From positions 62,001 through 126,000 of the forward strand of contig NZ_QPJE01000002.1 in NCBI RefSeq assembly GCF_003337245.1: a stretch of DNA of 64,000 bases. Reading direction: 5' to 3'. The notes under the pieces are model-generated. The model had not been told where the DNA came from. It was given only the letters and a program-made list of their open reading frames with translations, and made no database searches. Position 1 is the stretch's first letter; the number at the start of each line of letters is the position of its first letter. Source of the stretch: Halanaerobium sp. MA284_MarDTE_T2 (GTDB lineage Bacteria; Bacillota; Halanaerobiia; Halanaerobiales; Halanaerobiaceae). A program made the position numbers and the translations under genes. Below are positions 1 to 64,000 of the stretch, piece by piece.

Positions 1-1109
1 GATTTTATAATATTGTTTTTTACTGCCTTTTTGAGACCTGCCAGTCCTGCAACTCCTGCTGGTTCTCCAAATACACCTGTTTTCCTTCCAGCAGTTCTCA
101 TCATCGCAAGAATATCTTCATCACTTACATTTATCATATCACCTTTAGAAGCTTTAACTGCACTGACTGCTTTAATCCAGTTGCGGGGCTTCCCAACAGC
201 AATACTATCTGCCAGGGTATTTTCTTTTTCTACTGCAAGTTTGTTACCTGTTTTAAAAGATTTTGTTATGGGGGCACATCCTTCTGCCTGTACACCAAGC
301 AGCCTAGGTATTTTATCAATAAAACCAATTTCCTTTAAATCGTAAAGTCCTTTATATGCCCCAGCTATAGTGCATCCATCTCCAACCGAAAAAATAAGCC
401 AGTCCGGCATATCCCAATTTAACTGTTCAGCTAATTCTAAAGAAACTGTTTTTTTACCTTCAACCAGATAGGGATTGATTGCTGCATTTCTGTTATACCA
501 GCCCCATTTTTTTATTGCTTTATCAGAGAGATAAAACGTTTCTTCATATGAACCTTTAACTGAAACAACTTCAGCACCATAAATTAATAATTGAACAAGC
601 TTTCCACCTGGAGCTCTATCTGGAACAAAAATAACCGCTTTCATTCTTCCACCCATTGAAGCAATATTGCCGGCAAGAGAAGAAGCTGCATTGCCTGTTG
701 ATGAACAGGAAACCGTTTTAACTCCTGCTTCCTGAGCTTTAACTACTGCCAGTGCTGAAGCTCTGTCTTTCAGTGAACCTGTTGGATTTAATCCATCATC
801 TTTTATAATGAGTTCTTCTATACCAATCTCTTCAGCAAGAGCAGGAACATTATAGATTGGAGTATTACCAACACTGAGTTTTGGCTTTTCTGTATCTGGC
901 TCGATAGGAAGTAGTGGTTCATAACGCCATATTCTCTTATCTATGTTTTTTGACAATTCATTTTTACTCCACTCTGCTTTTATCATTTCATAATCATATT
1001 GAACATCCAAAATACCATCTTCTCCACAATCATCACACATGTATCGGTCCGGGTCTGCCTTATATGTTTTTCCACAGTTTATACAGACAAGATTATCAAC
1101 ATACTTCAT
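1..1109 (-). CDS. thrC: Threonine synthase, 3' end beyond the window
   Basis: PLP-dependent fold-II enzyme that converts O-phosphohomoserine to threonine in the cytoplasm. It was translated by hand from the ATG at 1109, after an AGGTG ribosome site. The N-terminus carries a zinc-ribbon-like pair of CxxC motifs (VCINCGK and MCDDCGE, roughly residues 9-32). The PLP lysine lies in TGSLKDRAS and the phosphate-binding loop in SSTGNAASS. About 369 codons are open to the window edge, so the C-terminus is missing. It is 46 bp downstream of another PLP enzyme on the same strand, and the two probably share a transcript. Other fold-II members with a zinc ribbon act on related amino acids, so the exact substrate is an inference. 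Confidence 0.85.
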   Translation of the reverse strand, partial: MKYVDNLVCINCGKTYKADPDRYMCDDCGEDGILDVQYDYEMIKAEWSKNELSKNIDKRIWRYEPLLPIEPDTEKPKLSVGNTPIYNVPALAEEIGIEELIIKDDGLNPTGSLKDRASALAVVKAQEAGVKTVSCSSTGNAASSLAGNIASMGGRMKAVIFVPDRAPGGKLVQLLIYGAEVVSVKGSYEETFYLSDKAIKKWGWYNRNAAINPYLVEGKKTVSLELAEQLNWDMPDWLIFSVGDGCTIAGAYKGLYDLKEIGFIDKIPRLLGVQAEGCAPITKSFKTGNKLAVEKENTLADSIAVGKPRNWIKAVSAVKASKGDMINVSDEDILAMMRTAGRKTGVFGEPAGVAGLAGLKKAVKNNIIK

Positions 1110-1155
1110 TGGTTACACCTCATATAATATAAGTTATAGATAATAAAATTTAATT

Positions 1156-2628
1156 TTATAATTCTTTTAAAAGCCCTGTTCTATCATTAAACTCTTTAAT
1201 CAATTCATCAATTTCTGCAGCCTGTTTGTGTAATTTGCCCCAGTAATTATCATAATCATACCACTGAGCATTTAATTCTTCTGAACTTTTGCCCTGCTGT
1301 TCTACCCAGGTATAATATTTAAGATTGTGGACTCTCATTCTTTCCTGATAACCCATCTCTAAAGTATTTTCTGTATTAATACCTTTTAGGTATTGATGAT
1401 AATCTTTAATGGCATCTTCTCTTGTATATTCTCCCATTTCTTCATTCATCTCTTCTAGTCTGGATGTATATAATTCTAGAGAATCTGTTAAAACAGTAAT
1501 CAACATATCATTAGCATCAAGCTCATAATATTTTGCCATCTTTATAGCTCCAACTAAATTTGCAATTCCAGAAATACCTAAAAGTTCAAGTTTAGAAATG
1601 AATTCTTCTGGAATACCCTTTTCTATTAAATAATCTCTACCTGCTTTTTCGTTAAATAATCTCAAAAGTGCCATAGTTCTATTATCATCTACTGCAACAG
1701 CCATATCTGTATTCTTAACATTATGAATCCATGGTATGTGTTTATCTCCAATACCTTCAATTCTATGTGCACCAAATCCATTGCTCAGAATTGTCGGACA
1801 CTGAAGTGCTTCCCCAACTGCAAGCTTACTTGTAGGGAATACATCTTTTAGATAATCTCCAGCACCTAAGGTCCCAGCAGAACCACTTGTTGCAAAAAAG
1901 CCAAAATATCTATCATCTTCACCCATCTCATTGTTTATTACTTCTTCCATTGCAGAACCTGTAACCTCATAATGCCAGAGGTGGTTGCCCAATTCTTCAA
2001 ATTGATTAAAAACAGTAATATTTTCTCTTGTTTTTCTTAGTTCCCAGACTTTATCGAAAATTTCTTTTACATTACTTTCTGTACCGGGAGTCGGTATTAC
2101 TTCTCCTGCAACTTTTTTTAGCCAGTCAAATCGTTCTTTACTCATGCCTTCAGGTAAAATAGCTATAGAATCACATGCTAAAAGCTGAGAATTATATGCT
2201 CCTCCACGGCAGTAATTTCCCGTTGAAGGCCAGACTGCCTTACTGGAAGTTGGATCAAACTGTCCGGTAACTAACTGTGGAGCTAAACAGCCGTAAGTTG
2301 CCCCTACTTTATGTGCACCTGTAGGAAACCATTTTCCAACAATTGCAAAAATTCTGCTTTCTACTCCAGTTAATTCCGGGGGAAATTCTATATAATTAAC
2401 TCCATCATAAAGACCACCATCTTTTACTGGCTCATTTTTCCAGGTAATTCTAAAAAGATTGTAGCTGTTTATATCCCATAGACCTATATTTTTTAATTTT
2501 TCTTTTATTTTTTTAGGTATAAGTTCGGGATTTTTCATCTGTTCAAATGTAGGCAGAATTATATTGTTCTCTCTAGCCCTTTTTATCACCTTTTTTAGCT
2601 TTTCCTCATTGATATTAAGATTTATCAT
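1156..2628 (-). CDS. Fold-type II PLP-dependent enzyme of uncertain substrate
   Basis: A 490-residue protein of the tryptophan synthase beta / cysteine synthase superfamily. The likely PLP lysine is in TGAHKVGATYG near residue 108, followed by a substrate/phosphate loop STGNYCRGGAYN and a glycine-rich ATSGSAGTLGAGDYL segment. It is longer than cysteine synthases (about 310 residues) and has a long helical C-terminal tail rich in Glu, Tyr and Trp. The ATG at 2628 has GGAGGAG about 10 bp upstream. Pairing with threonine synthase suggests amino-acid catabolism or a sulfur/amino-group lyase reaction. I cannot name the substrate: 2-amino-4-ketopentanoate thiolase beta, diaminopropionate lyase and cysteine desulfhydrase are related families, but none is a clear match. 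Confidence 0.7.
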   Translation of the reverse strand: MINLNINEEKLKKVIKRARENNIILPTFEQMKNPELIPKKIKEKLKNIGLWDINSYNLFRITWKNEPVKDGGLYDGVNYIEFPPELTGVESRIFAIVGKWFPTGAHKVGATYGCLAPQLVTGQFDPTSSKAVWPSTGNYCRGGAYNSQLLACDSIAILPEGMSKERFDWLKKVAGEVIPTPGTESNVKEIFDKVWELRKTRENITVFNQFEELGNHLWHYEVTGSAMEEVINNEMGEDDRYFGFFATSGSAGTLGAGDYLKDVFPTSKLAVGEALQCPTILSNGFGAHRIEGIGDKHIPWIHNVKNTDMAVAVDDNRTMALLRLFNEKAGRDYLIEKGIPEEFISKLELLGISGIANLVGAIKMAKYYELDANDMLITVLTDSLELYTSRLEEMNEEMGEYTREDAIKDYHQYLKGINTENTLEMGYQERMRVHNLKYYTWVEQQGKSSEELNAQWYDYDNYWGKLHKQAAEIDELIKEFNDRTGLLKEL

Positions 2629-2799
2629 CTAACTTTTCTCCTCCTCACATTAATTGTGAATTATTGTAAAATTATAAAAATTATTAAATGAAACTTAACT
2701 CTTATAATATATATTCAATGTTATTTAATAATTTCCTGCAGGAATATTTATTTTTTTTAAAAATTGAGCAGGAGAGAAATAATTAGTTTATTTCCTGAC

Positions 2800-2916
2800 C
2801 TCACACATAACTACAGCATACCGTTTGATACAGGACGGTTCATTCCTTTAATTGTTATGCTTTAATTTTTTCACCACAATGAACACCCCTCTCTTCAGCC
2901 AGTGGTTGGCACTGCC
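2800..2916 (-). ncRNA. Candidate structured RNA with a pseudoknot
   Basis: The space between the PLP enzyme and osmC carries nested complementary segments, read here on the minus strand. A 7-bp helix (2854-2860 with 2805-2811, one G-U pair) encloses a 5-bp hairpin (2835-2839 with 2820-2824). A segment inside this domain (2838-2844) is complementary over 7 nt to 2878-2884 outside it, which would form a pseudoknot that competes with the inner hairpin for two bases. A further 5-bp hairpin is 2910-2914 with 2900-2904. This RNA would lie about 170 nt upstream of the PLP enzyme start. It could be a cis-regulatory leader, a remnant of a TnpB-type omega RNA/IS605 right end, or a group II intron tail. 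Identity is unproven. Confidence 0.4.
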
Positions 2917-2984
2917 CTTATTACCCCCCCCTGCATCAGGCTTTTACTAATCAAGCCAATATTCATGCCAGCAAACAACATAAA

Positions 2985-3004
2985 AACCCGGTTTTAACCG
3001 GGTT
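2985..3004 (-). terminator. Rho-independent terminator of osmC-like gene
   Basis: The 7-bp inverted repeat AACCCGG/CCGGGTT with a 6-nt loop lies 5 bp past the stop of the minus-strand OsmC gene. On that strand it is followed by TTTTAT. Confidence 0.65.
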
Positions 3005-3009
3005 GAAAG

Positions 3010-3420
3010 TTAAATATTTTCTATTTCATAGCTTGAAGTAATCTCGGCATTTAAAGAACTTCTTGCTGAGCAATATTTTTCCTCTGACAATTTAATGGCT
3101 CTTTCAACTTTTTTTTCATCAAGATCTTTACCTTTTAACTTATAAGTAATATGAATTTTGGTAAATCTTTTTGGGGGCTCCGCTGCTCTTTCACCATCAA
3201 TATCCATCGAAAAAGATTCTATTTTCTGCTTCATTTTATCGAGAATCATAACTATATCAATTCCAGTACATCCACCCAGACCTGTTAAAAGCATTTCCAT
3301 CGGCCGCGGTCCTTTATTGTGACCTCCACTATCTGGAGATGCATCCAGAGTAATACTGTGTCCGGACGGTAAACTGCTCAAAAACTCCATATCTCCCTGC
3401 CAGTCAACATTAATTTTCAT
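3010..3420 (-). CDS. OsmC-family protein (YhfA-like)
   Basis: A 136-residue OsmC/Ohr-superfamily protein. Two conserved cysteines are present, in GLGGCTGID (about residue 51) and EKYCSARSSL (about residue 117). Members use such a pair as a thiol peroxidase centre, although the YhfA-like branch has no firmly assigned substrate. It is divergent from a second OsmC-family gene at 3746, with 325 bp between them. The start ATG follows GGGGAT. The family call is secure; a role in removal of organic hydroperoxides or reactive sulfur species is inferred. Confidence 0.85.
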   Translation of the reverse strand: MKINVDWQGDMEFLSSLPSGHSITLDASPDSGGHNKGPRPMEMLLTGLGGCTGIDIVMILDKMKQKIESFSMDIDGERAAEPPKRFTKIHITYKLKGKDLDEKKVERAIKLSEEKYCSARSSLNAEITSSYEIENI

Positions 3421-3745
3421 TTAAATATCCCCTTTCTTCTTTTTCATTAAGCATTTTTGAATTTTTTAGATAATCTTTTTGTGGGAAAACCATATTTTAA
3501 TTTTTGCAAAAAAACATATTGTTTTTATAATACTATATTTGTTCATAATCTTAAGTTATCTGGTTAACAGCTGTATTAAATAAACACCAGTAAATTTAAT
3601 TCTATATGATAATTAATGTTGTTTTACAAAAAACTAAATATTAATTCTAATACCTTAAAATAAAAAAGGGTTTTCTTAAGAATTATAGAATATATTATTT
3701 GAGATAAAATAATATATAAATTTAAATTACAGGAGGCGAATTTTT
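3421..3745. promoter_or_regulatory. Divergent promoter region between two OsmC genes
   Basis: This 325-bp AT-rich spacer lies between divergently transcribed genes and must hold both promoters. I see no operator or RNA structure that I would defend. An AGGAGG ribosome site precedes the right-hand gene at about 3731. Confidence 0.5.
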
Positions 3746-4180
3746 ATGCCATTAGCAAAATTTTCAGTTACTTCAAAAAGTGAAAATTCAACTAAAGTTG
3801 TAGCAGAAACAAGAACAGGTTTTAAAATTATTGTTGATGAACCAAAAAATCAGGGTGGCACAAATGATGGACCAAATCCAGTAGAATATGTCCTTGCTGC
3901 TTTGAGTGGATGTCTAAATGTAGTAGGACATCTTGTGGCAAAAGAAATGGGTATTGAAATGAAAGGAATAGAGTTTGAAATCAGTGGGAAACTGGATCCA
4001 GCTAAATTTATGGGCCAGTCAGAAGAAAAAAGAGCAGGATATCAGGAAATAAATGCAACTGTAAAGCCTGACTGTGATGCAGATGAGGCAGCTCTAGAAA
4101 AATGGATTAAAGCCGTAGAAGAAAGATGCCCTGTAAGTGATAATCTTACAAATGAAACACCTGTTAATATAAGTCTTTAA
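3746..4180 (+). CDS. OsmC-family protein
   Basis: A 144-residue OsmC-like protein whose paired cysteines sit in ALSGCLNVVGH (about residue 56) and EERCPVSDNL (about residue 128). It is a different subfamily from its neighbour at 3010-3420: the N-terminus carries an additional strand (KFSVTSKSENSTKVVAETRTG) and the second cysteine is in the RCPVSDN context typical of osmotically inducible OsmC. It has a strong AGGAGG ribosome site. A cytoplasmic thiol-peroxidase role is inferred from the family. Confidence 0.85.
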   Translation: MPLAKFSVTSKSENSTKVVAETRTGFKIIVDEPKNQGGTNDGPNPVEYVLAALSGCLNVVGHLVAKEMGIEMKGIEFEISGKLDPAKFMGQSEEKRAGYQEINATVKPDCDADEAALEKWIKAVEERCPVSDNLTNETPVNISL

Positions 4181-4274
4181 GCTGTAAACAAAAAGTAATC
4201 AATTCGGCAGACTATTTCTATTTTTCTTTCTGCTGTTAATAATTATACTTTAAATTTCAATGAAAAATAATAAA

Positions 4275-4320
4275 GACTTTCCTCTTTTTTGCAGCTCTAA
4301 AGATAATTTTGGGGAAAGTC
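4275..4320. repeat. Miniature derivative of the fold-back element
   Basis: Only the terminal motifs of the large fold-back repeat are present: GACTTTCC at the left, the GCAG-containing subterminal piece, and GGGGAAAGTC at the right. AAAATAAT flanks it on both sides. It looks like an internal-deletion derivative, and its 8-bp inverted ends could also act as a hairpin. Confidence 0.45.
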
Positions 4321-4345
4321 TATAAAATAATTTATTGCTGAAAAA

Positions 4346-4378
4346 TCCTCTAACTAAAAAAGTTAGAGGATTTTCTTT
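4346..4378 (+). terminator. Terminator downstream of the plus-strand OsmC gene
   Basis: A perfect 10-bp stem (TCCTCTAACT/AGTTAGAGGA) with an AAAAA loop, followed by TTTTCTTT. It lies about 165 bp past the osmC stop. Confidence 0.7.
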
Positions 4379-4499
4379 AATGTCCAGGAAATTACACCAG
4401 ATGGTTTATTGTGGATAAAATTTATGCATTCATAATTTCCGACATCAACAAAATTTAACCTTACTGTAATAAAGAAATTCGAAGGACATTTTGTTCATT

Positions 4500-5126
4500 C
4501 TATGATAGAAATCTGCCTCCACCAGTATAACTTTCATTAGGGAATATAATTCTCACCTGATAGGGAAGCTTTTCTCCAGTCATGGTATCTATATACTGTT
4601 TTTTAATCAGAATAACCTGAAATTTTACAGCAGGACTATCTATATAATATATTTTGTCATCTCCAGCCGGCCCAATCCACACATCATTAACTCGAGCCTG
4701 GATCTCAGTTTTTCCATAATCACCTACAAATTTCACTTCTGCATCATCTCTAATCTCAACATGCCATCCAGGTTCATTACCCACTGCCCGAAAATCAACT
4801 CCATTTTCTGCTGCTATTTGCCAGGAGTCATAGATTTTTTCATCAGAAAAAGATACCAGTTTTCCCCTTATTTCCAGCAGTCCATCATTTCCTTTAGACC
4901 AGAACATAAGGTCATCTTTTTCGTATTTAGCTCCTGAAGCAGAAACTGCAGAATCCAGAGCTATCTCCTGATCACCATTATTTATTATTAATTTTCCGTC
5001 TACATACAAAAGCTCCAGATCTATTAGATCATTTCTAAAAAGATATCTCTCTGAAGCCTGTATTCCACCTGCTAAAACAAGCATTAAAAACAAAGTTAAA
5101 ATAAAAACCGAAAAAATTTTTTTCAC
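4500..5126 (-). CDS. Exported MliC-like protein with a COG3650-like C-terminal region
   Basis: A 208-residue protein with a Sec signal peptide (KK, then a hydrophobic stretch to about residue 23, cleavage near IQA-SE). Residues about 35-85 resemble the lysozyme-inhibitor MliC fold, with ASGAKYEKDDLMFWSKG matching the conserved A-S-G-A-x-Y...FWxKG core. The C-terminal half contains AVGNEPGWHVEI, a motif of uncharacterised envelope proteins often fused to MliC. No lipobox cysteine is visible, so it is probably secreted or periplasm-like rather than lipid-anchored. Its function in this organism is unknown. Confidence 0.6.
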   Translation of the reverse strand: MKKIFSVFILTLFLMLVLAGGIQASERYLFRNDLIDLELLYVDGKLIINNGDQEIALDSAVSASGAKYEKDDLMFWSKGNDGLLEIRGKLVSFSDEKIYDSWQIAAENGVDFRAVGNEPGWHVEIRDDAEVKFVGDYGKTEIQARVNDVWIGPAGDDKIYYIDSPAVKFQVILIKKQYIDTMTGEKLPYQVRIIFPNESYTGGGRFLS

Positions 5127-5288
5127 TTATTAAACCTCCCATTAATTAATTATAATATTATATTACAGAAAACAAGTTCATGTTCATGTAAATTAAAAAA
5201 TTAAATCTATTAAACACTAATTAATAAAATAGAAGCAGCTGTAGAGATGCCCCACAATTTAAAAATATAATTATTTAGATGTGTAAAT

Positions 5289-5768
5289 TTATAGGTGATA
5301 TGGTTCATTATTATTTATTTTAAATGCTCTATAAATCTGCTCCAGTATAATTAGCCTTATCATCTGATGTGTAAATGTCATGGGTGACAGCGAAAGTCTG
5401 TAATCAGCTTTATTCAGCAAATTTTTACTCAACCCGGTAGCGCCTCCAATAATAAAGGTAAAGCTGCTGCAGCCCCTAAGCTGAAGATTGTGCAGTGATT
5501 TTGCAAAACCTTTAGATGTCATTGGTTTCCCCCTTACATCAAGTGCAAATACATAACTTCTTTCAGGTATTTTATCTAAAATTCTTGCAGCTTCCTTTTT
5601 GCGTATATTTATTAAATCCTTTTCAGAAAGATTACTCCCTAAATTTTCATTTTTTACTTCAATAATCTTCAGGTCACAAAACCGCTGCAGCCTTTTTTTG
5701 AATTCTGAAATCCCATAATTTAAATAATCTTCTTTTACACTTCCCACTCCAACAATATTAATATTCAT
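5289..5768 (-). CDS. rlmH: 23S rRNA (pseudouridine1915-N3)-methyltransferase RlmH
   Basis: A SPOUT-class methyltransferase that modifies 23S rRNA pseudouridine 1915 in assembled ribosomes. I take the ATG at 5768 (159 residues, the usual family length, beginning MNINIVGVGSV) rather than an earlier start inside walJ. The family signatures are present: the knot region FTFIIGGATGLS and the C-terminal LSLSPMTFTHQMIRLILLEQ-type motif. Its start overlaps the end of walJ by 11 bp, so the two are translationally linked. Confidence 0.95.
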   Translation of the reverse strand: MNINIVGVGSVKEDYLNYGISEFKKRLQRFCDLKIIEVKNENLGSNLSEKDLINIRKKEAARILDKIPERSYVFALDVRGKPMTSKGFAKSLHNLQLRGCSSFTFIIGGATGLSKNLLNKADYRLSLSPMTFTHQMIRLIILEQIYRAFKINNNEPYHL

Positions 5769-6573
5769 CAGCTGTATACCTTTTGTCAAGATCAAACAAT
5801 TCTGTAGGTTTGTTCTGGACAGCACATTCTAAATTAAGATCTCTACCAACCTTTAGCCCAGATTTCTGTAAATTGTTATTAACAGTAATATATGCAATTT
5901 TAGGATTATTGTTTTTCTGACTCAAATGGGCAAGTACTACTGTTGGAAAGTTGCTGCCGATCAAATCTGGTAAAATATCTGCTGCAGCATCATTGGAAAG
6001 ATGTCCAAACTCACTTTTAATTCTATTTTTTAGATAATGGGGGTATTTACCTGTCATAAGCATTTCCAAATCATGATTGGACTCCAGAATGAGAAAATCT
6101 GAACCGCTCAGCTTTTTTGCCGCTTCATCTGTCAGCACTCCTGTATCTGTCGCAACTGCGATTTTCTTTCCATCAGCCTGACATATATATCCTACCGGGT
6201 CAGCTGCATCATGAGAAATACTGTAAGGTGTAAAAGCAAGATCTCCAATCATAAAATCTTCGGAAAAAATATTGCAGTTTTCATTTTTTATTTTACCTAA
6301 TTTTTGCTTTCCTTCTGCCCACGTTCCCTGATTAGCATAAATAGGAATATTATAGCGTCGTGACAGAATTCCTGCTCCTTTAATATGGTCATTATGTTCA
6401 TGAGTTATCAGAACAGCTGAAAGGTTTTCTGGATTGAGATTCAACTTCTTCATTCTCTTCTCAATTTCTCTTCCACTCAGCCCCACATCAATAAGCACAG
6501 AATATTTTCCAGAACTTATATAAACTGCATTACCACTGCTTCCACTAGCCAGGACAGCTACTTCAGTTTTCAA
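5758..6573 (-). CDS. walJ: MBL-fold metallohydrolase WalJ/YycJ
   Basis: A 271-residue metallo-beta-lactamase-fold protein of the YycJ group. The metal-binding THEHNDH motif is near residue 58, with further ligands in SISHDA and VLAHLS. B. subtilis YycJ is linked to coordination of replication with cell division and to 5'-exonuclease-like activity. There it sits in the wal operon, but here no walRK is present. The gene sits 4 bp after rex and overlaps rlmH, suggesting a rex-walJ-rlmH operon. Confidence 0.9.
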   Translation of the reverse strand: MKTEVAVLASGSSGNAVYISSGKYSVLIDVGLSGREIEKRMKKLNLNPENLSAVLITHEHNDHIKGAGILSRRYNIPIYANQGTWAEGKQKLGKIKNENCNIFSEDFMIGDLAFTPYSISHDAADPVGYICQADGKKIAVATDTGVLTDEAAKKLSGSDFLILESNHDLEMLMTGKYPHYLKNRIKSEFGHLSNDAAADILPDLIGSNFPTVVLAHLSQKNNNPKIAYITVNNNLQKSGLKVGRDLNLECAVQNKPTELFDLDKRYTADEY

Positions 6574-6576
6574 TTC

Positions 6577-7224
6577 TTACACATCCATTTCTTCCTGCCA
6601 GCTCAAATGATAGATTAAACTTACAATTCCAACGGCAAGATCTTCATTACGAACAACAATATTTTCAGGAATATACAGTCTGGTGGGTGCAAAATTCCAG
6701 ATTGCCTTAATCCCTGCTGCTATCATTTCATCTGCTACTTCCTGAGCAGAATCGGCAGGAACAGAGATAATTCCTAATTTTATATCTCTCCCCTGCAGAG
6801 TTTCTTTAATAGATTGAATACTTTTAACTTCAATACCATTAATCTGGTTTCCTATTTTGCTTAAATCATTATCAAAAACTTCTACTATTTCCAAACCCAT
6901 CATTTCAAAACTGCCATAATTAACAAGTGCACGCCCAAGATTACCTGCACCAACTATAACAGCCGGCCAGAGCTTATCAACTCCCAATATCTTACCAACA
7001 GATCTTTTTAATTCCTGAACATTGTAGCCAACTCCACGTCTGCCAAATTCTCCATAATAAGAAAGATCTTTCCTAACCTGTGTGGAAGGTATCCCAAGAC
7101 GCCCTCCCAGATCTTTAGAAGAAACCACCTCTACTTCTTCAAAAGTAGAAAGTTTATCTAAACATCTGTAATAAAGTGGAAGTCTTTCTATAGTTGCTTT
7201 AGGTATATTATTTCTCTCTTTCAC
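6577..7224 (-). CDS. rex: Redox-sensing transcriptional repressor Rex
   Basis: A 215-residue NADH/NAD+-sensing repressor of fermentation and anaerobic respiration genes. The N-terminal winged helix (about 1-80) contains the recognition segment SKDLGGRLGIPSTQVRKDLSYYGEFG. The Rossmann domain follows with the dinucleotide loop VGAGNLGRAL near residue 92. Translation starts at GTG (7224), with GGAGGAGG 8 bp upstream; a second GGAGG lies just before it. A TATAAT-like box lies about 80 bp upstream. Probable targets in this window are the alcohol dehydrogenase and PFOR genes, but I found no clear TTGTGA-n6-TCACAA site near them. Confidence 0.95.
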   Translation of the reverse strand: MKERNNIPKATIERLPLYYRCLDKLSTFEEVEVVSSKDLGGRLGIPSTQVRKDLSYYGEFGRRGVGYNVQELKRSVGKILGVDKLWPAVIVGAGNLGRALVNYGSFEMMGLEIVEVFDNDLSKIGNQINGIEVKSIQSIKETLQGRDIKLGIISVPADSAQEVADEMIAAGIKAIWNFAPTRLYIPENIVVRNEDLAVGIVSLIYHLSWQEEMDV

Positions 7225-7338
7225 CAGTAATTCCTCCTCCGATAATTCCTCCTATTGATAGTGAAGTGAATAACTAATCCATATTATAATATTACTATAC
7301 AAACTACAAAAATCCTTTTTTAACTCAAAATCAAATTA

Positions 7339-7359
7339 GGCCGTCAGCTTTAGACGGCC
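7339..7359 (-). terminator. metG terminator
   Basis: A 7-bp GC-rich stem GGCCGTC/GACGGCC with a 7-nt loop lies 12 bp past the metG stop. It separates metG from rex on the same strand. Confidence 0.7.
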
Positions 7360-7371
7360 CTTATATTCAAT

Positions 7372-9324
7372 TTATTTTACCTGACTGCCGTTTGCAATAT
7401 CTGCACTAACAGTAGATAAAACCATATTACCTTCCGGATCAGATGCAGCCAAAATCATACCTTCAGATTTGACGCCAAATATCTCTGCAGGTTCCAAATT
7501 GGCAACTATCAAAATCTTTTTACCGACAACATCTTCAGCAGAATAGTGTTTAGCAATACCGGCAACAAGCTGCCTTTCTTCCAATCCAATATCTACTTTA
7601 AGTTTAATAAGCTTATTACTGTCTTCTATTCTTTCTGCCTCCACTATTTCCGCAACTCTAATATCAGTCTTCATAAATTCGTTAAATGAAATTCTATCTT
7701 TTATATTCTCCAGCTCCAAGTCATCTACCTGTTTTTCCTTTTTGACTGCAGTTCTTGCTTCAACCTTCTCAAAATATTCTTCTATATCTATCCTTGGGAA
7801 AATAGGGTCACCGTTGATAACCTTTCTACCCGGAATTAAGCCACCCCAGACAGCGTCTTTCCACACAGCAGTTTTAATTTCATTTAAATGGCCTAATTGT
7901 TCTGCTATTTTATATGGTGTTTCTGTCAGAAATGGTTTTAACATTACCGCAGTTATACGCAGTGATTCCAGCAGATTATATATCACTGTTGACAGCCTGT
8001 CTTTCTGGGCGTCATCTTTCCCTAAGATCCAGGGAGTAGTCTGATCTATGTATTTGTTTGTTCTGCGGACAAAGTTCCACAGCTCTTCAAGTGCTGCAGT
8101 ATAGTGAAGTTCTTCCATCTCTTCCTCAACAATAGATTTAGTCTTTTCTGCTTTTGCAATTAAATCTTTATCAACTTCTTCTACAGTTTTTACTTCCGGA
8201 ATAATACCAGCAAAATATTTTTCAACCATGGCAACAGTTCTATTGAGCAAATTCCCTAAATCGTTGGCCAGATCGGAATTTATCCTCTGAATCAAAGCTT
8301 CTGTCGAATAAATTCCATCTGAACCAAAAGCAACTTCTCTTAATAAATAATATCTAATCGCATCTCTGCCGAAATCATCAATCAGTACAACTGGATCAAC
8401 AACATTTCCCCTTGATTTGGACATTTTTCCTGATTTGGTTAAAAGCCATCCATGGCCAAAAACTTGTTTGGGAAGTTCCAGATCCAGTGCCATTAAAATT
8501 ATCGGCCAGATAATTGTATGAAAACGAAGTATATCCTTGCCGACAATATGAAGGTCTGCAGGCCAGTAATGTTCAAATGTTTCGGGATCAGTTTTATATC
8601 CAATTGCAGTTATATAGTTGCTGAGTGCATCAATCCAGACATAAATTACATGATCTTCATCAATGGGGACAGGGATCCCCCAGTCAAATGTTGTACGAGA
8701 TACACTTAAGTCATCCAGCCCCTGTTCAATAAAATTAATCATCTCATTTTTCCTGCTTTCAGGCTGAATAAAGTCCGGGTTTTCTTTAATGTGAGCTAAA
8801 AGTTTATCGGCATATTTACTCATTTTGAAAAAATAGCTCTCTTCTTCCACCCATTCCACAGGACGGTGGCAGTCAGGACAGACTTTTTCTCCATTTTTTT
8901 CTTCAAGCTGCCTTTCTGCCCAGAATGCCTCACATGGTGTACAGTACCATCCCTTATATTTATCTTTATAAATATCACCTTTATCATAAAGCTGTTTAAA
9001 TATCTTCTGGACTACCTTTTCATGTCTTTTTTCAGTTGTTCTGATAAAATAATCATAGTCTATATCTAATTTTTCCCATAAATTTTTAAAAGTGGCTACT
9101 ATCTCATCCACATACTGTTTTGTATCTTTACCTGACTCTTTGGCTTTACGTTCAATCTTCTGTCCGTGCTCATCAGAACCAGTTAAAAACATGGTATCAT
9201 AACCCTGCATCTTCTTAAATCGTGCTATTGTATCTGCCGCTACTGTTGTATATGCATGACCTATATGTAATTTGTCACTCGGATAATAAATTGGGGTGGT
9301 TACATAATATGTTTCTTTACTCAA
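7372..9324 (-). CDS. metG: Methionyl-tRNA synthetase
   Basis: A 650-residue class I aminoacyl-tRNA synthetase. The HIGH-type motif is LHIGHAYTT (about residues 19-27). The zinc-binding knuckle has CTPC and CPDC pairs (about 128-147), and the KMSKS loop is [10 protein letters not shown] near 300. The C-terminal 105 residues form the dimerising EMAPII/tRNA-binding domain ([17 protein letters not shown]...). The stop is followed by a terminator, and rsmI lies just upstream on the same strand. Confidence 0.97.
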
Positions 9325-9351
9325 ATCTGATCATCTCCCACTTATAATATT

Positions 9352-10230
9352 TTACTGCTTATCTATTTTAATAGCCACCGCAACTCTGTAAACTTCGCTT
9401 TTTGGTAAATCCCGTAAATCGGCGACTTTTTTTATTGCTTCTTTTTTGCTAAATCCATTATTCATTAAAAGTTTTATATGCTCCAGTATACTAAGATTTT
9501 CCCACCCTTCTTCCTCTTCTTTTATTTTTTTTCTGCCGGAAACCACCACTACTACCTCACCCTTTATTTCTCTGCTATTTAATTTTTCAATTATTTCTAT
9601 TGTATTACCATAAATTTTTTCTTCATGAATTTTGCTCAGCTCTCTTGCAACCATTATATCTCTTTCGGCAAGCTCTGAACTGTAATCAGCAAATTCTTTC
9701 AGAGTAGATAAAAGTCTGTAAGGAGATTCGTAAAATACAGCTGTTTTTTCTTCCAGCGATATTTCATCAATAAACCCATCTCTCTCTTTAGTTGACCTCG
9801 GGATAAAACCAAGAAAAACAAATCTGCTCAAATCAAAACCAGAAACAACCAGTGCAGAAACGAAAGCAGTTGGACCAGGCACAGGAATTACTTCAATTCC
9901 ATTTTTAACTGCCATTTTAGTAATTATCTGGCCGGGATCAGATATGCCCGGCATACCGGCATCACTTACTAGAGCGATATTTTCCCCACTCTGAAGTCTT
10001 CCCAGTATTTCTTCTGCTCTCCTTTTTTCATTGTGTTCATGATAACTGATCATCCTATTTTTTATGTCAAAATAATTCAAAAGCTGTCCGGTTCGTCTTG
10101 TATCTTCTGCCGCAATTATATCAGCTTTTTTTAAAGTTTTTAATACTCTTTTAGATATATCTTCCAGATTACCCATCGGAGTACCACAGATAAATAACTT
10201 TCCTTTTTCCAAACTAACAGTCCTCTCCAT
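9352..10230 (-). CDS. rsmI: 16S rRNA (cytidine1402-2'-O)-methyltransferase RsmI
   Basis: A 292-residue tetrapyrrole-methylase-fold enzyme that 2'-O-methylates C1402 of 16S rRNA. Motifs include FICGTPMGNLEDIS, AEDTRRTGQLL, LVSDAGMPGISDPG and VPGPTAFVSALVVSG. The C-terminal helical extension ends in ISKKEAIKKVADLR-like sequence. The longest reading begins at the ATG at 10230. However, GGAGAGG within the end of trmN6 is better placed for a TTG at 10212, so the true start may be six codons later. It overlaps or abuts trmN6, as in other Firmicutes. Confidence 0.95.
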   Translation of the reverse strand: MERTVSLEKGKLFICGTPMGNLEDISKRVLKTLKKADIIAAEDTRRTGQLLNYFDIKNRMISYHEHNEKRRAEEILGRLQSGENIALVSDAGMPGISDPGQIITKMAVKNGIEVIPVPGPTAFVSALVVSGFDLSRFVFLGFIPRSTKERDGFIDEISLEEKTAVFYESPYRLLSTLKEFADYSSELAERDIMVARELSKIHEEKIYGNTIEIIEKLNSREIKGEVVVVVSGRKKIKEEEEGWENLSILEHIKLLMNNGFSKKEAIKKVADLRDLPKSEVYRVAVAIKIDKQ

Positions 10231-10939
10231 AAATTTCTTTTACCTCATCAGTATAAAGATTACTCTTTTCTTTGTATATAAATAAAGCAGGATCAACACG
10301 TAAACCAGGGCTAGCTCCCTTTTTAGCCTTCATTAAAAATATATCAGACTCTTTTTGAGGCCGAGAATGCACAAATCGCATTTTCTTTGCTTGAAAATTA
10401 TATCGGCTCAAAAGCTCTATAACTTCAGTCAGCCGCCAGCTTCTATAAACAAGGTAAAAATTCCCACCAAATTTAATTACACGCGATGCAGCTTTTATCA
10501 CATCTTTTATGTCTGCATGAATTTCATGTCTGGCAGCTGCTATAAATTTATTCTCTTTTGTTTCTCCAGATTGAACTGGTAAATAGGGCGGATTGGAAAT
10601 TACAGCATCTGCAGAACCGGCAGCAAAAACATCTTCAAGTGAACACAAATCTGCTTCTATTATATTCACACGCTCCTTAAGATTGTTAATCTCCACATTT
10701 CGGCGGGCCAGCTCAACCAGTGGTGACTGAATTTCCACACCACTGACTTTTATTCCACTGTTTTTGTATGCCAGAAGCAGAGGTATTACACCTGATCCGG
10801 TTCCCAGATCCACTACTTTATCACCAGGTCTAAACTCAGCAAAATTTGCCAGTAATACTGAATCAGTTCCAAACTTAAAATATTTATCATTTTGAATAAT
10901 TTTTAGCTCATTTTCAATCAAATAGTGAGTCTCTTCCAT
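10214..10939 (-). CDS. trmN6: tRNA1(Val) adenine-N6 methyltransferase, TrmN6/YfiC family
   Basis: A Rossmann-fold SAM-dependent methyltransferase. SAM-binding motif I is VVDLGTGSGVIPLLLA and the catalytic N6-adenine motif is SNPPYLP. I chose the ATG at 10939 (MEETHYLIE..., about 241 residues). AAGGAG precedes it, and the longer open frame upstream only overlaps yabA. The gene follows yabA by 4 bp and precedes rsmI, the conserved yabA-yabB-rsmI order of Firmicutes. Confidence 0.9.
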   Translation of the reverse strand: MEETHYLIENELKIIQNDKYFKFGTDSVLLANFAEFRPGDKVVDLGTGSGVIPLLLAYKNSGIKVSGVEIQSPLVELARRNVEINNLKERVNIIEADLCSLEDVFAAGSADAVISNPPYLPVQSGETKENKFIAAARHEIHADIKDVIKAASRVIKFGGNFYLVYRSWRLTEVIELLSRYNFQAKKMRFVHSRPQKESDIFLMKAKKGASPGLRVDPALFIYKEKSNLYTDEVKEIYGEDC

Positions 10940-10943
10940 CGCT

Positions 10944-11267
10944 TTATTTCTCCTTACCCTGATTTTCCAGCAGATTAAGGCAGAAAAGACAGTTTCCCTT
11001 TCTTTTTTCTCCAAAACTGAGCGGACAGACATGATACCCTTCATCATAAATATGAATTAAGTTTATATAGCCCTGCCTTTCAGCCGGTATTTCATCTTCA
11101 GCTTCATATTTGAAGATGAGATTCTTTAATTCATCATTTTCTGTACGCAGTTCTTCATTTTCCTGATAAAGCTGATAAGTTATATCTTTTAATTTATGAA
11201 ATCTAAGAGAAAGGGCTTCTATCTGCTCCTGGAAGTGGGCAAGGGCACTGAGAACTTCTTGATCCAT
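10944..11267 (-). CDS. yabA: Replication initiation control protein YabA
   Basis: A 107-residue protein that binds DnaA and DnaN and restrains over-initiation in B. subtilis. The start is the ATG at 11267 (MDQEVLSALAHFQEQ). An upstream in-frame extension is coding sequence of ricT. The N-terminal half is a coiled coil (LYQENEELRTENDELKNLI) that drives tetramerisation. The C-terminal zinc site is visible as H-V-C and C-L-F-C (YHVCPLSFG... GNCLFCLNLL). It is co-transcribed with ricT and holB. Confidence 0.9.
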   Translation of the reverse strand: MDQEVLSALAHFQEQIEALSLRFHKLKDITYQLYQENEELRTENDELKNLIFKYEAEDEIPAERQGYINLIHIYDEGYHVCPLSFGEKRKGNCLFCLNLLENQGKEK

Positions 11268-11283
11268 CAGTTTTCCCTTCCTT

Positions 11284-12090
11284 TCAGTCAAAATCGTATT
11301 CATCCAAATCTTCAACCTCAACTTCTATATAATCTTCTCCACCTATATCAACTTTAATTGTTTTCTTGACAAGATTGCGGTCCACAATTTCCCCTTCACC
11401 GATTTCTAAATCTACAGTTTCTCCAACTTTGGGCATTATTTCTTTGAGTTTTTTATATGTTTTTGACTCATATTCCAGACAGCACATAAGTCTGCCACAT
11501 AGTCCTGATATTTTAGCAGGATTAAGTGAAAGGTCCTGTTTTTTGGCCATTTTAATTGAAATTGGCTGAAAATCTCTCAAAAAAGTAGCACAACAAATTG
11601 GACGACCACATGGTCCCAGTCCACCCACCATTTTTGCCTCATCTCGAACACCAATCTGGCGCAGCTCAATTCGTGTTTTAAACACACGAGCTAAATCCTT
11701 AACAAGTTCTCTAAAATCAACTCTTCCATCAGCTGTAAAATAAAATATTATTTTATTGTGATCAAAAGTGTACTCAACATCTATCAGCTTCATAGGAAGC
11801 CCGTGTTTATCTATCTTTTTAAGGCAGATATCATAAGCCTCTTTTTCTAAACGCTGGTTTTCCTCATGTTTTTCTTTATCTTTTAAAGTTGCTTTCCGCA
11901 TGACATCTTTTAAAGGAGCAACTATCTCTTCTTCAGTCACTTCTTTTTTTCCTACAACAACTTTACCATATTCAATTCCTCTTGCTGTTTCTACAATAAC
12001 AAAATCACCGGCTTCAAGTTCTATATTACCAGGATCAAAATAATAGATCTTGCCGGTTTTTTTGAAGCTAACTCCTACTACAGTATACAT
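11284..12090 (-). CDS. ricT: PSP1-domain protein RicT (YaaT)
   Basis: A 268-residue PSP1-C-domain protein. In B. subtilis RicT joins RicA and RicF in an Fe-S-containing complex that supports RNase Y-dependent mRNA maturation and sporulation or competence decisions. The cysteine-rich core GPCGRPICCATFL (about residue 159) and GLCGRLMCCLEYE (about residue 196) is intact and supplies the cluster ligands. It lies between holB and yabA, the conserved position. No ricA or ricF is in the window. Confidence 0.92.
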   Translation of the reverse strand: MYTVVGVSFKKTGKIYYFDPGNIELEAGDFVIVETARGIEYGKVVVGKKEVTEEEIVAPLKDVMRKATLKDKEKHEENQRLEKEAYDICLKKIDKHGLPMKLIDVEYTFDHNKIIFYFTADGRVDFRELVKDLARVFKTRIELRQIGVRDEAKMVGGLGPCGRPICCATFLRDFQPISIKMAKKQDLSLNPAKISGLCGRLMCCLEYESKTYKKLKEIMPKVGETVDLEIGEGEIVDRNLVKKTIKVDIGGEDYIEVEVEDLDEYDFD

Positions 12091-12120
12091 TCAATTACAC
12101 ACCTCAATTTATTTTTATAT

Positions 12121-13110
12121 CTACTTTTGCTCTAATTGGCGCAGTTTAAAAAGCAATACTTCCAAAGCTAAATCCTTGCGTACATTGCTGTCAATATATT
12201 TTTTAGCAAGTTCAATATATTCAAGTTTATCCATAATATTTTTTTCTGTGTATTTATCAGTACTCTTCTTTATTAAGTCAAGATAGTCAATGTTTTTGAC
12301 TCCCTGCTCATAATTCTGTTTGAACATAATTATATCGCGATACCAGTTTGATAGCAAATAAAAGAAAGGAAAATCATTATTAATTAATTTATTAAATTGA
12401 TCTGCCGCAGAAAATATTTCCACAGTAGTTTTTTTATCAATAGCTGCTATAAAATTATATATACTTTTTCTTTTTTCAAAAAAAGACTCATTTTCTGCAA
12501 ATTTAACAGCTCTACCCGGACTTCCTTCTGCAAGATAGGATAATATTTCCGCCTTATCCTGTGGCAGATCTTTTTTTAATAAAATATCTTTTATCAGTTC
12601 AGCTGAAACATCAGTTAATTTCACTTTCTGACAGCGTGATACTATTGTCGGTAGGAGTTTTCCTTCATCTTCAACAAGGAGTATTATAGTAGCAAATTCA
12701 GGAGGTTCTTCCAGTGTCTTAAGCAGGCTGTTTGCTGCCTCTTTAGTCATTAAGTCAGCATCTTCAATAATATATATTTTTCTATCACTTTCATATGGTT
12801 TATATGTTATTTCCTTTTTCAATTCTCTAATCTGATCTATTGATATTGCAGATTTATCTTCAGCTTTAACTATAGTCTTTAAATCCGGATGATTACTGTG
12901 ATCAACTTTGCGGCAGCTTATACAGCTGTCACAGCTGTCCAGTTTTTTATTGCTGCAGAAAACTGCTTTGGCAAATTCCAGCGCCAGCTTCTTTTTTCCC
13001 AGCCCACCCTGTCCAGAAAACAGATATGCATGGCTGATACGTCCATTTTTAATTTCATCTTTCAATATTTCTACAGCTTTATCCTGACCACTTACCGAAG
13101 AAAAACTCAT
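12121..13110 (-). CDS. holB: DNA polymerase III delta' subunit
   Basis: A 329-residue AAA+ clamp-loader subunit. The P-loop is SGQGGLGKKKLA (about 33-44). A zinc module is made by four cysteines in CSNKKLDSCDSCISC (about residues 52-66). IIEDADLMTKEAANSLLKTLEEPP forms the Walker B/sensor region, with an SRC arginine-finger-type motif at IVSRCQKV. It lies between darA and ricT in the usual Firmicute order. Confidence 0.93.
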   Translation of the reverse strand: MSFSSVSGQDKAVEILKDEIKNGRISHAYLFSGQGGLGKKKLALEFAKAVFCSNKKLDSCDSCISCRKVDHSNHPDLKTIVKAEDKSAISIDQIRELKKEITYKPYESDRKIYIIEDADLMTKEAANSLLKTLEEPPEFATIILLVEDEGKLLPTIVSRCQKVKLTDVSAELIKDILLKKDLPQDKAEILSYLAEGSPGRAVKFAENESFFEKRKSIYNFIAAIDKKTTVEIFSAADQFNKLINNDFPFFYLLSNWYRDIIMFKQNYEQGVKNIDYLDLIKKSTDKYTEKNIMDKLEYIELAKKYIDSNVRKDLALEVLLFKLRQLEQK

Positions 13111-13132
13111 TTTTGAATTACTCCTTTTTTAT

Positions 13133-13492
13133 TTAAACTTTGATAAATTTTTCAACATTGATAATAAATATTGTTGCTCCTCCAATTTCGACCTCCATAG
13201 GGAAGGAATAATAGCCCTCAAGAGAATTGGCAACAGGTGACATAGGTGCTACAGTTTTTTTGCGTGATTTGCAGTTTTCTCTAATTATCTCTATTACTTT
13301 ATCTATATGTTCTTCATCAGAACCTATCATAAAAGTTGTATTTCCTTCTCTTAAAAAACCACCTGTAGAAGCCATTTTGGTGGCCTGAAAACCTTCTGTA
13401 GTTAGTGCCTCTAAAAGATCGGCTGCATCATGATCATGTACTACTGCTATTATCATCTTGACCGTTTTAGCCATGTTAGCTTTTTTTTCCAT
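13133..13492 (-). CDS. darA: Cyclic-di-AMP receptor, DarA/PstA (YaaQ) family
   Basis: A 119-residue PII-like trimeric protein that binds c-di-AMP. The family signatures are MIIAVVHDHDAADLLEAL at the N-terminus, TGGFLREGNTTFMIG (T-loop and ligand region) and GGATIFII near the end. The first ten residues (MEKKANMAKT) are extra relative to most homologues, and an ATG six codons in is an alternative start. It directly abuts tmk (1-bp overlap), as in Bacillus. Confidence 0.92.
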   Translation of the reverse strand: MEKKANMAKTVKMIIAVVHDHDAADLLEALTTEGFQATKMASTGGFLREGNTTFMIGSDEEHIDKVIEIIRENCKSRKKTVAPMSPVANSLEGYYSFPMEVEIGGATIFIINVEKFIKV

Positions 13493-14118
13493 TATAATAA
13501 CCTCCTGGAAATAATTTTTTTAATCTGAGCATGTACATTTTCCGTTTCTCCACCAGCATCAACTACTACAAATCTATCTTCTTCTGCCATCTTGAGATAA
13601 CCTTTTCTAACACGCTGATGAAAATAATCTCCTTCTCTTTCCAGGCGATCTCCTGTCTGATCATTACTAATTGAACGAGCTCTCATAAGTCCCTGTTTGA
13701 TTTCTATATCCAGGATAAAAGTGAGATCAGGCCAGTACGGATCTACAACCCATTTATTGATAGAATAAACTGTTTTATAGTCCAAGCCCCTGCCATAAGC
13801 CTGATAGGCTAAATTGGAATCAACAAATCTATCTGAAAGTATTATTTTACCTTCTTTTAAAGCTGGAATAATATTTTCTTTCATATCCTGTGCTCTATCA
13901 GCTGCATATAAAAGTATTTCTGCTTTATAATCCATAATATCATAGTGGGGATCAAGCAGGATTTCTCTTATTTTTCTGCCAATTTCTGTTCCACCAGGTT
14001 CCCTGGTATATTCTACTTCTCTTCCCTTTTCTGTGAGAAATTTATACAGCAGTTTAATCTGTGTAGTTTTTCCGGATCCTTCTATTCCTTCAAATGTTAT
14101 AAAATATCCTTGAGCCAA
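13492..14118 (-). CDS. tmk: Thymidylate kinase
   Basis: A 208-residue dTMP kinase that makes dTDP. The P-loop is FEGIEGSGKTTQ (about 8-19), the DR(Y/F/H) motif is LSDRFVDSNLAYQAYGRG, and the LID region is RARSISNDQTGDRLE. Its stop overlaps the start of darA. It heads the tmk-darA-holB-ricT-yabA-trmN6-rsmI-metG transcript, with a terminator for trxB just upstream. Confidence 0.95.
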   Translation of the reverse strand: MAQGYFITFEGIEGSGKTTQIKLLYKFLTEKGREVEYTREPGGTEIGRKIREILLDPHYDIMDYKAEILLYAADRAQDMKENIIPALKEGKIILSDRFVDSNLAYQAYGRGLDYKTVYSINKWVVDPYWPDLTFILDIEIKQGLMRARSISNDQTGDRLEREGDYFHQRVRKGYLKMAEEDRFVVVDAGGETENVHAQIKKIISRRLL

Positions 14119-14194
14119 AGAGTCCAGCTCCTCTCCTTACTTTATTCTATTTGTCTCATTATATAATAATCATCTTTTTTTTGCAATATACGAA

Positions 14195-14248
14195 AAGCTG
14201 CCCTATATTCCTGTATTCTCTAATACAACAGGAAAATTAAGGCAGCTT
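14195..14248 (-). terminator. trxB terminator
   Basis: Outer arms AAGCTGCC/GGCAGCTT plus an inner CCTGT/ACAGG pair form a long imperfect stem past trxB. On the minus strand it is followed by TTTTCG. It isolates trxB from tmk. Confidence 0.6.
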
Positions 14249-14286
14249 AAATTACCTTGAGGGTAATATATTTCAATGATCAATTT

Positions 14287-15222
14287 TTAATTTTTATTGT
14301 CTAAATACTTGCCAGCCTGAATTGCTGCTTTTGCTCCAGAAGCAGCAGCAATAATAACCTGCCTGTATTCAGGATCCTGAACATCACCAGCAGCATAGAC
14401 ACCTTTAATACTGGTCTGCTGTTTTTCATCTGTAATAATATATCCCTGCTCATCCAGTTTGATTATATCTTTAAAAAGTTTGGTCCTTGGTGTATGACCA
14501 ACTGCTATAAACAGTCCGGAAACTCCCAGATCTTTTTCTTCTCTATTTTTGTTATTAAAAATTTTAATTCCCTGCAGTTTATTTTCCCCTAGAAGTTCTT
14601 TTACTTCTGTATTCCAGAGAACTTCTATTTTTTCGTTATTCTTTACTCTATCACCAAGTATTTTTGTTCCTCTAAACTTATCTCTCCTGTGCAGTACATA
14701 TACTTTACTGGCAAACTTAGTTAGAAATGTTGCTTCCCATAAAGCAGTATCTCCACCGCCGACAATGGCAATATCCTGATCTCTAAAAAATGCCGCATCA
14801 CAGGTAGCACAGTAGGAAATTCCATTACCACGGAATTTATCTTCTTTTTCTAAACCCAGCTGACGCGGTTCTGCACCGGTGGCAATTATTACAGATTCAG
14901 CAATATATTCTTCCATATCAGTTTTTATAATATAGCTGTCACCAGAAAAATTGACAGATTCTACAATTTCATAAACTAGACGTGCATCAAAACTCTCTGC
15001 CTGTTCTGTTATCTTCTGCATCAATTCAAATCCACCAATACCGCCGGGAAAACCTGGATAATTTTCTAATTCTGAAGTAGTTGTAATCTGACCACCTGGC
15101 TCAGGTCCGTTTATTACTAAAGGGTCAAGACCTCCACGGGCAGCGTAAATTGCTGCAGAAAGCCCGGCCGGCCCCCCTCCAATAATGATTAATTTTTCTT
15201 CTTTTCTATTTTCTTCAGACAT
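14287..15222 (-). CDS. trxB: Thioredoxin reductase
   Basis: A 311-residue low-molecular-weight FAD-dependent reductase. The FAD site is IIGGGPAGLSAA (about 13-24), the redox-active disulfide is C138-A-T-C141, the NADPH site is VGGGDTALWEA, and the second FAD motif is GVYAAGDVQDPEYRQV. The expected substrate is thioredoxin, although no trxA lies nearby and ferredoxin-dependent relatives exist in anaerobes. NADPH selectivity is suggested by the HRRDKFRG motif. Confidence 0.93.
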   Translation of the reverse strand: MSEENRKEEKLIIIGGGPAGLSAAIYAARGGLDPLVINGPEPGGQITTTSELENYPGFPGGIGGFELMQKITEQAESFDARLVYEIVESVNFSGDSYIIKTDMEEYIAESVIIATGAEPRQLGLEKEDKFRGNGISYCATCDAAFFRDQDIAIVGGGDTALWEATFLTKFASKVYVLHRRDKFRGTKILGDRVKNNEKIEVLWNTEVKELLGENKLQGIKIFNNKNREEKDLGVSGLFIAVGHTPRTKLFKDIIKLDEQGYIITDEKQQTSIKGVYAAGDVQDPEYRQVIIAAASGAKAAIQAGKYLDNKN

Positions 15223-15312
15223 GATAAGCCCTCCTGTTATGGACTATTATTTATTTAATTCACAGCTTATATTATTACTTTTTTATAATTTTGTCTGTAA
15301 AACCGGCAACAG

Positions 15313-16791
<1,479 letters not shown>

Positions 16792-16914
16792 TTAAATTTT
16801 AAAATATTTTATAAAATTTCCACTGCAATTTAATGACTTTTTAAGGTATTAGATTCGCATATATTTAAGGTATTTTAACAAAGCCTGAGCACAATGTCAA
16901 GCTGCAGAAAATAG

Positions 16915-17173
16915 GAGTTTCCCCAAAATTTATTTTCAAGCTGCAAAAAGGGGGCTTTAGTCATCAACGAAATTTTTAGATTTATCTAAAACTCAATTCG
17001 GGTGTGAAATAGGGCACACTAATCAATGAGTCCTCCTGACTCATGATTAGCTCACTCCATCCTGCAGTTCAACCCTATTTCTTCCTTCATTTCGTTAAGA
17101 TTCATTGACTAAAAATTTCAATATTCCTGCATCTCCCTTTTTTGCAGCAGTATATAAAAAATGGGGAAAGTCT
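16915..17173 (-). mobile_element. Fold-back MITE-like element, copy A
   Basis: About 258 bp, nearly identical in inverted orientation to 22968-23229 and 62730-62988. Imperfect terminal inverted repeats of about 40 bp begin (G)GAGTTTCCCC and end GGGGAAAGTC. The centre is a strong palindrome (ATGAGTC...GACTCAT between CTAATCA and TGATTAG). The 10-bp direct repeat TGCAGAAAAT flanks it at 16903-16912 and 17175-17184. No open frame is evident. It sits between guaB and the divergent DUF362 gene. Confidence 0.75.
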
Positions 17174-17208
17174 ATGCAGAAAATTTATCAGCAGCAGTGA
17201 AATAATAA

Positions 17209-17247
17209 AGTTTCCCCAAAATTATTTTTAGAACTGCAGAAAAGGGG
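17209..17247. repeat. Terminal fragment of the fold-back element
   Basis: AGTTTCCCCAAAATTATTTT followed by CTGCAGAAAAGGGG matches one terminus of the 258-bp element. It lies only 36 bp from copy A, and the remainder is not recognisable. It falls in the upstream region of the DUF362 gene. Confidence 0.5.
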
Positions 17248-17385
17248 AAAATCTTAGGTGTAAAATCTTAATGAGCGAAAAGTGTAAAATATTATTTGAC
17301 ATTCATAACTTGTTATATCCTGAAATTTATCATATAATTAAAAATAAGTTTTAATACATTAAATAATTCAACAAGGAGGAATATT

Positions 17386-18498
17386 ATGTCATCAAAAGTA
17401 TATATAGCTGACATGAAGTCAACAACCAACAGTGAAAGTCTTGTTAAAAAGTTGAGCAAATTATTTTATAAGGCTGGATTCAATGAATTTATAGATAAAG
17501 ATGATCTGGTGGCTGTTAAACAACACTTTGGAGAACCCGGAAATACTGCTTTTATAAGACCTGTTTTTACCAGACAGCTGGTAAGTGATATAAAAAAAAT
17601 GGGCGGCAAACCTTTTTTAACAGATGCAAATACACTTTATGTAGGTGGAAGGGCCAATTCTGTTGATCACCTCAACAGTGCCATAGCCAATGGATTTGGT
17701 TATGCATCTATTCAGGCTCCAATAATTATTGCTGATGGTTTAAAAGGCAAGAATACTATGGAAGTTGAAGTGAATCTAAAGCACTTCAAAAACATAAAAG
17801 TTGGTTCTGAAGTAATGCATGCTGATTCCTTGATAAGTCTGGCCCACTTTAAGGGACATCAGCTGACCGGTTTTGGCGGAACATTTAAAAATATAGGAAT
17901 GGGACTGGGCAGCCGTGCAGGAAAACAGATGATGCATTCGGCAGTTTTACCAGAAATTGAAGAAGAACACTGTATTAAATGCAAACAGTGTGTAAAATAC
18001 TGTCCGGAAGATTGTATTACAATTAATGAAGAAAAAAGCTTTATTAATCATGATATATGTATTGGCTGTGGAGAATGTGTTGTAACTTGCCCAACAGAAG
18101 CAATTACAATAGAATGGGAAGCAACAAGTGAAGGAGTGGAAGAAAGACTGGTAGAATTCACATATGGAATTGTAAAAGAGAAAAAAGATAAAACAGCATA
18201 TATAAATTTCATTACAAATGTTTCTCCAGACTGTGACTGTTCAGGATGGAATGACCGACCAATAGTTCGCGATATAGGTATTTTAGCTTCTAAAGATCCT
18301 GTTGCTTTGGAACAGGCTTCTCTGGACCTGGTTAATAAAGAAGAAAAATGTTTTGGAATGCTTGTTGATAAAGATATTAAGCCTGGAGAAAATAAATTCA
18401 AACATGTACATCCCAGTACTGATGGTGGTTTAAGACAGATAGAATATGCAGAAGAAATTGGTCTGGGAAGCAGAGATTATGAGCTAATTGAACTGTAA
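17386..18498 (+). CDS. DUF362 ferredoxin-domain protein
   Basis: A 370-residue protein with a DUF362 N-terminal domain (VAVKQHFGEPGNTAFIRP, FLTDANTLYVGGR) and an inserted 2[4Fe-4S] ferredoxin module: CIKCKQCVKYCPEDC near residue 193 and CIGCGECVVTCP near 223. The C-terminal part (DCDCSGWNDRPIVRDIGILASKDPVALEQASLDL) is typical of the family. It has no signal peptide and is probably cytoplasmic. The enzymatic role is unknown; electron transfer is inferred. AAGGAGGA precedes the ATG. Confidence 0.85.
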   Translation: MSSKVYIADMKSTTNSESLVKKLSKLFYKAGFNEFIDKDDLVAVKQHFGEPGNTAFIRPVFTRQLVSDIKKMGGKPFLTDANTLYVGGRANSVDHLNSAIANGFGYASIQAPIIIADGLKGKNTMEVEVNLKHFKNIKVGSEVMHADSLISLAHFKGHQLTGFGGTFKNIGMGLGSRAGKQMMHSAVLPEIEEEHCIKCKQCVKYCPEDCITINEEKSFINHDICIGCGECVVTCPTEAITIEWEATSEGVEERLVEFTYGIVKEKKDKTAYINFITNVSPDCDCSGWNDRPIVRDIGILASKDPVALEQASLDLVNKEEKCFGMLVDKDIKPGENKFKHVHPSTDGGLRQIEYAEEIGLGSRDYELIEL

Positions 18499-18576
18499 CA
18501 TCCAGCTTGGTTAATGGAAATTTACAATATCTACAATTTCCATTAAAATAATTCAAAAGATATTCATAAAATTAAT

Positions 18577-18617
18577 AAAACCCTGTCTTTAGAAAGAAAT
18601 TCTCTGGACAGGGTTTT
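18577..18617. terminator. Bidirectional terminator between DUF362 gene and recR
   Basis: An 11-bp perfect stem AAAACCCTGTC/GACAGGGTTTT with a 19-nt loop lies between convergent genes. The A and T tracts at the stem ends suit termination in both directions. Confidence 0.75.
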
Positions 18618-18636
18618 ATTATTAGCAAATTTTAAT

Positions 18637-19233
18637 TTATAATTCACGGCGTCCTTCCAGTGCTTTCGAAAGTGTTACTTCATCAGCATATTCCAGGTCT
18701 CCACCCACCGGTACACCATGAGCAATTCTGGTAACTTTAACTCCAAGTGGTTTTATAAGTTTTGCCAGATACATCGCTGTTGCATCTCCCTCAGCATTGG
18801 GATCTGTTGCAATTATTACTTCTTCAACTCCGTTTTCCAGTCTGGGAATCAAACTGCGAATTTTTATTTCATCAGGACCAATTCCATCCATGGGAGAAAT
18901 AGCTCCATGCAGCACATGGTAAAGTCCATTATATTCTCCAGTTTTCTCCATAACCACTATATCACGGGGACTTTCGACAACACATATCATAGATTGATCT
19001 CTACTTTCTGAACTGCAGAATGAACATTTATCATTTTCAGTTAAATGATTGCATACAGAACAGTAATTAATTTTTTCGCGAGCCTCCAATAGAGCATCCG
19101 CGAGCTCCTTTACTTCATTTTTGCTGCGTTCCAGAATATAAAATGATAGTCTGCGAGCAGTTTTAGGCCCAATACCGGGTAATTTACTCAATTCACCAAT
19201 AAGTTTACCCATTGGTCTTGGATATGGATCCAT
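18637..19233 (-). CDS. recR: Recombination protein RecR
   Basis: A 198-residue ring-forming DNA repair protein that works with RecO/RecF in loading RecA. It has a helix-hairpin-helix ([14 protein letters not shown]), the C4 zinc finger [16 protein letters not shown] (about 57-72), and a Toprim domain ([14 protein letters not shown]... [15 protein letters not shown]). Its start touches the stop of ybaB (1-bp overlap). It is the last gene of the dnaX-ybaB-recR operon. Confidence 0.97.
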
Positions 19234-19541
19234 TAAAACATCCCTGGAATATTCATTCCACCGGTAATTTTACCCATTTCTTCATTTACCATGTCCTGTA
19301 CTTTGCGCATACCTTCATTAACTGCTGCCAAAATAAGATCTTCCAGCATTTCTACATCTTCAGGATCAACTGCATCTTCATCGATCTGCAGATCTACTAC
19401 CTCCTGTTTACCATTAACAACAACTTTAACAACTCCACCACCTGCAGTGGTTTCTATTGTCTTTTCTTCCAGTTCTTCCTGCATTTTTGCCATTTTGGCC
19501 TGCATTTTCTGTGCCTGCTTCATCAAATTATTCATCTTCAT
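19233..19541 (-). CDS. YbaB/EbfC nucleoid-associated protein
   Basis: A 102-residue DNA-binding dimer of the YbaB/EbfC family. The core is [22 protein letters not shown], followed by [18 protein letters not shown]. It lies between dnaX (1-bp gap) and recR (1-bp overlap), the universal order. The exact cellular role in Firmicutes is unsettled. Confidence 0.95.
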
Positions 19542-19542
19542 T

Positions 19543-21369
19543 TTAATCTCCTCCTCTTTTTTCCAGAATGTTTTTGTCTACACTTATAATTTCACCTTCA
19601 AATAAATCTGCTAATTTTTTTAAATCTTCAAAAGTGTTTTCTTCATTATATTTTTTTTCTTTTTCTACTTTTTTCTCTTTCCTATCATTATTATCAGTAT
19701 TATCACTTATTTTTTTTTTAAGATTATTTTTTTCTGAAGCACTGCTGTAAATTAAGAATTCAACTTCTACCGGCTGGCCCAGTACATTCCTGACAACTTT
19801 ATTGATCATTGAACTATTGGACAGTGCTCCCTTGTAATGAAATTTCTTTCCTTCAGGAAAAGCCACTGTAATTGTTTTACCATTTACCTTAACAGGCGTT
19901 CCTTCCCTCAGAAGGGCCTGAACTGATATATCAGTTTTTCTTATATTATTGAGCACTTTCCCCCATATTTTTTTAATATCATCCAGTTTTAAATCAGTAT
20001 TTTTCTTCTGTTTTTGGGGTGCAGCCTCTTCAATATTCCTTTCTGAAGCTCCATCATTTACCTCATCTTTATCTGCAAAATCTTTATCATCGGCTGAATT
20101 AATCTTTTTATCTACATTCTTAACGGTTTTATTAATATGGTGTGGCTTATTAACATCATCTTTTGTCTTCTTTAATTCCTCTGTCTTATCTGAAGAAGAT
20201 GCAGCTAAAGAGTTTTTTAAATGAGAAAGCTGAAATTCAAGTTCTTCAATCCTTTCAGCAAGCATTAAAGGATCATTATTATCGCTGCTGCACAATTTAA
20301 TAACTGCAATTTCCAGCTGAAGTTTAGGCTGATTACTGTATTTTAACTTCTGATTCAATTCCGAAAAAAGATCTATTATTTCAGTTAACTGTCTGCTGCT
20401 CAACTGTGAGGCTTCTTCTGAAAGATCATTTAAATAGCTTTTGGAATACTCCAGTATTCCGGATTCAACTCCACATTCCTTAATAAGCAGAAGTTCGCGA
20501 CAATATTCTATTAATTCTTCTGAAAATCTTTCTATACCCAGCCCCATAGCGATAATTTTAGAAACCAATTTTAAGGCCTGATCACTGTGCTTTAAACTAA
20601 CTGCATCCAGAAATTTTTTCAGTTCTTTTTTTTCCACTCTGCCCAACATTTTAGCTACACCATCTGCAGTTAATTTACCATCAGTAAAAGAAATAGCCTG
20701 ATCAAGCAGACTAATCCCATCTCTCATGCCCCCTCGAGCATTTCTGGCAAGAATATCCAGCGTTTCAGCTTCAACTGAAAATTCTTCCTGCTGACAGATA
20801 AATTTTAGCCTCTTTTTAATATCCGAAAGTGATAAAAGCGAAAAATCGAAGCGCTGACATCTCGACATAATTGTTGTAATAACTTTATGTGGTTCTGTTG
20901 TTGCCAGTATAAAAACAACACTTTCTGGAGGTTCTTCCAGTGTTTTTAATAATGCATTAAAAGCTCCTTTGGTGAGCATATGTACCTCATCAATAATATA
21001 TACTTTATATTTCCCCTCACCTGGATAAAATTTAACCTTTTCTCTCAGATCCCTTATTTCATCAATACCTCTGTTTGAAGCTGCATCAATTTCTATAACA
21101 TCAAGTGAATTCCCTTTTTCTATTCTCTGACAAGAATTGCATTCTCCACAGGGCTCAAAATCCTCTGCAGGCTGGGCACAGTTTAATGCTCTGGCAAATA
21201 CCTTTGCAGTGGAAGTTTTCCCTGTACCACGAGGACCTGCAAAAAGATATGCATGGGCAACTCTATCATTCTTTATTGCATTTTTTAATGTTTTTACCAC
21301 ATGGTCCTGTCCAATTAAGTCTTTAAATTTGGTCGGCCTGTATTTTCTATAAAGTGAGAGAAAAGACAT
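19543..21369 (-). CDS. dnaX: DNA polymerase III subunit tau/gamma
   Basis: A clamp-loader ATPase of about 608 residues. The ATG at 21369 (MSFLSLYRKYRPTKF) is preferred: AGAGGT lies 7 bp upstream and overlaps the alternative GTG at 21378. The P-loop is GPRGTGKTSTAK (about 42-53), the zinc cysteines are CAQPAEDFEPCGECNSC, and Walker B is VYIIDEVHMLT. A low-complexity, charged linker (about residues 375-465) precedes the tau C-terminal region. No obvious slippage site for a gamma form was identified. Confidence 0.95.
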   Translation of the reverse strand: MSFLSLYRKYRPTKFKDLIGQDHVVKTLKNAIKNDRVAHAYLFAGPRGTGKTSTAKVFARALNCAQPAEDFEPCGECNSCQRIEKGNSLDVIEIDAASNRGIDEIRDLREKVKFYPGEGKYKVYIIDEVHMLTKGAFNALLKTLEEPPESVVFILATTEPHKVITTIMSRCQRFDFSLLSLSDIKKRLKFICQQEEFSVEAETLDILARNARGGMRDGISLLDQAISFTDGKLTADGVAKMLGRVEKKELKKFLDAVSLKHSDQALKLVSKIIAMGLGIERFSEELIEYCRELLLIKECGVESGILEYSKSYLNDLSEEASQLSSRQLTEIIDLFSELNQKLKYSNQPKLQLEIAVIKLCSSDNNDPLMLAERIEELEFQLSHLKNSLAASSSDKTEELKKTKDDVNKPHHINKTVKNVDKKINSADDKDFADKDEVNDGASERNIEEAAPQKQKKNTDLKLDDIKKIWGKVLNNIRKTDISVQALLREGTPVKVNGKTITVAFPEGKKFHYKGALSNSSMINKVVRNVLGQPVEVEFLIYSSASEKNNLKKKISDNTDNNDRKEKKVEKEKKYNEENTFEDLKKLADLFEGEIISVDKNILEKRGGD

Positions 21370-21415
21370 TAAATTCACCTCTATTTATTTTTATATTTTT
21401 ATTATATAATATAAC

Positions 21416-21440
21416 AAAAACACCCTCAACTCCGGGTGTT
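21416..21440 (-). terminator. SRP RNA terminator
   Basis: The 7-bp stem AACACCC/GGGTGTT, followed by TTTT on the minus strand, lies just past the SRP RNA 3' end. Confidence 0.75.
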
Positions 21441-21448
21441 AAAAAAAT

Positions 21449-21718
21449 GACCGCACACCTGCTTCGAATTTTATCTTCCAGGCGTTACCCTAATAGTTGG
21501 CTCGAATCAGGCACCCTTGCGGCACATGAAGACACTTATTTACCGCTGCTTCCTCCCGGACCTGACGGGGTTCATAAGGCTCCATTGCGCAAGACCCAAT
21601 TGTCAACACTACTTTTTAGGGCCAGACCCTGAAAGACAAAACCCTCAGCCACGGCTTCAATCCTGCTATAGCGGGTTGCAGGTTACAGGGTACCGCTACC
21701 ACCCCATTTAGTGCGGCC
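21449..21718 (-). ncRNA. ffs: Signal recognition particle RNA, long Bacillus-type
   Basis: About 270 nt. The invariant domain IV apical sequence GGTCCGGGAGGAAGCAGC is present on the minus strand near 21550. The ends pair as GGCCGCAC (21711-21718) with GTGCGGTC (21449-21456). The length and the extra 5'/3' sequence indicate the Alu-domain-containing SRP RNA of Firmicutes. It lies between tRNA-Ser and dnaX, as in Bacillus. The exact ends are estimated from the closing helix. Confidence 0.92.
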
Positions 21719-21738
21719 AAATCTTATATTTTAGTTTA

Positions 21739-21832
<94 letters not shown>

Positions 21833-21886
21833 GTAAAGTCTCTACTTTGAAAATTTATATATAATTCTATGAATGATAAAATCTAA

Positions 21887-21977
21887 TGGCGGAAGGAGAG
21901 GGATTTGAACCCTCGAGGCAGTAAAGCCTACTCGATTTCGAGTCGAGCGGTTTAAGCCAGACTCACCCATCCTTCCG
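21887..21977 (-). tRNA. tRNA-Ser(CGA)
   Basis: 91 nt including an encoded CCA. The acceptor is CGGAAGG/CCTTCCG, with a class II long variable arm. The anticodon loop CTCGAAA gives CGA, which reads UCG. The 5' end overlaps the last 15 bp of tadA, so the tadA stop codon lies inside the mature tRNA sequence. Confidence 0.95.
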
Positions 21978-22436
21978 TTTTCTTAAATCACGGAAAAAAT
22001 CTTTTAGAAGCTGTGCTGACTCTTCTTCCATAATACCTTCAACAACTTCTATCTGATGATTCATTCGCGAATCATCAAGCAGCTGATAAAGACTTTTTAC
22101 AGCCCCAGCCTTGGGATCTCTGGCAGCAAAAATAAGCTTTTTTATCCTGGCCTGAAGCACTGCTCCGGCACACATCGGACATGGTTCTAAAGTTACATAA
22201 AGCTGGCAGTCTTCAAGCCGCCAGCTGACCTTTTTTTCGGCAGCCTTACGCAGAGCAATCATCTCAGCATGGGCAGTTGGGTCCTGGGTTTTTTCCCGGA
22301 GATTAAACCCCTTACCAACAACTTTTCCATTACAAACAACAACTGCACCAATTGGAACTTCATCATACTCTAGCGCTTTCCTGGCTTCTGCCAGGGCCAT
22401 TTTCATATATTTTTTATCTTCATTAGAAAAAATCAT
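21963..22436 (-). CDS. tadA: tRNA adenosine-34 deaminase
   Basis: A 157-residue zinc-dependent deaminase that converts A34 of tRNA-Arg(ACG) to inosine. The catalytic HAEMIAL (about 53) and PCPMCAGAVLQARI (about 83) motifs are intact. The C-terminus continues into the acceptor stem of the tRNA-Ser(CGA) gene. Its substrate tRNA-Arg(ACG) is encoded 18 bp upstream on the same strand. A second cytidine-deaminase-like paralogue (29030-29515) is more like guanine deaminase. Confidence 0.95.
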   Translation of the reverse strand: MIFSNEDKKYMKMALAEARKALEYDEVPIGAVVVCNGKVVGKGFNLREKTQDPTAHAEMIALRKAAEKKVSWRLEDCQLYVTLEPCPMCAGAVLQARIKKLIFAARDPKAGAVKSLYQLLDDSRMNHQIEVVEGIMEEESAQLLKDFFRDLRKRKDG

Positions 22437-22453
22437 AAAAACTCCTAAATAAA

Positions 22454-22530
22454 TGGTGCGCCCGGAAGGATTCGAACCCTCAGCCTATTGATCCGTAGTC
22501 AATCGCTCTATCCAGTTGAGCTACGGGCGC
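22454..22530 (-). tRNA. tRNA-Arg(ACG)
   Basis: 77 nt including CCA. The acceptor is GCGCCCG/CGGGCGC, and the anticodon loop CTACGGA gives ACG. It is the expected substrate of TadA, whose gene lies immediately downstream. Confidence 0.96.
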
Positions 22531-22953
22531 AAGCTAAAACTTCTCTTAAGCAACAATAAATATTATAACAGCTGCTCTTATTATCGTCAAGGAATTTGTG
22601 AGAAAAAATTATATTCATTGATCTGACAGCCTTTGTAAGCTGTTTGAGTTAGTAAGCTGTCTTGAAGACAATAAAAAAGGCCATTTTTAAAAAATATTTA
22701 GAGTTATTTAAGTAAGATTTCCAGTATTAAAATTTGAAAAGCGTCTGATCTTTTAGGGTATTAACACTTTTAATCCTGCAAAACCCCTTCCGTAGTTTCT
22801 AGACTACATTATTTGGGTTGAAAAGTCAAGATTTTTGTTTCTGATTGAATGGTGGTTTTTGACTAAAAGTTTCCATAATTATAGTTTGATTACCTAATTT
22901 TACTTTAAACTGTAGTAATCTGTTAATTATATCACAATAATTTGAATATTTCA
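22531..22953. other. Non-coding stretch without recognised features
   Basis: About 420 bp of AT-rich sequence between tRNA-Arg and the fold-back element. I see no conserved gene, convincing hairpin with a T-tract, or repeat. It must contain the promoter for the tRNA-Arg/tadA group on the minus strand. Confidence 0.5.
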
Positions 22954-22967
22954 CCTAACTTTATTAA

Positions 22968-23229
22968 CTAGACTTTCCCCATTTTTTATATACTGCTGCA
23001 AAAAAGGGAGATGCAGGAATATTGAAATTTTTAGTCAATGAATCTTAACGAAATGAAGGAAGAAATAGGGTTGAACTGCAGGATGGAGTGAGCTAATCAT
23101 GAGTCAGGAGGACTCATTGATTAGTGTGCCCTATTTCACACCCGAATTGAGTTTTAGATAAATCTAAAAATTTCGTTGATGACTAAAGCCCCCTTTTTGC
23201 AGCTTGAAAATAAATTTTGGGGAAACTCC
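22968..23229 (+). mobile_element. Fold-back MITE-like element, copy B
   Basis: About 258-260 bp, inverted relative to copy A and parallel to copy C. It starts TAGACTTTCCCC and ends GGGGAAACTCCT. The 14-bp direct repeat CCTAACTTTATTAA is present at 22954-22967 and 23228-23241, consistent with a target-site duplication. The right copy is part of a CTAACTTT/AAAGTTAG hairpin followed by a T-rich tract. No coding capacity. Confidence 0.8.
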
Positions 23230-23291
23230 TAACTTTATTAAAGTTAGAGCTTTTCTATTTATGAAAGAAAAAATAAGCTTCCCCCATTAAA

Positions 23292-23450
23292 TTAGACACA
23301 AAGTTTAGGCAATTTCCTGTCGTTTTCATAATCTTCTAAACTTTTATAATTTAACGCCGAATACATTCTGATTCTGTTGTGATAAACAGCTATATATTTA
23401 AAAATTTCTGTCTTGCCTGGCTTCCTATAGCAGCCGCTATGCTGCCATTG
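23292..23450 (-). pseudogene. IS3-family transposase remnant (C-terminus)
   Basis: Conceptual minus-strand translation gives IFKYIAVYHNRIRMYSALNY followed by KSLEDYENDRKL and a stop at 23292. This corresponds to the C-terminal end of IS3 OrfB transposases (the FEYIE-YNxxRxHSALGYxSPxxYE pattern). Only about 50 residues remain, and the catalytic DDE residues are absent. Confidence 0.65.
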
Positions 23451-23697
23451 TATTTTAGCTATTTTTAGTTTTAGTTTATAGTTTTTAAGTTATCTTTGAC
23501 TGGGTTTTCTATCCAGACAGTCATAGAAAGTAGACTGGAAACCTTCTAATACCTGGTATATTTTCGTCACGGGAACACAGGAAATCGCTCTCTGTGGTTC
23601 TGGATAAAATCATAGATTGCCATAATTATATTACTATTAATATAAAAAATAAATTACCCAAATGGGTAATTTATTATAATCATAAGCAAATTTTATA

Positions 23698-23945
23698 AAA
23701 ATAAAACCTGCTAAAGAAGTAATACTCGATTTTGATGATACAGTCTGTACTGTTTTTGGTAATCAGGAAGGTTCTGCAAATGGATATAATCCAAGATATA
23801 AAGGCAGACCTTCTTTAAAAAAAAGTTGGAATCATATCTAAAACTGATGAATTACTTAACCTGACACTGGAAGAAGGTACTCATCACAGCAATCATGAAT
23901 TCCTTAATTTTTTAAAATCCTGTATTGAAACTCTACCTGAAAGCT
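23698..23945 (+). pseudogene. IS1380-family transposase remnant
   Basis: Plus-strand translation yields EVILDFDDTVCTVFGNQEGS, then GYNPRYKGRPSLKK. After a one-base frame change near 23822 it continues ELLNLTLEEGTHHSNHEFLN and FLKSCIETLPE. These match the LDxDDTxxPxxGxQEGAxxGYNPxxxGRPS and GNTHSANG segments of IS1380 transposases. The gene is frameshifted and truncated at both ends. Confidence 0.65.
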
Positions 23946-24250
23946 GGTATCTAAAAGATCCATATCGAAAACTATTATATCTGCTCCAATATCCATCGTG
24001 ATCTCTTTCCACTCTTCTTTAATCATTCTGCAGTTCCTAACCAGGTGATCCAAATCTTTAATAAAACATCATCCTTTTTAAGCAGTCTTTTAACTAATTA
24101 ATACTCGGGTCTGTCAAAATCCTTCCCACTCATTTTATCAATAAAAATATAATCTTTTTCAACACCAGCTTTTAAAAGTCCATCTTCCTATCTGGCCGGA
24201 TTCTGTTCTTTACTGGAAATTCTAATATAAACATATTTTTTATCACTCAT
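23946..24250 (-). pseudogene. Serine recombinase (resolvase) remnant
   Basis: Starting at the ATG at 24250 (GGTG ribosome site), the minus strand reads MSDKKYVYIRISSKEQNPAR, stop, EDGLLKAGVEKDYIFIDKMS-type sequence. After a second stop and a frame change near 24070 it gives IKDLDHLVRN and MDIGADIIVFDMDLLDTS. This is the N-terminal catalytic domain of a Tn3-resolvase-like serine recombinase (YxRISxxxQ catalytic region, D-K-x-SGKDxDRP, GADI-x-DMxLLDT). It is clearly inactive, with the 3' part missing. Confidence 0.65.
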
Positions 24251-24309
24251 ATTATTTCACCTCTATTTCCAATTATTAGTTATAGGAAGATGAAGCAGTT
24301 AGTATTGCT

Positions 24310-25197
24310 ATGATATTCCCCAGTACTATTGACGATATGGCCTGGAGTCAGGCAATGTATGATGGAGTTATTAGCTTAAAAGAAGAATTAGGAGAAAAAA
24401 AGATTTCAGAAATTTCTTACAGTGAAAACCTATATGATGCTGTGCAGGTTGGTTCAGCTATGCGAGAGTATGCTCCAAATTATGATATTGTTATAGCTCA
24501 CGGAGCCCAGTATCAAAATATTGTTGATGATGTAGCACGAGATTTCCCAAATACTACCTTTGCTTACGGTACAGCATATAATGCTATGCATAATAATGTC
24601 TATGCTTATGATCCTAATGCTGAAGAAGGAGCCTATTTATCAGGAATCATCGCTGCCCATGTAACTAAAACCGGCATAGTTGGCATTGTAGGTCCTGTTG
24701 AAGCAGGTGATGCAATTAAATATAATACAGGCTTTATACAGGGAGTTAAATCAGTAAGTTCTAATGTTGAAATAAAAGTTGGTTATACAGGTAGTTTTGG
24801 AGATACTGTTGCTGCCAGAGAAATGGCTGAAACCCAGATTTCTGAAGGTGCTGATGTTTTAACTGGTTCAGCTCAGCAGACTGTTGGAGCAATCAAAGCA
24901 GCTGAAGAGGCAGGCGTTTACTGGTTATCTACAGATGTTGATCAGAGCAGTCTAGCACCAAATACTGTAATAGCATCTCAAGTGCTTAATTTTAAAGAAG
25001 TAGTTAGATATATGATTAATGCGAGAGCTGACGGAGTTTATGGTGGAGAGCATCTATCCTTATCATTTGAAAATGGATTTTTAAGCTATAAGCTTAATGA
25101 AAATCTGGATAATCTGATTGATGATGAGCTGCATGCATTAATTAATGAAAATATTGAAAAATTAAAGTCCGGTGAAATAGAAATAGAAATCAATTAA
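24310..25197 (+). CDS. BMP-family nucleoside-binding protein, 5'-truncated
   Basis: A 295-residue periplasmic-binding-protein-like Bmp/PnrA domain (MIFPSTIDDMAWSQAMYDG, VIAHGAQYQNIVDDVARDFP, GAYLSGIIAAHVTKTG, YWLSTDVDQSSLAPNTV). Homologues are about 350 residues with a lipoprotein signal; none is present here. In-frame codons upstream encode EDEAVSIA, as in a mature N-terminus, then hit a stop (TAG, 24283-24285) next to the recombinase remnant. The gene has therefore lost its secretion signal. A tiny ATG frame at 24290 preceded by GGAAG ends in an ATGA overlap with 24310 and could couple translation. It is probably not a functional exported receptor. Confidence 0.8.
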   Translation: MIFPSTIDDMAWSQAMYDGVISLKEELGEKKISEISYSENLYDAVQVGSAMREYAPNYDIVIAHGAQYQNIVDDVARDFPNTTFAYGTAYNAMHNNVYAYDPNAEEGAYLSGIIAAHVTKTGIVGIVGPVEAGDAIKYNTGFIQGVKSVSSNVEIKVGYTGSFGDTVAAREMAETQISEGADVLTGSAQQTVGAIKAAEEAGVYWLSTDVDQSSLAPNTVIASQVLNFKEVVRYMINARADGVYGGEHLSLSFENGFLSYKLNENLDNLIDDELHALINENIEKLKSGEIEIEIN

Positions 25198-25205
25198 AAT
25201 CAAAA

Positions 25206-25232
25206 CCCTCCTGGAAGCTTCATCTGGGAGGG
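25206..25232 (+). other. Intercistronic hairpin
   Basis: CCCTCC/GGGAGG(G) with a 14-nt loop lies between the binding-protein gene and the ATPase gene. No T-tract follows. Such hairpins commonly protect the upstream mRNA or lower downstream expression in ABC operons. Confidence 0.5.
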
Positions 25233-25259
25233 CCTATTTGAATTGTTTTAGGAGGCAGA

Positions 25260-26786
25260 TTGATGGATAAAATTAAATCTTTAGAAATGGTCAATATAAC
25301 TAAAAAATTTCCAGGAGTTATAGCAAATAAAGATGTTCATCTAAAGGTAGAATCTGGTGAAGTCCTTGCTCTACTTGGAGAAAATGGTGCAGGTAAAACA
25401 ACTTTAATGAATATACTTTATGGGCTTTATCATCCAAACAGTGGTAGAATTTTAATTAATGATCAGGAAGTTAAAATTGATTCTCCTAAGAAAGCTCTGG
25501 ATTTAGGAATAGGTATGGTCCATCAGCATTTTATGTTAGTTCCTTCTCTAACTGTAACCGAGAACGTAGCCCTTGGAATAAAATTTAAAAGTAAGTTTTC
25601 AATGGATCTGGATAACGTTGCTCAAAAAATTAAGCTTTTATCAAAAAAACATGATCTCAATATTGACTCCTCTCTTTTAATTTCTGACCTAAGTGTGGGT
25701 GAGAGACAGAAAGTTGAAATAATTAAAGCTCTTTATTTTAATGCCAATATCTTAGTTTTAGATGAACCAACTGCTGCTTTAACCCCTCAGGAAACAGATG
25801 ATTTAATTAAATGGCTTAGGTCAGTTATTAAGGAAGGCATGGGAGTTATTTTTATCTCTCATAAATTAAATGAAGTCATGAATGTTAGTGATCGAGTTGA
25901 AGTTTTAAGGAATGGAAAAAATGTGTTTTCAACCCCAATTTCTAAAACTAATATCAATCAGCTAGCCCGAAAAATGGCAGGTCATGATGTAGAATTACCA
26001 ACTGTAGAAAGAAAAAATAAATTTGGGAATACAATTATTGAGCTAGAAAATGTATGGGCTAAAAACGAACGCGGACTAGATGCTCTAAGAGGAGTAAATT
26101 TAACAATTAGAAAAGGAGAAATCCTTGGTATAGCTGGTGTCTCGGGAAATGGACAAAAAGAACTGGCAGAATCAATCACTGGTCTACAAAAAATTTACAA
26201 GGGAGATATAAGATTTAAAGGTGAAAGTATTGCAAATAAATCTGTTCAATCTATTATAGATAAAGGAATGGGCTATATTCCAGAAGATCGCCTACATATG
26301 GGAACTATTCCAGGTTTTAAAGTCAAAGAAAATTTAATTTTAAAAGATTATTTACGCAGCCCTTTCAGCAAAATATTTTTGCTTGATAGGACTTATATTA
26401 AAGATTACTGTAAATCAACAGTTGATGAGTATGATGTAAGATGTCCTAATATAAATACACCTACTCATGCTTTATCTGGTGGTAATATTCAAAAATTAAT
26501 CTTATCACGGGAATTAAAAAGAGAACCTGATGCCCTTGTTGCTTCATATCCAATTAGAGGAGTAGATATAGCTGCAGTCCAATATATACATGAGAAGTTA
26601 TTAGAAGCTAGAGATAATGATATGGGAATTCTTTTAATTACTGAAGAACTTGATGAATTAATAAACTTAAGTGACAGAATTGCAGTAATTTATGAAGATC
26701 AAATATTAGATGTAATTGATACAGCTGAAGCAGATAAATCAAAGCTAGGTTTATTAATGGCTGGAATTAAGGAGGGTTCGCGTTGA
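25260..26786 (+). CDS. ABC transporter ATP-binding protein, nucleoside/BMP type
   Basis: A 508-residue double-NBD ATPase of the sugar/nucleoside group (RbsA/YufO-like). NBD1 has GENGAGKTTLMN (about 40-51), the signature LSVGERQKVEIIKAL and LVLDEPTAALTP. NBD2 is degenerate, with GVSGNGQKELAES as the P-loop position and LSGGNIQKLILSREL as the signature. It pairs with two permeases downstream. The AGGAGG ribosome site is well placed. It energises uptake of nucleosides in characterised relatives. Confidence 0.92.
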   Translation: MMDKIKSLEMVNITKKFPGVIANKDVHLKVESGEVLALLGENGAGKTTLMNILYGLYHPNSGRILINDQEVKIDSPKKALDLGIGMVHQHFMLVPSLTVTENVALGIKFKSKFSMDLDNVAQKIKLLSKKHDLNIDSSLLISDLSVGERQKVEIIKALYFNANILVLDEPTAALTPQETDDLIKWLRSVIKEGMGVIFISHKLNEVMNVSDRVEVLRNGKNVFSTPISKTNINQLARKMAGHDVELPTVERKNKFGNTIIELENVWAKNERGLDALRGVNLTIRKGEILGIAGVSGNGQKELAESITGLQKIYKGDIRFKGESIANKSVQSIIDKGMGYIPEDRLHMGTIPGFKVKENLILKDYLRSPFSKIFLLDRTYIKDYCKSTVDEYDVRCPNINTPTHALSGGNIQKLILSRELKREPDALVASYPIRGVDIAAVQYIHEKLLEARDNDMGILLITEELDELINLSDRIAVIYEDQILDVIDTAEADKSKLGLLMAGIKEGSR

Positions 26787-27868
26787 GAAATAACATCATA
26801 AAAATACTTTTTAATATATTAGTTTTATCAATTTCATTCATAGTTGCTTTACTTTTTGGTAGTATAATTTTATTAATTGCTGGTGTAAATCCTTTGGTAG
26901 CTTATCAGGCAATGATTATTCGACCAATCAGCAGTGTCTATGGACTTTCAGAAGCCTTAGTGAGATCAATACCACTGATGATGGTTGGAATTGGAATCTC
27001 AATTGCTTTCAGATCAAAAATGATTAATATTGGTGGTGAAGGTCAAATTCAGCTGGGAGCAGTTGCAGCTGGAGCTGCTGCTCTGGCAATTCCAGGTGTT
27101 CCTAAGGCTATTGCTATACCAATTATTATTTTAGTTGGCTTTACTGTTGGTGGCATTTGGGGTGGGATTGCTGGTTGGATGAAAGCAAAGCTGTCAGTTA
27201 ATGAAGTTTTAAGTACAGTAATGTTGAATTACATAGCATTTCAGTTATATCTTTTCCTGATAAGGGGTCCCCTGATTGATCCTTCAGAGATTGCTTGGGG
27301 TACTGGGGTACCTCAAACTGCTAGAATGCCTGATTCAACAATCTTTGAACGTTTAATTCAGCAGGGACAGAGAATTCACTCAGGTATTTTTATTGCCCTT
27401 ATAATTGCAATTTTAGTTTATTTTTTATTATGGCGCACTACTTTTGGCTTTAGATTAAGAGCAGTTGGCGAAGAACCAAAAGCGGCAAATTATGCAGGAA
27501 TAAAAGTCGATAAATATCTAATACTTGCTATGGTACTTTCAGGTGGAATGGCCGGAATTGCTGGAACAATTGAAGTAATTGGAGTCCACCACCGGGTTCT
27601 GGAAGGACTTTCAGCTAATTATGGTTTTAGTGGGATTGTTGTTGCTTTATTTGGAAGGTTACACCCAATTGGTGTAATTCCTGCTTCCTTCTTTTTTGGA
27701 CTTTTATTAATAGGCGCTGAAATGATGCAGCGAGCAGTTAATATACCTTCTGCCCTGGTAATTAGTATTCAGGGACTGGTTATTTTAGCAGTTGTATCAA
27801 GTAACCTGCTGCTGGAAAATCCAAAGTATAGAAAGAAGTTTCTCGGCTTTCTTATGCAAAATAATTAA
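26783..27868 (+). CDS. ABC transporter permease, nucleoside/BMP type (first)
   Basis: A 361-residue membrane protein of the BPD_transp_2 family with multiple hydrophobic segments. The characteristic GGEGQIQLGAVAAG stretch is near residue 88 and WGGIAGWMKAKLSVNEVLSTVMLNYIA near 135. It starts with TTG at 26783, in a 4-bp TTGA overlap with the ATPase stop, preceded by GGAGGG. It forms the heteromeric channel with the next gene. Confidence 0.9.
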   Translation: MRNNIIKILFNILVLSISFIVALLFGSIILLIAGVNPLVAYQAMIIRPISSVYGLSEALVRSIPLMMVGIGISIAFRSKMINIGGEGQIQLGAVAAGAAALAIPGVPKAIAIPIIILVGFTVGGIWGGIAGWMKAKLSVNEVLSTVMLNYIAFQLYLFLIRGPLIDPSEIAWGTGVPQTARMPDSTIFERLIQQGQRIHSGIFIALIIAILVYFLLWRTTFGFRLRAVGEEPKAANYAGIKVDKYLILAMVLSGGMAGIAGTIEVIGVHHRVLEGLSANYGFSGIVVALFGRLHPIGVIPASFFFGLLLIGAEMMQRAVNIPSALVISIQGLVILAVVSSNLLLENPKYRKKFLGFLMQNN

Positions 27869-27894
27869 AAAAACTAATTCTGGAGGTTTATTTC

Positions 27895-28830
27895 ATGGCA
27901 ATTAATGAAATTTTAAATTTAATTTTAAGAATTTTAACTGTAGCTATTGCAGTTTCTGCCCCTTATTTATTTGCCGCTATTGGTGAAATGTTTTCTCAAA
28001 AATCAGGAGTCTTAAATCTTGGAGTCGAGGGAATAATGATGTTGGGTGCCTTTGTCGCCTTTTATTTTGCCTGGGCCTATGAGAGTATTTTATTAGGTAT
28101 TATTTTGGCAGTTTTCGTTGGTGCTTTAATGGGACTTTTAATGTCCTTTGTCAGCGTAACTTTAAAGGCTAAACAAGGAATTAGTGGAATTGGACTTTAT
28201 ATGTTTGGCTGGGGAGTTGCCGGGACCTTATTTCGACTTTTTATTGGTGGAGTGGAAGATATAGCTGGTTTACCTAATCTCCACCTGGGGTTTTTAAGTG
28301 AACTTCCAATTTTAGGCAAACTATTATTTTCTCACAATATACTTGTTTATTTAGCTTTTCTTCTGGTGCCAATTTCTTGGTATGTTTTATATAAAACATC
28401 CTGGGGCTTAAAAGTTAGAGCAGTTGGCTCTACTCCCAGGGCAGCAGATACTATGGGGACAAATGTAAATAAAATAAGATATCAATGTGTAATTTTAGGA
28501 AGTATGCTTGCTGCTTTAGGAGGGGCTTATCTTTCTGTTGCTCAGGCAAATATGTTTGCAAATGACTTAGTTGCAGGCAGAGGTTTTATTGCAGTTGCTT
28601 TGGTTTATTTCGGCAGATGGAAGCCTTTTGGAATATTAAAAGGTGCAATGCTGTTTAGTATAGCAAATGGATTTCAGCGCTGGTATCAAATTTCTGGAAG
28701 TACTTTCCCCTATGAGGTAACAGTTATTTTTCCCTATCTTTTAATTATTATAGTGCTAGCTTTATCACATGAAAAATTTGCTGAACCTACAGCATTAACT
28801 GTACCGTATGACAGAGAATTTAAGGGTTAA
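27895..28830 (+). CDS. ABC transporter permease, nucleoside/BMP type (second)
   Basis: A 311-residue BPD_transp_2 membrane protein. LNLGVEGIMMLGAFVAF is the conserved N-terminal motif, with VRAVGSTPRAADTMG in the cytoplasmic coupling region and GRGFIAVALVYFGRWKP near the C-terminus. It has a GGAGG ribosome site. It ends the transporter operon. The next gene encodes a purine/nucleoside deaminase, supporting a purine-salvage role. Confidence 0.9.
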   Translation: MAINEILNLILRILTVAIAVSAPYLFAAIGEMFSQKSGVLNLGVEGIMMLGAFVAFYFAWAYESILLGIILAVFVGALMGLLMSFVSVTLKAKQGISGIGLYMFGWGVAGTLFRLFIGGVEDIAGLPNLHLGFLSELPILGKLLFSHNILVYLAFLLVPISWYVLYKTSWGLKVRAVGSTPRAADTMGTNVNKIRYQCVILGSMLAALGGAYLSVAQANMFANDLVAGRGFIAVALVYFGRWKPFGILKGAMLFSIANGFQRWYQISGSTFPYEVTVIFPYLLIIIVLALSHEKFAEPTALTVPYDREFKG

Positions 28831-28879
28831 AGCAATCTCTAAAAATAAATATTTAAGAATGTATTTAATGGCTACACTA

Positions 28880-28969
28880 CGAAAAGTCTTAATCAGCAAT
28901 TTTTGAATTTCACAATCCCTATTATGATAAGAGTGTCAAATTGTTAAAATGACCAAAATTGACTTTTCG
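28880..28969. repeat. Inverted repeat between permease and deaminase genes
   Basis: CGAAAAGTC at 28880-28888 is complementary to GACTTTTCG at 28961-28969, with partly complementary AT-rich sequence between them. The layout resembles a short fold-back element. It might alternatively be an intercistronic structure. Confidence 0.4.
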
Positions 28970-29029
28970 CAGTTCAATCATTTGATTAAAAATCTAAATA
29001 ATTAAATATTAAAAGGAGTTATTTCTAAA

Positions 29030-29515
29030 ATGAGCTGGAAAGATCATACTTATTATTTAAAGGAAAGTATTAAAGAAGCAGAAGCTGCTGTAAAACATAA
29101 TAATATGCCTTTTGGAGCTATATTAGTTGATCAAGCTGGTAATATAATTTTAAGGCAGGAAAATATTGAAATAACTGAATCAGACTGTACTGGACATGCA
29201 GAGACTCAGCTCATGGTCCAGGCTTCAAAAAAATATGATAAAAAAATTTTGAAAGAATGTACACTCTATACAACAGTTGAACCTTGTGCTATGTGCTCAG
29301 GTGCAATCTATTGGGGAAATGTTGGTCGAGTGGTTTTTGGCCTTTCTGAAAAAAAATTATTAAAAATAACTGGAAATGATGAACAAAATCCAACCCTTGA
29401 TCTTCCCTGCAGAAAAGTCTTTCAGAGCGGTCAAAAAGATATTGAAGTAATAGGACCAATACCTGAATTAAAAACTGAATTAAGTCGATTTTATAAAGAC
29501 TTTTTTGGGAATTAA
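29030..29515 (+). CDS. Nucleoside/guanine deaminase
   Basis: A 161-residue zinc-dependent deaminase of the cytidine/deoxycytidylate superfamily. The zinc ligands lie in GHAETQLMV (about 55) and EPCAMCSGAIYWG (about 85). The C-terminal aromatic end (SRFYKDFFGN) resembles GuaD-type guanine deaminases rather than TadA. It follows a nucleoside-type ABC transporter and probably deaminates an imported purine. AGGAGTT precedes the ATG. Confidence 0.85.
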   Translation: MSWKDHTYYLKESIKEAEAAVKHNNMPFGAILVDQAGNIILRQENIEITESDCTGHAETQLMVQASKKYDKKILKECTLYTTVEPCAMCSGAIYWGNVGRVVFGLSEKKLLKITGNDEQNPTLDLPCRKVFQSGQKDIEVIGPIPELKTELSRFYKDFFGN

Positions 29516-29730
29516 AAAATATATATCAAAAAAACTTACTTGAACTTTTTACTCACCGAATTCAGCGTAAATTGTTTTCTATCATATTTGCAGGAAAGAA
29601 CTTCATATATCAAGAATAGTTATAATAGCTGCTATTTTAGGGAGTGTCAGGATGTCTGATTAAATATTTCAAATCGGTAATGACAAAGGTGGGAGATATT
29701 CAAGCAAACAACATTACCATAAATATAGTT
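29516..29730. other. Non-coding gap
   Basis: About 215 bp with no recognised gene, repeat or terminator. It separates convergent genes. Confidence 0.4.
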
Positions 29731-30940
29731 TTAAGTAATCTCAAAAATTTTTTCAGCTTTTTCAATTGCTTTAAGATAATCTTCAAAAATAAGACTGTGG
29801 TTTAAAGAAAAATTTTTTAGCTCTTTCCAGTTTGACTTTTCGTAAATCTCAATAATTTTTAAAACATCACCCAGTTTACCCTCTCCAGAAATTAAAGCCT
29901 CTTTAAATTCAGTTTTCATTGAAACCTGTTTAAGTATATCTTCTAGATCTCTATCCAAATAGGCATCAATTAAAGAAAACATCCCTAGTATAAATAAATC
30001 ATCTTCAATTTCTAAATGTGTTTTTAATGATTCAGCAAAATAGGCTCTAACTAATGAAGTTTTTAATAAGATATCTGGTTTATTACTGCTTAAATTTTTA
30101 AATGAATAAAGAAGACTCCATTTTTTGAGTCTATCTATTCCTAAAAGTACTATCCCCTGTCTTATAGAATTTATATTATAACCATAAGCAGCAGAATTTA
30201 CAAGTCTCAAAAGGCTGTAAGTCATAGATAAATCCTGTTTTATAATTTTCTCTATTTTTCGAAAATTCGGGTTATCTTTATTTAACTCTTTTAGTATACT
30301 ATTATAGCTCATCTGAAGAGGTTCCAGCTTTAAGAGGTTCCAGCTTTTTCCCGGATACAATATCAGGTTTTGTAAAATAAAAGCCCTGGTAATAATCATA
30401 ATTAAATTTTTTTGCCTCTTCTAAATCAGAATAATCTTCTATTTTTTCTGCTAAAAAATTTACCTGAGAATTATATTTGTTTCTTATCAGTTCCAGAGTT
30501 CTTTTTCTTTCTCTTTTAGTTGAATTTAAAAAATCAATTTTTATAATATCAGCTATTTTAATTAAATCAATTAGCGACTCTTTAAACTCAAAATCATCCA
30601 GCACTATTTTAAAGCCTTCGTTTTTTAATTCCCTGCAGATTTCTAAAATTTCAGAATCAACTTCAACATCTTCTAAAATTTCAATATAAATTGATTCACT
30701 TGACAGAATATCTGGTATTTTACTTTTAATCATTTTAGAGGTGAAGTTAATAAAAGCCGGTTTATCCTGAGTTAAATTACCAAGACCAATAGACTCTAAA
30801 CTATTTGTTATTACTTCTGCTGTAGCTCTTTCGCCATCATTAATTACATTTTTTTGGGAAGACCTAAATAATAATTCATAAGCAAATAATTTTTCCTTTT
30901 TATCAAGAATTGGCTGTCTTCCGACCATTATATTTTCCAA
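29731..30940 (-). pseudogene. EAL-HDOD signalling protein, frameshifted by a 16-bp tandem duplication
   Basis: Two overlapping frames together make one YuxH-like EAL-HDOD protein of about 398 residues. The N-terminal part (start TTG at 30940 after GGAGGTGG) has MVGRQPILDKKEKLFAYELL, LDDFEF, IKIDFL and LAEKIED. This is an EAL domain whose signature reads ELL, so hydrolysis of c-di-GMP is doubtful. The C-terminal part has the HDOD domain (RLVNSAAYGYNINSIRQGIVLLG). A perfect tandem duplication at 30316-30331 and 30332-30347 adds 16 bp and stops the first frame at GTSSDEL. Removing one copy restores KKLEPLQMSYNSILKEL. Confidence 0.88.
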
Positions 30941-30982
30941 TTATCCCACCTCCAATATTCCTAAATCTAATTTATATAATAT

Positions 30983-31062
30983 AAGGAGTTTCCCAAAATT
31001 TATTTTTACAGCTGTAAAAATAAATTTCGTCATCAATGATTAATTAAAATGATCACTTTTAA
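30983..31062. repeat. Fragment of the fold-back element
   Basis: GGAGTTTCCCAAAATTTATT, then a CAGCTGTAAAAATAAATTTCG-like stretch, corresponds to a diverged terminus of the 258-bp element. The core is lost. It lies between the EAL-HDOD and GGDEF genes. Confidence 0.45.
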
Positions 31063-31071
31063 TTAATTTTA

Positions 31072-32403
31072 TCAGCATCTACATCTATTTACAAATTTTT
31101 GCTCATACATCTTTTTATCAGCTTTATCATAACATTTTCTAATATTTTTAACACCATGATTCTCGCTGTTACAATCTGTTGCTTCATACCCCAATGCAGC
31201 ACTCAAAGGTTCAGGCAATTCTTCGTTTTTATTAACTTCTTCTATCCTATCCAGAATTCTTTCAGTTACCTCCTCAGCTGTATTACAATTAGTATCAGGC
31301 AGAATCACTACAAATTCATCTCCTCCTATTCTGGCAACAATATCTTCGGCTCTTAAACTGCTCTTTATAGCTTCTGCTGTTAATTTAATATACCTATCAC
31401 CCATACTGTGGCCGTAATTATCATTAATATCTTTCAATTTATTAATATCTCCAACGATAATACTGATCGGATATTTTCTGGAATTCTGGAGACGCTTAAG
31501 TTCTTCATTTAGAAATCTTCTGTTATAAAGACCGGTCAGTTCATCATGATTCGATAGGTATTCTATTTCTTCTGCTGCTCTTTTTTCCTGATCTATATCT
31601 ATATGAACTCCTACAATCCGAATGGCATTTCCAGCTTCATCTCTTTCAGTCACTTTTCCAATATCTCTAATCCACTTCCAGCTGCCTGACTTTGTTTTTA
31701 ATCGATGCTCATTATAATATTTTTCAGTTTTACCTTCTAGATGATTTTCTAAGTCTTTTAAAGCCTGTTCCTTATCATCAGGATGAACTAAATTAAGCCA
31801 GGTATTAAGGTTATTCTCCAGCTCAAAATGTTCATATCCCAGCATCCGGGCCCAGTTTTCATTAAAATGTACTGTATTATTTACAGCATTCCAATCCCAA
31901 ATACCAATATTACCACCAGAGACAGCTAATTCTAATCTCTCTTTTACCTCTTTTAATTCAAGTTCTTGTTTTTTACTTTCAGTAATATCATCAATCACAG
32001 CATAAATTAACTGATTATGTTCTTTATTTTCTAGCTCATGTTTTTGCTGTAGACGGTGAGAAATATCTATAATCTCAAAGATAATTTTCTCATCATCTAA
32101 TTGAGAGTAACGGAAATTAAAATATTTATAATCACCAGCAGCTGTTGTAATTTTATATGTTCTATCCTGAATATTATTTTCTATGTCATATTGAAAATAT
32201 TTTTTGGCTTTCTTCCTATATTCCTGATCAGGATAAGCTTTTTTGTACCAGTCTTCCATTGTTTTAATGTCATCCTCTGTATATCCAGTCATCTCTTTTA
32301 TAGTCTGGTTAGTAAATAAAAGCTGGCCCTGTTTATCAGCTATTACAATTCCGATTGATAACCTATCTATTAAACTCTCCATTAATTGATCATCTCTTCC
32401 CAT
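31072..32403 (-). CDS. Diguanylate cyclase with PAS domains
   Basis: A 443-residue predicted c-di-GMP synthase. Two PAS sensor domains (about 12-115, and about 150-275 with a PAC region) precede a GGDEF domain with intact RIGGDEFVVILP. An RxxD inhibitory I-site (RAED) lies five residues upstream of GGDEF. No membrane segment is visible, so it is cytosolic. The ATG at 32403 lacks a ribosome site. An 11-codon leader frame (ATG at 32414, after GAGGTGG) ends in a TAATG overlap with an in-frame ATG at 32382, which may be the real, coupled start. Confidence 0.9.
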   Translation of the reverse strand: MGRDDQLMESLIDRLSIGIVIADKQGQLLFTNQTIKEMTGYTEDDIKTMEDWYKKAYPDQEYRKKAKKYFQYDIENNIQDRTYKITTAAGDYKYFNFRYSQLDDEKIIFEIIDISHRLQQKHELENKEHNQLIYAVIDDITESKKQELELKEVKERLELAVSGGNIGIWDWNAVNNTVHFNENWARMLGYEHFELENNLNTWLNLVHPDDKEQALKDLENHLEGKTEKYYNEHRLKTKSGSWKWIRDIGKVTERDEAGNAIRIVGVHIDIDQEKRAAEEIEYLSNHDELTGLYNRRFLNEELKRLQNSRKYPISIIVGDINKLKDINDNYGHSMGDRYIKLTAEAIKSSLRAEDIVARIGGDEFVVILPDTNCNTAEEVTERILDRIEEVNKNEELPEPLSAALGYEATDCNSENHGVKNIRKCYDKADKKMYEQKFVNRCRC

Positions 32404-32653
32404 CGATTTTTCATAGATTTTCCACCTCAGACATCATTTTAGTGATAATACTTATATTATTGATTCTACATTAATCTTAAAAATCCTATATTTATTTCTT
32501 TAATTTGTCAAATTTTATATAAATAAGAAGTTCAGTGATAAACTGCAGCCTACAATTCACCAGATAAAAATTATTTTCAAAAAAAGCTTGACCTGGAGTT
32601 AACTCAAGGTGATAAACTATTAAATAAGAAAATTTGAAATGGAGGTCGTAAAA
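32404..32653. promoter_or_regulatory. Divergent intergenic region
   Basis: It lies between the GGDEF gene and the alcohol dehydrogenase, so both promoters lie here. I see no Rex-type TTGTGA-n6-TCACAA site. GGAGGT at 32640 fixes the dehydrogenase start. Confidence 0.4.
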
Positions 32654-33823
32654 ATGAGTTTTAGAATGGATATAGCAACAAAATTGTTATTTGGATCTGG
32701 ACAGCTGAATAATCTGCATCAAGAGGAATTACCTGGTAAGAAAGCTTTAATTGTTATCTCAAATGGAACTTCTGCCAAAAAATACGGTTATTTAGAAAAA
32801 ACAGAAGAACAGCTTAAAAAAGCTGGAGCAGAAACTGTTTTATTTGATCAGATAGAAGCAAATCCCTTAAAATCAACAGTTATGGCAGGTGCCAGAATGG
32901 CCGCAGACAATAATTGTGATTTTGTAGTGGCACTTGGTGGAGGAAGCAGTATGGACGCCGCCAAATCAATTGCACTGATGGCTGTTAATGAAGGTGATTA
33001 CTGGGATTATATTCCCGGTGGAACTGGTAAAGGTAAAGAAGTTAAAAATACTCCACTCCCTGTAGTTGCAATTACAACTACAGCTGGAACAGGATCCGAA
33101 GTTGATAGAGGAACTGTAATTACTAATTCAGAAACTAATGAGAAAATTGGATTTGTACATCCAGATCTTCTGCCTAAAATAGCAGTTGTTGATCCAGAAC
33201 TAATGACCACAGTCCCGCCAAAATATACTGCATTTCAGGGTTTTGATGCCCTATTTCACAGTATAGAAGGATATCTATCTAAATTTACCAATAAAATGAG
33301 TGATATGTATGCAATTACCGCTGTTAAAAATATAGCTGAAGGACTGCCAAAAGCTGTAGAAAATGGAGATAATCTGAAGGCAAGAGAAAAAGTAGCCTTT
33401 GCCAACACTTTATCCGGTTTAGTAATGGAAGTAGGTGCATTAACAAGTCAGCACTCTTTAGAACATGCAATGTCCGCTTTTCATCAGGAACTTCCTCATG
33501 GTTCGGGTTTAATTATGCTAAGCAGGGCATATTTTGGCAAAATGGTAGAGCGAGGAATTGCTGAAGAGAGATTTATTGAACTGGCAAAAGCTCTGGGAAA
33601 AGATGATGCCGAAAAAGCAGAAGATTTCCTTATCGCACTTGAACAGCTGCAGCAGAAATGTGGGGTAGCAGAACTTAAGATGTCTGATTATGGAATTAAA
33701 GAAGATGAATTTGAGGCAATGGCAAAAAATGCAAGAGAAACCATGGGAGCTCTTTTCCAGTGTGATAGAAGCGAATTAAGTTTAGAAGACACTGTAGATA
33801 TTTATCAAAAGGCCTATAAATAA
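32654..33823 (+). CDS. Iron-containing alcohol dehydrogenase
   Basis: A 389-residue group III dehydrogenase, probably NAD(P)H-dependent. The nucleotide-binding GGGSSMDAAKSIALM is near residue 95, and the metal-ligand region includes HSIEGYLSKF and HSLEHAMSAFHQELPHGSGL with the conserved histidines. The ATG at 32654 is chosen because GGAGGT (32640-32645) is the ribosome site and overlaps the upstream ATG at 32639. Alcohol or butanol formation in fermentation is typical; the substrate is not known. Confidence 0.92.
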   Translation: MSFRMDIATKLLFGSGQLNNLHQEELPGKKALIVISNGTSAKKYGYLEKTEEQLKKAGAETVLFDQIEANPLKSTVMAGARMAADNNCDFVVALGGGSSMDAAKSIALMAVNEGDYWDYIPGGTGKGKEVKNTPLPVVAITTTAGTGSEVDRGTVITNSETNEKIGFVHPDLLPKIAVVDPELMTTVPPKYTAFQGFDALFHSIEGYLSKFTNKMSDMYAITAVKNIAEGLPKAVENGDNLKAREKVAFANTLSGLVMEVGALTSQHSLEHAMSAFHQELPHGSGLIMLSRAYFGKMVERGIAEERFIELAKALGKDDAEKAEDFLIALEQLQQKCGVAELKMSDYGIKEDEFEAMAKNARETMGALFQCDRSELSLEDTVDIYQKAYK

Positions 33824-33869
33824 GGAGCTTTAATAAGTTCATAAATAACTATTTATGTAATCTTAATAA

Positions 33870-34073
33870 AAATTGAATTGGTATTTTTACTACCCTTTAT
33901 CACTGCTCATGCTTATAAACTGCCAGGGCCAGTTTTTTACCTTATGCATATACCGTTTTTTGATGGACTTATTTTGTGGACCACTGGGTGTGATAATTAT
34001 TCAGTTAATTTTAATTACAATAATAATAGTTTCTGTAAAAAAGTATTCAAACTATAAATTGGAGTTGAATTAA
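33870..34073 (+). pseudogene. Degraded small membrane gene, possibly an ECF transporter S component
   Basis: One frame reads VFLLPFITAHAYKLPGPVFY followed by LMHIPFFDGLI. Another frame carries on with GPLGVIIIQLILITIIIVSV. The L-P-G-P-V-F-x-x-MHIP pattern recalls ECF S-component proteins (GxGPVFLPMHIPVLL...LGP). The two frames join near 33975. There is no convincing start or ribosome site. A 66-codon open frame at 33873-34073 is therefore probably not a real gene. Confidence 0.35.
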
Positions 34074-34129
34074 AATACAGGTGTTAGAAAAAGAAATAAT
34101 AAAAAAATCTATTATAGGAGATGATAAAG

Positions 34130-35281
34130 ATGTTATACAGAAAAATGGGAAAAACAAATGAAAAGGTTTCTGTTTTAGGGTTTGGCTGTATGAGATTACC
34201 TGTTATTGATGGTGAGCAAACTAATATTGATGAGGAAAAAGCAACAAAAATGCTGAGATATGCAATTGATAACGGAGTAAATTATGTTGACACAGCATAT
34301 CCTTACCATGGTACAGGATTTGATAAACCAGGAGAAAGCGAGCCATTTGTAGCAAGAGCCTTAAAGGATGGTTATCGAGAAAAAGTAAATTTAGCAACAA
34401 AACTTCCAATCTGGTTAGTTCAAAGCAGAGAAGATATGGATAGATTATTGAACGAACAACTTGAACGCCTGGAAACAGATAAAATAGATTTTTATTTACT
34501 CCATTCATTAAATAAAAGCAGTTGGGAAAATTTAAAAAAATTAGGTATAGAGGAATTTTTAGATCAGGCTATAGAAGATGGTCGGATAAAATATGCTGGA
34601 TTTTCTTTTCATAGTGATATTAATTCCTTCAAAGAAATTGTGGATTCTTATGACTGGTCATTCTGTCAAATTCAATATAATTACTTAGATGAAAATTATC
34701 AAGCTGGCAGAGAAGGGTTAGAATATGCTGCTGATAAAGGGTTGGGTGTTGTAATTATGGAGCCTCTAAGAGGTGGCAATTTAGCAGGAGAAATACCAGA
34801 GGAAATTTTGAATAAATGGGAGGAAGCACCAATAAAAAGAACACCAGCCCAGTGGGCACTCAGATGGGTAATGAACCATCCAGAAGTTTCAGTAGTTTTA
34901 AGTGGGATGACCGCTATGGAGCATGTGAAAGACAATATTAATACTGCCCAAAGGGGAGAGCCTAATTCGCTAACTGAACAAGAAATTGAATTAGTTAATT
35001 ATGCCAAAAAAGTGTTTAAAGATAAAACAAAAATTAATTGTACCGGATGCAGGTACTGTATGCCCTGTCCACAAGGAGTTGATATACCATATAACTTTGC
35101 CATTTATAATAATGCTTATTTATTTAATGATATAGAGGGAGCCAAAACACAATATGAGATGTTTTTATCAGATGAAGCTAAAGCTGTAAACTGTATAGAA
35201 TGTGGAATTTGTGAGAGCCATTGTCCACAGGATATTCCTATTAGAAAAGAATTGAAAAATGTGAGAGCAGCTTTAGAATAA
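34130..35281 (+). CDS. Aldo/keto reductase with ferredoxin-like C-terminus
   Basis: A 383-residue protein. The N-terminal aldo/keto reductase barrel has VLGFGCMRLP, NYVDTAYPYHG with catalytic Asp/Tyr, TKLP and LLHSLN. After about residue 300 a [4Fe-4S] module follows: CTGCRYCMPCPQGVDIP and CIECGICESHCPQDIP. This belongs to the 4Fe-4S aldo/keto reductase group found in anaerobes. The ATG at 34130 is preferred because AGGAG abuts the upstream ATG at 34121. The substrate is unknown. Confidence 0.9.
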   Translation: MLYRKMGKTNEKVSVLGFGCMRLPVIDGEQTNIDEEKATKMLRYAIDNGVNYVDTAYPYHGTGFDKPGESEPFVARALKDGYREKVNLATKLPIWLVQSREDMDRLLNEQLERLETDKIDFYLLHSLNKSSWENLKKLGIEEFLDQAIEDGRIKYAGFSFHSDINSFKEIVDSYDWSFCQIQYNYLDENYQAGREGLEYAADKGLGVVIMEPLRGGNLAGEIPEEILNKWEEAPIKRTPAQWALRWVMNHPEVSVVLSGMTAMEHVKDNINTAQRGEPNSLTEQEIELVNYAKKVFKDKTKINCTGCRYCMPCPQGVDIPYNFAIYNNAYLFNDIEGAKTQYEMFLSDEAKAVNCIECGICESHCPQDIPIRKELKNVRAALE

Positions 35282-35365
35282 CTCAATAGTAAAAAAAGAT
35301 AAGAATTAGCAATAAAATAAAAGTAGTAATTAAATACAAAATTTTTTGAGCTAAAAAAGTCATTT

Positions 35366-35399
35366 AAGGAGTTTCCCAAAAAATGGAAACTCCTTTTTC
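35366..35399 (+). terminator. Terminator after the aldo/keto reductase
   Basis: An 11-bp stem AAGGAGTTTCC/GGAAACTCCTT with an 8-nt loop, followed by TTTC. The stem sequence equals the terminal motif of the fold-back element (GGAGTTTCC), so it may derive from one. Confidence 0.7.
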
Positions 35400-35567
35400 A
35401 ATATTTTTGATATATTTGATATAATATAATAGAATAGAATAAAGATATAAAAATATTTTTTAACATGTATTTTAAAGTCATAAATGATTTATATCTAATC
35501 ACATTCTAAATATTCTGATAATATTTTATCAGAATAAATAAATTATATTGAAAAGAGGTGATAGAAA

Positions 35568-35969
35568 ATGCAAATTTCCGAAGTTAGTGAAAGATTTGAT
35601 CTAACTAAAGATACTCTTCGCTATTATGAACGAGTTGGTTTAATTCCTGAAATCAGGCGCAACAGCAGTGGTAATCGTGATTATACAGAAGAAGACTGTA
35701 ACTGGATAGAATTTATTAAATATATGCGTGATGCCGGGCTTTCAATTGATACCTTAATTGAATATCTAAAGCTATACCAAAAAGGAGATTCTACTATTAA
35801 AGAAAGAAAAGAACTTTTGACTGAGGAAAGAGATAAACTTGCTGAAAAAATAAACAAAATGCAGCAAACACTTGAGCGTTTAAATTATAAAATAGATGTC
35901 TATGAAGAAAAAATTGTTAAAAGAGAAAAAGAATTAATAACCCGAAAAAAAGAATTAGAAACAATATAA
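35568..35969 (+). CDS. MerR-family transcriptional regulator
   Basis: A 133-residue MerR protein. The winged HTH is QISEVSERFDLTKDTLRYYE plus RVGLIPEIRRNSSGNRDYTEEDCNWIEFIKYMRDAGLSI. The long C-terminal coiled coil (about 80-133) ends without metal-binding cysteines. This architecture matches regulators of aldo/keto reductases and dehydrogenases that sense aldehydes or redox stress (AdhR-like). It may control the reductase upstream, but that is inference. It has an AGAGGTG ribosome site. Confidence 0.88.
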   Translation: MQISEVSERFDLTKDTLRYYERVGLIPEIRRNSSGNRDYTEEDCNWIEFIKYMRDAGLSIDTLIEYLKLYQKGDSTIKERKELLTEERDKLAEKINKMQQTLERLNYKIDVYEEKIVKREKELITRKKELETI

Positions 35970-36118
35970 TATTTACTATTATATTTAAAAATTTATAGAC
36001 TTCCCCACCAGGGTAAAAATTGATCTAAAATATACGCAAGTGCTGTTTTTCTTCAACATCTTGAATTTCCTTATTCATAAAATATATACCCCTTTCTAAA
36101 TTATTTATAATATTAAAA

Positions 36119-36143
36119 GGGCGGTACAATAAATCCACCGCCC
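36119..36143 (-). terminator. PFOR terminator
   Basis: A GGGCGGT/ACCGCCC stem with an 11-nt loop, followed by TTTTAAT on the minus strand, lies 60 bp past the pyruvate:ferredoxin oxidoreductase stop. Confidence 0.75.
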
Positions 36144-36202
36144 CATACAAATACTTTAGATCATAAATTATAATTATTTTTTATTAAGCTAAACAAGTTT
36201 AT

Positions 36203-39200
36203 TTACTCTTCTGGCTCATATGCTTTTACCAGGCGCTTGTAGGAATTATAGCGCTCTTTAGCATCTTCTTCAGCTCTTTCAAACAGCTCTTCAGCAATTT
36301 CCGGGAATGTCTTCTTAAGAGATGAAAATCTTACCTCACTTAATAAGTGTTCTCTGAAATTACCTTTAGGTTCTTTAGAATCTAGGCTGAATGGATTCTT
36401 ACCTTCATCCTGAAGTTCAGGATTAAAGCGATATAAGTGCCAGTAACCTGACTCAACAGCATTCTTCTCCTGTGATACACTACAGCTCATACCATCTTTT
36501 AATCCATGAGCAATACATGGAGCATAAGCTATAATTAGAGAAGGTCCAGGATAGGCTTCAGCCTCAGCGATAGCTTTGATTGCCTGATTCATATTTGCAC
36601 CAAGAGCAATCTGTGCTACATATACATAACCATATGTCATTGCCATCTGACCGAGATCTTTCTTTTTGATTCTCTTACCCGAAGCAGCAAACTTTGCAGC
36701 TGCAGCAGTTGGTGTAGCTTTAGAAGACTGACCACCGGTATTGGAATAAACCTCTGTGTCAAATACAAGTACATTTACATCATCACCTGATGCAAGTACA
36801 TGATCTAATCCACCATAACCAATATCATAAGCCCAGCCATCTCCACCGAAGATCCACTGAGATTTTTTAACAATAAATTCTTTTTTATCAACAATTTCTG
36901 CAATCACTTCATTGTCACTGTATTTAGCCAGAAGTGGCATCATTTTCTTTTTAAGTTCTTTTGTCCTTTCTCCATCCTGCATATTATCCAAGAATTCCTG
37001 CATTAACTCATTTAGTTCAGGGTCTAAATTAAGTTCAATTGCCTCCTGCATAAGATCGGCAATCTTATCTCTGATTTGTGCAGTAGCAAGATACATACCA
37101 TAGCCATATTCTGCATTATCTTCAAATAGGGAGTTGGCCCATGCAGGTCCCTCTCCTTCATCATTTGTAGTATATACAGAAACAGGAGCTGATCCACCCC
37201 AAATGGAAGAACAACCAGTAGCATTAGCTATTATCATTCTATCGCCAAATAACTGAGTTACCAGTTTAGCATATGCTGTTTCGCCACAGCCTGCACATGC
37301 CCCTGAAAACTCAAGCAGCGGCTGCTGGAATTGACTACCTTTTATATTGGTAACAGGCATCAGGTCATCTTTAACTGTTACTTCATGTCTAGCATATTCC
37401 CAGTTTTCTGCTTCTTTTTCTGCCATCTCTGCAAATGGTTTCATTTCGAGAGCATCTGCCGGACAAATGTCAGCACAAACTCCACAGCCAGTACAGTCAT
37501 AAGGACTTACCTGAATCTTATACTGGAGTCCTTCTAATTGTTTACCATTAGCATCAACAGTTACAAAACCTTCTGGAGCATTTGCTGCTTCTTCTTCATC
37601 AAGAAGGAAAGGTCTGATAACTGCATGGGGACAGGAAAGCGAACACTGGTTACACTGAATACAGGTATCGAAATCCCAGTCCGGAACATCGATCGCAATA
37701 CCGCGTTTTTCGTACTGTGATAGTCCTGGAGGGAAGTGTCCATCCTCACGTCCAACAAATGTACTTACAGGTAGACTGTCACCTTCCTGTTTATTAACAA
37801 CTTCAAGCACATTTTTTACAAATTCAGGTGCCTCTTTTTCTTCTTCTTTAACTGATTCCGCATCTGCCCAGTCAGCAGGAACATCAACTTTAACAAGTGC
37901 ATCTAATGCCTTATCTACAGCTTTATAGTTCATTTCTACAATTTTATCACCTTTATGACCATAAGTGTCTTTAATAGCATTTTTAAGATATTTAACAGCA
38001 TCATCAACTGGAATAATATCAGCCAGTTTAAAGAAAGCGGTCTGCATAACCATATTAATACGGCCGCCAAGGCCAACTTCTTGAGCAATCTTTACACCAT
38101 CAATAATATAAAAATTTATGTTATTTTCAGCAATAAATTTCTTCATTTCTGCAGGCAGATTTTCCTCAAGTTCATCTTCTGACCATCTGCAGTTTAATAG
38201 GAATGTTCCACCTTCTTTTAGATCTGAAACCATATCAAACTTATCTACATAAGATTCTTTATGACAGGCAACATATTCTGCTTTATCAATAAGATAGGTT
38301 GATTTAATTGGTTCATCACCAAATCTAAGGTGAGATACTGTTACACCACCAGATTTTTTGGAATCATATGAGAAATATGCCTGAGCATATTTATCTGTAT
38401 TGTCACCAATAATCTTAATGGCATTTTTGTTAGCACCAACAGTACCATCTGAACCAAAGCCCCAGAATTTGCAGCGCACTGTACCTTCAGGTGTTGTACT
38501 AATATGTTCTTTTATTTCTAAGTTAGTATGTGTTACATCATCAATAATACCGATAGTAAACCTGTCTTTAGGTTCTTCTTTTTTGAGATTCTCAAATACA
38601 GCATTAATTTGAGATGGAGTAGTGTCCTTGGAACTCAAACCATAGCGGCCGCCTACTATAACAGGTTTTTCTTTTCTGTCATAAAATAGAGATCTAACAT
38701 CTTCGTAAAGAGGTTCTCCAACTGCACCAGGTTCTTTAGTTCTATCTAATACAGCAATTTTCTTTGTTGTTTCAGGGAATGCTTTAAAGAAATATTTTTC
38801 AGAGAATGGACGATAAAGTCTAACTTTTATCAGCCCAACTTTTTCTCCCCGATTAACAAGATAATTGACTGTTTCTTCAATTGTATCTGTCACAGAACCC
38901 ATTGCAACTATAATGTATTCTGCATCCTCTGCACCAACATAATTAAATGGATGATATTCTCTACCTGTAATCTCGCTGATATCCTGCATATATTCTTCTA
39001 CAATATCAGGTACTGCCTCATAAAAACGGTTGGATGCTTCTCTAGCCTGAAAGAAAATATCCGGATTCTGAGCTGTACCTTTTGTAACTGGATGTTCAGG
39101 GTTTAAAGCTCTGTGCCTGAATTCACTTACTTTTCCATAGTCAACCAGTTCTGCCAGGTCATCATAATCCATAACCTCAATCTTCTGATACTCGTGAGAT

Positions 39201-39727
39201 GTTCTAAATCCATCAAAGAAATGTACAAATGGAATACTGCTTTTTATTGAAGCTAAATGGGCTACACCAGCTAAATCCATAACTTCCTGTACACTACCAG
39301 AAGCAATCATTGCTGTTCCAGTCTGACGAACAGCCATTACATCAGAATGATCACCAAAAATTGAAAGAGCGTGGGTTGCAACCGTACGAGAACTAACATG
39401 GAAAACTCCAGGTAATAACTCACCTGCAATTTTATACATATTAGGCAGCATCAGCAGCAAACCCTGTGAAGCTGTAAATGTTGTCGTCAGTGCACCTGCT
39501 GCAAGTGAACCATGTACTGCACCAGAAGCTCCACCTTCAGACTGCATTTCTGTCAACTTAACTCTCTGACCAAAAATATTTTTTCGGCCGTGTGCACTCC
39601 ATGAATCAACCAGCTCAGCCATTGGAGATGAAGGAGTAATTGGATAGATTGCCGCAACATCTGTAAATGCATATGCTACATGAGCTGCAGCAGTGTTTCC
39701 ATCCATAGTCTTCATTACTTTTGCCAT
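36203..39727 (-). CDS. nifJ: Pyruvate:ferredoxin (flavodoxin) oxidoreductase
   Basis: A 1174-residue homodimeric PFOR that makes acetyl-CoA, CO2 and reduced ferredoxin from pyruvate. The N-terminal pyrimidine domain begins [31 protein letters not shown]. An 8Fe ferredoxin domain lies at about 690-760 ([24 protein letters not shown]). The cluster-proximal [15 protein letters not shown] is near 815, and the TPP/Mg motif is [20 protein letters not shown] with [15 protein letters not shown] lies before the ATG. It is the central catabolic enzyme and confirms anaerobic metabolism. Confidence 0.97.
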   Translation of the reverse strand: [1174 protein letters not shown]

Positions 39728-39956
39728 TATAATTTTCCCTCCTATTAGTAAGGTAAATTTATTAGTTTCTTTCTCTTTAAGTATATTACTTTACAGTTCA
39801 ACTGTCAAATATTTCCCACCTTCTGAAAGGTATCTAAATATATTCGAAATCATTTAAATTAATTAAATATTACCACTATTTTTTAATAAAATGGCAGGAA
39901 AAATAATCTCTAAGAAGAATTAGAATATATAAATCTATTGGAAAGGAGTGATTTTG

Positions 39957-41303
39957 TTGAAGAAATCACTTATATTATTCATTATATTTGCATTAATGTT
40001 TACTATATCATCTTATGTTTTTGCTGATAGAGGTTCTATTCCTTTTCAGCCAGCGATAAGAATATTTGAACCCAATCAGCAGGCATTAATCGCCTGGAAT
40101 GGAAAAGAAGAAATTCTTATTCTTTCTACCAAACTTTATGCTGATCAGGATACAAAAATTCTTGAAGTATTACCCTTACCTCACGAACCAGAAATAAAAA
40201 AATCCAGTCGAAATGTTTTGAGAAAAGCAAATGAACTTTTAACTCTAGATCATTCAAAACAGCTGGTTCAACCTATAACACGATCTTCAGACAGCAGACA
40301 ACTTCAGGGTGGAGAAGTAAAGCAGGAAGTTGTTATTGGCTCACATGATATCACAGTTGTAAAAGTGTTAAACGAAAATACATTTACAAACTGGGTTAAT
40401 AACTATTTGAAGCAGAAGGGAAAAGATAATCCTGTTATACCAGAAGAATTAAAGAAAACAATAAAAAAATATATTGACAAAGATTATAATTTTTTCGTTT
40501 TTGATACTGTAGATGTAGGTCCAAAGCCTTATTTTAATGAAGCTATTTACTATAAATTTAAAAGTGATAAATTATATTACCCATTAGAAATAACAAAGTC
40601 TGATCATGGGGAAAGCAATGTCAGTCTGCTTGTACTTACAGAATCAAACTTAATTAACTTTCATGGTATTCAAAGAGATAAAATAGAATTTGAAAAGGGT
40701 CCCAAACTAATTAATAGAAGTGATGCTGAATTCATATCCAGTGATATTGCCGATCTTTTTGCCTCTCACTTTGCTAAAAATGATGGTTCAGAAAAAATAA
40801 AGTTAGCCAGCTGGAAAATAGTAGATGATCTAACCAATTTTGATAGTGATCTGCTGGCAGATTATACAATTCCTAAAGGTGGAAAAGAATTAATATTTAT
40901 GGGACATAAATATATCAACTGTGTGACTCATCCAAATTATCCATTTGAAACCGAAAAAACTCTATCTTCTCTGCATGGAAAAGCTGAAATGTATTTGGGG
41001 GGGACCCGTTCACTACCCTGGTATGCATATTCATTAAATGGAAAAATATTATTTAATGCCATAACAGGAGAACCATTGGGTTCTTTAGAAAATATTGAAG
41101 AAAAAACATTAACTTTTGAAGGTTATTCAGGCCAGGGATATATCTGGTCAGAGAACTTCCTGACCCAGAAAATGGAAGCTGTAGATATCCCTAATGCATT
41201 TTTTGTTACCGATATAATTGGATATAAGTTCTATTCTGGATTAAGAGTAGAAGAGGATGGACAAATATCTGGAAATAGAAATTCATTCTGGAAAAAACGC
41301 TAA
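39957..41303 (+). CDS. Exported DUF2330-like protein
   Basis: A protein of about 448 residues with a clear signal peptide (KKSLILFIIFALMFTISSYVFA, cleavage before DRGSIP). The mature start (DRGSIPFQPAIRIFEPNQQALIAWNGKEEILILS) and VLPLPHEPEI resemble DUF2330 proteins. A Trp/Tyr-rich C-terminal region (LGGTRSLPWYAYSLNGKILFNAI) follows. A TTG at 39957 is the best start, with AAGGAG 9 bp upstream; the GTG at 39948 overlaps the ribosome site. No C-terminal anchor is seen. Function unknown. Confidence 0.65.
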   Translation: MKKSLILFIIFALMFTISSYVFADRGSIPFQPAIRIFEPNQQALIAWNGKEEILILSTKLYADQDTKILEVLPLPHEPEIKKSSRNVLRKANELLTLDHSKQLVQPITRSSDSRQLQGGEVKQEVVIGSHDITVVKVLNENTFTNWVNNYLKQKGKDNPVIPEELKKTIKKYIDKDYNFFVFDTVDVGPKPYFNEAIYYKFKSDKLYYPLEITKSDHGESNVSLLVLTESNLINFHGIQRDKIEFEKGPKLINRSDAEFISSDIADLFASHFAKNDGSEKIKLASWKIVDDLTNFDSDLLADYTIPKGGKELIFMGHKYINCVTHPNYPFETEKTLSSLHGKAEMYLGGTRSLPWYAYSLNGKILFNAITGEPLGSLENIEEKTLTFEGYSGQGYIWSENFLTQKMEAVDIPNAFFVTDIIGYKFYSGLRVEEDGQISGNRNSFWKKR

Positions 41304-41305
41304 AA

Positions 41306-41336
41306 AACCCTGACCAGAATTATACCAGTCAGGGTT
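41306..41336 (+). terminator. Terminator of the DUF2330-like gene
   Basis: A 9-bp stem AACCCTGAC/GTCAGGGTT lies 3 bp past the stop. On the minus strand it is followed by TTTTTT, so it may also serve the convergent cold-shock gene. Confidence 0.65.
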
Positions 41337-41369
41337 AGTTGTTTTATTATACAGTTTTACAGTTAAACT

Positions 41370-41573
41370 CTATAATTTTACAACGTTGGCAGCTTGAGGT
41401 CCACGGTCGCCTTCAACGATTTCAAATTCTACTTCTTGTTCATCTTCAAGACTTTTGAATCCTTCATCCTGAATTGCGGAAAAATGAACAAATACATCGT
41501 CTCCATCTTCTCTCTCAATAAAACCATAACCTTTTTTTGCATCAAACCATTTTACTTTACCTGTGTAAATCAT
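41370..41573 (-). CDS. Cold-shock protein
   Basis: A 67-residue CSD single-domain RNA/ssDNA chaperone. RNP1 is KGYGFIE and RNP2 is VFVHFSAI. The ending PQAANVVKL is typical of CspA/CspB-type proteins. A 5' leader is expected upstream, and GGGGGAATG precedes the start region. Confidence 0.95.
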
Positions 41574-41691
41574 AATTAATACATTCCCCCTAGGAAAATT
41601 TCTTTATGGGGTTCGTTCATTTAAACTTCACCCACTGCAGACAATTATAGCATAAGAAGTTTTTCTTTTCAACAAATTTTTGCACAAAAAA

Positions 41692-41731
41692 ATGCCGGAT
41701 AGTATGTTTAAAATAATCATACATCCGGCAT
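41692..41731 (-). terminator. Terminator of the glycyl-radical peptide gene
   Basis: A long stem ATGCCGGAT(AG)TATG / CATA(C)ATCCGGCAT followed by TTTTTTTG on the minus strand. It begins 13 bp past the stop of the 45-codon gene. Confidence 0.8.
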
Positions 41732-41744
41732 CATTTGAGATCTT

Positions 41745-41882
41745 TTAAGAAGAAAACTCTTTTTTAACTGAAAAAGTTTTGCGGTCCTTAAATTCTTCCT
41801 TCTTTCCTTTGTTCCAGTCCGAAACAGGAGAAAGATATCCTACAACACGAGAATAAACTTCACATTTTTGTTTTTTAGCCAC
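41745..41882 (-). CDS. Stand-alone glycyl-radical domain of class III ribonucleotide reductase
   Basis: A 45-codon gene not recognised by length-based calling. The product begins MAKKQKCEVYSRVVGYLSPV and continues SDWNKGKKEEFKDRKTF. This is the C-terminal glycyl-radical motif of NrdD: RVVGY, with the predicted radical Gly at residue 15, followed by the WN-GK-EEF-R signature and preceded by a Cys at residue 7. The GTG start at 41882 has a perfect AAGGAGGT ribosome site 6 bp upstream, and a terminator follows. The large NrdD subunit (42697-44739) ends just before this region, so the two products together would make one complete enzyme. A spare-part role, as for GrcA/YfiD with pyruvate formate-lyase, is an alternative. 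Confidence 0.85.
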   Translation of the reverse strand: MAKKQKCEVYSRVVGYLSPVSDWNKGKKEEFKDRKTFSVKKEFSS

Positions 41883-41996
41883 AATTTTACCTCCTTAAAT
41901 TTTAACCCTAAATTAAACTATCTTAAAGCATATTATAACTATCAGCTTCAGCATATCACTTCGAAACAGTGAAAAATAAGTTCTGAAAAAGTTAAA

Positions 41997-42695
41997 TCAA
42001 TTTCTAATTTTAACTTTAGAAACATAGTTTTCCATAACGTATTTGAATTTCTTAAGTTCTGAAGGTGCAAAAGTTCTGGATTCTCTAAGTTTAGGATCAA
42101 GAGTGTTTACAGGACGGAAATTCTGGATAAAAAATTTCTCGGCCCCTTCAACAATTCTGCCGATTTCATTCAATTCCTTCTCATCATGCATTCCCGGCAC
42201 AACAGTGGCTCTAAACTCATAGTCAATATTAGAGTTTTTAATGAGTTCTACTGATTTTTTAATTTCCGGGATAACTCCTTTTGGTGCCAGGAGAGGATAG
42301 CTGTCCAGACCCAGCTTAACATCCATTGCAATATATTCAAGCAAACCATCTTCCAGCAGTTCAATTATTTTCTTAGAATCTGTTCCATTTGTATCAAGCT
42401 TTATCTGCAGATTATGTTTTTCTCTTATTTTTACTATAAAATCTTTTAAATCAGGCTGAAGAGTTGGTTCTCCACCTGTGATAGTAACTCCATCTAAAAG
42501 ATCTCTTCTCTTCTCTAAAAATGAAAAGAATATATCTTCCGGCAGGTCTTCATCACCTGGTGGAGCTTTCATAGGTATCAGCTGACTGTTGTGGCAGTAT
42601 CCACAGCTAAAATTACAGCCTCTGGTAAAAACCACAGCTGATATTCTATCCGGAAAATCAAGCAGTGAAGTATTTCTTAAACCAGCAAGCCTCAT
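41997..42695 (-). CDS. nrdG: Anaerobic ribonucleotide reductase-activating protein
   Basis: A radical SAM activase of about 232 residues that installs the glycyl radical on NrdD. The cluster motif CNFSCGYC is near residue 27 and TGGEPTLQP follows near 71. I place the start at the ATG at 42695 (MRLAGLRNTSLLDFP), which overlaps the nrdD stop in a TAATATG arrangement; a TTG at 42707 is the longer alternative. The 114-bp gap to the glycyl-radical peptide gene contains a TATAAT sequence without a clear -35 box. Confidence 0.93.
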   Translation of the reverse strand: MRLAGLRNTSLLDFPDRISAVVFTRGCNFSCGYCHNSQLIPMKAPPGDEDLPEDIFFSFLEKRRDLLDGVTITGGEPTLQPDLKDFIVKIREKHNLQIKLDTNGTDSKKIIELLEDGLLEYIAMDVKLGLDSYPLLAPKGVIPEIKKSVELIKNSNIDYEFRATVVPGMHDEKELNEIGRIVEGAEKFFIQNFRPVNTLDPKLRESRTFAPSELKKFKYVMENYVSKVKIRN

Positions 42696-42696
42696 A

Positions 42697-44739
42697 TTAA
42701 GCACCAACTGTTTCTGCCTCTTCTTCTGCTTCTACTTCAGCCGCACATTTAGGGCAGTAATAATGTTCTCCCGGAATATAGCCGTGAACAGGACAGATGC
42801 TGAAGGTCGGAGTTATAGTATAATAAGGCAGCTTAAAGTTTTCTGCAATTCTCTTAACCAATTTTTTTGTATTTTTAATAGAAGGCATTCGCTCTCCCAA
42901 AAATCCATGTAGTACAGTTCCACCTGTATACTGGGACTGCAGATCATCCTGAAGTTCAAGTGCAGTAAATATATCATCTGTATAACCAACAGGCAGCTGA
43001 GTAGAATTAGTATAATATGGATCAGCACCTTCATTCTGCACTCTCTCTTCATTGGCAGAAATTATGCTGTCACCATACCTTTCCCTATCCAGTCTCGCAA
43101 ATCTATATGCTGTACCTTCTGCAGGGGTTGCTTCCAGATTATAAAGATTATCTGTTTCTTCCTGATATTCCTGCAGCTTATCTCTCATTCTGTTCATTAC
43201 CTCAAGAGAAAATTTCCTTCCTTCTTTAGAAGCAATGTTGCTGCCCAGAAAGTTAATAACTGCTTCATTCATACCATTTAATCCTATAGTATTAAAATGA
43301 TTTTTCCAGTATTCACCAAAACGCTTTTTTACATCACGAAGATAAAATTTAGAATAAGGGTACAGACCCTGTTCTGTAAGTCCTTCAAGAACCTTTCGCT
43401 TTATTTCGAGGCTTTCTTTAGCTATATCCATTAGACAGTGAACTCTTTCTATAAAGTCTTCTTTATCTTCTGCTAAAAAACCGATTCGAGGCATATTAAG
43501 TGTCACAACTCCTATTGATCCTGTCATCGGATTGGCACCAAATAATCCTCCTCCTCTTTTGCGCAGCTCTGTATTATCCAGACGGAGCCGGCAGCACATT
43601 GAACGTGCATCTTCAGGATTCATATCTGAGTTAATAAAATTTGAAAAATACGGTATCCCATATTTGGCAGTCATCTCCCAAACAGGATCAAGAACCGGAT
43701 TTTCCCACTCAAAATCTTCTGTGATATTATACGTAGGAATTGGGAAAGAAAACATTCTGCCTTTTGCATCTCCTGCCAGCATAACTTCTGCAAAAGCTCT
43801 GTTGAGCATATCCATCTCTCTCTGAAACTCTCCATAAGTCTTTTCCTGATATTCTCCTCCAATTATTACTGCCTGATCTTTAAGATAATTGGGTGTTTTA
43901 AGATCCATCGTAATATTTGTAAAAGGTGTCTGAAATCCAACTCTTGTTGGTACATTCATATTGAACAAAAATTCCTGCATGGATTGTTTTACTTCTTGAT
44001 AGCTCAAATTGTCATATGCAATAAATGGAGCCAGGTATGTATCAAAATTGGAAAAAGCTATTGCTCCAGCTGCTTCACCCTGTAAAGTATAATAAAAATT
44101 CACTATCTGTCCTAAAGCTGTTTTTAGATGTTTGGGGGGTAAACTTTCAACCTTTGTCGGAACTCCACAAAAACCTGTTCTAAGCAAATCCTCCAGATCC
44201 CAACCACAGCAGTAAACACTCAAATTTCCCAGATCATGTATATGTATATCTCCACTTGTGTGATGTACAGCAATCTCCTCAGGATATATTTCCTGAAGCC
44301 AGTACTGACCTGTAATCTGTGAAGCAATAAAATTATTAAGTCCCTGAAGAGAATATCCCATATTGCTGTTTTCGTTAACTTTCCAGTCACTTCTGTCAAG
44401 GTAATCATTCATTGCCCCAACAGCATCCTGAAATAATTTTTTAGTGTCCCTTAGTTTGCTGTGTCTTTCTCTGTAGAGAATATATGCCTTAGCTACTTCT
44501 GCATAACCTTTTTCAATAAGAACTTTTTCCACCAGATCCTGAATCTGCTCAACTTCTGGTATGCCGCCATTTTTAAAGAAAATTTTTAGATATGCCAGAA
44601 CTTCTTTTGTTGTTTCTGTGCCAATCTGTTCATCTTCTATGCCAACCGCATCAGCTGCTTTTAAGACAGCCTGTTTAATCTTTTCCCTATCAAACCTTAC
44701 TTTTTTGCCATCTCTTTTTCTTACAAATTCTAATGTCAT
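42697..44739 (-). CDS. nrdD: Anaerobic ribonucleoside-triphosphate reductase large subunit lacking the glycyl-radical region
   Basis: A 680-residue class III RNR catalytic subunit. An ATP-cone allosteric domain (residues about 1-90, VRKRDGKKVRFDREKIKQAV) precedes the barrel (GDIHIHDLGNLSVYCCGWDL, FTNITMDLKTP). The C-terminus carries the metal-binding SICPVHGYIPGEHYYCPKC but ends AAEVEAEEEAETVGA, without the RVxGY radical loop usually found after this site. Downstream sequence shows no frameshift that would recover it. The missing part is encoded separately at 41745-41882. Confidence 0.93.
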   Translation of the reverse strand: MTLEFVRKRDGKKVRFDREKIKQAVLKAADAVGIEDEQIGTETTKEVLAYLKIFFKNGGIPEVEQIQDLVEKVLIEKGYAEVAKAYILYRERHSKLRDTKKLFQDAVGAMNDYLDRSDWKVNENSNMGYSLQGLNNFIASQITGQYWLQEIYPEEIAVHHTSGDIHIHDLGNLSVYCCGWDLEDLLRTGFCGVPTKVESLPPKHLKTALGQIVNFYYTLQGEAAGAIAFSNFDTYLAPFIAYDNLSYQEVKQSMQEFLFNMNVPTRVGFQTPFTNITMDLKTPNYLKDQAVIIGGEYQEKTYGEFQREMDMLNRAFAEVMLAGDAKGRMFSFPIPTYNITEDFEWENPVLDPVWEMTAKYGIPYFSNFINSDMNPEDARSMCCRLRLDNTELRKRGGGLFGANPMTGSIGVVTLNMPRIGFLAEDKEDFIERVHCLMDIAKESLEIKRKVLEGLTEQGLYPYSKFYLRDVKKRFGEYWKNHFNTIGLNGMNEAVINFLGSNIASKEGRKFSLEVMNRMRDKLQEYQEETDNLYNLEATPAEGTAYRFARLDRERYGDSIISANEERVQNEGADPYYTNSTQLPVGYTDDIFTALELQDDLQSQYTGGTVLHGFLGERMPSIKNTKKLVKRIAENFKLPYYTITPTFSICPVHGYIPGEHYYCPKCAAEVEAEEEAETVGA

Positions 44740-44874
44740 ACGCAGACCTCCTAAATTAATAAAAGAGACCCTGACTCAAATCTGTCAGGTGTTTTAAATA
44801 TGTTTCTATAACAAATCCGATTTTCCTTTTATTTTTCTTTTATATAATTAAATTTTTCTTTTTTTATCTTCTGT

Positions 44875-44910
44875 TTTATTTTAGAAATAAGCACTTTTAT
44901 TTTAGAAATA
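44875..44910. promoter_or_regulatory. Tandem 16-bp direct repeats upstream of nrdD
   Basis: TTTTATTTTAGAAATA occurs at 44875-44890 and again at 44895-44910, a 20-bp period or about two helical turns, 140-170 bp upstream of nrdD. It could bind a regulator cooperatively. It does not match the NrdR-box consensus well. Confidence 0.35.
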
Positions 44911-44928
44911 TACACTAAATTTCTGTAA

Positions 44929-45741
44929 TTATTTTTTTATTTCCTTCATCTTCGAAAAGGCAAAAGAAAAATAAAATACAGCAGCTGTTATGATTATCAC
45001 TGCACCTGAAGGTAGATTAAAATAATATGAAAGTATTAAACCACTAAAAGAAAATATAAGACCTAAAATAATGGCAAAAATCATTATTTTCTTTAGGTTA
45101 TTTGTAAATAATCTGGCTGCTGCTGGAGGAGCAGTCAGCAGTGCTATAACCAGTATAATCCCCACCACTCTTATTAGTACAACTACAGCCAGGCCAATCA
45201 TAATAAACAGGAAATATTCAAAAAATTTAGCATTAACACCTATTACACTCAAAAATTCCTCATCAAAAAGATATGCCTTCCAGTAATTAAAAAGACTGAT
45301 AACAGAAAAAAGAATAAATACTGTTAAAATAGATATTAATCTGACATCATCTGCTGTTACTGTTAAAATATCTCCAAATAAATAGGATGAAATATCAGGT
45401 GGATAACCTGGGGTAAAACCTATAAACAGTATACCTAAAGCCATACCAAGTGACCAAAACATACCTATTAAAGTATCAGAACCTGTTCCTACCCTGTGCC
45501 TCACAAAAGCAATAGTAAGTGAAGAAAAAACTGCAAAACCAAAAGCTCCATAAATAGGTTCAAATCCCATAAGATAGCCAAGCCCTATACCTCCAAAAGA
45601 AGTATGTGCTATACCACCACTGAGCATAACCAGTTTTTTTTCTACTATTATGGTGCCGATTAATCCACATACTATACTTGCCAGAACAGCACTTATAACA
45701 GCATTCTGCATAAATTGATAATTCAAAATAGCATCAATCAT
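44929..45741 (-). CDS. znuB: Metal (zinc/manganese) ABC transporter permease
   Basis: A 270-residue ABC-3 family permease with about eight hydrophobic segments (FMQNAVISAVLASIVCGLIG at the start, GGIAHTSFGGIGLGYLMG near 42, VGIILVIALLTAPPAAARLF near 194). Its start overlaps the ATPase gene by 8 bp. It is the last gene of a DUF445-znuA-znuC-znuB operon. Specificity for Zn versus Mn is inferred from the binding protein. Confidence 0.9.
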   Translation of the reverse strand: MIDAILNYQFMQNAVISAVLASIVCGLIGTIIVEKKLVMLSGGIAHTSFGGIGLGYLMGFEPIYGAFGFAVFSSLTIAFVRHRVGTGSDTLIGMFWSLGMALGILFIGFTPGYPPDISSYLFGDILTVTADDVRLISILTVFILFSVISLFNYWKAYLFDEEFLSVIGVNAKFFEYFLFIMIGLAVVVLIRVVGIILVIALLTAPPAAARLFTNNLKKIMIFAIILGLIFSFSGLILSYYFNLPSGAVIIITAAVFYFSFAFSKMKEIKK

Positions 45742-46507
45742 TATTTACCTCTTCTCTGTGAGGAGAAAAAACCCTATGTGGATGTCCATGTGCAATAAGA
45801 TCAACAGGACAGCCGAAAACTTTATCTGTAATATCCTGCTTAAGATTCTTTTCGCCATGATGATAAAGTCTTCTATTCAGACAGGCCAGGCTGTCAAAAT
45901 ATGAAGATACTGCTGACAGATTATGTGTAACTACAATAATAGTTTTTTCTTTATTTAAATCTTTTAAAATTTCATAGATTGCGGAAGTAGAAGCAGTATC
46001 AACACTTGCAGTAGGTTCATCTAAAAGTAATATTTTTGGATCCATTGTCAGTGCTCTGGCAATCAGCACCCGCTGCAGCTGACCTCCAGAAAGCTGTCCT
46101 ATCTGCCTGTCTTTTAGGTCATAAAGATCCAGTTTATTTAAAATAGATTCTGCCTTATTGATATCCTTTTTTTTATAATGATGGAAAAAGTTTATATTAC
46201 CCTTTAATCTGGCAGTTAAAACAACATCGAGCACATCAATAGGAAAATTTCTGTCAAATGCAGAAATTTGCGGCACATAACCAATATTATTAAGTGCTTT
46301 TTTTGAACTGGAGCCACAGATAATAACATCACCTTTTACAGGCTCAATCAGCCCCAGTATCACCTTTAACAGAGTTGTTTTTCCACCACCATTGGGCCCT
46401 ATAATGCCCAAAAACTCTTTATTTTTGACCTTTAAATTTATATCTTCCAGTACAGGTAAATTGCCATATTTAACTGTTATTCCATTTAACTCAACTGCAT
46501 AACTCAC
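45734..46507 (-). CDS. znuC: Metal ABC transporter ATP-binding protein
   Basis: A 257-residue ATPase. Walker A is IGPNGGGKTTLLK (about 38-50), the signature is LSGGQLQRVLIARAL, Walker B is LLLDEPTASVD, and VVTHNLSAVSSY contains the switch His. A C-terminal His-rich end (HGHPHRVFSPHREE) may contact metal. It starts with GTG in a 4-bp GTGA overlap with znuA. Confidence 0.92.
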   Translation of the reverse strand: MSYAVELNGITVKYGNLPVLEDINLKVKNKEFLGIIGPNGGGKTTLLKVILGLIEPVKGDVIICGSSSKKALNNIGYVPQISAFDRNFPIDVLDVVLTARLKGNINFFHHYKKKDINKAESILNKLDLYDLKDRQIGQLSGGQLQRVLIARALTMDPKILLLDEPTASVDTASTSAIYEILKDLNKEKTIIVVTHNLSAVSSYFDSLACLNRRLYHHGEKNLKQDITDKVFGCPVDLIAHGHPHRVFSPHREEVNND

Positions 46508-47400
46508 TTTAGATCATCTCTTTTACTTAGAGTTTCAGCCATGATTTCAGCCATCTGAGTTAGATTACCCAAATAATTTTCTGCAAGTGGATCAAGCTGA
46601 ATCACTTTCCCACCAATCTCTTCTGCCACTGCTCTCGATTTTTTGCTGTCAATTTCAGATTGATAAAAGACTGTTTTTATATTTTCTTTTCTTGCTTCAT
46701 CAATTATTTTTTGTATCTGTCTTGGCCCTGGTTCTTTTCCGTGATCTTCTATAGTTATCATTTCCAGATTGTAGTGATCGGTAAAATAACCTATTGATGG
46801 ATGATATACAAGAATTTTTTCTCCTTTATATTTTGCAAGAAGTTTTTTATTTCTTCTGTCAGCTTCTTTAATTTTTTTAATATAACTGTCAGCATTTTTT
46901 ATAAAAAAATCTTTTTTTTCAGGCATTAATTCTGCCAGTTCTTCTGCCATTATATTTACCATATAGGCTGACCTTAATGGTGAAAGCCAGATATGTGGAT
47001 CTCTTCCTCCATCTTTGAAAACTCTTGGGGGGAATTTTTTGTCAACAGCTTCAAATAATTTTACTATTTTTAAATTACCACTCAGTTCTTCTGCTTGTGG
47101 CAGGATATTCTGTATATCTGCCGGTACACCTATAGAAAAATATATTTCTGCTTCCGAAAAATCCCTGATTTCTTGAGGAGCAGGTGCATAATTTGCCGGG
47201 CTGTATCCTGGAGGAACCATTACAAAAGAATCAACCTCTCCACCTGCAACAGCATTTAACATCTCTTTCTGAGGTGCTATCGTAAGAGCAGCAGCCGGTT
47301 TTTCTGAAACAGCTCCGGAAATAATACTGGAACTAAAAAATAACATAATTATTCCCAAAAGCATAACATATAAATAATTATAATATCTATTCTTTCTCAA
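46504..47400 (-). CDS. znuA: Metal-binding lipoprotein-like receptor, ZnuA family
   Basis: A cluster A-I solute-binding protein of about 298 residues. The TTG at 47400 overlaps the stop of the DUF445 gene and gives a signal sequence (YNYLYVMLLGIIMLFFSSSIISGAVS). No lipobox Cys is seen, so it may remain membrane-anchored by the uncleaved segment. The metal ligands expected in the fold include His in PHIWLSP, His in VYHPSIGYF and acidic residues near QSEIDSKKS. There is no long His-rich loop, so Zn versus Mn is open. Confidence 0.85.
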   Translation of the reverse strand: MRKNRYYNYLYVMLLGIIMLFFSSSIISGAVSEKPAAALTIAPQKEMLNAVAGGEVDSFVMVPPGYSPANYAPAPQEIRDFSEAEIYFSIGVPADIQNILPQAEELSGNLKIVKLFEAVDKKFPPRVFKDGGRDPHIWLSPLRSAYMVNIMAEELAELMPEKKDFFIKNADSYIKKIKEADRRNKKLLAKYKGEKILVYHPSIGYFTDHYNLEMITIEDHGKEPGPRQIQKIIDEARKENIKTVFYQSEIDSKKSRAVAEEIGGKVIQLDPLAENYLGNLTQMAEIMAETLSKRDDLK

Positions 47401-50400
47401 AACAAACCACCTTCTTCGATTATGTTTTTTAGCAAAATCTGAATCACTCCAAATATGCCTCCAAACCATCCATACTGTTTTAAATGCGAAAAATATTTTC
47501 CAGCAAAACTGTTGAACATTGCTTCAATCTCAGCTGGATCCATTGCTTTAACCTGATTAGTGGCCATTTCTTTAATTTTAACACTATTAAACAGTGAAAT
47601 GATATTGTTTTCCAGACTGTCAAATCCTGCCATTAAAAACAGTTTAGCAAAATAATTAAATGTTATATAAGAACCTCTATCATTAAAATAATTTATCAGA
47701 GAGAGGGTCTCTTTTTCCAAAATATTATTAATATCAGTCTGGAATTTTTTATCTTCAGTCAAATCTCTAATTTTTTTTAGTATTTCATTTAAATGTTCAG
47801 CACTAATGATTACTGATTCATCACTTCTTTCCAGATCAATATCTGAAAAGAAATTATTTATGCATTTATTTGTAGACAAAAATCTAATGTTTGCTGATAT
47901 ATTTTTCAGCACAGATTTTATATTATCTCTACTGAATAAATAATTTTCTCCTTCTGCAATTTCTTTAAATAGACCCTGAACAAAATATTTATGCAAAAAG
48001 TTCTCGAGCTCTATTTTATCAATATCAAATATTAATCTAATTAAAGTATCATCACTGTCTTTTAATAGTTCTGCAGTGATTTTTTCTATCTCTACTCTGT
48101 TTTTTGCAAAAAACTCATCTATAAATTTATCTCCTCTACTGGAAGTCATTAAATTAATTAAAGAATCTGCAGCATTAAAATTATTTATATAAAGGTTTTT
48201 TTTAGATTCCCGTGCTTTCTGAAAAACTTTCTCTACAATATTTTGTATATTACTTTCTTCTTCCTGCAGAAATTTATCCAACCTTCGCTCATTAATCCTC
48301 ATTAAAGTATTCTGCAAAAACTCATCCAGATCTGCAAAATAAATTGCACCTGACATAAGCGTATTTTCAATAATTCCCGTTCTTTTTCTTTTTTCTCTTT
48401 CAATTAGCTCTTCCATCTTTTCTTTGAGAATCTCTGCTATATAAGACATATTCTGCTGAACCAGACTGTTCAGAGTAGAAAGTTTTATTTCAGAAAGAAA
48501 TCTTTCAGCTCTATTTAAAAGATCAATATTAAAAAATTCATATTTTATATTTTTCGGAAGAATATATTTTATTACATCTCCTGCTGCACCGCTCAACAAT
48601 AATTTCTGTACATCACGGCTGTATAAATTCCAGCTGTTCCTCTGAGGAATAATTTTGTTTAATTGTTTATTACTAATATTTAAATTTTTAAATAACTCTC
48701 TGCTATAAATATGTTCCAGACTGCCGCTTGCAAACTGTAATATACTATCAATATCCTGCTGTGATAAATAATCAGCAGTTTTTCTGACTGCAAATTCAGA
48801 AATAAATTCAACACTTCTATCTTCATCATTAAACTGATAATTATCTATAAAAGATTTAATTATTTCCATTATTTTTCTGGAAATAAGACCTGAATTATCC
48901 GCAAGAAAGCTGTATACAGCTGCAAAATTATCTTCCTCAAGCTGAGACAGTAATTCTTCTGTTAATCTATCTCTATTATCATTTATTAAAGAAGCAGTCG
49001 AACCCGATTCCAGAAGTTCTCTATCCACAAAATAACCCATTGATTCTGCAAATCTGTACCTGTTTTTGGCAACAATTCCAGGTGAAAACGGAATAGAAAT
49101 TCCTGCTAAATATTTTTTCTCATATGGATGAAAAATCATCCATAGAGCAATAACGTTTGTAAGCCATCCTACTCCACCATAAATAAAAGCTGAGCTTAAA
49201 TATTCGATCCATAGTGATGAACTGGTAGAAATTAAAGAAAGTTCTGGTGCAAATACAGAAAATAGACCACCAACTACAGCACCTAAAAATCCACCAAGAT
49301 AAGTAATTGGCTTAAGTTCTTTCCCGATAAAATCTTCCAGTGCTGACTGGACTTCTCTATCGCTGAGCTTATTTAAATTGGCTGAAACTGTCTCTTTAAT
49401 CTTTCCTTCAAGAAATTCCGGAATATTTACATAGAGAACTTCTAAAATAAAATCACTAATTTCTGAAGCAGTTTTTTCTTCTTTTCTTAGTAGATCATAA
49501 AAATTGATCAGCTCTTTCTTTTTTAATCCTTCCCGTTGCTCAGCAAAAAATTTATCCAAAAATTGTTCGACGGACTTTTTGGCTTTTTGGATACTTAAAA
49601 ACTGATTATTTTCCATATCTAAATTTTTTCTAAAAACTGCAGTAAAATTATTTATTATACTTTTATTTTTCAGCTGCATGAACTTTATTATCTGTGATGA
49701 GTAAAACTCTATATTATTTTCAATCAGTGAAGAAAAATCTGCTTTCTCAATACTAAGTGCAAAAATATAATCAGTTACTCTATTAATATTCTTTGGATCT
49801 TCAAGCAACTCCTCAAGCATATCAGGCATTTTTTCTGATATCTTTTTTTTGCTGTTTTTTATTTTATCTTTTTTGAATAGTTCTGGAAAAATTTCTGAGA
49901 TCTTACTATTATATTTTTGAGAAAGCAGAGAAATTAATTTCTCTTTATCATAATTTATACTTTCAAAGTCTAAATATTTCTCATCAATTTTTTGGCTGCT
50001 TAGATGATTCAAAATACGGCTGCTTAATTTTTTTAAATCATCCTGCTTTAAATTATCCAGATAATTTAACAGCAGTGCTGAAGGAGAATTATCTGCTGTC
50101 ATATTTTTTCTGTAGTGAGAATAGATCGATTCTCGACTTAATTTTTTTAAACCTGAAGATGATTCTATTTCTTCTGCAAAAATTTCGAAAATAAAGGAGT
50201 TTATTTTATCATCTTTCTCAATTATAAAGTTTTTTATTTCTTCCCGAAAAAACTTTAGTATTACAATTATATCTGCTTCGATCTTTTTTTTCTGTTCTTT
50301 ATTTAATAAATCCGAAAATGAACTGCTGGATTCCAAAAGAAAATCTTTTAAATTGCTGCTCAGATTTTTTTCTATATCTGAAAAATCATCCGAAAAAATA

Positions 50401-51173
50401 AACTTTTCTATTTCTGCAGGATCATTTAATATACAGTTTATTCTTTTATTTTCCAGCTGTTCAAAAAAATCCTCAATCGTTTTATCCAGATCAAATAAAT
50501 TTAATAAATCTGTTAAAAAGTTTGATTCATCTGCAGTTTTTTCCTTTTTTATTGTTTCTATTAGCTGTAAAATATTTTCTTTGAAATCATCCTTAAATTT
50601 TTGCCCAGTCATATCCTCTATTCGATAGTCTTTTAAATCATCAAATAGCGAAAATAGGATCTTAATAAAAAAATCTCTGTCATCCATTTTTTTTACAAAA
50701 AAATTATACATCTCCAGAAATATATTTTCCAATTCCTGCTCATTTAACAGCAGTTTAAAATCAAAATTACTGCGGAAAGTTGATAGAATATCTCCAACAA
50801 AATCACTGCTTTCTCTGCAGATAAATTCTGCCAGCAGATCCATATTTTCTTCAAAAGCCGGTATTTCACCAATTTTAACCTTACCTGTTCTCCGGTACAG
50901 ATATTTTCCATAAAAATCCTCTATCATTTTTTTGAAATTATTTTTGAACTCTTTACGAGAAAACTCTTCTTTTAGAAGCTGTTTATCTATCAGCTCATTT
51001 TCAACTAAATCTGCGATACTTGCTATAAATTCATCTCTGGTTTTTAATACAATTCCGCCAAAGGGCCCGTATTTTTTAAATATCATCTTTAAAGCCAGAT
51101 TATTTGTCAGATATCCAGTTAAAGCACCTGAAAGAACTCCTGCAGCTGCAGTATATATCTCATTTACAGCCAT
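47397..51173 (-). CDS. Giant DUF445-family membrane protein, internally duplicated
   Basis: A 1258-residue protein; ordinary DUF445 (YheB-type) proteins are about 400. Two copies of the membrane motif are visible. The N-terminal copy is GVLSGALTGYLTNNLALKMIF near residues 12-32. The central copy is GGVGWLTNVIALWMIFHPYE near 665, preceded by another hydrophobic segment (LGGFLGAVVGGLFSVFAPEL). A C-terminal segment GWFGGIFGVIQILLKNI ends the protein. The regions between are long, charged and helical, probably coiled coils. It overlaps znuA by 4 bp, so it leads the metal-transport operon. Confidence 0.8.
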   Translation of the reverse strand: MAVNEIYTAAAGVLSGALTGYLTNNLALKMIFKKYGPFGGIVLKTRDEFIASIADLVENELIDKQLLKEEFSRKEFKNNFKKMIEDFYGKYLYRRTGKVKIGEIPAFEENMDLLAEFICRESSDFVGDILSTFRSNFDFKLLLNEQELENIFLEMYNFFVKKMDDRDFFIKILFSLFDDLKDYRIEDMTGQKFKDDFKENILQLIETIKKEKTADESNFLTDLLNLFDLDKTIEDFFEQLENKRINCILNDPAEIEKFIFSDDFSDIEKNLSSNLKDFLLESSSSFSDLLNKEQKKKIEADIIVILKFFREEIKNFIIEKDDKINSFIFEIFAEEIESSSGLKKLSRESIYSHYRKNMTADNSPSALLLNYLDNLKQDDLKKLSSRILNHLSSQKIDEKYLDFESINYDKEKLISLLSQKYNSKISEIFPELFKKDKIKNSKKKISEKMPDMLEELLEDPKNINRVTDYIFALSIEKADFSSLIENNIEFYSSQIIKFMQLKNKSIINNFTAVFRKNLDMENNQFLSIQKAKKSVEQFLDKFFAEQREGLKKKELINFYDLLRKEEKTASEISDFILEVLYVNIPEFLEGKIKETVSANLNKLSDREVQSALEDFIGKELKPITYLGGFLGAVVGGLFSVFAPELSLISTSSSLWIEYLSSAFIYGGVGWLTNVIALWMIFHPYEKKYLAGISIPFSPGIVAKNRYRFAESMGYFVDRELLESGSTASLINDNRDRLTEELLSQLEEDNFAAVYSFLADNSGLISRKIMEIIKSFIDNYQFNDEDRSVEFISEFAVRKTADYLSQQDIDSILQFASGSLEHIYSRELFKNLNISNKQLNKIIPQRNSWNLYSRDVQKLLLSGAAGDVIKYILPKNIKYEFFNIDLLNRAERFLSEIKLSTLNSLVQQNMSYIAEILKEKMEELIEREKRKRTGIIENTLMSGAIYFADLDEFLQNTLMRINERRLDKFLQEEESNIQNIVEKVFQKARESKKNLYINNFNAADSLINLMTSSRGDKFIDEFFAKNRVEIEKITAELLKDSDDTLIRLIFDIDKIELENFLHKYFVQGLFKEIAEGENYLFSRDNIKSVLKNISANIRFLSTNKCINNFFSDIDLERSDESVIISAEHLNEILKKIRDLTEDKKFQTDINNILEKETLSLINYFNDRGSYITFNYFAKLFLMAGFDSLENNIISLFNSVKIKEMATNQVKAMDPAEIEAMFNSFAGKYFSHLKQYGWFGGIFGVIQILLKNIIEEGGLF

Positions 51174-51282
51174 TTTTTAAAACACCTTTTATATTTTTTA
51201 TTATAACAAATCTGCAGAAATTATTATTTTTCATAAAGCCCACCTCTTTAAAAACAGTAATCGTTAATAGTAATTATTTTTG

Positions 51283-51394
51283 ATATCCACAAATTGTTGA
51301 TAACTTGTGAATAACTATATTATCCACAGTATTTGTTAATATATACTATTTTTTTGTGGATAAAACACATGTTTTGTGTACAAATTGTGGATAA
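51283..51394. promoter_or_regulatory. Cluster of six DnaA-box-like sites
   Basis: Three perfect TTATCCACA/TGTGGATAA 9-mers lie at 51320-51328, 51355-51363 and 51386-51394. Three one-mismatch boxes lie at 51283-51291, 51295-51303 and 51306-51314. A very AT-rich stretch (51329-51354) separates them. The region is non-coding. It may be an origin, part of an origin, or a DnaA-titrating or regulatory cluster. No dnaA or dnaN is present in the window. Confidence 0.65.
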
Positions 51395-51475
51395 CTTTCA
51401 TTTTGTGTAGTTTTTTCTAAAATTTGTCCACCCTTGAACCATCCCACGTGCTCTGCTAACAGACTTTAACTTCTA

Positions 51476-52372
51476 TCACTGGTGAACTGATTCAGGATCA
51501 ACATGAACAAGAACATCTTTAAAATCTTTTTCTACATCCATTATATTTCTTTTAACTTTAGCTGCAATGTCATGTCCTTCTCCAACTGTAAGATTATCAT
51601 CAACCACAATTATTATATCCGCAATAAATTTTGGCCCATAACTTCTTATTTTTATTTCCTCAACCTCAATTACACCGGAAACATTTTGGGATAATTTTTT
51701 TATTTGTTCTATTTTCCCTTCTTCCGGTAAACCATCCATCAGCTCATTAGAAGAGTCTCTCATTATTTCATAGCCTACCTTTAATATCAATACAGCTACA
51801 ACAAAACCAGCCAAGGGATCAAGATACCAGAATCCAAGTTTAGCTCCCCCTATACCAATTAGTGCTGCAACAGATGAAAGTGCATCAGAGCGGTGGTGAT
51901 GTGCATCTGCAATTAATCCTCTGCTGTTTATTTTTTTTCCAATTTTAATTGTATATCTGTAAAGTATTTCCTTGCTAATAATAGAAATAAAAGCAATTAT
52001 TAAAGCAATAGTGCCGGGGATAATGATTTCTCTTTCCATAAGTGAATAAACAGCATCTCTTGCCAGTAAAAAACCAGTCAGCAGAAGAATAACAGATAAA
52101 ATGTTGGTTCCCAGAGCTTCAGCTTTTTCGTGGCCGTATGGATGATTGCTGTCAGCAGGAGCTTTTGAAAATTTGATGCTGAACATTACAATAATAGTGG
52201 ATGCCATATCAGAAAAAGAATGAAATCCATCTGCAATCAGTGCCTTACTGTTAGCAGTATAACCAACTATAATTTTTAAAGCAGCAAGTAATAGGTTTGT
52301 AATCAAACTGATTATGCTTATTCTTTTTCCTTCCTGATAGCGCAATTCTTCATTTTTCATATAATCACTCAC
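51476..52372 (-). CDS. Cation diffusion facilitator (metal efflux) protein
   Basis: A 298-residue CDF/FieF-type antiporter. Six hydrophobic segments are visible. The transport-site motifs are ALIADGFHSFSDMAST (TM2) and GLIADAHHHRSDALSS (TM5), with the expected Asp/His residues. A cytoplasmic C-terminal domain follows (about 210-298), ending in VHVDPESVH. It exports Zn2+, Fe2+ or Mn2+ in relatives. It lies next to a metal-import operon. Confidence 0.92.
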   Translation of the reverse strand: MSDYMKNEELRYQEGKRISIISLITNLLLAALKIIVGYTANSKALIADGFHSFSDMASTIIVMFSIKFSKAPADSNHPYGHEKAEALGTNILSVILLLTGFLLARDAVYSLMEREIIIPGTIALIIAFISIISKEILYRYTIKIGKKINSRGLIADAHHHRSDALSSVAALIGIGGAKLGFWYLDPLAGFVVAVLILKVGYEIMRDSSNELMDGLPEEGKIEQIKKLSQNVSGVIEVEEIKIRSYGPKFIADIIIVVDDNLTVGEGHDIAAKVKRNIMDVEKDFKDVLVHVDPESVHQ

Positions 52373-52434
52373 AATTTTTGTTTTTGTTAACTTTTAGTAT
52401 ATCAATTTAGAAATTAAATAGCAATAATAAGAGT

Positions 52435-52560
52435 TTCTTCAAAATTAATTTTAGAACTGCAAAAAAGAAATTGCGTCATAAATGAAATTTTTAAATTTAT
52501 CTAAAACTCAACTATGATGCTAAATAAGGCTCATTAAGCAAAGAGTCTTCCTGACTAATA
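52435..52560. repeat. Diverged half copy of the fold-back element
   Basis: It starts GAGTTTCTTCAAAATTAATT and runs through ATTTATCTAAAACTCAA and AGAGTCTTCCTGACTAAT, matching one arm of the 258-bp element up to its centre with many substitutions. The second arm is missing. It lies upstream of the lytS-like gene. Confidence 0.55.
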
Positions 52561-52634
52561 TTTGAATATTATATCATCTTGTAGTATTATGCAATTATAG
52601 AAGGTAATTTATCTAAAACAGCCAAAAAAAACTC

Positions 52635-52662
52635 CATCTAAATCTTGTTTTTGATTTAGGTG
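52635..52662. terminator. Hairpin upstream of the lytS-like gene
   Basis: CATCTAAATC/GATTTAGGTG (one wobble) with an 8-nt loop and a T-tract on the minus-strand side. It could stop minus-strand transcription or form a leader hairpin for lytS. Confidence 0.4.
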
Positions 52663-52698
52663 AAGGGGTTCACAGAAGAAATTTTTTGGAGGTATAAA

Positions 52699-54405
52699 AT
52701 GAACTATTCTGCAGTTTTTAATTTATTATTTACTCTTTTTAAAAGTATGTCTGTTATAGTAACTTTTGCTTATATATTAAGCAGAATTAACAGCATTAAA
52801 CTTTTCTTTATTTCTCCGATGAAGAGACTAGAAAAAACTTTTTTAATTATATTTTTTGGTATACTTTCACTGCTGGGAACATATCTGGGAATATATATTT
52901 TAGAAGCCTATGCTAATATTAGAGGTATTGGTGCTTTTATGGGAGGCCTGCTGGGCGGTCCGGCAGTTGGAATTTTAGCGGGAATGATCGGTGGTATACA
53001 TCGTTATACCCTGGGTGGATTTACTGCTTTTGCCTGTGCGGCTGGCACTATTACAACTGGACTTATTGGCGGCCTTTTCCATAAAAAATATTTAAAGGGA
53101 CAAATAAATTATAAAAATGGATTTTTTATTGGCTTGCTGGCCCTTTCAATAGAAATGATAATTATTCTATTTTTAAGCAGGCCATTTTCACAGTCTCTAC
53201 AGCTTGTAAAAGTAATATCTATTCCCATGGCTCTAACAAATGCTGTCGGTATATCTGCTTTTATAAGTATTCTGGATAAAGTTAATGAAGAACATGAAAA
53301 AATTAGAGCTCTTCAGGCTGAAAAAGCCTTATCTATTGCAGATAGATCCCTTCCTATTTTACAAAAAGGATTAAATGAAGAAACTGCTTCTATAATTATT
53401 AATATGATAAAAAAAGAAAGCAGTGTTGATGCAGCAGCAATTACAGATAAAGAGAGAGTTCTGGCTTTTGTGGGAATTGGAAGCGACCACCATTTTCCGG
53501 GAGAAAAAATTAAAACTAAAGCAAGTAAAAGAGCTTTAAATAAAAAGGTAACTACTATTATTGATAAAAAAGAAGACATAGGTTGTGAAAATGAGAATTG
53601 TTTTCTAACAAATGCAGTTATTACTCCCTTAAAAATTGAAAATAATGTATTCGGTCTGCTTAAACTATACCGAAGCGGTGAAAAAATATCTGTGCTTGAT
53701 ATTAAACTTGCTGAAGGTATTTCCAGTCTGCTTGCAACCCAGATTAAATTGGCTAAAGTAAGCCAAGAAGCAAAATTAAAAAGTGAATCTGAACTAAAGG
53801 CCCTGCAGGCTCAGGTTAATCCACACTTTCTCTTCAATTCTTTAAATGTAATTATTTCTGCCTGCAGAATTGATCCACAGCAGTCAAGAACATTACTGAG
53901 AAAGCTCGCAAATATATTTAGAAGAACTTTAAAAAGAAATGTAAATCAGACAACACTGGCTGATGAAATAGAATTCTGTCAGAATTATCTTGACATAGAA
54001 AAAGCACGCCTGGGAGAAAGGCTGGAAGTAAGCTGGGATATAGAAAATAACATTTTGGAATATAAAATCCCTCCCTTTATCATTCAGCCACTTGTAGAAA
54101 ATTCACTAAAACACGGTATCTATCCAAAAGAAGGTAAAGGCCTGCTCTTTATAAGTGTCAAAAAAGAGAATAAACTGTTAAAAATAACTGTTAAAGACAA
54201 TGGTATCGGTATGAATAAAGAAAAGCTAAAAAGCATTTTTAACAAAAAACAGGACCATATTGGTTTAAAAAATATAAAAGAGCGACTAAATGTTATTTAT
54301 AATAAATCAGCAGAGCTTAACATTTATTCCAGAGCTAATGAAGGAACAGAAATTAATATCAGTTTGCCTGCAGATTATTTTGAAGAAAGGAGAATGGCCA
54401 ATTGA
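52699..54405 (+). CDS. LytS-type sensor histidine kinase
   Basis: A kinase of about 568 residues. The start is the ATG at 52699 (MNYSAVFNLLFTLF) with GGAGG 9 bp upstream; the earlier ATG at 52660 lacks a ribosome site. An N-terminal 5TM-LYT membrane domain (GIGAFMGGLLGGPAVGILAG) is followed by a GAF-like domain and the His_kinase region with LQAQVNPHFLFNSLNVI (phospho-His). The ATPase part has PLVENSLKHGIYP and DNGIGM. The family senses pyruvate or membrane/cell-wall signals. It overlaps its response regulator. Confidence 0.9.
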   Translation: MNYSAVFNLLFTLFKSMSVIVTFAYILSRINSIKLFFISPMKRLEKTFLIIFFGILSLLGTYLGIYILEAYANIRGIGAFMGGLLGGPAVGILAGMIGGIHRYTLGGFTAFACAAGTITTGLIGGLFHKKYLKGQINYKNGFFIGLLALSIEMIIILFLSRPFSQSLQLVKVISIPMALTNAVGISAFISILDKVNEEHEKIRALQAEKALSIADRSLPILQKGLNEETASIIINMIKKESSVDAAAITDKERVLAFVGIGSDHHFPGEKIKTKASKRALNKKVTTIIDKKEDIGCENENCFLTNAVITPLKIENNVFGLLKLYRSGEKISVLDIKLAEGISSLLATQIKLAKVSQEAKLKSESELKALQAQVNPHFLFNSLNVIISACRIDPQQSRTLLRKLANIFRRTLKRNVNQTTLADEIEFCQNYLDIEKARLGERLEVSWDIENNILEYKIPPFIIQPLVENSLKHGIYPKEGKGLLFISVKKENKLLKITVKDNGIGMNKEKLKSIFNKKQDHIGLKNIKERLNVIYNKSAELNIYSRANEGTEINISLPADYFEERRMAN

Positions 54406-55181
54406 TTATAGATACAGTTATTGTCGAAGATGAAGTTCTGGCCAGAAAAGAGCTCAAATATCTTTTAGAAAAAGATAAACGATTTGACGTTATTTCTGAA
54501 ACTGCCGGAGGTCGCAAAGTACTTGAATTATTAGAAAGCACTGAAGTAGACCTGCTTTTTTTGGATATAAAACTGCCCGGTATTTCTGGTATTGAGGTAG
54601 CCCAAAAGCTTCAAAATAAAAATGATTCTCCTCTTATAGTATTTACCACCGCTTATGATGAATATGCTGTAGAAGCATTTCGGCTTGCTGCTGTAGATTA
54701 TCTCCTAAAACCAGTCAGTGAAAAAAGACTAAATCAAACTTTAGATCGTGTCTGGAAAAAAATAAATTCTCATAGCTTTAATAAAGAAAAATTTATGCGG
54801 GAAAATATAAATAGTTTGCTTAATCAGCTGCAAAAACATTCTCAAAAACCAGAAAAAATTGCTGTTTCCGATGGAGATAGATATCTACTTTTAAATTATA
54901 ATGATATTTTTTATTTTTCCACTAAAGACAAAAAAGTATGGGCTCATACAGATAATAATTCTTATATAACTCAATTTCAATTAAAAAAACTGGAAAAAAT
55001 TCTGCCTGAAAATTTTTACAGAATACACAAAAGTTATATTGTAAATTTGACGTTGATTAAAGCTGTAATACCTTGGTTCAAAGGTAAATATCAGGTAATA
55101 CTATCAGATTTTTGCAAACATAAAATTCCAGTTAGTAGAAGCAGGGTGCAGAGATTGAACGAACTGCTCAATATAAAATAA
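54402..55181 (+). CDS. LytTR-family response regulator
   Basis: A 259-residue regulator. The receiver domain contains VEDEVLARKEL and the phospho-acceptor Asp in LLFLDIKLPGISG (about 55). The LytTR DNA-binding domain follows (about 150-259: DGDRYLLLNYNDIFYFST, ...RIHKSYIVNLTLIKAV). It starts with TTG in a TTGA overlap with the kinase stop. No target gene such as lrgAB is next to it; a terminator palindrome follows. Confidence 0.92.
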   Translation: MIIDTVIVEDEVLARKELKYLLEKDKRFDVISETAGGRKVLELLESTEVDLLFLDIKLPGISGIEVAQKLQNKNDSPLIVFTTAYDEYAVEAFRLAAVDYLLKPVSEKRLNQTLDRVWKKINSHSFNKEKFMRENINSLLNQLQKHSQKPEKIAVSDGDRYLLLNYNDIFYFSTKDKKVWAHTDNNSYITQFQLKKLEKILPENFYRIHKSYIVNLTLIKAVIPWFKGKYQVILSDFCKHKIPVSRSRVQRLNELLNIK

Positions 55182-55250
55182 TATAATTCGAATTATTTTT
55201 TACCACTCAGTTTAAAACACTTGTTAATCCTGTATCTAATATATAAATCA

Positions 55251-55288
55251 AGTACCGGGTACAAAAAACGTTTTTTGTACCCGGTACT
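55251..55288. terminator. Perfect 38-bp palindrome / bidirectional terminator
   Basis: Each arm is AGTACCGGGTACAAAAAAC and the sequence is fully self-complementary with no spacer. The A/T tracts flanking the GC stem make it suitable as a terminator for both convergent transcripts (LytTR gene and feo operon). Confidence 0.75.
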
Positions 55289-55315
55289 GCTTTACTGCTT
55301 TATATAAATACTTTT

Positions 55316-55498
55316 TTAATTATCTTCCTCATCAATAATTATATCGTCAAAATTATATTCTTTACCCCCAGCTACAGGACAGCTTTCATTACCACAGCCT
55401 GCACAGGGACTATCAGTACCCTTAAGTCCTCCATATAACTTTTTAGCAATATAATAAAGACTCCCAGTACCAAGAATTCCTAAAAATAAATATTCCAT
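55316..55498 (-). CDS. FeoB-associated Cys-rich membrane protein
   Basis: A 60-residue protein with one N-terminal membrane helix (LFLGILGTGSLYYIAKKLYG) and a CAGCGNESCP cysteine cluster. It matches the small FeoB-associated family encoded next to feoB in Firmicutes. The acidic C-terminus is DDIIIDEEDN. It probably functions with FeoB in iron uptake. It lies 97 bp past feoB on the same strand. Confidence 0.88.
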   Translation of the reverse strand: MEYLFLGILGTGSLYYIAKKLYGGLKGTDSPCAGCGNESCPVAGGKEYNFDDIIIDEEDN

Positions 55499-55595
55499 AA
55501 TAACCTCCTTGATTCGTACAGCTCAAATTCAGTTTTATTATTTTAATAACTAATCAAATTCTCTTTTTAATAATTCGACTAGTTTATCAGTTTAC

Positions 55596-57644
55596 TTAAA
55601 CTCCAATTCCGAGCAGCTTTCCTCCCTGGTAGATTATAAATGATACTATCCAGGCTAAAACAAAAAGATATGAAGCTGTGAAAATAGTCCATTTCCAGCT
55701 CTGAGTTTCTGATTTTACTGCTCCAAGTGTTGCTATACACGGTGTATATAGAAGTACCATAGTTAAAAATGAATATGCTGCCAGTGGACTAAAATTAGTC
55801 TGTAGGGCTGCTCTTAATCCACCCTCTCCAGCTGCATAAACAACACCAAGTGTACCAACAACTACCTCTTTAGCTAAAATACCAAAAATAAGTGAAGATG
55901 CTGCCTGCCAGCTGCCAAATCCTAAAGGCTCAAATATTGGAGCTGCAAGCTGTCCAAACTGTCCAATTAAACTTTCTGCAGAAGCATAATCTACACCTAA
56001 GGGTAAATTGGCAAGTACCCAGATTAGAACTACAACTGAGAAGATAATTGTACCCGCTTTTTTAATAAAAGCTCCAACTTTTTCCCACATGTGTATGAAA
56101 ACTCCTTTTAGAGTTGGAAATCTATAAGGGGGTAGTTCCATAACAAAGTGTGATCTCTCACCTTTAAATAACACTTTATTAAAAATCCCTGCCATAACCA
56201 CTGCCATTATAATCCCCAGTGCATAGAGTGAAAAAACAACTGTACTGGCATGATTAGGGAATAAAGCTCCTGCAAAAATTACATAAACAGGCAATCTGGC
56301 TGAACAGGACATTAATGGATTAATTAAAATAGAAATAATTCGATCGCGCTTACTGTCTAAGGTTCTGGTTGCCATTACTCCAGGCACATTACAGCCAAAA
56401 CCAACAATCATTGGAATAAATGATTTCCCATGGAGCCCGAGTTTACTCATTACCTTATCCATAACATAAGCTGCTCTTGACATATAGCCACTGTCCTCTA
56501 AAACACCTATAGCCAGAAACAATAAAAAGATATTGGGAATAAAGACCAGTACTGAACCTACACCACCAATAATTCCATCAGTAATAAAAGAGGTAATAAG
56601 GGGAGAAACCCCTGCTCCTGTCAATAAACCACCAATCCAGGTTCCTGCTGCTGCAAAAAATGCTTCTATATATCCAATCAGCGGATCACCAACAGTAAAA
56701 GTAAATTTAAAAATACCCCACATTACTGCCATAAAAATTGGAATGCCGAGATATTTATTGGTTATTACTGCATCAATTTTATCAGATACATTTTCAGGCT
56801 CCTGACCTTCCTCCGGTCTTTGAACACATTCTTCTATAACTTTATTTATAAATTCATATTTTTTATCAATAATAATATTATCAAAATCATCTTCTGCTTT
56901 TAGTTCTCTTTCAGCAATTAAACTTTTAATTTTTTTTGCTTTTGAAACTCCCACTTCTCGTTCCACCAATTTTACAGCTTCTGGATCATGTTCAATTAAT
57001 TTAACTGCAGTCCAGCGGTGACTGATCTGAGCTGTAAAACCAAATTCTTTAAGCATTGAAACTACTTCACCAATTAAAGCTTCTAGTTCACTATCGTAAT
57101 CAATTTTGAGAGCTGTTTCAGATAAATCTCTATTTTCAACAGTTTTTTCTAAAAGGTTACTAATACCTCTACCGCGGCTGGCCACTGTTTCCACAACAGG
57201 TGTTCCCAACATTTGACCAAGCTTCTCCTTATTAATTATGATCCCCTTTTTCTCAGCTTCATCAGCCATATTTAAAACAGCAATCAAATCTACTCCCATT
57301 TCTAAAAGCTGGACTGTAAAATATAAGTTTCTTTCCAAATTGGAAGAATTAATAATATTTAAAACTACATCATAATCACCGGCTGTCAAAAAATCTCTTG
57401 CTACAATTTCATCTTCCGAATATGCACCTAATGAATATGTGCCGGGAAGATCAATAACTTCCAGTGAAAAATTCTGATAGGAAACCCTTCCCGTTTTCTT
57501 TTCTACTGTAACTCCAGGCCAGTTACCAACATGCTGTCTGGAACCTGTCAATTCGTTGAACATTGTTGTTTTCCCTGAGTTTGGGTTTCCGGCCAGGGCA
57601 ATTCTTATTTGATTATCTTTTCTCTTGCTTTTATTTAATGCCAT
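55596..57644 (-). CDS. feoB: Ferrous iron transport protein FeoB
   Basis: A 682-residue GTPase-permease. The cytosolic G-domain has G1 GNPNSGKTTMFN (about 17-28), G3 DLPGTYSLGAYSEDE and G4 NMADEAEKKG. About ten hydrophobic segments follow, with the duplicated Gate regions (NPLMSCSARLPVYVIF, TPCIATLGAVKSET). It moves Fe2+ across the membrane. Its start abuts feoA (ATG at 57644), in the operon dtxR-like, feoA, feoB, Cys-rich protein. Confidence 0.95.
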   Translation of the reverse strand: MALNKSKRKDNQIRIALAGNPNSGKTTMFNELTGSRQHVGNWPGVTVEKKTGRVSYQNFSLEVIDLPGTYSLGAYSEDEIVARDFLTAGDYDVVLNIINSSNLERNLYFTVQLLEMGVDLIAVLNMADEAEKKGIIINKEKLGQMLGTPVVETVASRGRGISNLLEKTVENRDLSETALKIDYDSELEALIGEVVSMLKEFGFTAQISHRWTAVKLIEHDPEAVKLVEREVGVSKAKKIKSLIAERELKAEDDFDNIIIDKKYEFINKVIEECVQRPEEGQEPENVSDKIDAVITNKYLGIPIFMAVMWGIFKFTFTVGDPLIGYIEAFFAAAGTWIGGLLTGAGVSPLITSFITDGIIGGVGSVLVFIPNIFLLFLAIGVLEDSGYMSRAAYVMDKVMSKLGLHGKSFIPMIVGFGCNVPGVMATRTLDSKRDRIISILINPLMSCSARLPVYVIFAGALFPNHASTVVFSLYALGIIMAVVMAGIFNKVLFKGERSHFVMELPPYRFPTLKGVFIHMWEKVGAFIKKAGTIIFSVVVLIWVLANLPLGVDYASAESLIGQFGQLAAPIFEPLGFGSWQAASSLIFGILAKEVVVGTLGVVYAAGEGGLRAALQTNFSPLAAYSFLTMVLLYTPCIATLGAVKSETQSWKWTIFTASYLFVLAWIVSFIIYQGGKLLGIGV

Positions 57645-57877
57645 TAATTTTCACATCCTTCAGTGTCTACCATTACTTTATGGGCCATTCCATGTCCAAT
57701 TACAATTCTATTGTCTCCAAGACCAACTATCAGTGGCCCATCAGAACTTTTATAAATTTTAACTTTTTTACCAGTTACAAATCCTAAATTTGTTAATTTT
57801 CCTTTTGCAGTTCTTCCACCAACTATTTTTTTAATACAGGCTGTTTCACCTGGTCTTAACATTGCTAAAGGGATCAA
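57644..57877 (-). CDS. feoA: FeoA protein
   Basis: A 77-residue SH3-like FeoA domain (LAMLRPGETACIKKIVGG, LTNLGFVTGKKVKI, VIGHGMAHKVMV). It is a cytoplasmic partner of FeoB. It overlaps feoB by 1 bp and follows the repressor gene by 2 bp. Confidence 0.93.
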   Translation of the reverse strand: MIPLAMLRPGETACIKKIVGGRTAKGKLTNLGFVTGKKVKIYKSSDGPLIVGLGDNRIVIGHGMAHKVMVDTEGCEN

Positions 57878-57879
57878 TT

Positions 57880-58572
57880 TTATACCTCCTTTACCAGAAT
57901 CTCTGCAGCTTCATTCTGGCGTAAACTCAAACTATATCCTCTAATTTTAACTTCAATTGGGTCTCCCATAGGTGCTTTACCTTTTACAGTAATCTTTGTT
58001 CCTCTGGTAAGGCCCATATCCATCAATTTTCTCTTTAATTTTCCCTTTGCATTAATCTTTATTATTTCTGCTTCTACAGCTACATCTATCTGATTTAAAT
58101 TTAAATTTTTTGTATCTGCTGCCATATTCTTTACCCCCTCTTTATTGTTAACAAAAAACTCACTGAGGCAACTATCATCTTCATCTATAATATTTTGCTT
58201 TATCAAATACTGATTTAATTTTTCTACGGTTTGATAACTAACATTGTGTTCAATTAAACATGCATCATGATCAGCAGTATCTTTTTTAACTCCCAGAAGT
58301 CCATACAGAAATTTGAAAATTATTTTATGGACACAATCAATTTTTTTAGCATAAACTGCACCATTTTCTGTCAGAAGTACCGGTCCATATTTTTTCTGTT
58401 TGACCAACCCTTTTACACTTAATTTACCTATCATTTCATTAACACTTGATGCTGCGACTTCCATATCTGAAGCAATATCTGTAATTCTTGCTGAACCATT
58501 TTTATTGCTCAAATGGAAAATAACTTCAAGATAATCTTCAAGTGATTTTGACAGCAAAATTTCTTCCTTCAT
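57880..58572 (-). CDS. DtxR-family metal-dependent repressor
   Basis: A three-domain repressor of about 230 residues. The winged HTH (LEDYLEVIFHLSNKNGSARI, then TDIASDMEVAASSVNEMIGKL) is followed by the metal-binding/dimerisation domain (HDACLIEHNVS, ...) and a C-terminal FeoA/SH3-like domain (MDMGLTRGTKITVKGKAPMG). The ATG at 58572 with AGAGGT 6 bp upstream is preferred over the GTG at 58578. It is likely to sense Fe2+ and repress the feo operon, including itself. Confidence 0.9.
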   Translation of the reverse strand: MKEEILLSKSLEDYLEVIFHLSNKNGSARITDIASDMEVAASSVNEMIGKLSVKGLVKQKKYGPVLLTENGAVYAKKIDCVHKIIFKFLYGLLGVKKDTADHDACLIEHNVSYQTVEKLNQYLIKQNIIDEDDSCLSEFFVNNKEGVKNMAADTKNLNLNQIDVAVEAEIIKINAKGKLKRKLMDMGLTRGTKITVKGKAPMGDPIEVKIRGYSLSLRQNEAAEILVKEV

Positions 58573-58584
58573 AATCACACCTCT

Positions 58585-58600
58585 TTTAGGAAAACCTAAA
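58585..58600. promoter_or_regulatory. Candidate DtxR-type operator
   Basis: The 16-bp perfect palindrome TTTAGGAAAACCTAAA sits directly upstream of the repressor's ribosome site. Its half-sites TTAGG/CCTAA equal those of DtxR/IdeR boxes, suggesting autoregulation. Confidence 0.6.
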
Positions 58601-58623
58601 TTAAATTCAAAAAAATATTTAAT

Positions 58624-58638
58624 TGATAATGATTTTCA
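58624..58638. promoter_or_regulatory. Candidate Fur box
   Basis: TGATAATGATTTTCA differs by one base from the 7-1-7 Fur consensus TGATAAT-n-ATTATCA. It lies 24 bp from the DtxR-type palindrome, within the feo promoter region next to a TATAAT-containing stretch. Confidence 0.55.
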
Positions 58639-58667
58639 ATTTCAATTCTATCTTAATTATAATATAA

Positions 58668-58923
58668 TTTGAGCTATTTTGTCAAGAAAAAAATCTGCCG
58701 AAAAACCCGGCAGATTAGTAATAATAATTATTCCTAATAAGGAAATTCTAATTTAATTTTAATCTTGCTTTAATAATTCTTTAATACTGCTGTGCTATTA
58801 TATATTTACACTGTTAATAGCCAGCTGCTCTTTTTCCCTAATTAAAGCAGATACTTATCTGCTTTTACATAGAGATCTTTCCTTCTTGTTTGCCCGGCCT
58901 TATTTTGGAGGCCGGGTTTTTTT
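58668..58923 (+). ncRNA. Candidate plus-strand small RNA ending at a strong terminator
   Basis: The GCCCGGCC/GGCCGGG stem at 58893-58916, with seven T residues to 58923, is a textbook terminator on the plus strand, yet no plus-strand gene precedes it. Upstream lie two more hairpins (TCTGCCG/CGGCAGA at 58694-58714 and AGCAGAT/ATCTGCT near 58847-58863). A TATAAT-like element and the Fur box lie just left of them. On the minus strand the first hairpin has its own T-tract and may instead terminate the reductase transcript. No long open frame is present. Confidence 0.4.
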
Positions 58924-58938
58924 ATTTGACATTCTTAT

Positions 58939-60675
58939 TTACTCAGCATTTTTCAGTGCATCTTTTACTGCTTCGATTAGTCCATTACTGGTATAAGTAG
59001 CACCAGATACTATTTCTACATCCGGACTATTTATTTCTTCTATTTTTTCACTTAATTTTTCTATTGCACTATCTGCAATTTCTGGAGTATCCTCATGTGA
59101 GAATACCGTTACACTTTTAATCTTACCATTACTTACTCTTACTGATACCTCAATTGGACCATGTAAACCTCTGCCTAAACCAGTATATGTACCATCCTTA
59201 TATACTTTATCACTAACTGCAGAAACTTCTTTTTCTACTTCAATAAGGTTTGCAGCAGCATTTTCTCCTGCAATTTTTCCAAATACAAATGCCTGAAGAA
59301 GTCCATTACCTGACATATATGCAGGTCCACCAGAACTTGAAAATCCTTCAGTTACTCCACCAGCAGCATAAAGACCTTTAATTACTTCACCATCAGTCTT
59401 TAATACCTGAGCATCTGTATTAATTACAATACCACCCTGAGTATGGCGCAGATCACTTGTTACTTCAATTGCATAAAATGGAGCTTCCCAGTTTTCGGGA
59501 AGTTTAGTCCTATTAAATCTTCCTTCTCCAACTTTAATGGCTTCTCTGTAATTAGCAAATACTTCTTTCATACCTTCAGAATCAAGTCCAATTTTTTCTG
59601 CCAGTTCTGCCGGAGTATCAGCTTTAAAGAGAATTCCGTCTTCTTCATATTTTTCTAAAGCAGATGTTCCCTCAGCAACATTTTTATCCAGAACAAGATA
59701 AGCTATATTCCCAGGCTGATTGATTACATGTGCAGAAAGCTCTGAATAACCTAAATACTCATCAGTAAAGCGAGCGGTGTTGGTGTTAACCAAAATAGCT
59801 CCTCTGTAAAGCATTGATAAATCAAGGCTGTCTTTTGTTATATTACTGATTGGAGCATAGCCCTGATATGCATCCATATTGGCAACATCTGCCCCTAATT
59901 TTACTGCCCAGACAATACCTTCACCTGTAGCACCTGGAGCAACTCTTGGATATGCTGCTGTAATTTCCGGTATATATTTTTTCATCATTTCATCATTTGC
60001 TGCAAAACCACTTGTAGCAAGAATTACATTATCAGCTTTAATTACAATAATTTCACCCGAAACGTTTTCTGCTGTTACACCAATCACTCTATCATCATTA
60101 GTGGTTAAAAGACCTGTACCCGGTGTTTCCAGCAGAACTCTAATATTATCTCTTGCATAGATTTCATCAATCAATACCTTTGTAATTTCTGCACCCTGAC
60201 CTTCTGCCTGATGCATTCTATAATTTGACTGTCCTTTATAAAGGAAACCAGTTAACAGATTCCACTTTACGCCGAGCTCATCCATCCACTCTACTATATC
60301 TCCAGCATTTAAAGCAATAGTATCTACTAAATCCTGCCTCACACTGTAATGTGAAGGACGAAGAATATCCAGGGCAAGCTGTTCTGGAGTATCAACAATT
60401 CCTGCTTCTGCCTGAAAAGATGTTCCTGCAGCCGGAATAATACCAGCTGAAAGCATTGTTGCTCCACCCATATATGCCATCTTCTCTAATAAAATGACAT
60501 CTGCTCCATTTTCAGAAGCTTTAAGTGCAGATACCAGGCCTGCCCCCCCACCACCGATTACAACTACATCTGCTTCCATAATGTTTGTATCATCCTGTGC
60601 TGATATATTTAGTGTTAGTGTAAAGGTCATCACTATACTTAATAGCACTACTGATAATTTATAAATTTTATTCAT
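58939..60675 (-). CDS. Exported FAD-dependent reductase with FMN-binding domain
   Basis: A 578-residue flavoprotein of the fumarate/urocanate reductase group. A signal peptide (about 1-26, ending ISA-QD) directs export. The FAD domain has VVVIGGGGAGLVSALKA and GLYAAGGVTEGFSSSGGPAYM. The C-terminal FMN-binding domain (about 490-578) ends VSGATYTSNGLIEAV, whose Thr is the covalent FMN attachment site transferred by ApbE in relatives. No haem motif is present. The electron acceptor could be fumarate, urocanate or another enoate; this cannot be decided here. Confidence 0.88.
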   Translation of the reverse strand: MNKIYKLSVVLLSIVMTFTLTLNISAQDDTNIMEADVVVIGGGGAGLVSALKASENGADVILLEKMAYMGGATMLSAGIIPAAGTSFQAEAGIVDTPEQLALDILRPSHYSVRQDLVDTIALNAGDIVEWMDELGVKWNLLTGFLYKGQSNYRMHQAEGQGAEITKVLIDEIYARDNIRVLLETPGTGLLTTNDDRVIGVTAENVSGEIIVIKADNVILATSGFAANDEMMKKYIPEITAAYPRVAPGATGEGIVWAVKLGADVANMDAYQGYAPISNITKDSLDLSMLYRGAILVNTNTARFTDEYLGYSELSAHVINQPGNIAYLVLDKNVAEGTSALEKYEEDGILFKADTPAELAEKIGLDSEGMKEVFANYREAIKVGEGRFNRTKLPENWEAPFYAIEVTSDLRHTQGGIVINTDAQVLKTDGEVIKGLYAAGGVTEGFSSSGGPAYMSGNGLLQAFVFGKIAGENAAANLIEVEKEVSAVSDKVYKDGTYTGLGRGLHGPIEVSVRVSNGKIKSVTVFSHEDTPEIADSAIEKLSEKIEEINSPDVEIVSGATYTSNGLIEAVKDALKNAE

Positions 60676-60923
60676 TTTTATCCTCCTGTATTTACATATC
60701 GTTGATTTTTTGTTGTGTTTATAACGTATTCCCTGTACTATAAAACTATTCTCTCAAACTGTATTCTTTTTTATCACGCCCTTTTATGTTATTTTCTTCA
60801 CATATATGTTGAAAAAAGATCCATTATATCATATACTTTTACATGAAGTTTTATATTCCTTCTTTAAATTATGATCTTCACAAATAAATTAAATTCTCAT
60901 ATGAAAGGATAATCTGCAGGATT

Positions 60924-61325
60924 ATGAAAAATAATCTTTTTATTTATACAACAAAATATGACTGGATTTTGATAATATCTATACTGCTGATCAGTGTTAT
61001 GATGTTTTTTATCCCTTTTTTTGGAATTACTTCTCTATTTAACAGCAGTACTGAAACACATAAAACAGTTGTTATAAGGGCTGAAAATAGAATTGAAAAA
61101 ATATCACTTGATAAAAGTTTTACAGATAAACCTGTAATAATTGAAGTCAAAGGACCAATTGGAATCAGTAAAGTTGCAATGCACAAAGGGAAAATATGGA
61201 TGGAAGAAGCTCCAGATGATGATCCACATAAATTGTGCGAAAAAATAGGGATTATTGATTCTGTTGGTCCCAGACTTGTCTGTGTTCCCAATAATGTTAT
61301 AGTCTGGATAGAAGTAAATAAATAA
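60924..61325 (+). CDS. NusG domain II-type membrane protein
   Basis: A 133-residue protein with one N-terminal transmembrane segment (WILIISILLISVMMFFIPFF) and an extracytoplasmic NusG_II domain ending CVPNNVIVWIEV. Relatives are often encoded beside Rnf/ApbE-type or FMN-binding proteins. Here it is divergent from an exported FMN-binding reductase, so a shared role in extracytoplasmic flavin redox chemistry is plausible but inferred. Confidence 0.8.
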   Translation: MKNNLFIYTTKYDWILIISILLISVMMFFIPFFGITSLFNSSTETHKTVVIRAENRIEKISLDKSFTDKPVIIEVKGPIGISKVAMHKGKIWMEEAPDDDPHKLCEKIGIIDSVGPRLVCVPNNVIVWIEVNK

Positions 61326-61336
61326 ACTTCTAAAAT

Positions 61337-61993
61337 TTAAATATCCCATCTTTTCTTATAATAAACATCTGTAAGAAATTCATATTCGAATTTTAAGGAA
61401 TCAGAATATGTTTTTAATAGTATCTGATAATTTTCTTCAGTTATATTCTTTTCTAAAATCTCAATTAGATCACTGACAAGTTCTTCAAAACTTTTTTCTT
61501 TATATGCTGAAGCCCACTCTAAATATAGGTGATTATTATTATACTTGAGTTCGCTCTTATGATGTTTATAAACTTCTAAATAACTATAATAACATGGGAG
61601 TAAAGCAGCAATACCTCTGGCAAAGCCCCCCTTTACACTCTGAGAAATTAGATAATTGCTGTAAGCAATATTTGCCCGGGTCAGCTTTACTTCTCCAGCT
61701 TCTTTTGGACTTATTTTAAGTGAACTGAGCAGCTTTATGTAATTTTCAAATTCTACTTCAGACTCACTGTAAATGACTCTGATTAGCTTTCGGCGAATAT
61801 TTATATCTTCTGCTTTAGAGATAAGAATCCCCATATTTGCCATTGATTGATCAAGATAGTTGTAGTCCTGTTTTAAGAAAAACTTAAAAATAGAAAAATC
61901 CAGCTGACCCTGATAAAGTTCTTTCATAAAAGGATGATCTATTATTTTTTGCGTAACACCTCTATTCTGCTTTTTAAAAGACGAAAAATCCAC
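61337..61993 (-). CDS. tenA: TenA-family aminopyrimidine aminohydrolase
   Basis: A 218-residue all-helical TenA/thiaminase II protein that salvages the pyrimidine of degraded thiamin. The catalytic Cys is in GIAALLPCYYSYLEV (about 132), with the acidic and aromatic residues of the pocket visible (FLKQDYNYLDQ, LYLEWASAY). It directly follows the methyltransferase (stop next to start) and is near thiM, supporting a thiamin-salvage cluster. Confidence 0.9.
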   Translation of the reverse strand: MDFSSFKKQNRGVTQKIIDHPFMKELYQGQLDFSIFKFFLKQDYNYLDQSMANMGILISKAEDINIRRKLIRVIYSESEVEFENYIKLLSSLKISPKEAGEVKLTRANIAYSNYLISQSVKGGFARGIAALLPCYYSYLEVYKHHKSELKYNNNHLYLEWASAYKEKSFEELVSDLIEILEKNITEENYQILLKTYSDSLKFEYEFLTDVYYKKRWDI

Positions 61994-62689
61994 CTATTTT
62001 ACCCCCTTAAACACTACATAACTACCCATTTTGTAACCTTCTACAGCCTTTTCTATTTTCTGATCACTATATTTAGGATTATTGAGCAGTGTCTGGACAG
62101 CTTTTATATTTTTAAAACCCACTTTTTTCATTAAAGAAAGCAGCTCTTCGCTGGAAATCCATTCTGTGTTTTCAATGAATTTCATGGGATATGGGTACTT
62201 GGGGGCCAGTTTTTTATCATAAAATCCTTCCTGATTAGTTAACCTATAAAGCATAGCAAAGGCCCCTTCTGCGGGAAGAATAGATATTATAACTTCTCCC
62301 CCTTTTTTAAGAATTCGATAAGCCTCCTTAACTGCTTTTTCTTTATCTTCAACATAAGCCAGTATTGTACCCAGCAGAACCTGACTACAGCTTCCATCTT
62401 CTAGAGGTATATCTTCTGCTCTCCCTGGTTTTACATCAATTCCTTTAGCCCGGGCCAGCTCTGCCATACCAGTAGAAGGTTCCACACCTTTTTTGATACC
62501 AAGTTCTTCTGCAAAAAGCCCATTGCCAATACCAATACTAACACAATTTTCTGGATCACTGACCATTTCCTTTAACGCATTTAACTCAGAGTAAAATAAA
62601 TTTTTGTTGTTTTTAAACCAGCTTTCAAAATCGGCAGCACCTCTGTTAAATTTCTGATTATGAATTGACAGTTCCTCTGTTTCAGTCAT
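61994..62689 (-). CDS. SAM-dependent methyltransferase, unknown substrate
   Basis: A 231-residue class I methyltransferase of the Methyltransf_11 type: CVSIGIGNGLFAEELGIKKG (motif I), ELARAKGIDVKPGRAEDIPL, LLGTILAYVEDKEKAVKEAY and KKGGEVIISILP. It lies between a fold-back element and tenA, adjacent end to end. Its role in thiamin metabolism is not established, and linkage is the only hint. Confidence 0.85.
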   Translation of the reverse strand: MTETEELSIHNQKFNRGAADFESWFKNNKNLFYSELNALKEMVSDPENCVSIGIGNGLFAEELGIKKGVEPSTGMAELARAKGIDVKPGRAEDIPLEDGSCSQVLLGTILAYVEDKEKAVKEAYRILKKGGEVIISILPAEGAFAMLYRLTNQEGFYDKKLAPKYPYPMKFIENTEWISSEELLSLMKKVGFKNIKAVQTLLNNPKYSDQKIEKAVEGYKMGSYVVFKGVK

Positions 62690-62729
62690 TTTTTATCTCC
62701 TTTCAAATTTAAATATTTAATATAACATA

Positions 62730-62988
62730 GACTTTCCCCATTTTTTATATACTGCTGCAAAAAGGGGAGATGCAGGAATATTGAAATTTTTAGTCAATGA
62801 ATCTTAACGAAATGAAGGAAGAAATAGGGTTGAACTGCAGGATGGAGTGAGCTAATCATGAGTCAGGAGGACTCATTGATTAGTGTGCCCTATTTCACAC
62901 CCGAATTGAGTTTTAGATAAATCTAAAAATTTCGTTGATGACTAAAGCCCCTTTTTGCAGCTTGAAAATAAATTTTGTGGAAACTCCT
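62730..62988 (+). mobile_element. Fold-back MITE-like element, copy C
   Basis: About 257 bp, nearly identical to copies A and B. It begins GACTTTCCCC and ends GTGGAAACTCCT; one terminal base differs from copy B (GTGG versus GGGG). The perfect 14-bp direct repeat TTTAATATAACATA flanks it at 62716-62729 and 62989-63002. No open frame. Confidence 0.85.
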
Positions 62989-63007
62989 TTTAATATAACA
63001 TATTGAT

Positions 63008-63225
63008 GTGTCCACAAAAAGGGTATTTGCGGAACTTTAGGCATTTTTCGTTAATCAATCTTAATGAGTTAGAAAGATAAATAAGACCTCAGCACATGAT
63101 GTGCTGAGCTAATCCTGATACAGGATGTCTCATTTGATTAGGAAGTCTTTATTTCTCTTGTAAACGAATTTTAGTTTGATCGAAAAATGAATTAGAGACG
63201 CAAATAACCTTTTTGTGTGAGAACC
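63008..63225. mobile_element. Second fold-back element, unrelated in sequence
   Basis: Terminal arms ACAAAAAGGGTATTTGCG and CGCAAATAACCTTTTTGTG are nearly complementary. Inner arms CATTTTTCG/CGAAAAATG continue the pairing. The centre holds strong hairpins (CTCAGCACAT/ATGTGCTGAG and CCTGATACAGG). It has no coding frame. The architecture mirrors the 258-bp family, but the sequence is different. It starts only 6 bp past the duplication of copy C. Confidence 0.6.
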
Positions 63226-63231
63226 ATATAT

Positions 63232-64000
63232 TTAGTTATAAATTTCAAAACTATTTAATAGATCTTTATTTTTCTGCAGCCTATAAATACCATCCATAAA
63301 CTTAATCTTAAAATACGCAGGTGCAGCAGCCTCTGCAGCTTTTTCAGCACAGAGATTATATAATAATACAGCAGATACAATTTTTTTAAAATTTTCTGTC
63401 CGGTCATTATCCATCAGTGATGAAAACACAGCCAGAGTACTTCCCAGCATACAGCCTGTACCGACTACCTCTGACATCATTTTATCCCCTCTTGCAAAGC
63501 TTATATTATTTTTTTGATCAGCAATAAAATCTTCAGCACCTGTAGCAACAATTATCGCATTTTGTTCAGCAGCAAGTTTTAACGCAGACTTCTTGTAGCT
63601 ATCTCCACTGGAAAGCGATTCTACACCAAGCATTTCTGCTTTACCACCTCCCAGTACATCTATTTCACTCTGATTACCTTTGATAACTGCAAAGTCTACT
63701 TTTTTAAGTAATTTTTTGACTGTCATGAGGCGAAAATCGGTAGCTCCAACCCCTACAGGATCTAAAACAACAGGAATGTTAAGCTCATTTGCCCTTTCAG
63801 CTGATTTTAACATTATTTCTAAATTTTTATCATTAAGAATACCAGTATTTATTAATAAAGCTGCTGCAGAGTTAAGCATTTCCTGAGCATCTTCAACACT
63901 ACCTCCAGACATTACAGGTAATGCTCCCCAGTTTAAAGTAATATTTGCACAATCATTAATAGTAACCTCATTTGTAATCTGAAGAATAAGTGGCCTTCTG
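63232..64000 (-). CDS. thiM: Hydroxyethylthiazole kinase, N-terminus beyond the window
   Basis: Phosphorylates the thiazole moiety for thiamin salvage. It is open from the right edge: the frame reads RPLILQITNEVTINDCANIT, then LNWGALPVMSGGSVEDAQEM, matching the conserved ThiM start PLVHxITNxVTxNxxANxxLAxGxSPxM. The ATP-binding GTGCMLGSTLAVF lies near the C-terminus, and VLDPVGVGATDFR is in the core. About 256 codons are visible. With tenA it indicates salvage of thiamin breakdown products. Confidence 0.92.
   Translation of the reverse strand, partial: RRPLILQITNEVTINDCANITLNWGALPVMSGGSVEDAQEMLNSAAALLINTGILNDKNLEIMLKSAERANELNIPVVLDPVGVGATDFRLMTVKKLLKKVDFAVIKGNQSEIDVLGGGKAEMLGVESLSSGDSYKKSALKLAAEQNAIIVATGAEDFIADQKNNISFARGDKMMSEVVGTGCMLGSTLAVFSSLMDNDRTENFKKIVSAVLLYNLCAEKAAEAAAPAYFKIKFMDGIYRLQKNKDLLNSFEIYN

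Follow-up and report, generated by a model that had tools for sequence, protein, structure and literature searches.

The window, by which we mean the whole 64,000-nucleotide stretch of Halanaerobium DNA that was analyzed, contains a gap (51174-51475) flanked by a DUF445 gene (47397-51173, minus strand) and a cation-efflux (CDF) gene (51476-52372, minus strand). Six DnaA boxes lie within this gap, spread over 51283-51394; three are exact and the other three each have one mismatch, so that the positions, match quality and intergenic placement given by an earlier sequence-only reading of the window stand. Box B1 (ATATCCACA, 51283-51291, plus strand) is the same variant in 10 of the 11 aligned genomes. 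B2 (TTATCAACA, 51295-51303, minus strand) is an exact TTATCCACA in seven relatives, B3 (TTATTCACA, 51306-51314, minus strand) is weak in most relatives (two to three mismatches) and B4 (TTATCCACA, 51320-51328, plus strand) is TAATCCACA in most of them. An AT-rich spacer (51329-51354) separates B4 from B5 (51355-51363), which together with B6 (51386-51394) forms a pair of exact TTATCCACA boxes on the minus strand, spaced 31 bp apart in the same orientation and invariant in all 11 aligned genomes. Abutting B5 and situated between B5 and B6 is a palindrome, AAAACACATGTTTT (51362-51375), which is a candidate LexA/DinR-type site.

The significance of the cluster was assessed with 120 simulated 64-kb sequences generated by dinucleotide Markov models, one set of which was trained on the AT-rich gap itself. 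The simulations gave at most three boxes (one mismatch or fewer) per 112 bp versus the six of the window. Hence, the cluster is real and far beyond chance. Throughout the window genome, a draft of 2.47 Mb in 69 contigs (99.8% complete), pairs of TTATNCACA no more than 30 bp apart, direct as well as inverted, are confined to the cluster and the region upstream of dnaA, and direct box pairs in the family genomes are almost all found at one or the other of these two places, oriC or the conserved module described below.

The replication origin is at dnaA

The cluster had been proposed to be an oriC separated from dnaA or one half of a bipartite origin, given that six boxes surround an AT-rich core in an intergenic region near housekeeping genes of origin-proximal type. 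The gene order reported at 5-22 kb (tadA, dnaX, recR, guaB, tmk, holB, yabA, metG) matches the open reading frames, and the negative GC skew fits an origin to the right of this block, as had been expected. However, dnaA is located on another contig (C33), so the cluster is indeed away from dnaA, and both origin proposals are contradicted by a complete bipartite oriC found there. Eight boxes lie in the 190 bp upstream of dnaA and five more downstream in the dnaA-dnaN gap, where two boxes, GCCCC, TACTACTATTACTAC and an AT-rich stretch follow in series. The unwinding element of Bacillus subtilis has the same series of boxes, GC-rich stretch, DnaA-trios and AT-rich region. Its parts are outlined in a review (PMC13220808). 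A scan pattern of our own devising detected this signature in the dnaA-dnaN gaps of the window genome and of relatives G004 and G002, whereas the same scan found no GC-rich stretch plus DnaA-trio run at the cluster.

GC skew gave the same answer. On the contig of the window (C2), 165 kb (save 2 kb) was examined in 10-kb bins, and the skew of each bin was either negative or close to zero. In the complete genome of relative G004 the sign changes at the record start, the position of dnaA, from -0.19 to +0.22, and no switch occurs at the module 153 kb away, where the skew stays steady. A local comparison in G002 was alike, with opposite signs on either side of dnaA and a single sign around the module. 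Of the attributes of an oriC, the module thus has multiple boxes, and neither a skew switch nor the unwinding-element series was found at it. The cluster is neither oriC nor half of oriC, and an assignment of either kind is hardly credible.

The module is close to the origin in both relatives with complete genomes: 153 kb to the left in G004 (5.8% of the chromosome) and 219 kb to the right in G002 (9.5%). It therefore occupies opposite replichores in these two genomes, yet has the same orientation to the fork. In the window genome, 57 kb separates the module from the contig end, so its distance to oriC is no less than that.

Conservation of the module in the Halanaerobiaceae

The cluster is part of a conserved module (51257-51398, plus strand; G000:C2:113257-113398), delimited by a family profile match and by alignment, the best-conserved core of which spans 51272-51394. 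The module is present at the same locus in all 14 Halanaerobiaceae genomes examined (Halanaerobium and kin, three genera). The profile was built from sequence alone using 11 of the 14 genomes, that of the window included, and gave E-values of 5.9e-26 for the window and 1e-24 to 1e-35 for the 13 relatives; the three genomes outside the training set (G005, G010 and G013) score equally well. About 120 bp align column by column across the relatives and the flanks do not. Core identity of relatives to the window is 62-74%, with a mean of 85% among Halanaerobium, versus 73% for the adjoining cation-efflux gene within Halanaerobium (51% at third positions). The conservation extends beyond the boxes, in that 39 of the 76 non-box core columns are identical in at least 10 of 11 genomes. 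An exact-pattern scan of 84,980 species genomes, which is independent of the profile and misses some known members, gave matches only in Halanaerobium and one Halanaerobiales MAG. The module was not found outside the Halanaerobiaceae, where the weak profile matches are mostly oriC regions beside dnaA (as in G033, where the contig ends within dnaA), and an Rfam scan of the region gave no match. The cluster is a family-wide conserved non-coding element.

One weak profile match, in G021, was rejected because it is a tandem DnaA-box array with a layout unrelated to the module. This array of another family (G021:C42:2940-3003, at a contig end) has exact boxes every 11 bp (TTATCCACAGG repeats).

DnaA-box clusters occur in plasmid origins, and the module could in principle be what remains of the origin of a plasmid or phage that had integrated. 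We give this idea practically no weight: plasmid and phage collections contained no similar sequence, no replication gene adjoins the module, and its conservation is vertical, the locus being the same in 14 genomes from three genera.

Other box clusters were also seen. Three DnaA boxes lie 28 kb to the right of the module (C2:141233-141295; L033:15233-15295), beside a purL-like gene and transposase fragments. In the 400 kb of G004 examined there was no cluster scoring 2.6 or more beyond the module and the dnaA region. Outside the family, in G017, G025 and G019 (L195:1412-1615, L196:1314-1560 and L197:1134-1415), box clusters consisting of a 20-bp-spaced pair plus others are found 0.6-1.7 kb upstream of lexA and adjoin a palindrome, TTCGCAAAAT...ATTTTGCGAA, which is possibly dif. 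For G017 and G025, whose genomes are complete, the clusters map to ~48% and ~53% of the chromosome, on the terminus side.

Genes beside the module

The DUF445 gene is the constant downstream neighbor of the module, although in most relatives corA stands between the two. Next after DUF445 usually comes znuABC, which is absent in G004. On the other side, the cluster is beside the cation-efflux gene in relatives where that gene is adjacent, but the gene has been lost from the locus in G005 and G010. Thus, the module stays while corA, znuABC, a GGDEF-HD gene or the cation-efflux gene come and go on either side. The GGDEF-HD gene, a PAS-GGDEF-HD gene between the module and the cation-efflux gene, is present in most Halanaerobium (L035:7636-9486 and equivalents) and absent in the window, G001 and G002.

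This arrangement raises the main alternative to a role in replication, namely that the main role of DnaA at this locus is in transcription. The cluster would then be the operator for the leftward operon, which consists of corA (where present), DUF445 and usually znuABC, with the anaerobic ribonucleotide reductase genes nrdDG further down, and operon expression would track the activity of DnaA or the state of replication. In B. subtilis, DnaA is well established as a transcription factor (PMC4447404). In all genomes with flank sequence the module is immediately upstream of the operon, with 5 to ~140 bp between its left edge and the first open reading frame (closest, ~5 bp, in G003, G004 and G006). 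In G004 nrdD follows DUF445 directly, and in the window it is ~6.5 kb downstream. As the module adjoins the operon start, transcription control alone could explain its conservation. Several observations argue the other way. Neither the identity of the first gene (DUF445 or corA) nor its distance from the module is constant, the sole gene that is always downstream, DUF445, is without an assigned function, and no strong promoter was found (four weak matches versus 2.6 expected in shuffles), the TATAAT-like site of the window lying to the left of the module. We regard an operator role as possible but rather doubtful; it may also coexist with titration of DnaA.

Because znuABC lies downstream, a Fur-family box was considered for the AT-rich motif at the left edge of the module (TAATNATAATCATT in relatives). 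This candidate was dropped, since in the window genome, and in G005 and G010 too, the motif falls short of full symmetry. The same motif was rejected as DnaA-trios, given its wrong distance from a correctly oriented box and the lack of a GC-rich stretch. Elsewhere in the window, at 58720, a Fur-like palindrome (AATRATNATYATT) lies ~140 bp upstream of a DtxR-like regulator gene, which is followed by feoA- and feoB-like genes. The nrdD open frame of G004 (G004:C1, L157) is 1076 aa versus 680 aa in the window, the extra length likely being an intein or other insertion.

A palindrome common to the module and oriC

The module resembles the dnaA-upstream half of oriC. In the window genome both carry an inverted box pair offset by 12 bp (TATCCACAAATTGTTGATAAC), and the dnaA-upstream cluster of Halanaerobiales often has two boxes, at a spacing of 21-23 bp, that enclose AAAACAnnTGTTTT or a sequence close to it. 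This oriC palindrome was found between the boxes in families f4, f5 and f7 plus G001 and the window genome, and was not seen in families f2 and f6. The Halanaerobium oriC has kept the box pair and the palindrome is gone, whereas the module carries it. The window genome has the palindrome at both places (the oriC copy with GTCT in the middle) and G001 has it at oriC only. Unlike the oriC half, the module is far from dnaA and has no unwinding element nearby, and the distance from the palindrome to its far (left) box is greater by 11 bp, roughly one helical turn.

Given this origin-like box grammar, the AT-rich spacer and the palindrome common to oriC, one can imagine an additional origin, secondary or conditional, that becomes active under stress. 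The module has no unwinding element and no skew signature, and we consider such an origin very unlikely.

Of the AAAACANNTGTTTT sites, that of the module is the one found again at an unchanged place, in 13 of the 14 genomes. A large regulon for the palindrome was rejected, since AAAACANNTGTTTT occurs one to eight times per family genome versus zero to five for the reversed control. The lexA promoters of Halanaerobiales contain arrays of sites such as GTACGTATGTTC and GAACGATTGTTT, several of those in Halanaerobium include AAACAACTGTTT, and G029 has GAACATGAGTTT at the equivalent place in oriC. A LexA matrix trained only on lexA-promoter sites with at least one canonical half gave the window palindrome 15.4 bits, the top score in the window (training median 14.6), although the matrix is not very specific. 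The G004 module palindrome ranks second in 400 kb; the other high scorers there are mostly in coding sequence, from which the low specificity follows. Moreover, both half-sites of the palindrome are AAAC/GTTT rather than the GAAC/GTTC of LexA sites. The palindrome resembles the LexA boxes of lexA promoters, which we take as a lead rather than an identification. A palindrome of the type TTATGCACAGATGAATTCTGTGGATAA was also seen at three separate places in one genome (G019:C10:114061, C17:108353 and C28:203807).

Discussion

In B. subtilis the extra-origin DnaA-box clusters (DBCs) have modest, additive effects. In Escherichia coli datA promotes DnaA-ATP hydrolysis and the DARS core of three boxes releases ADP from DnaA. 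As described in reviews (PMC5295017, PMC13220808), the DBCs are like the module in being consensus-box clusters outside oriC and origin-proximal, the latter seen for the module in G004 and G002, and a strain lacking six such clusters initiates early (PMC5295017, citing Okumura 2012). The hosts are also alike in having YabA and a bipartite dnaA-linked oriC. The module differs from the DBCs, as these are described, in its ordered architecture across three genera, its conserved spacers and the palindrome shared with oriC; it is intergenic, with one dominant cluster per genome versus the six of B. subtilis. The E. coli datA locus is non-coding and has several DnaA boxes near oriC in an arrangement conserved among strains, with an IHF site between boxes (PMC4585315). 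The module shares these traits, except that its second-protein site is a LexA-like palindrome. It also resembles by description DARS1 and DARS2, non-coding clusters of three to six DnaA boxes with conserved spacing that act on the nucleotide state of DnaA (PMC4585315). The best reading by analogy is that the module belongs with the extra-origin DnaA-box clusters, DBC-like in kind and perhaps datA-like in effect.

The module very likely binds DnaA. Of the three roles originally put forward, a DnaA-titration site is the best supported and gains from conservation in 14 of 14 genomes; the titration itself is argued by analogy, and it is from the B. subtilis clusters and datA that we infer titration or inactivation of DnaA. 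We consider it somewhat probable that the Halanaerobiaceae have in the module a dedicated DnaA-binding locus outside the origin, which lowers the DnaA available to oriC and sets initiation timing, the finding of only one such cluster per genome being counted against it. DnaA would load first on the invariant exact pair B5/B6 and spread from there to the weaker boxes B1-B4. As the complex would sit on origin-proximal DNA, duplicated early after initiation, the free or active DnaA for oriC would fall, through titration or through stimulated ATP hydrolysis as at datA, and this decrease would set the timing of initiation.

The palindrome lying between B5 and B6 may be the site of a second protein, possibly the SOS repressor LexA, through which DNA damage could be coupled to the initiation step. 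At E. coli uvrB, DnaA and LexA boxes overlap, and at one of its promoters the two proteins compete (PMC6015884). The module is similar in that DnaA boxes are interleaved with a candidate LexA site. However, the uvrB promoter drives an SOS gene, whereas the neighbors of the module are metal transport and DUF445 genes, and the module palindrome is also an oriC element in relatives. That a LexA-linked initiation control element moved in Halanaerobium from oriC to a DnaA-binding locus 0.15-0.2 Mb away is unlikely; if true, a site acting at a distance would tie initiation to the SOS response.

No paper on Halanaerobium DnaA boxes was found in the literature collection searched, and what appears to be new is a single, ordered, family-wide extra-origin DnaA-box locus that carries an oriC palindrome. 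It is unsettled whether Gram-positive-type bacteria control initiation via dedicated DnaA-binding loci. A single, strongly conserved, origin-proximal locus found across a whole family offers a clean test case, and the palindrome common to oriC and the module gives a concrete second factor to seek.
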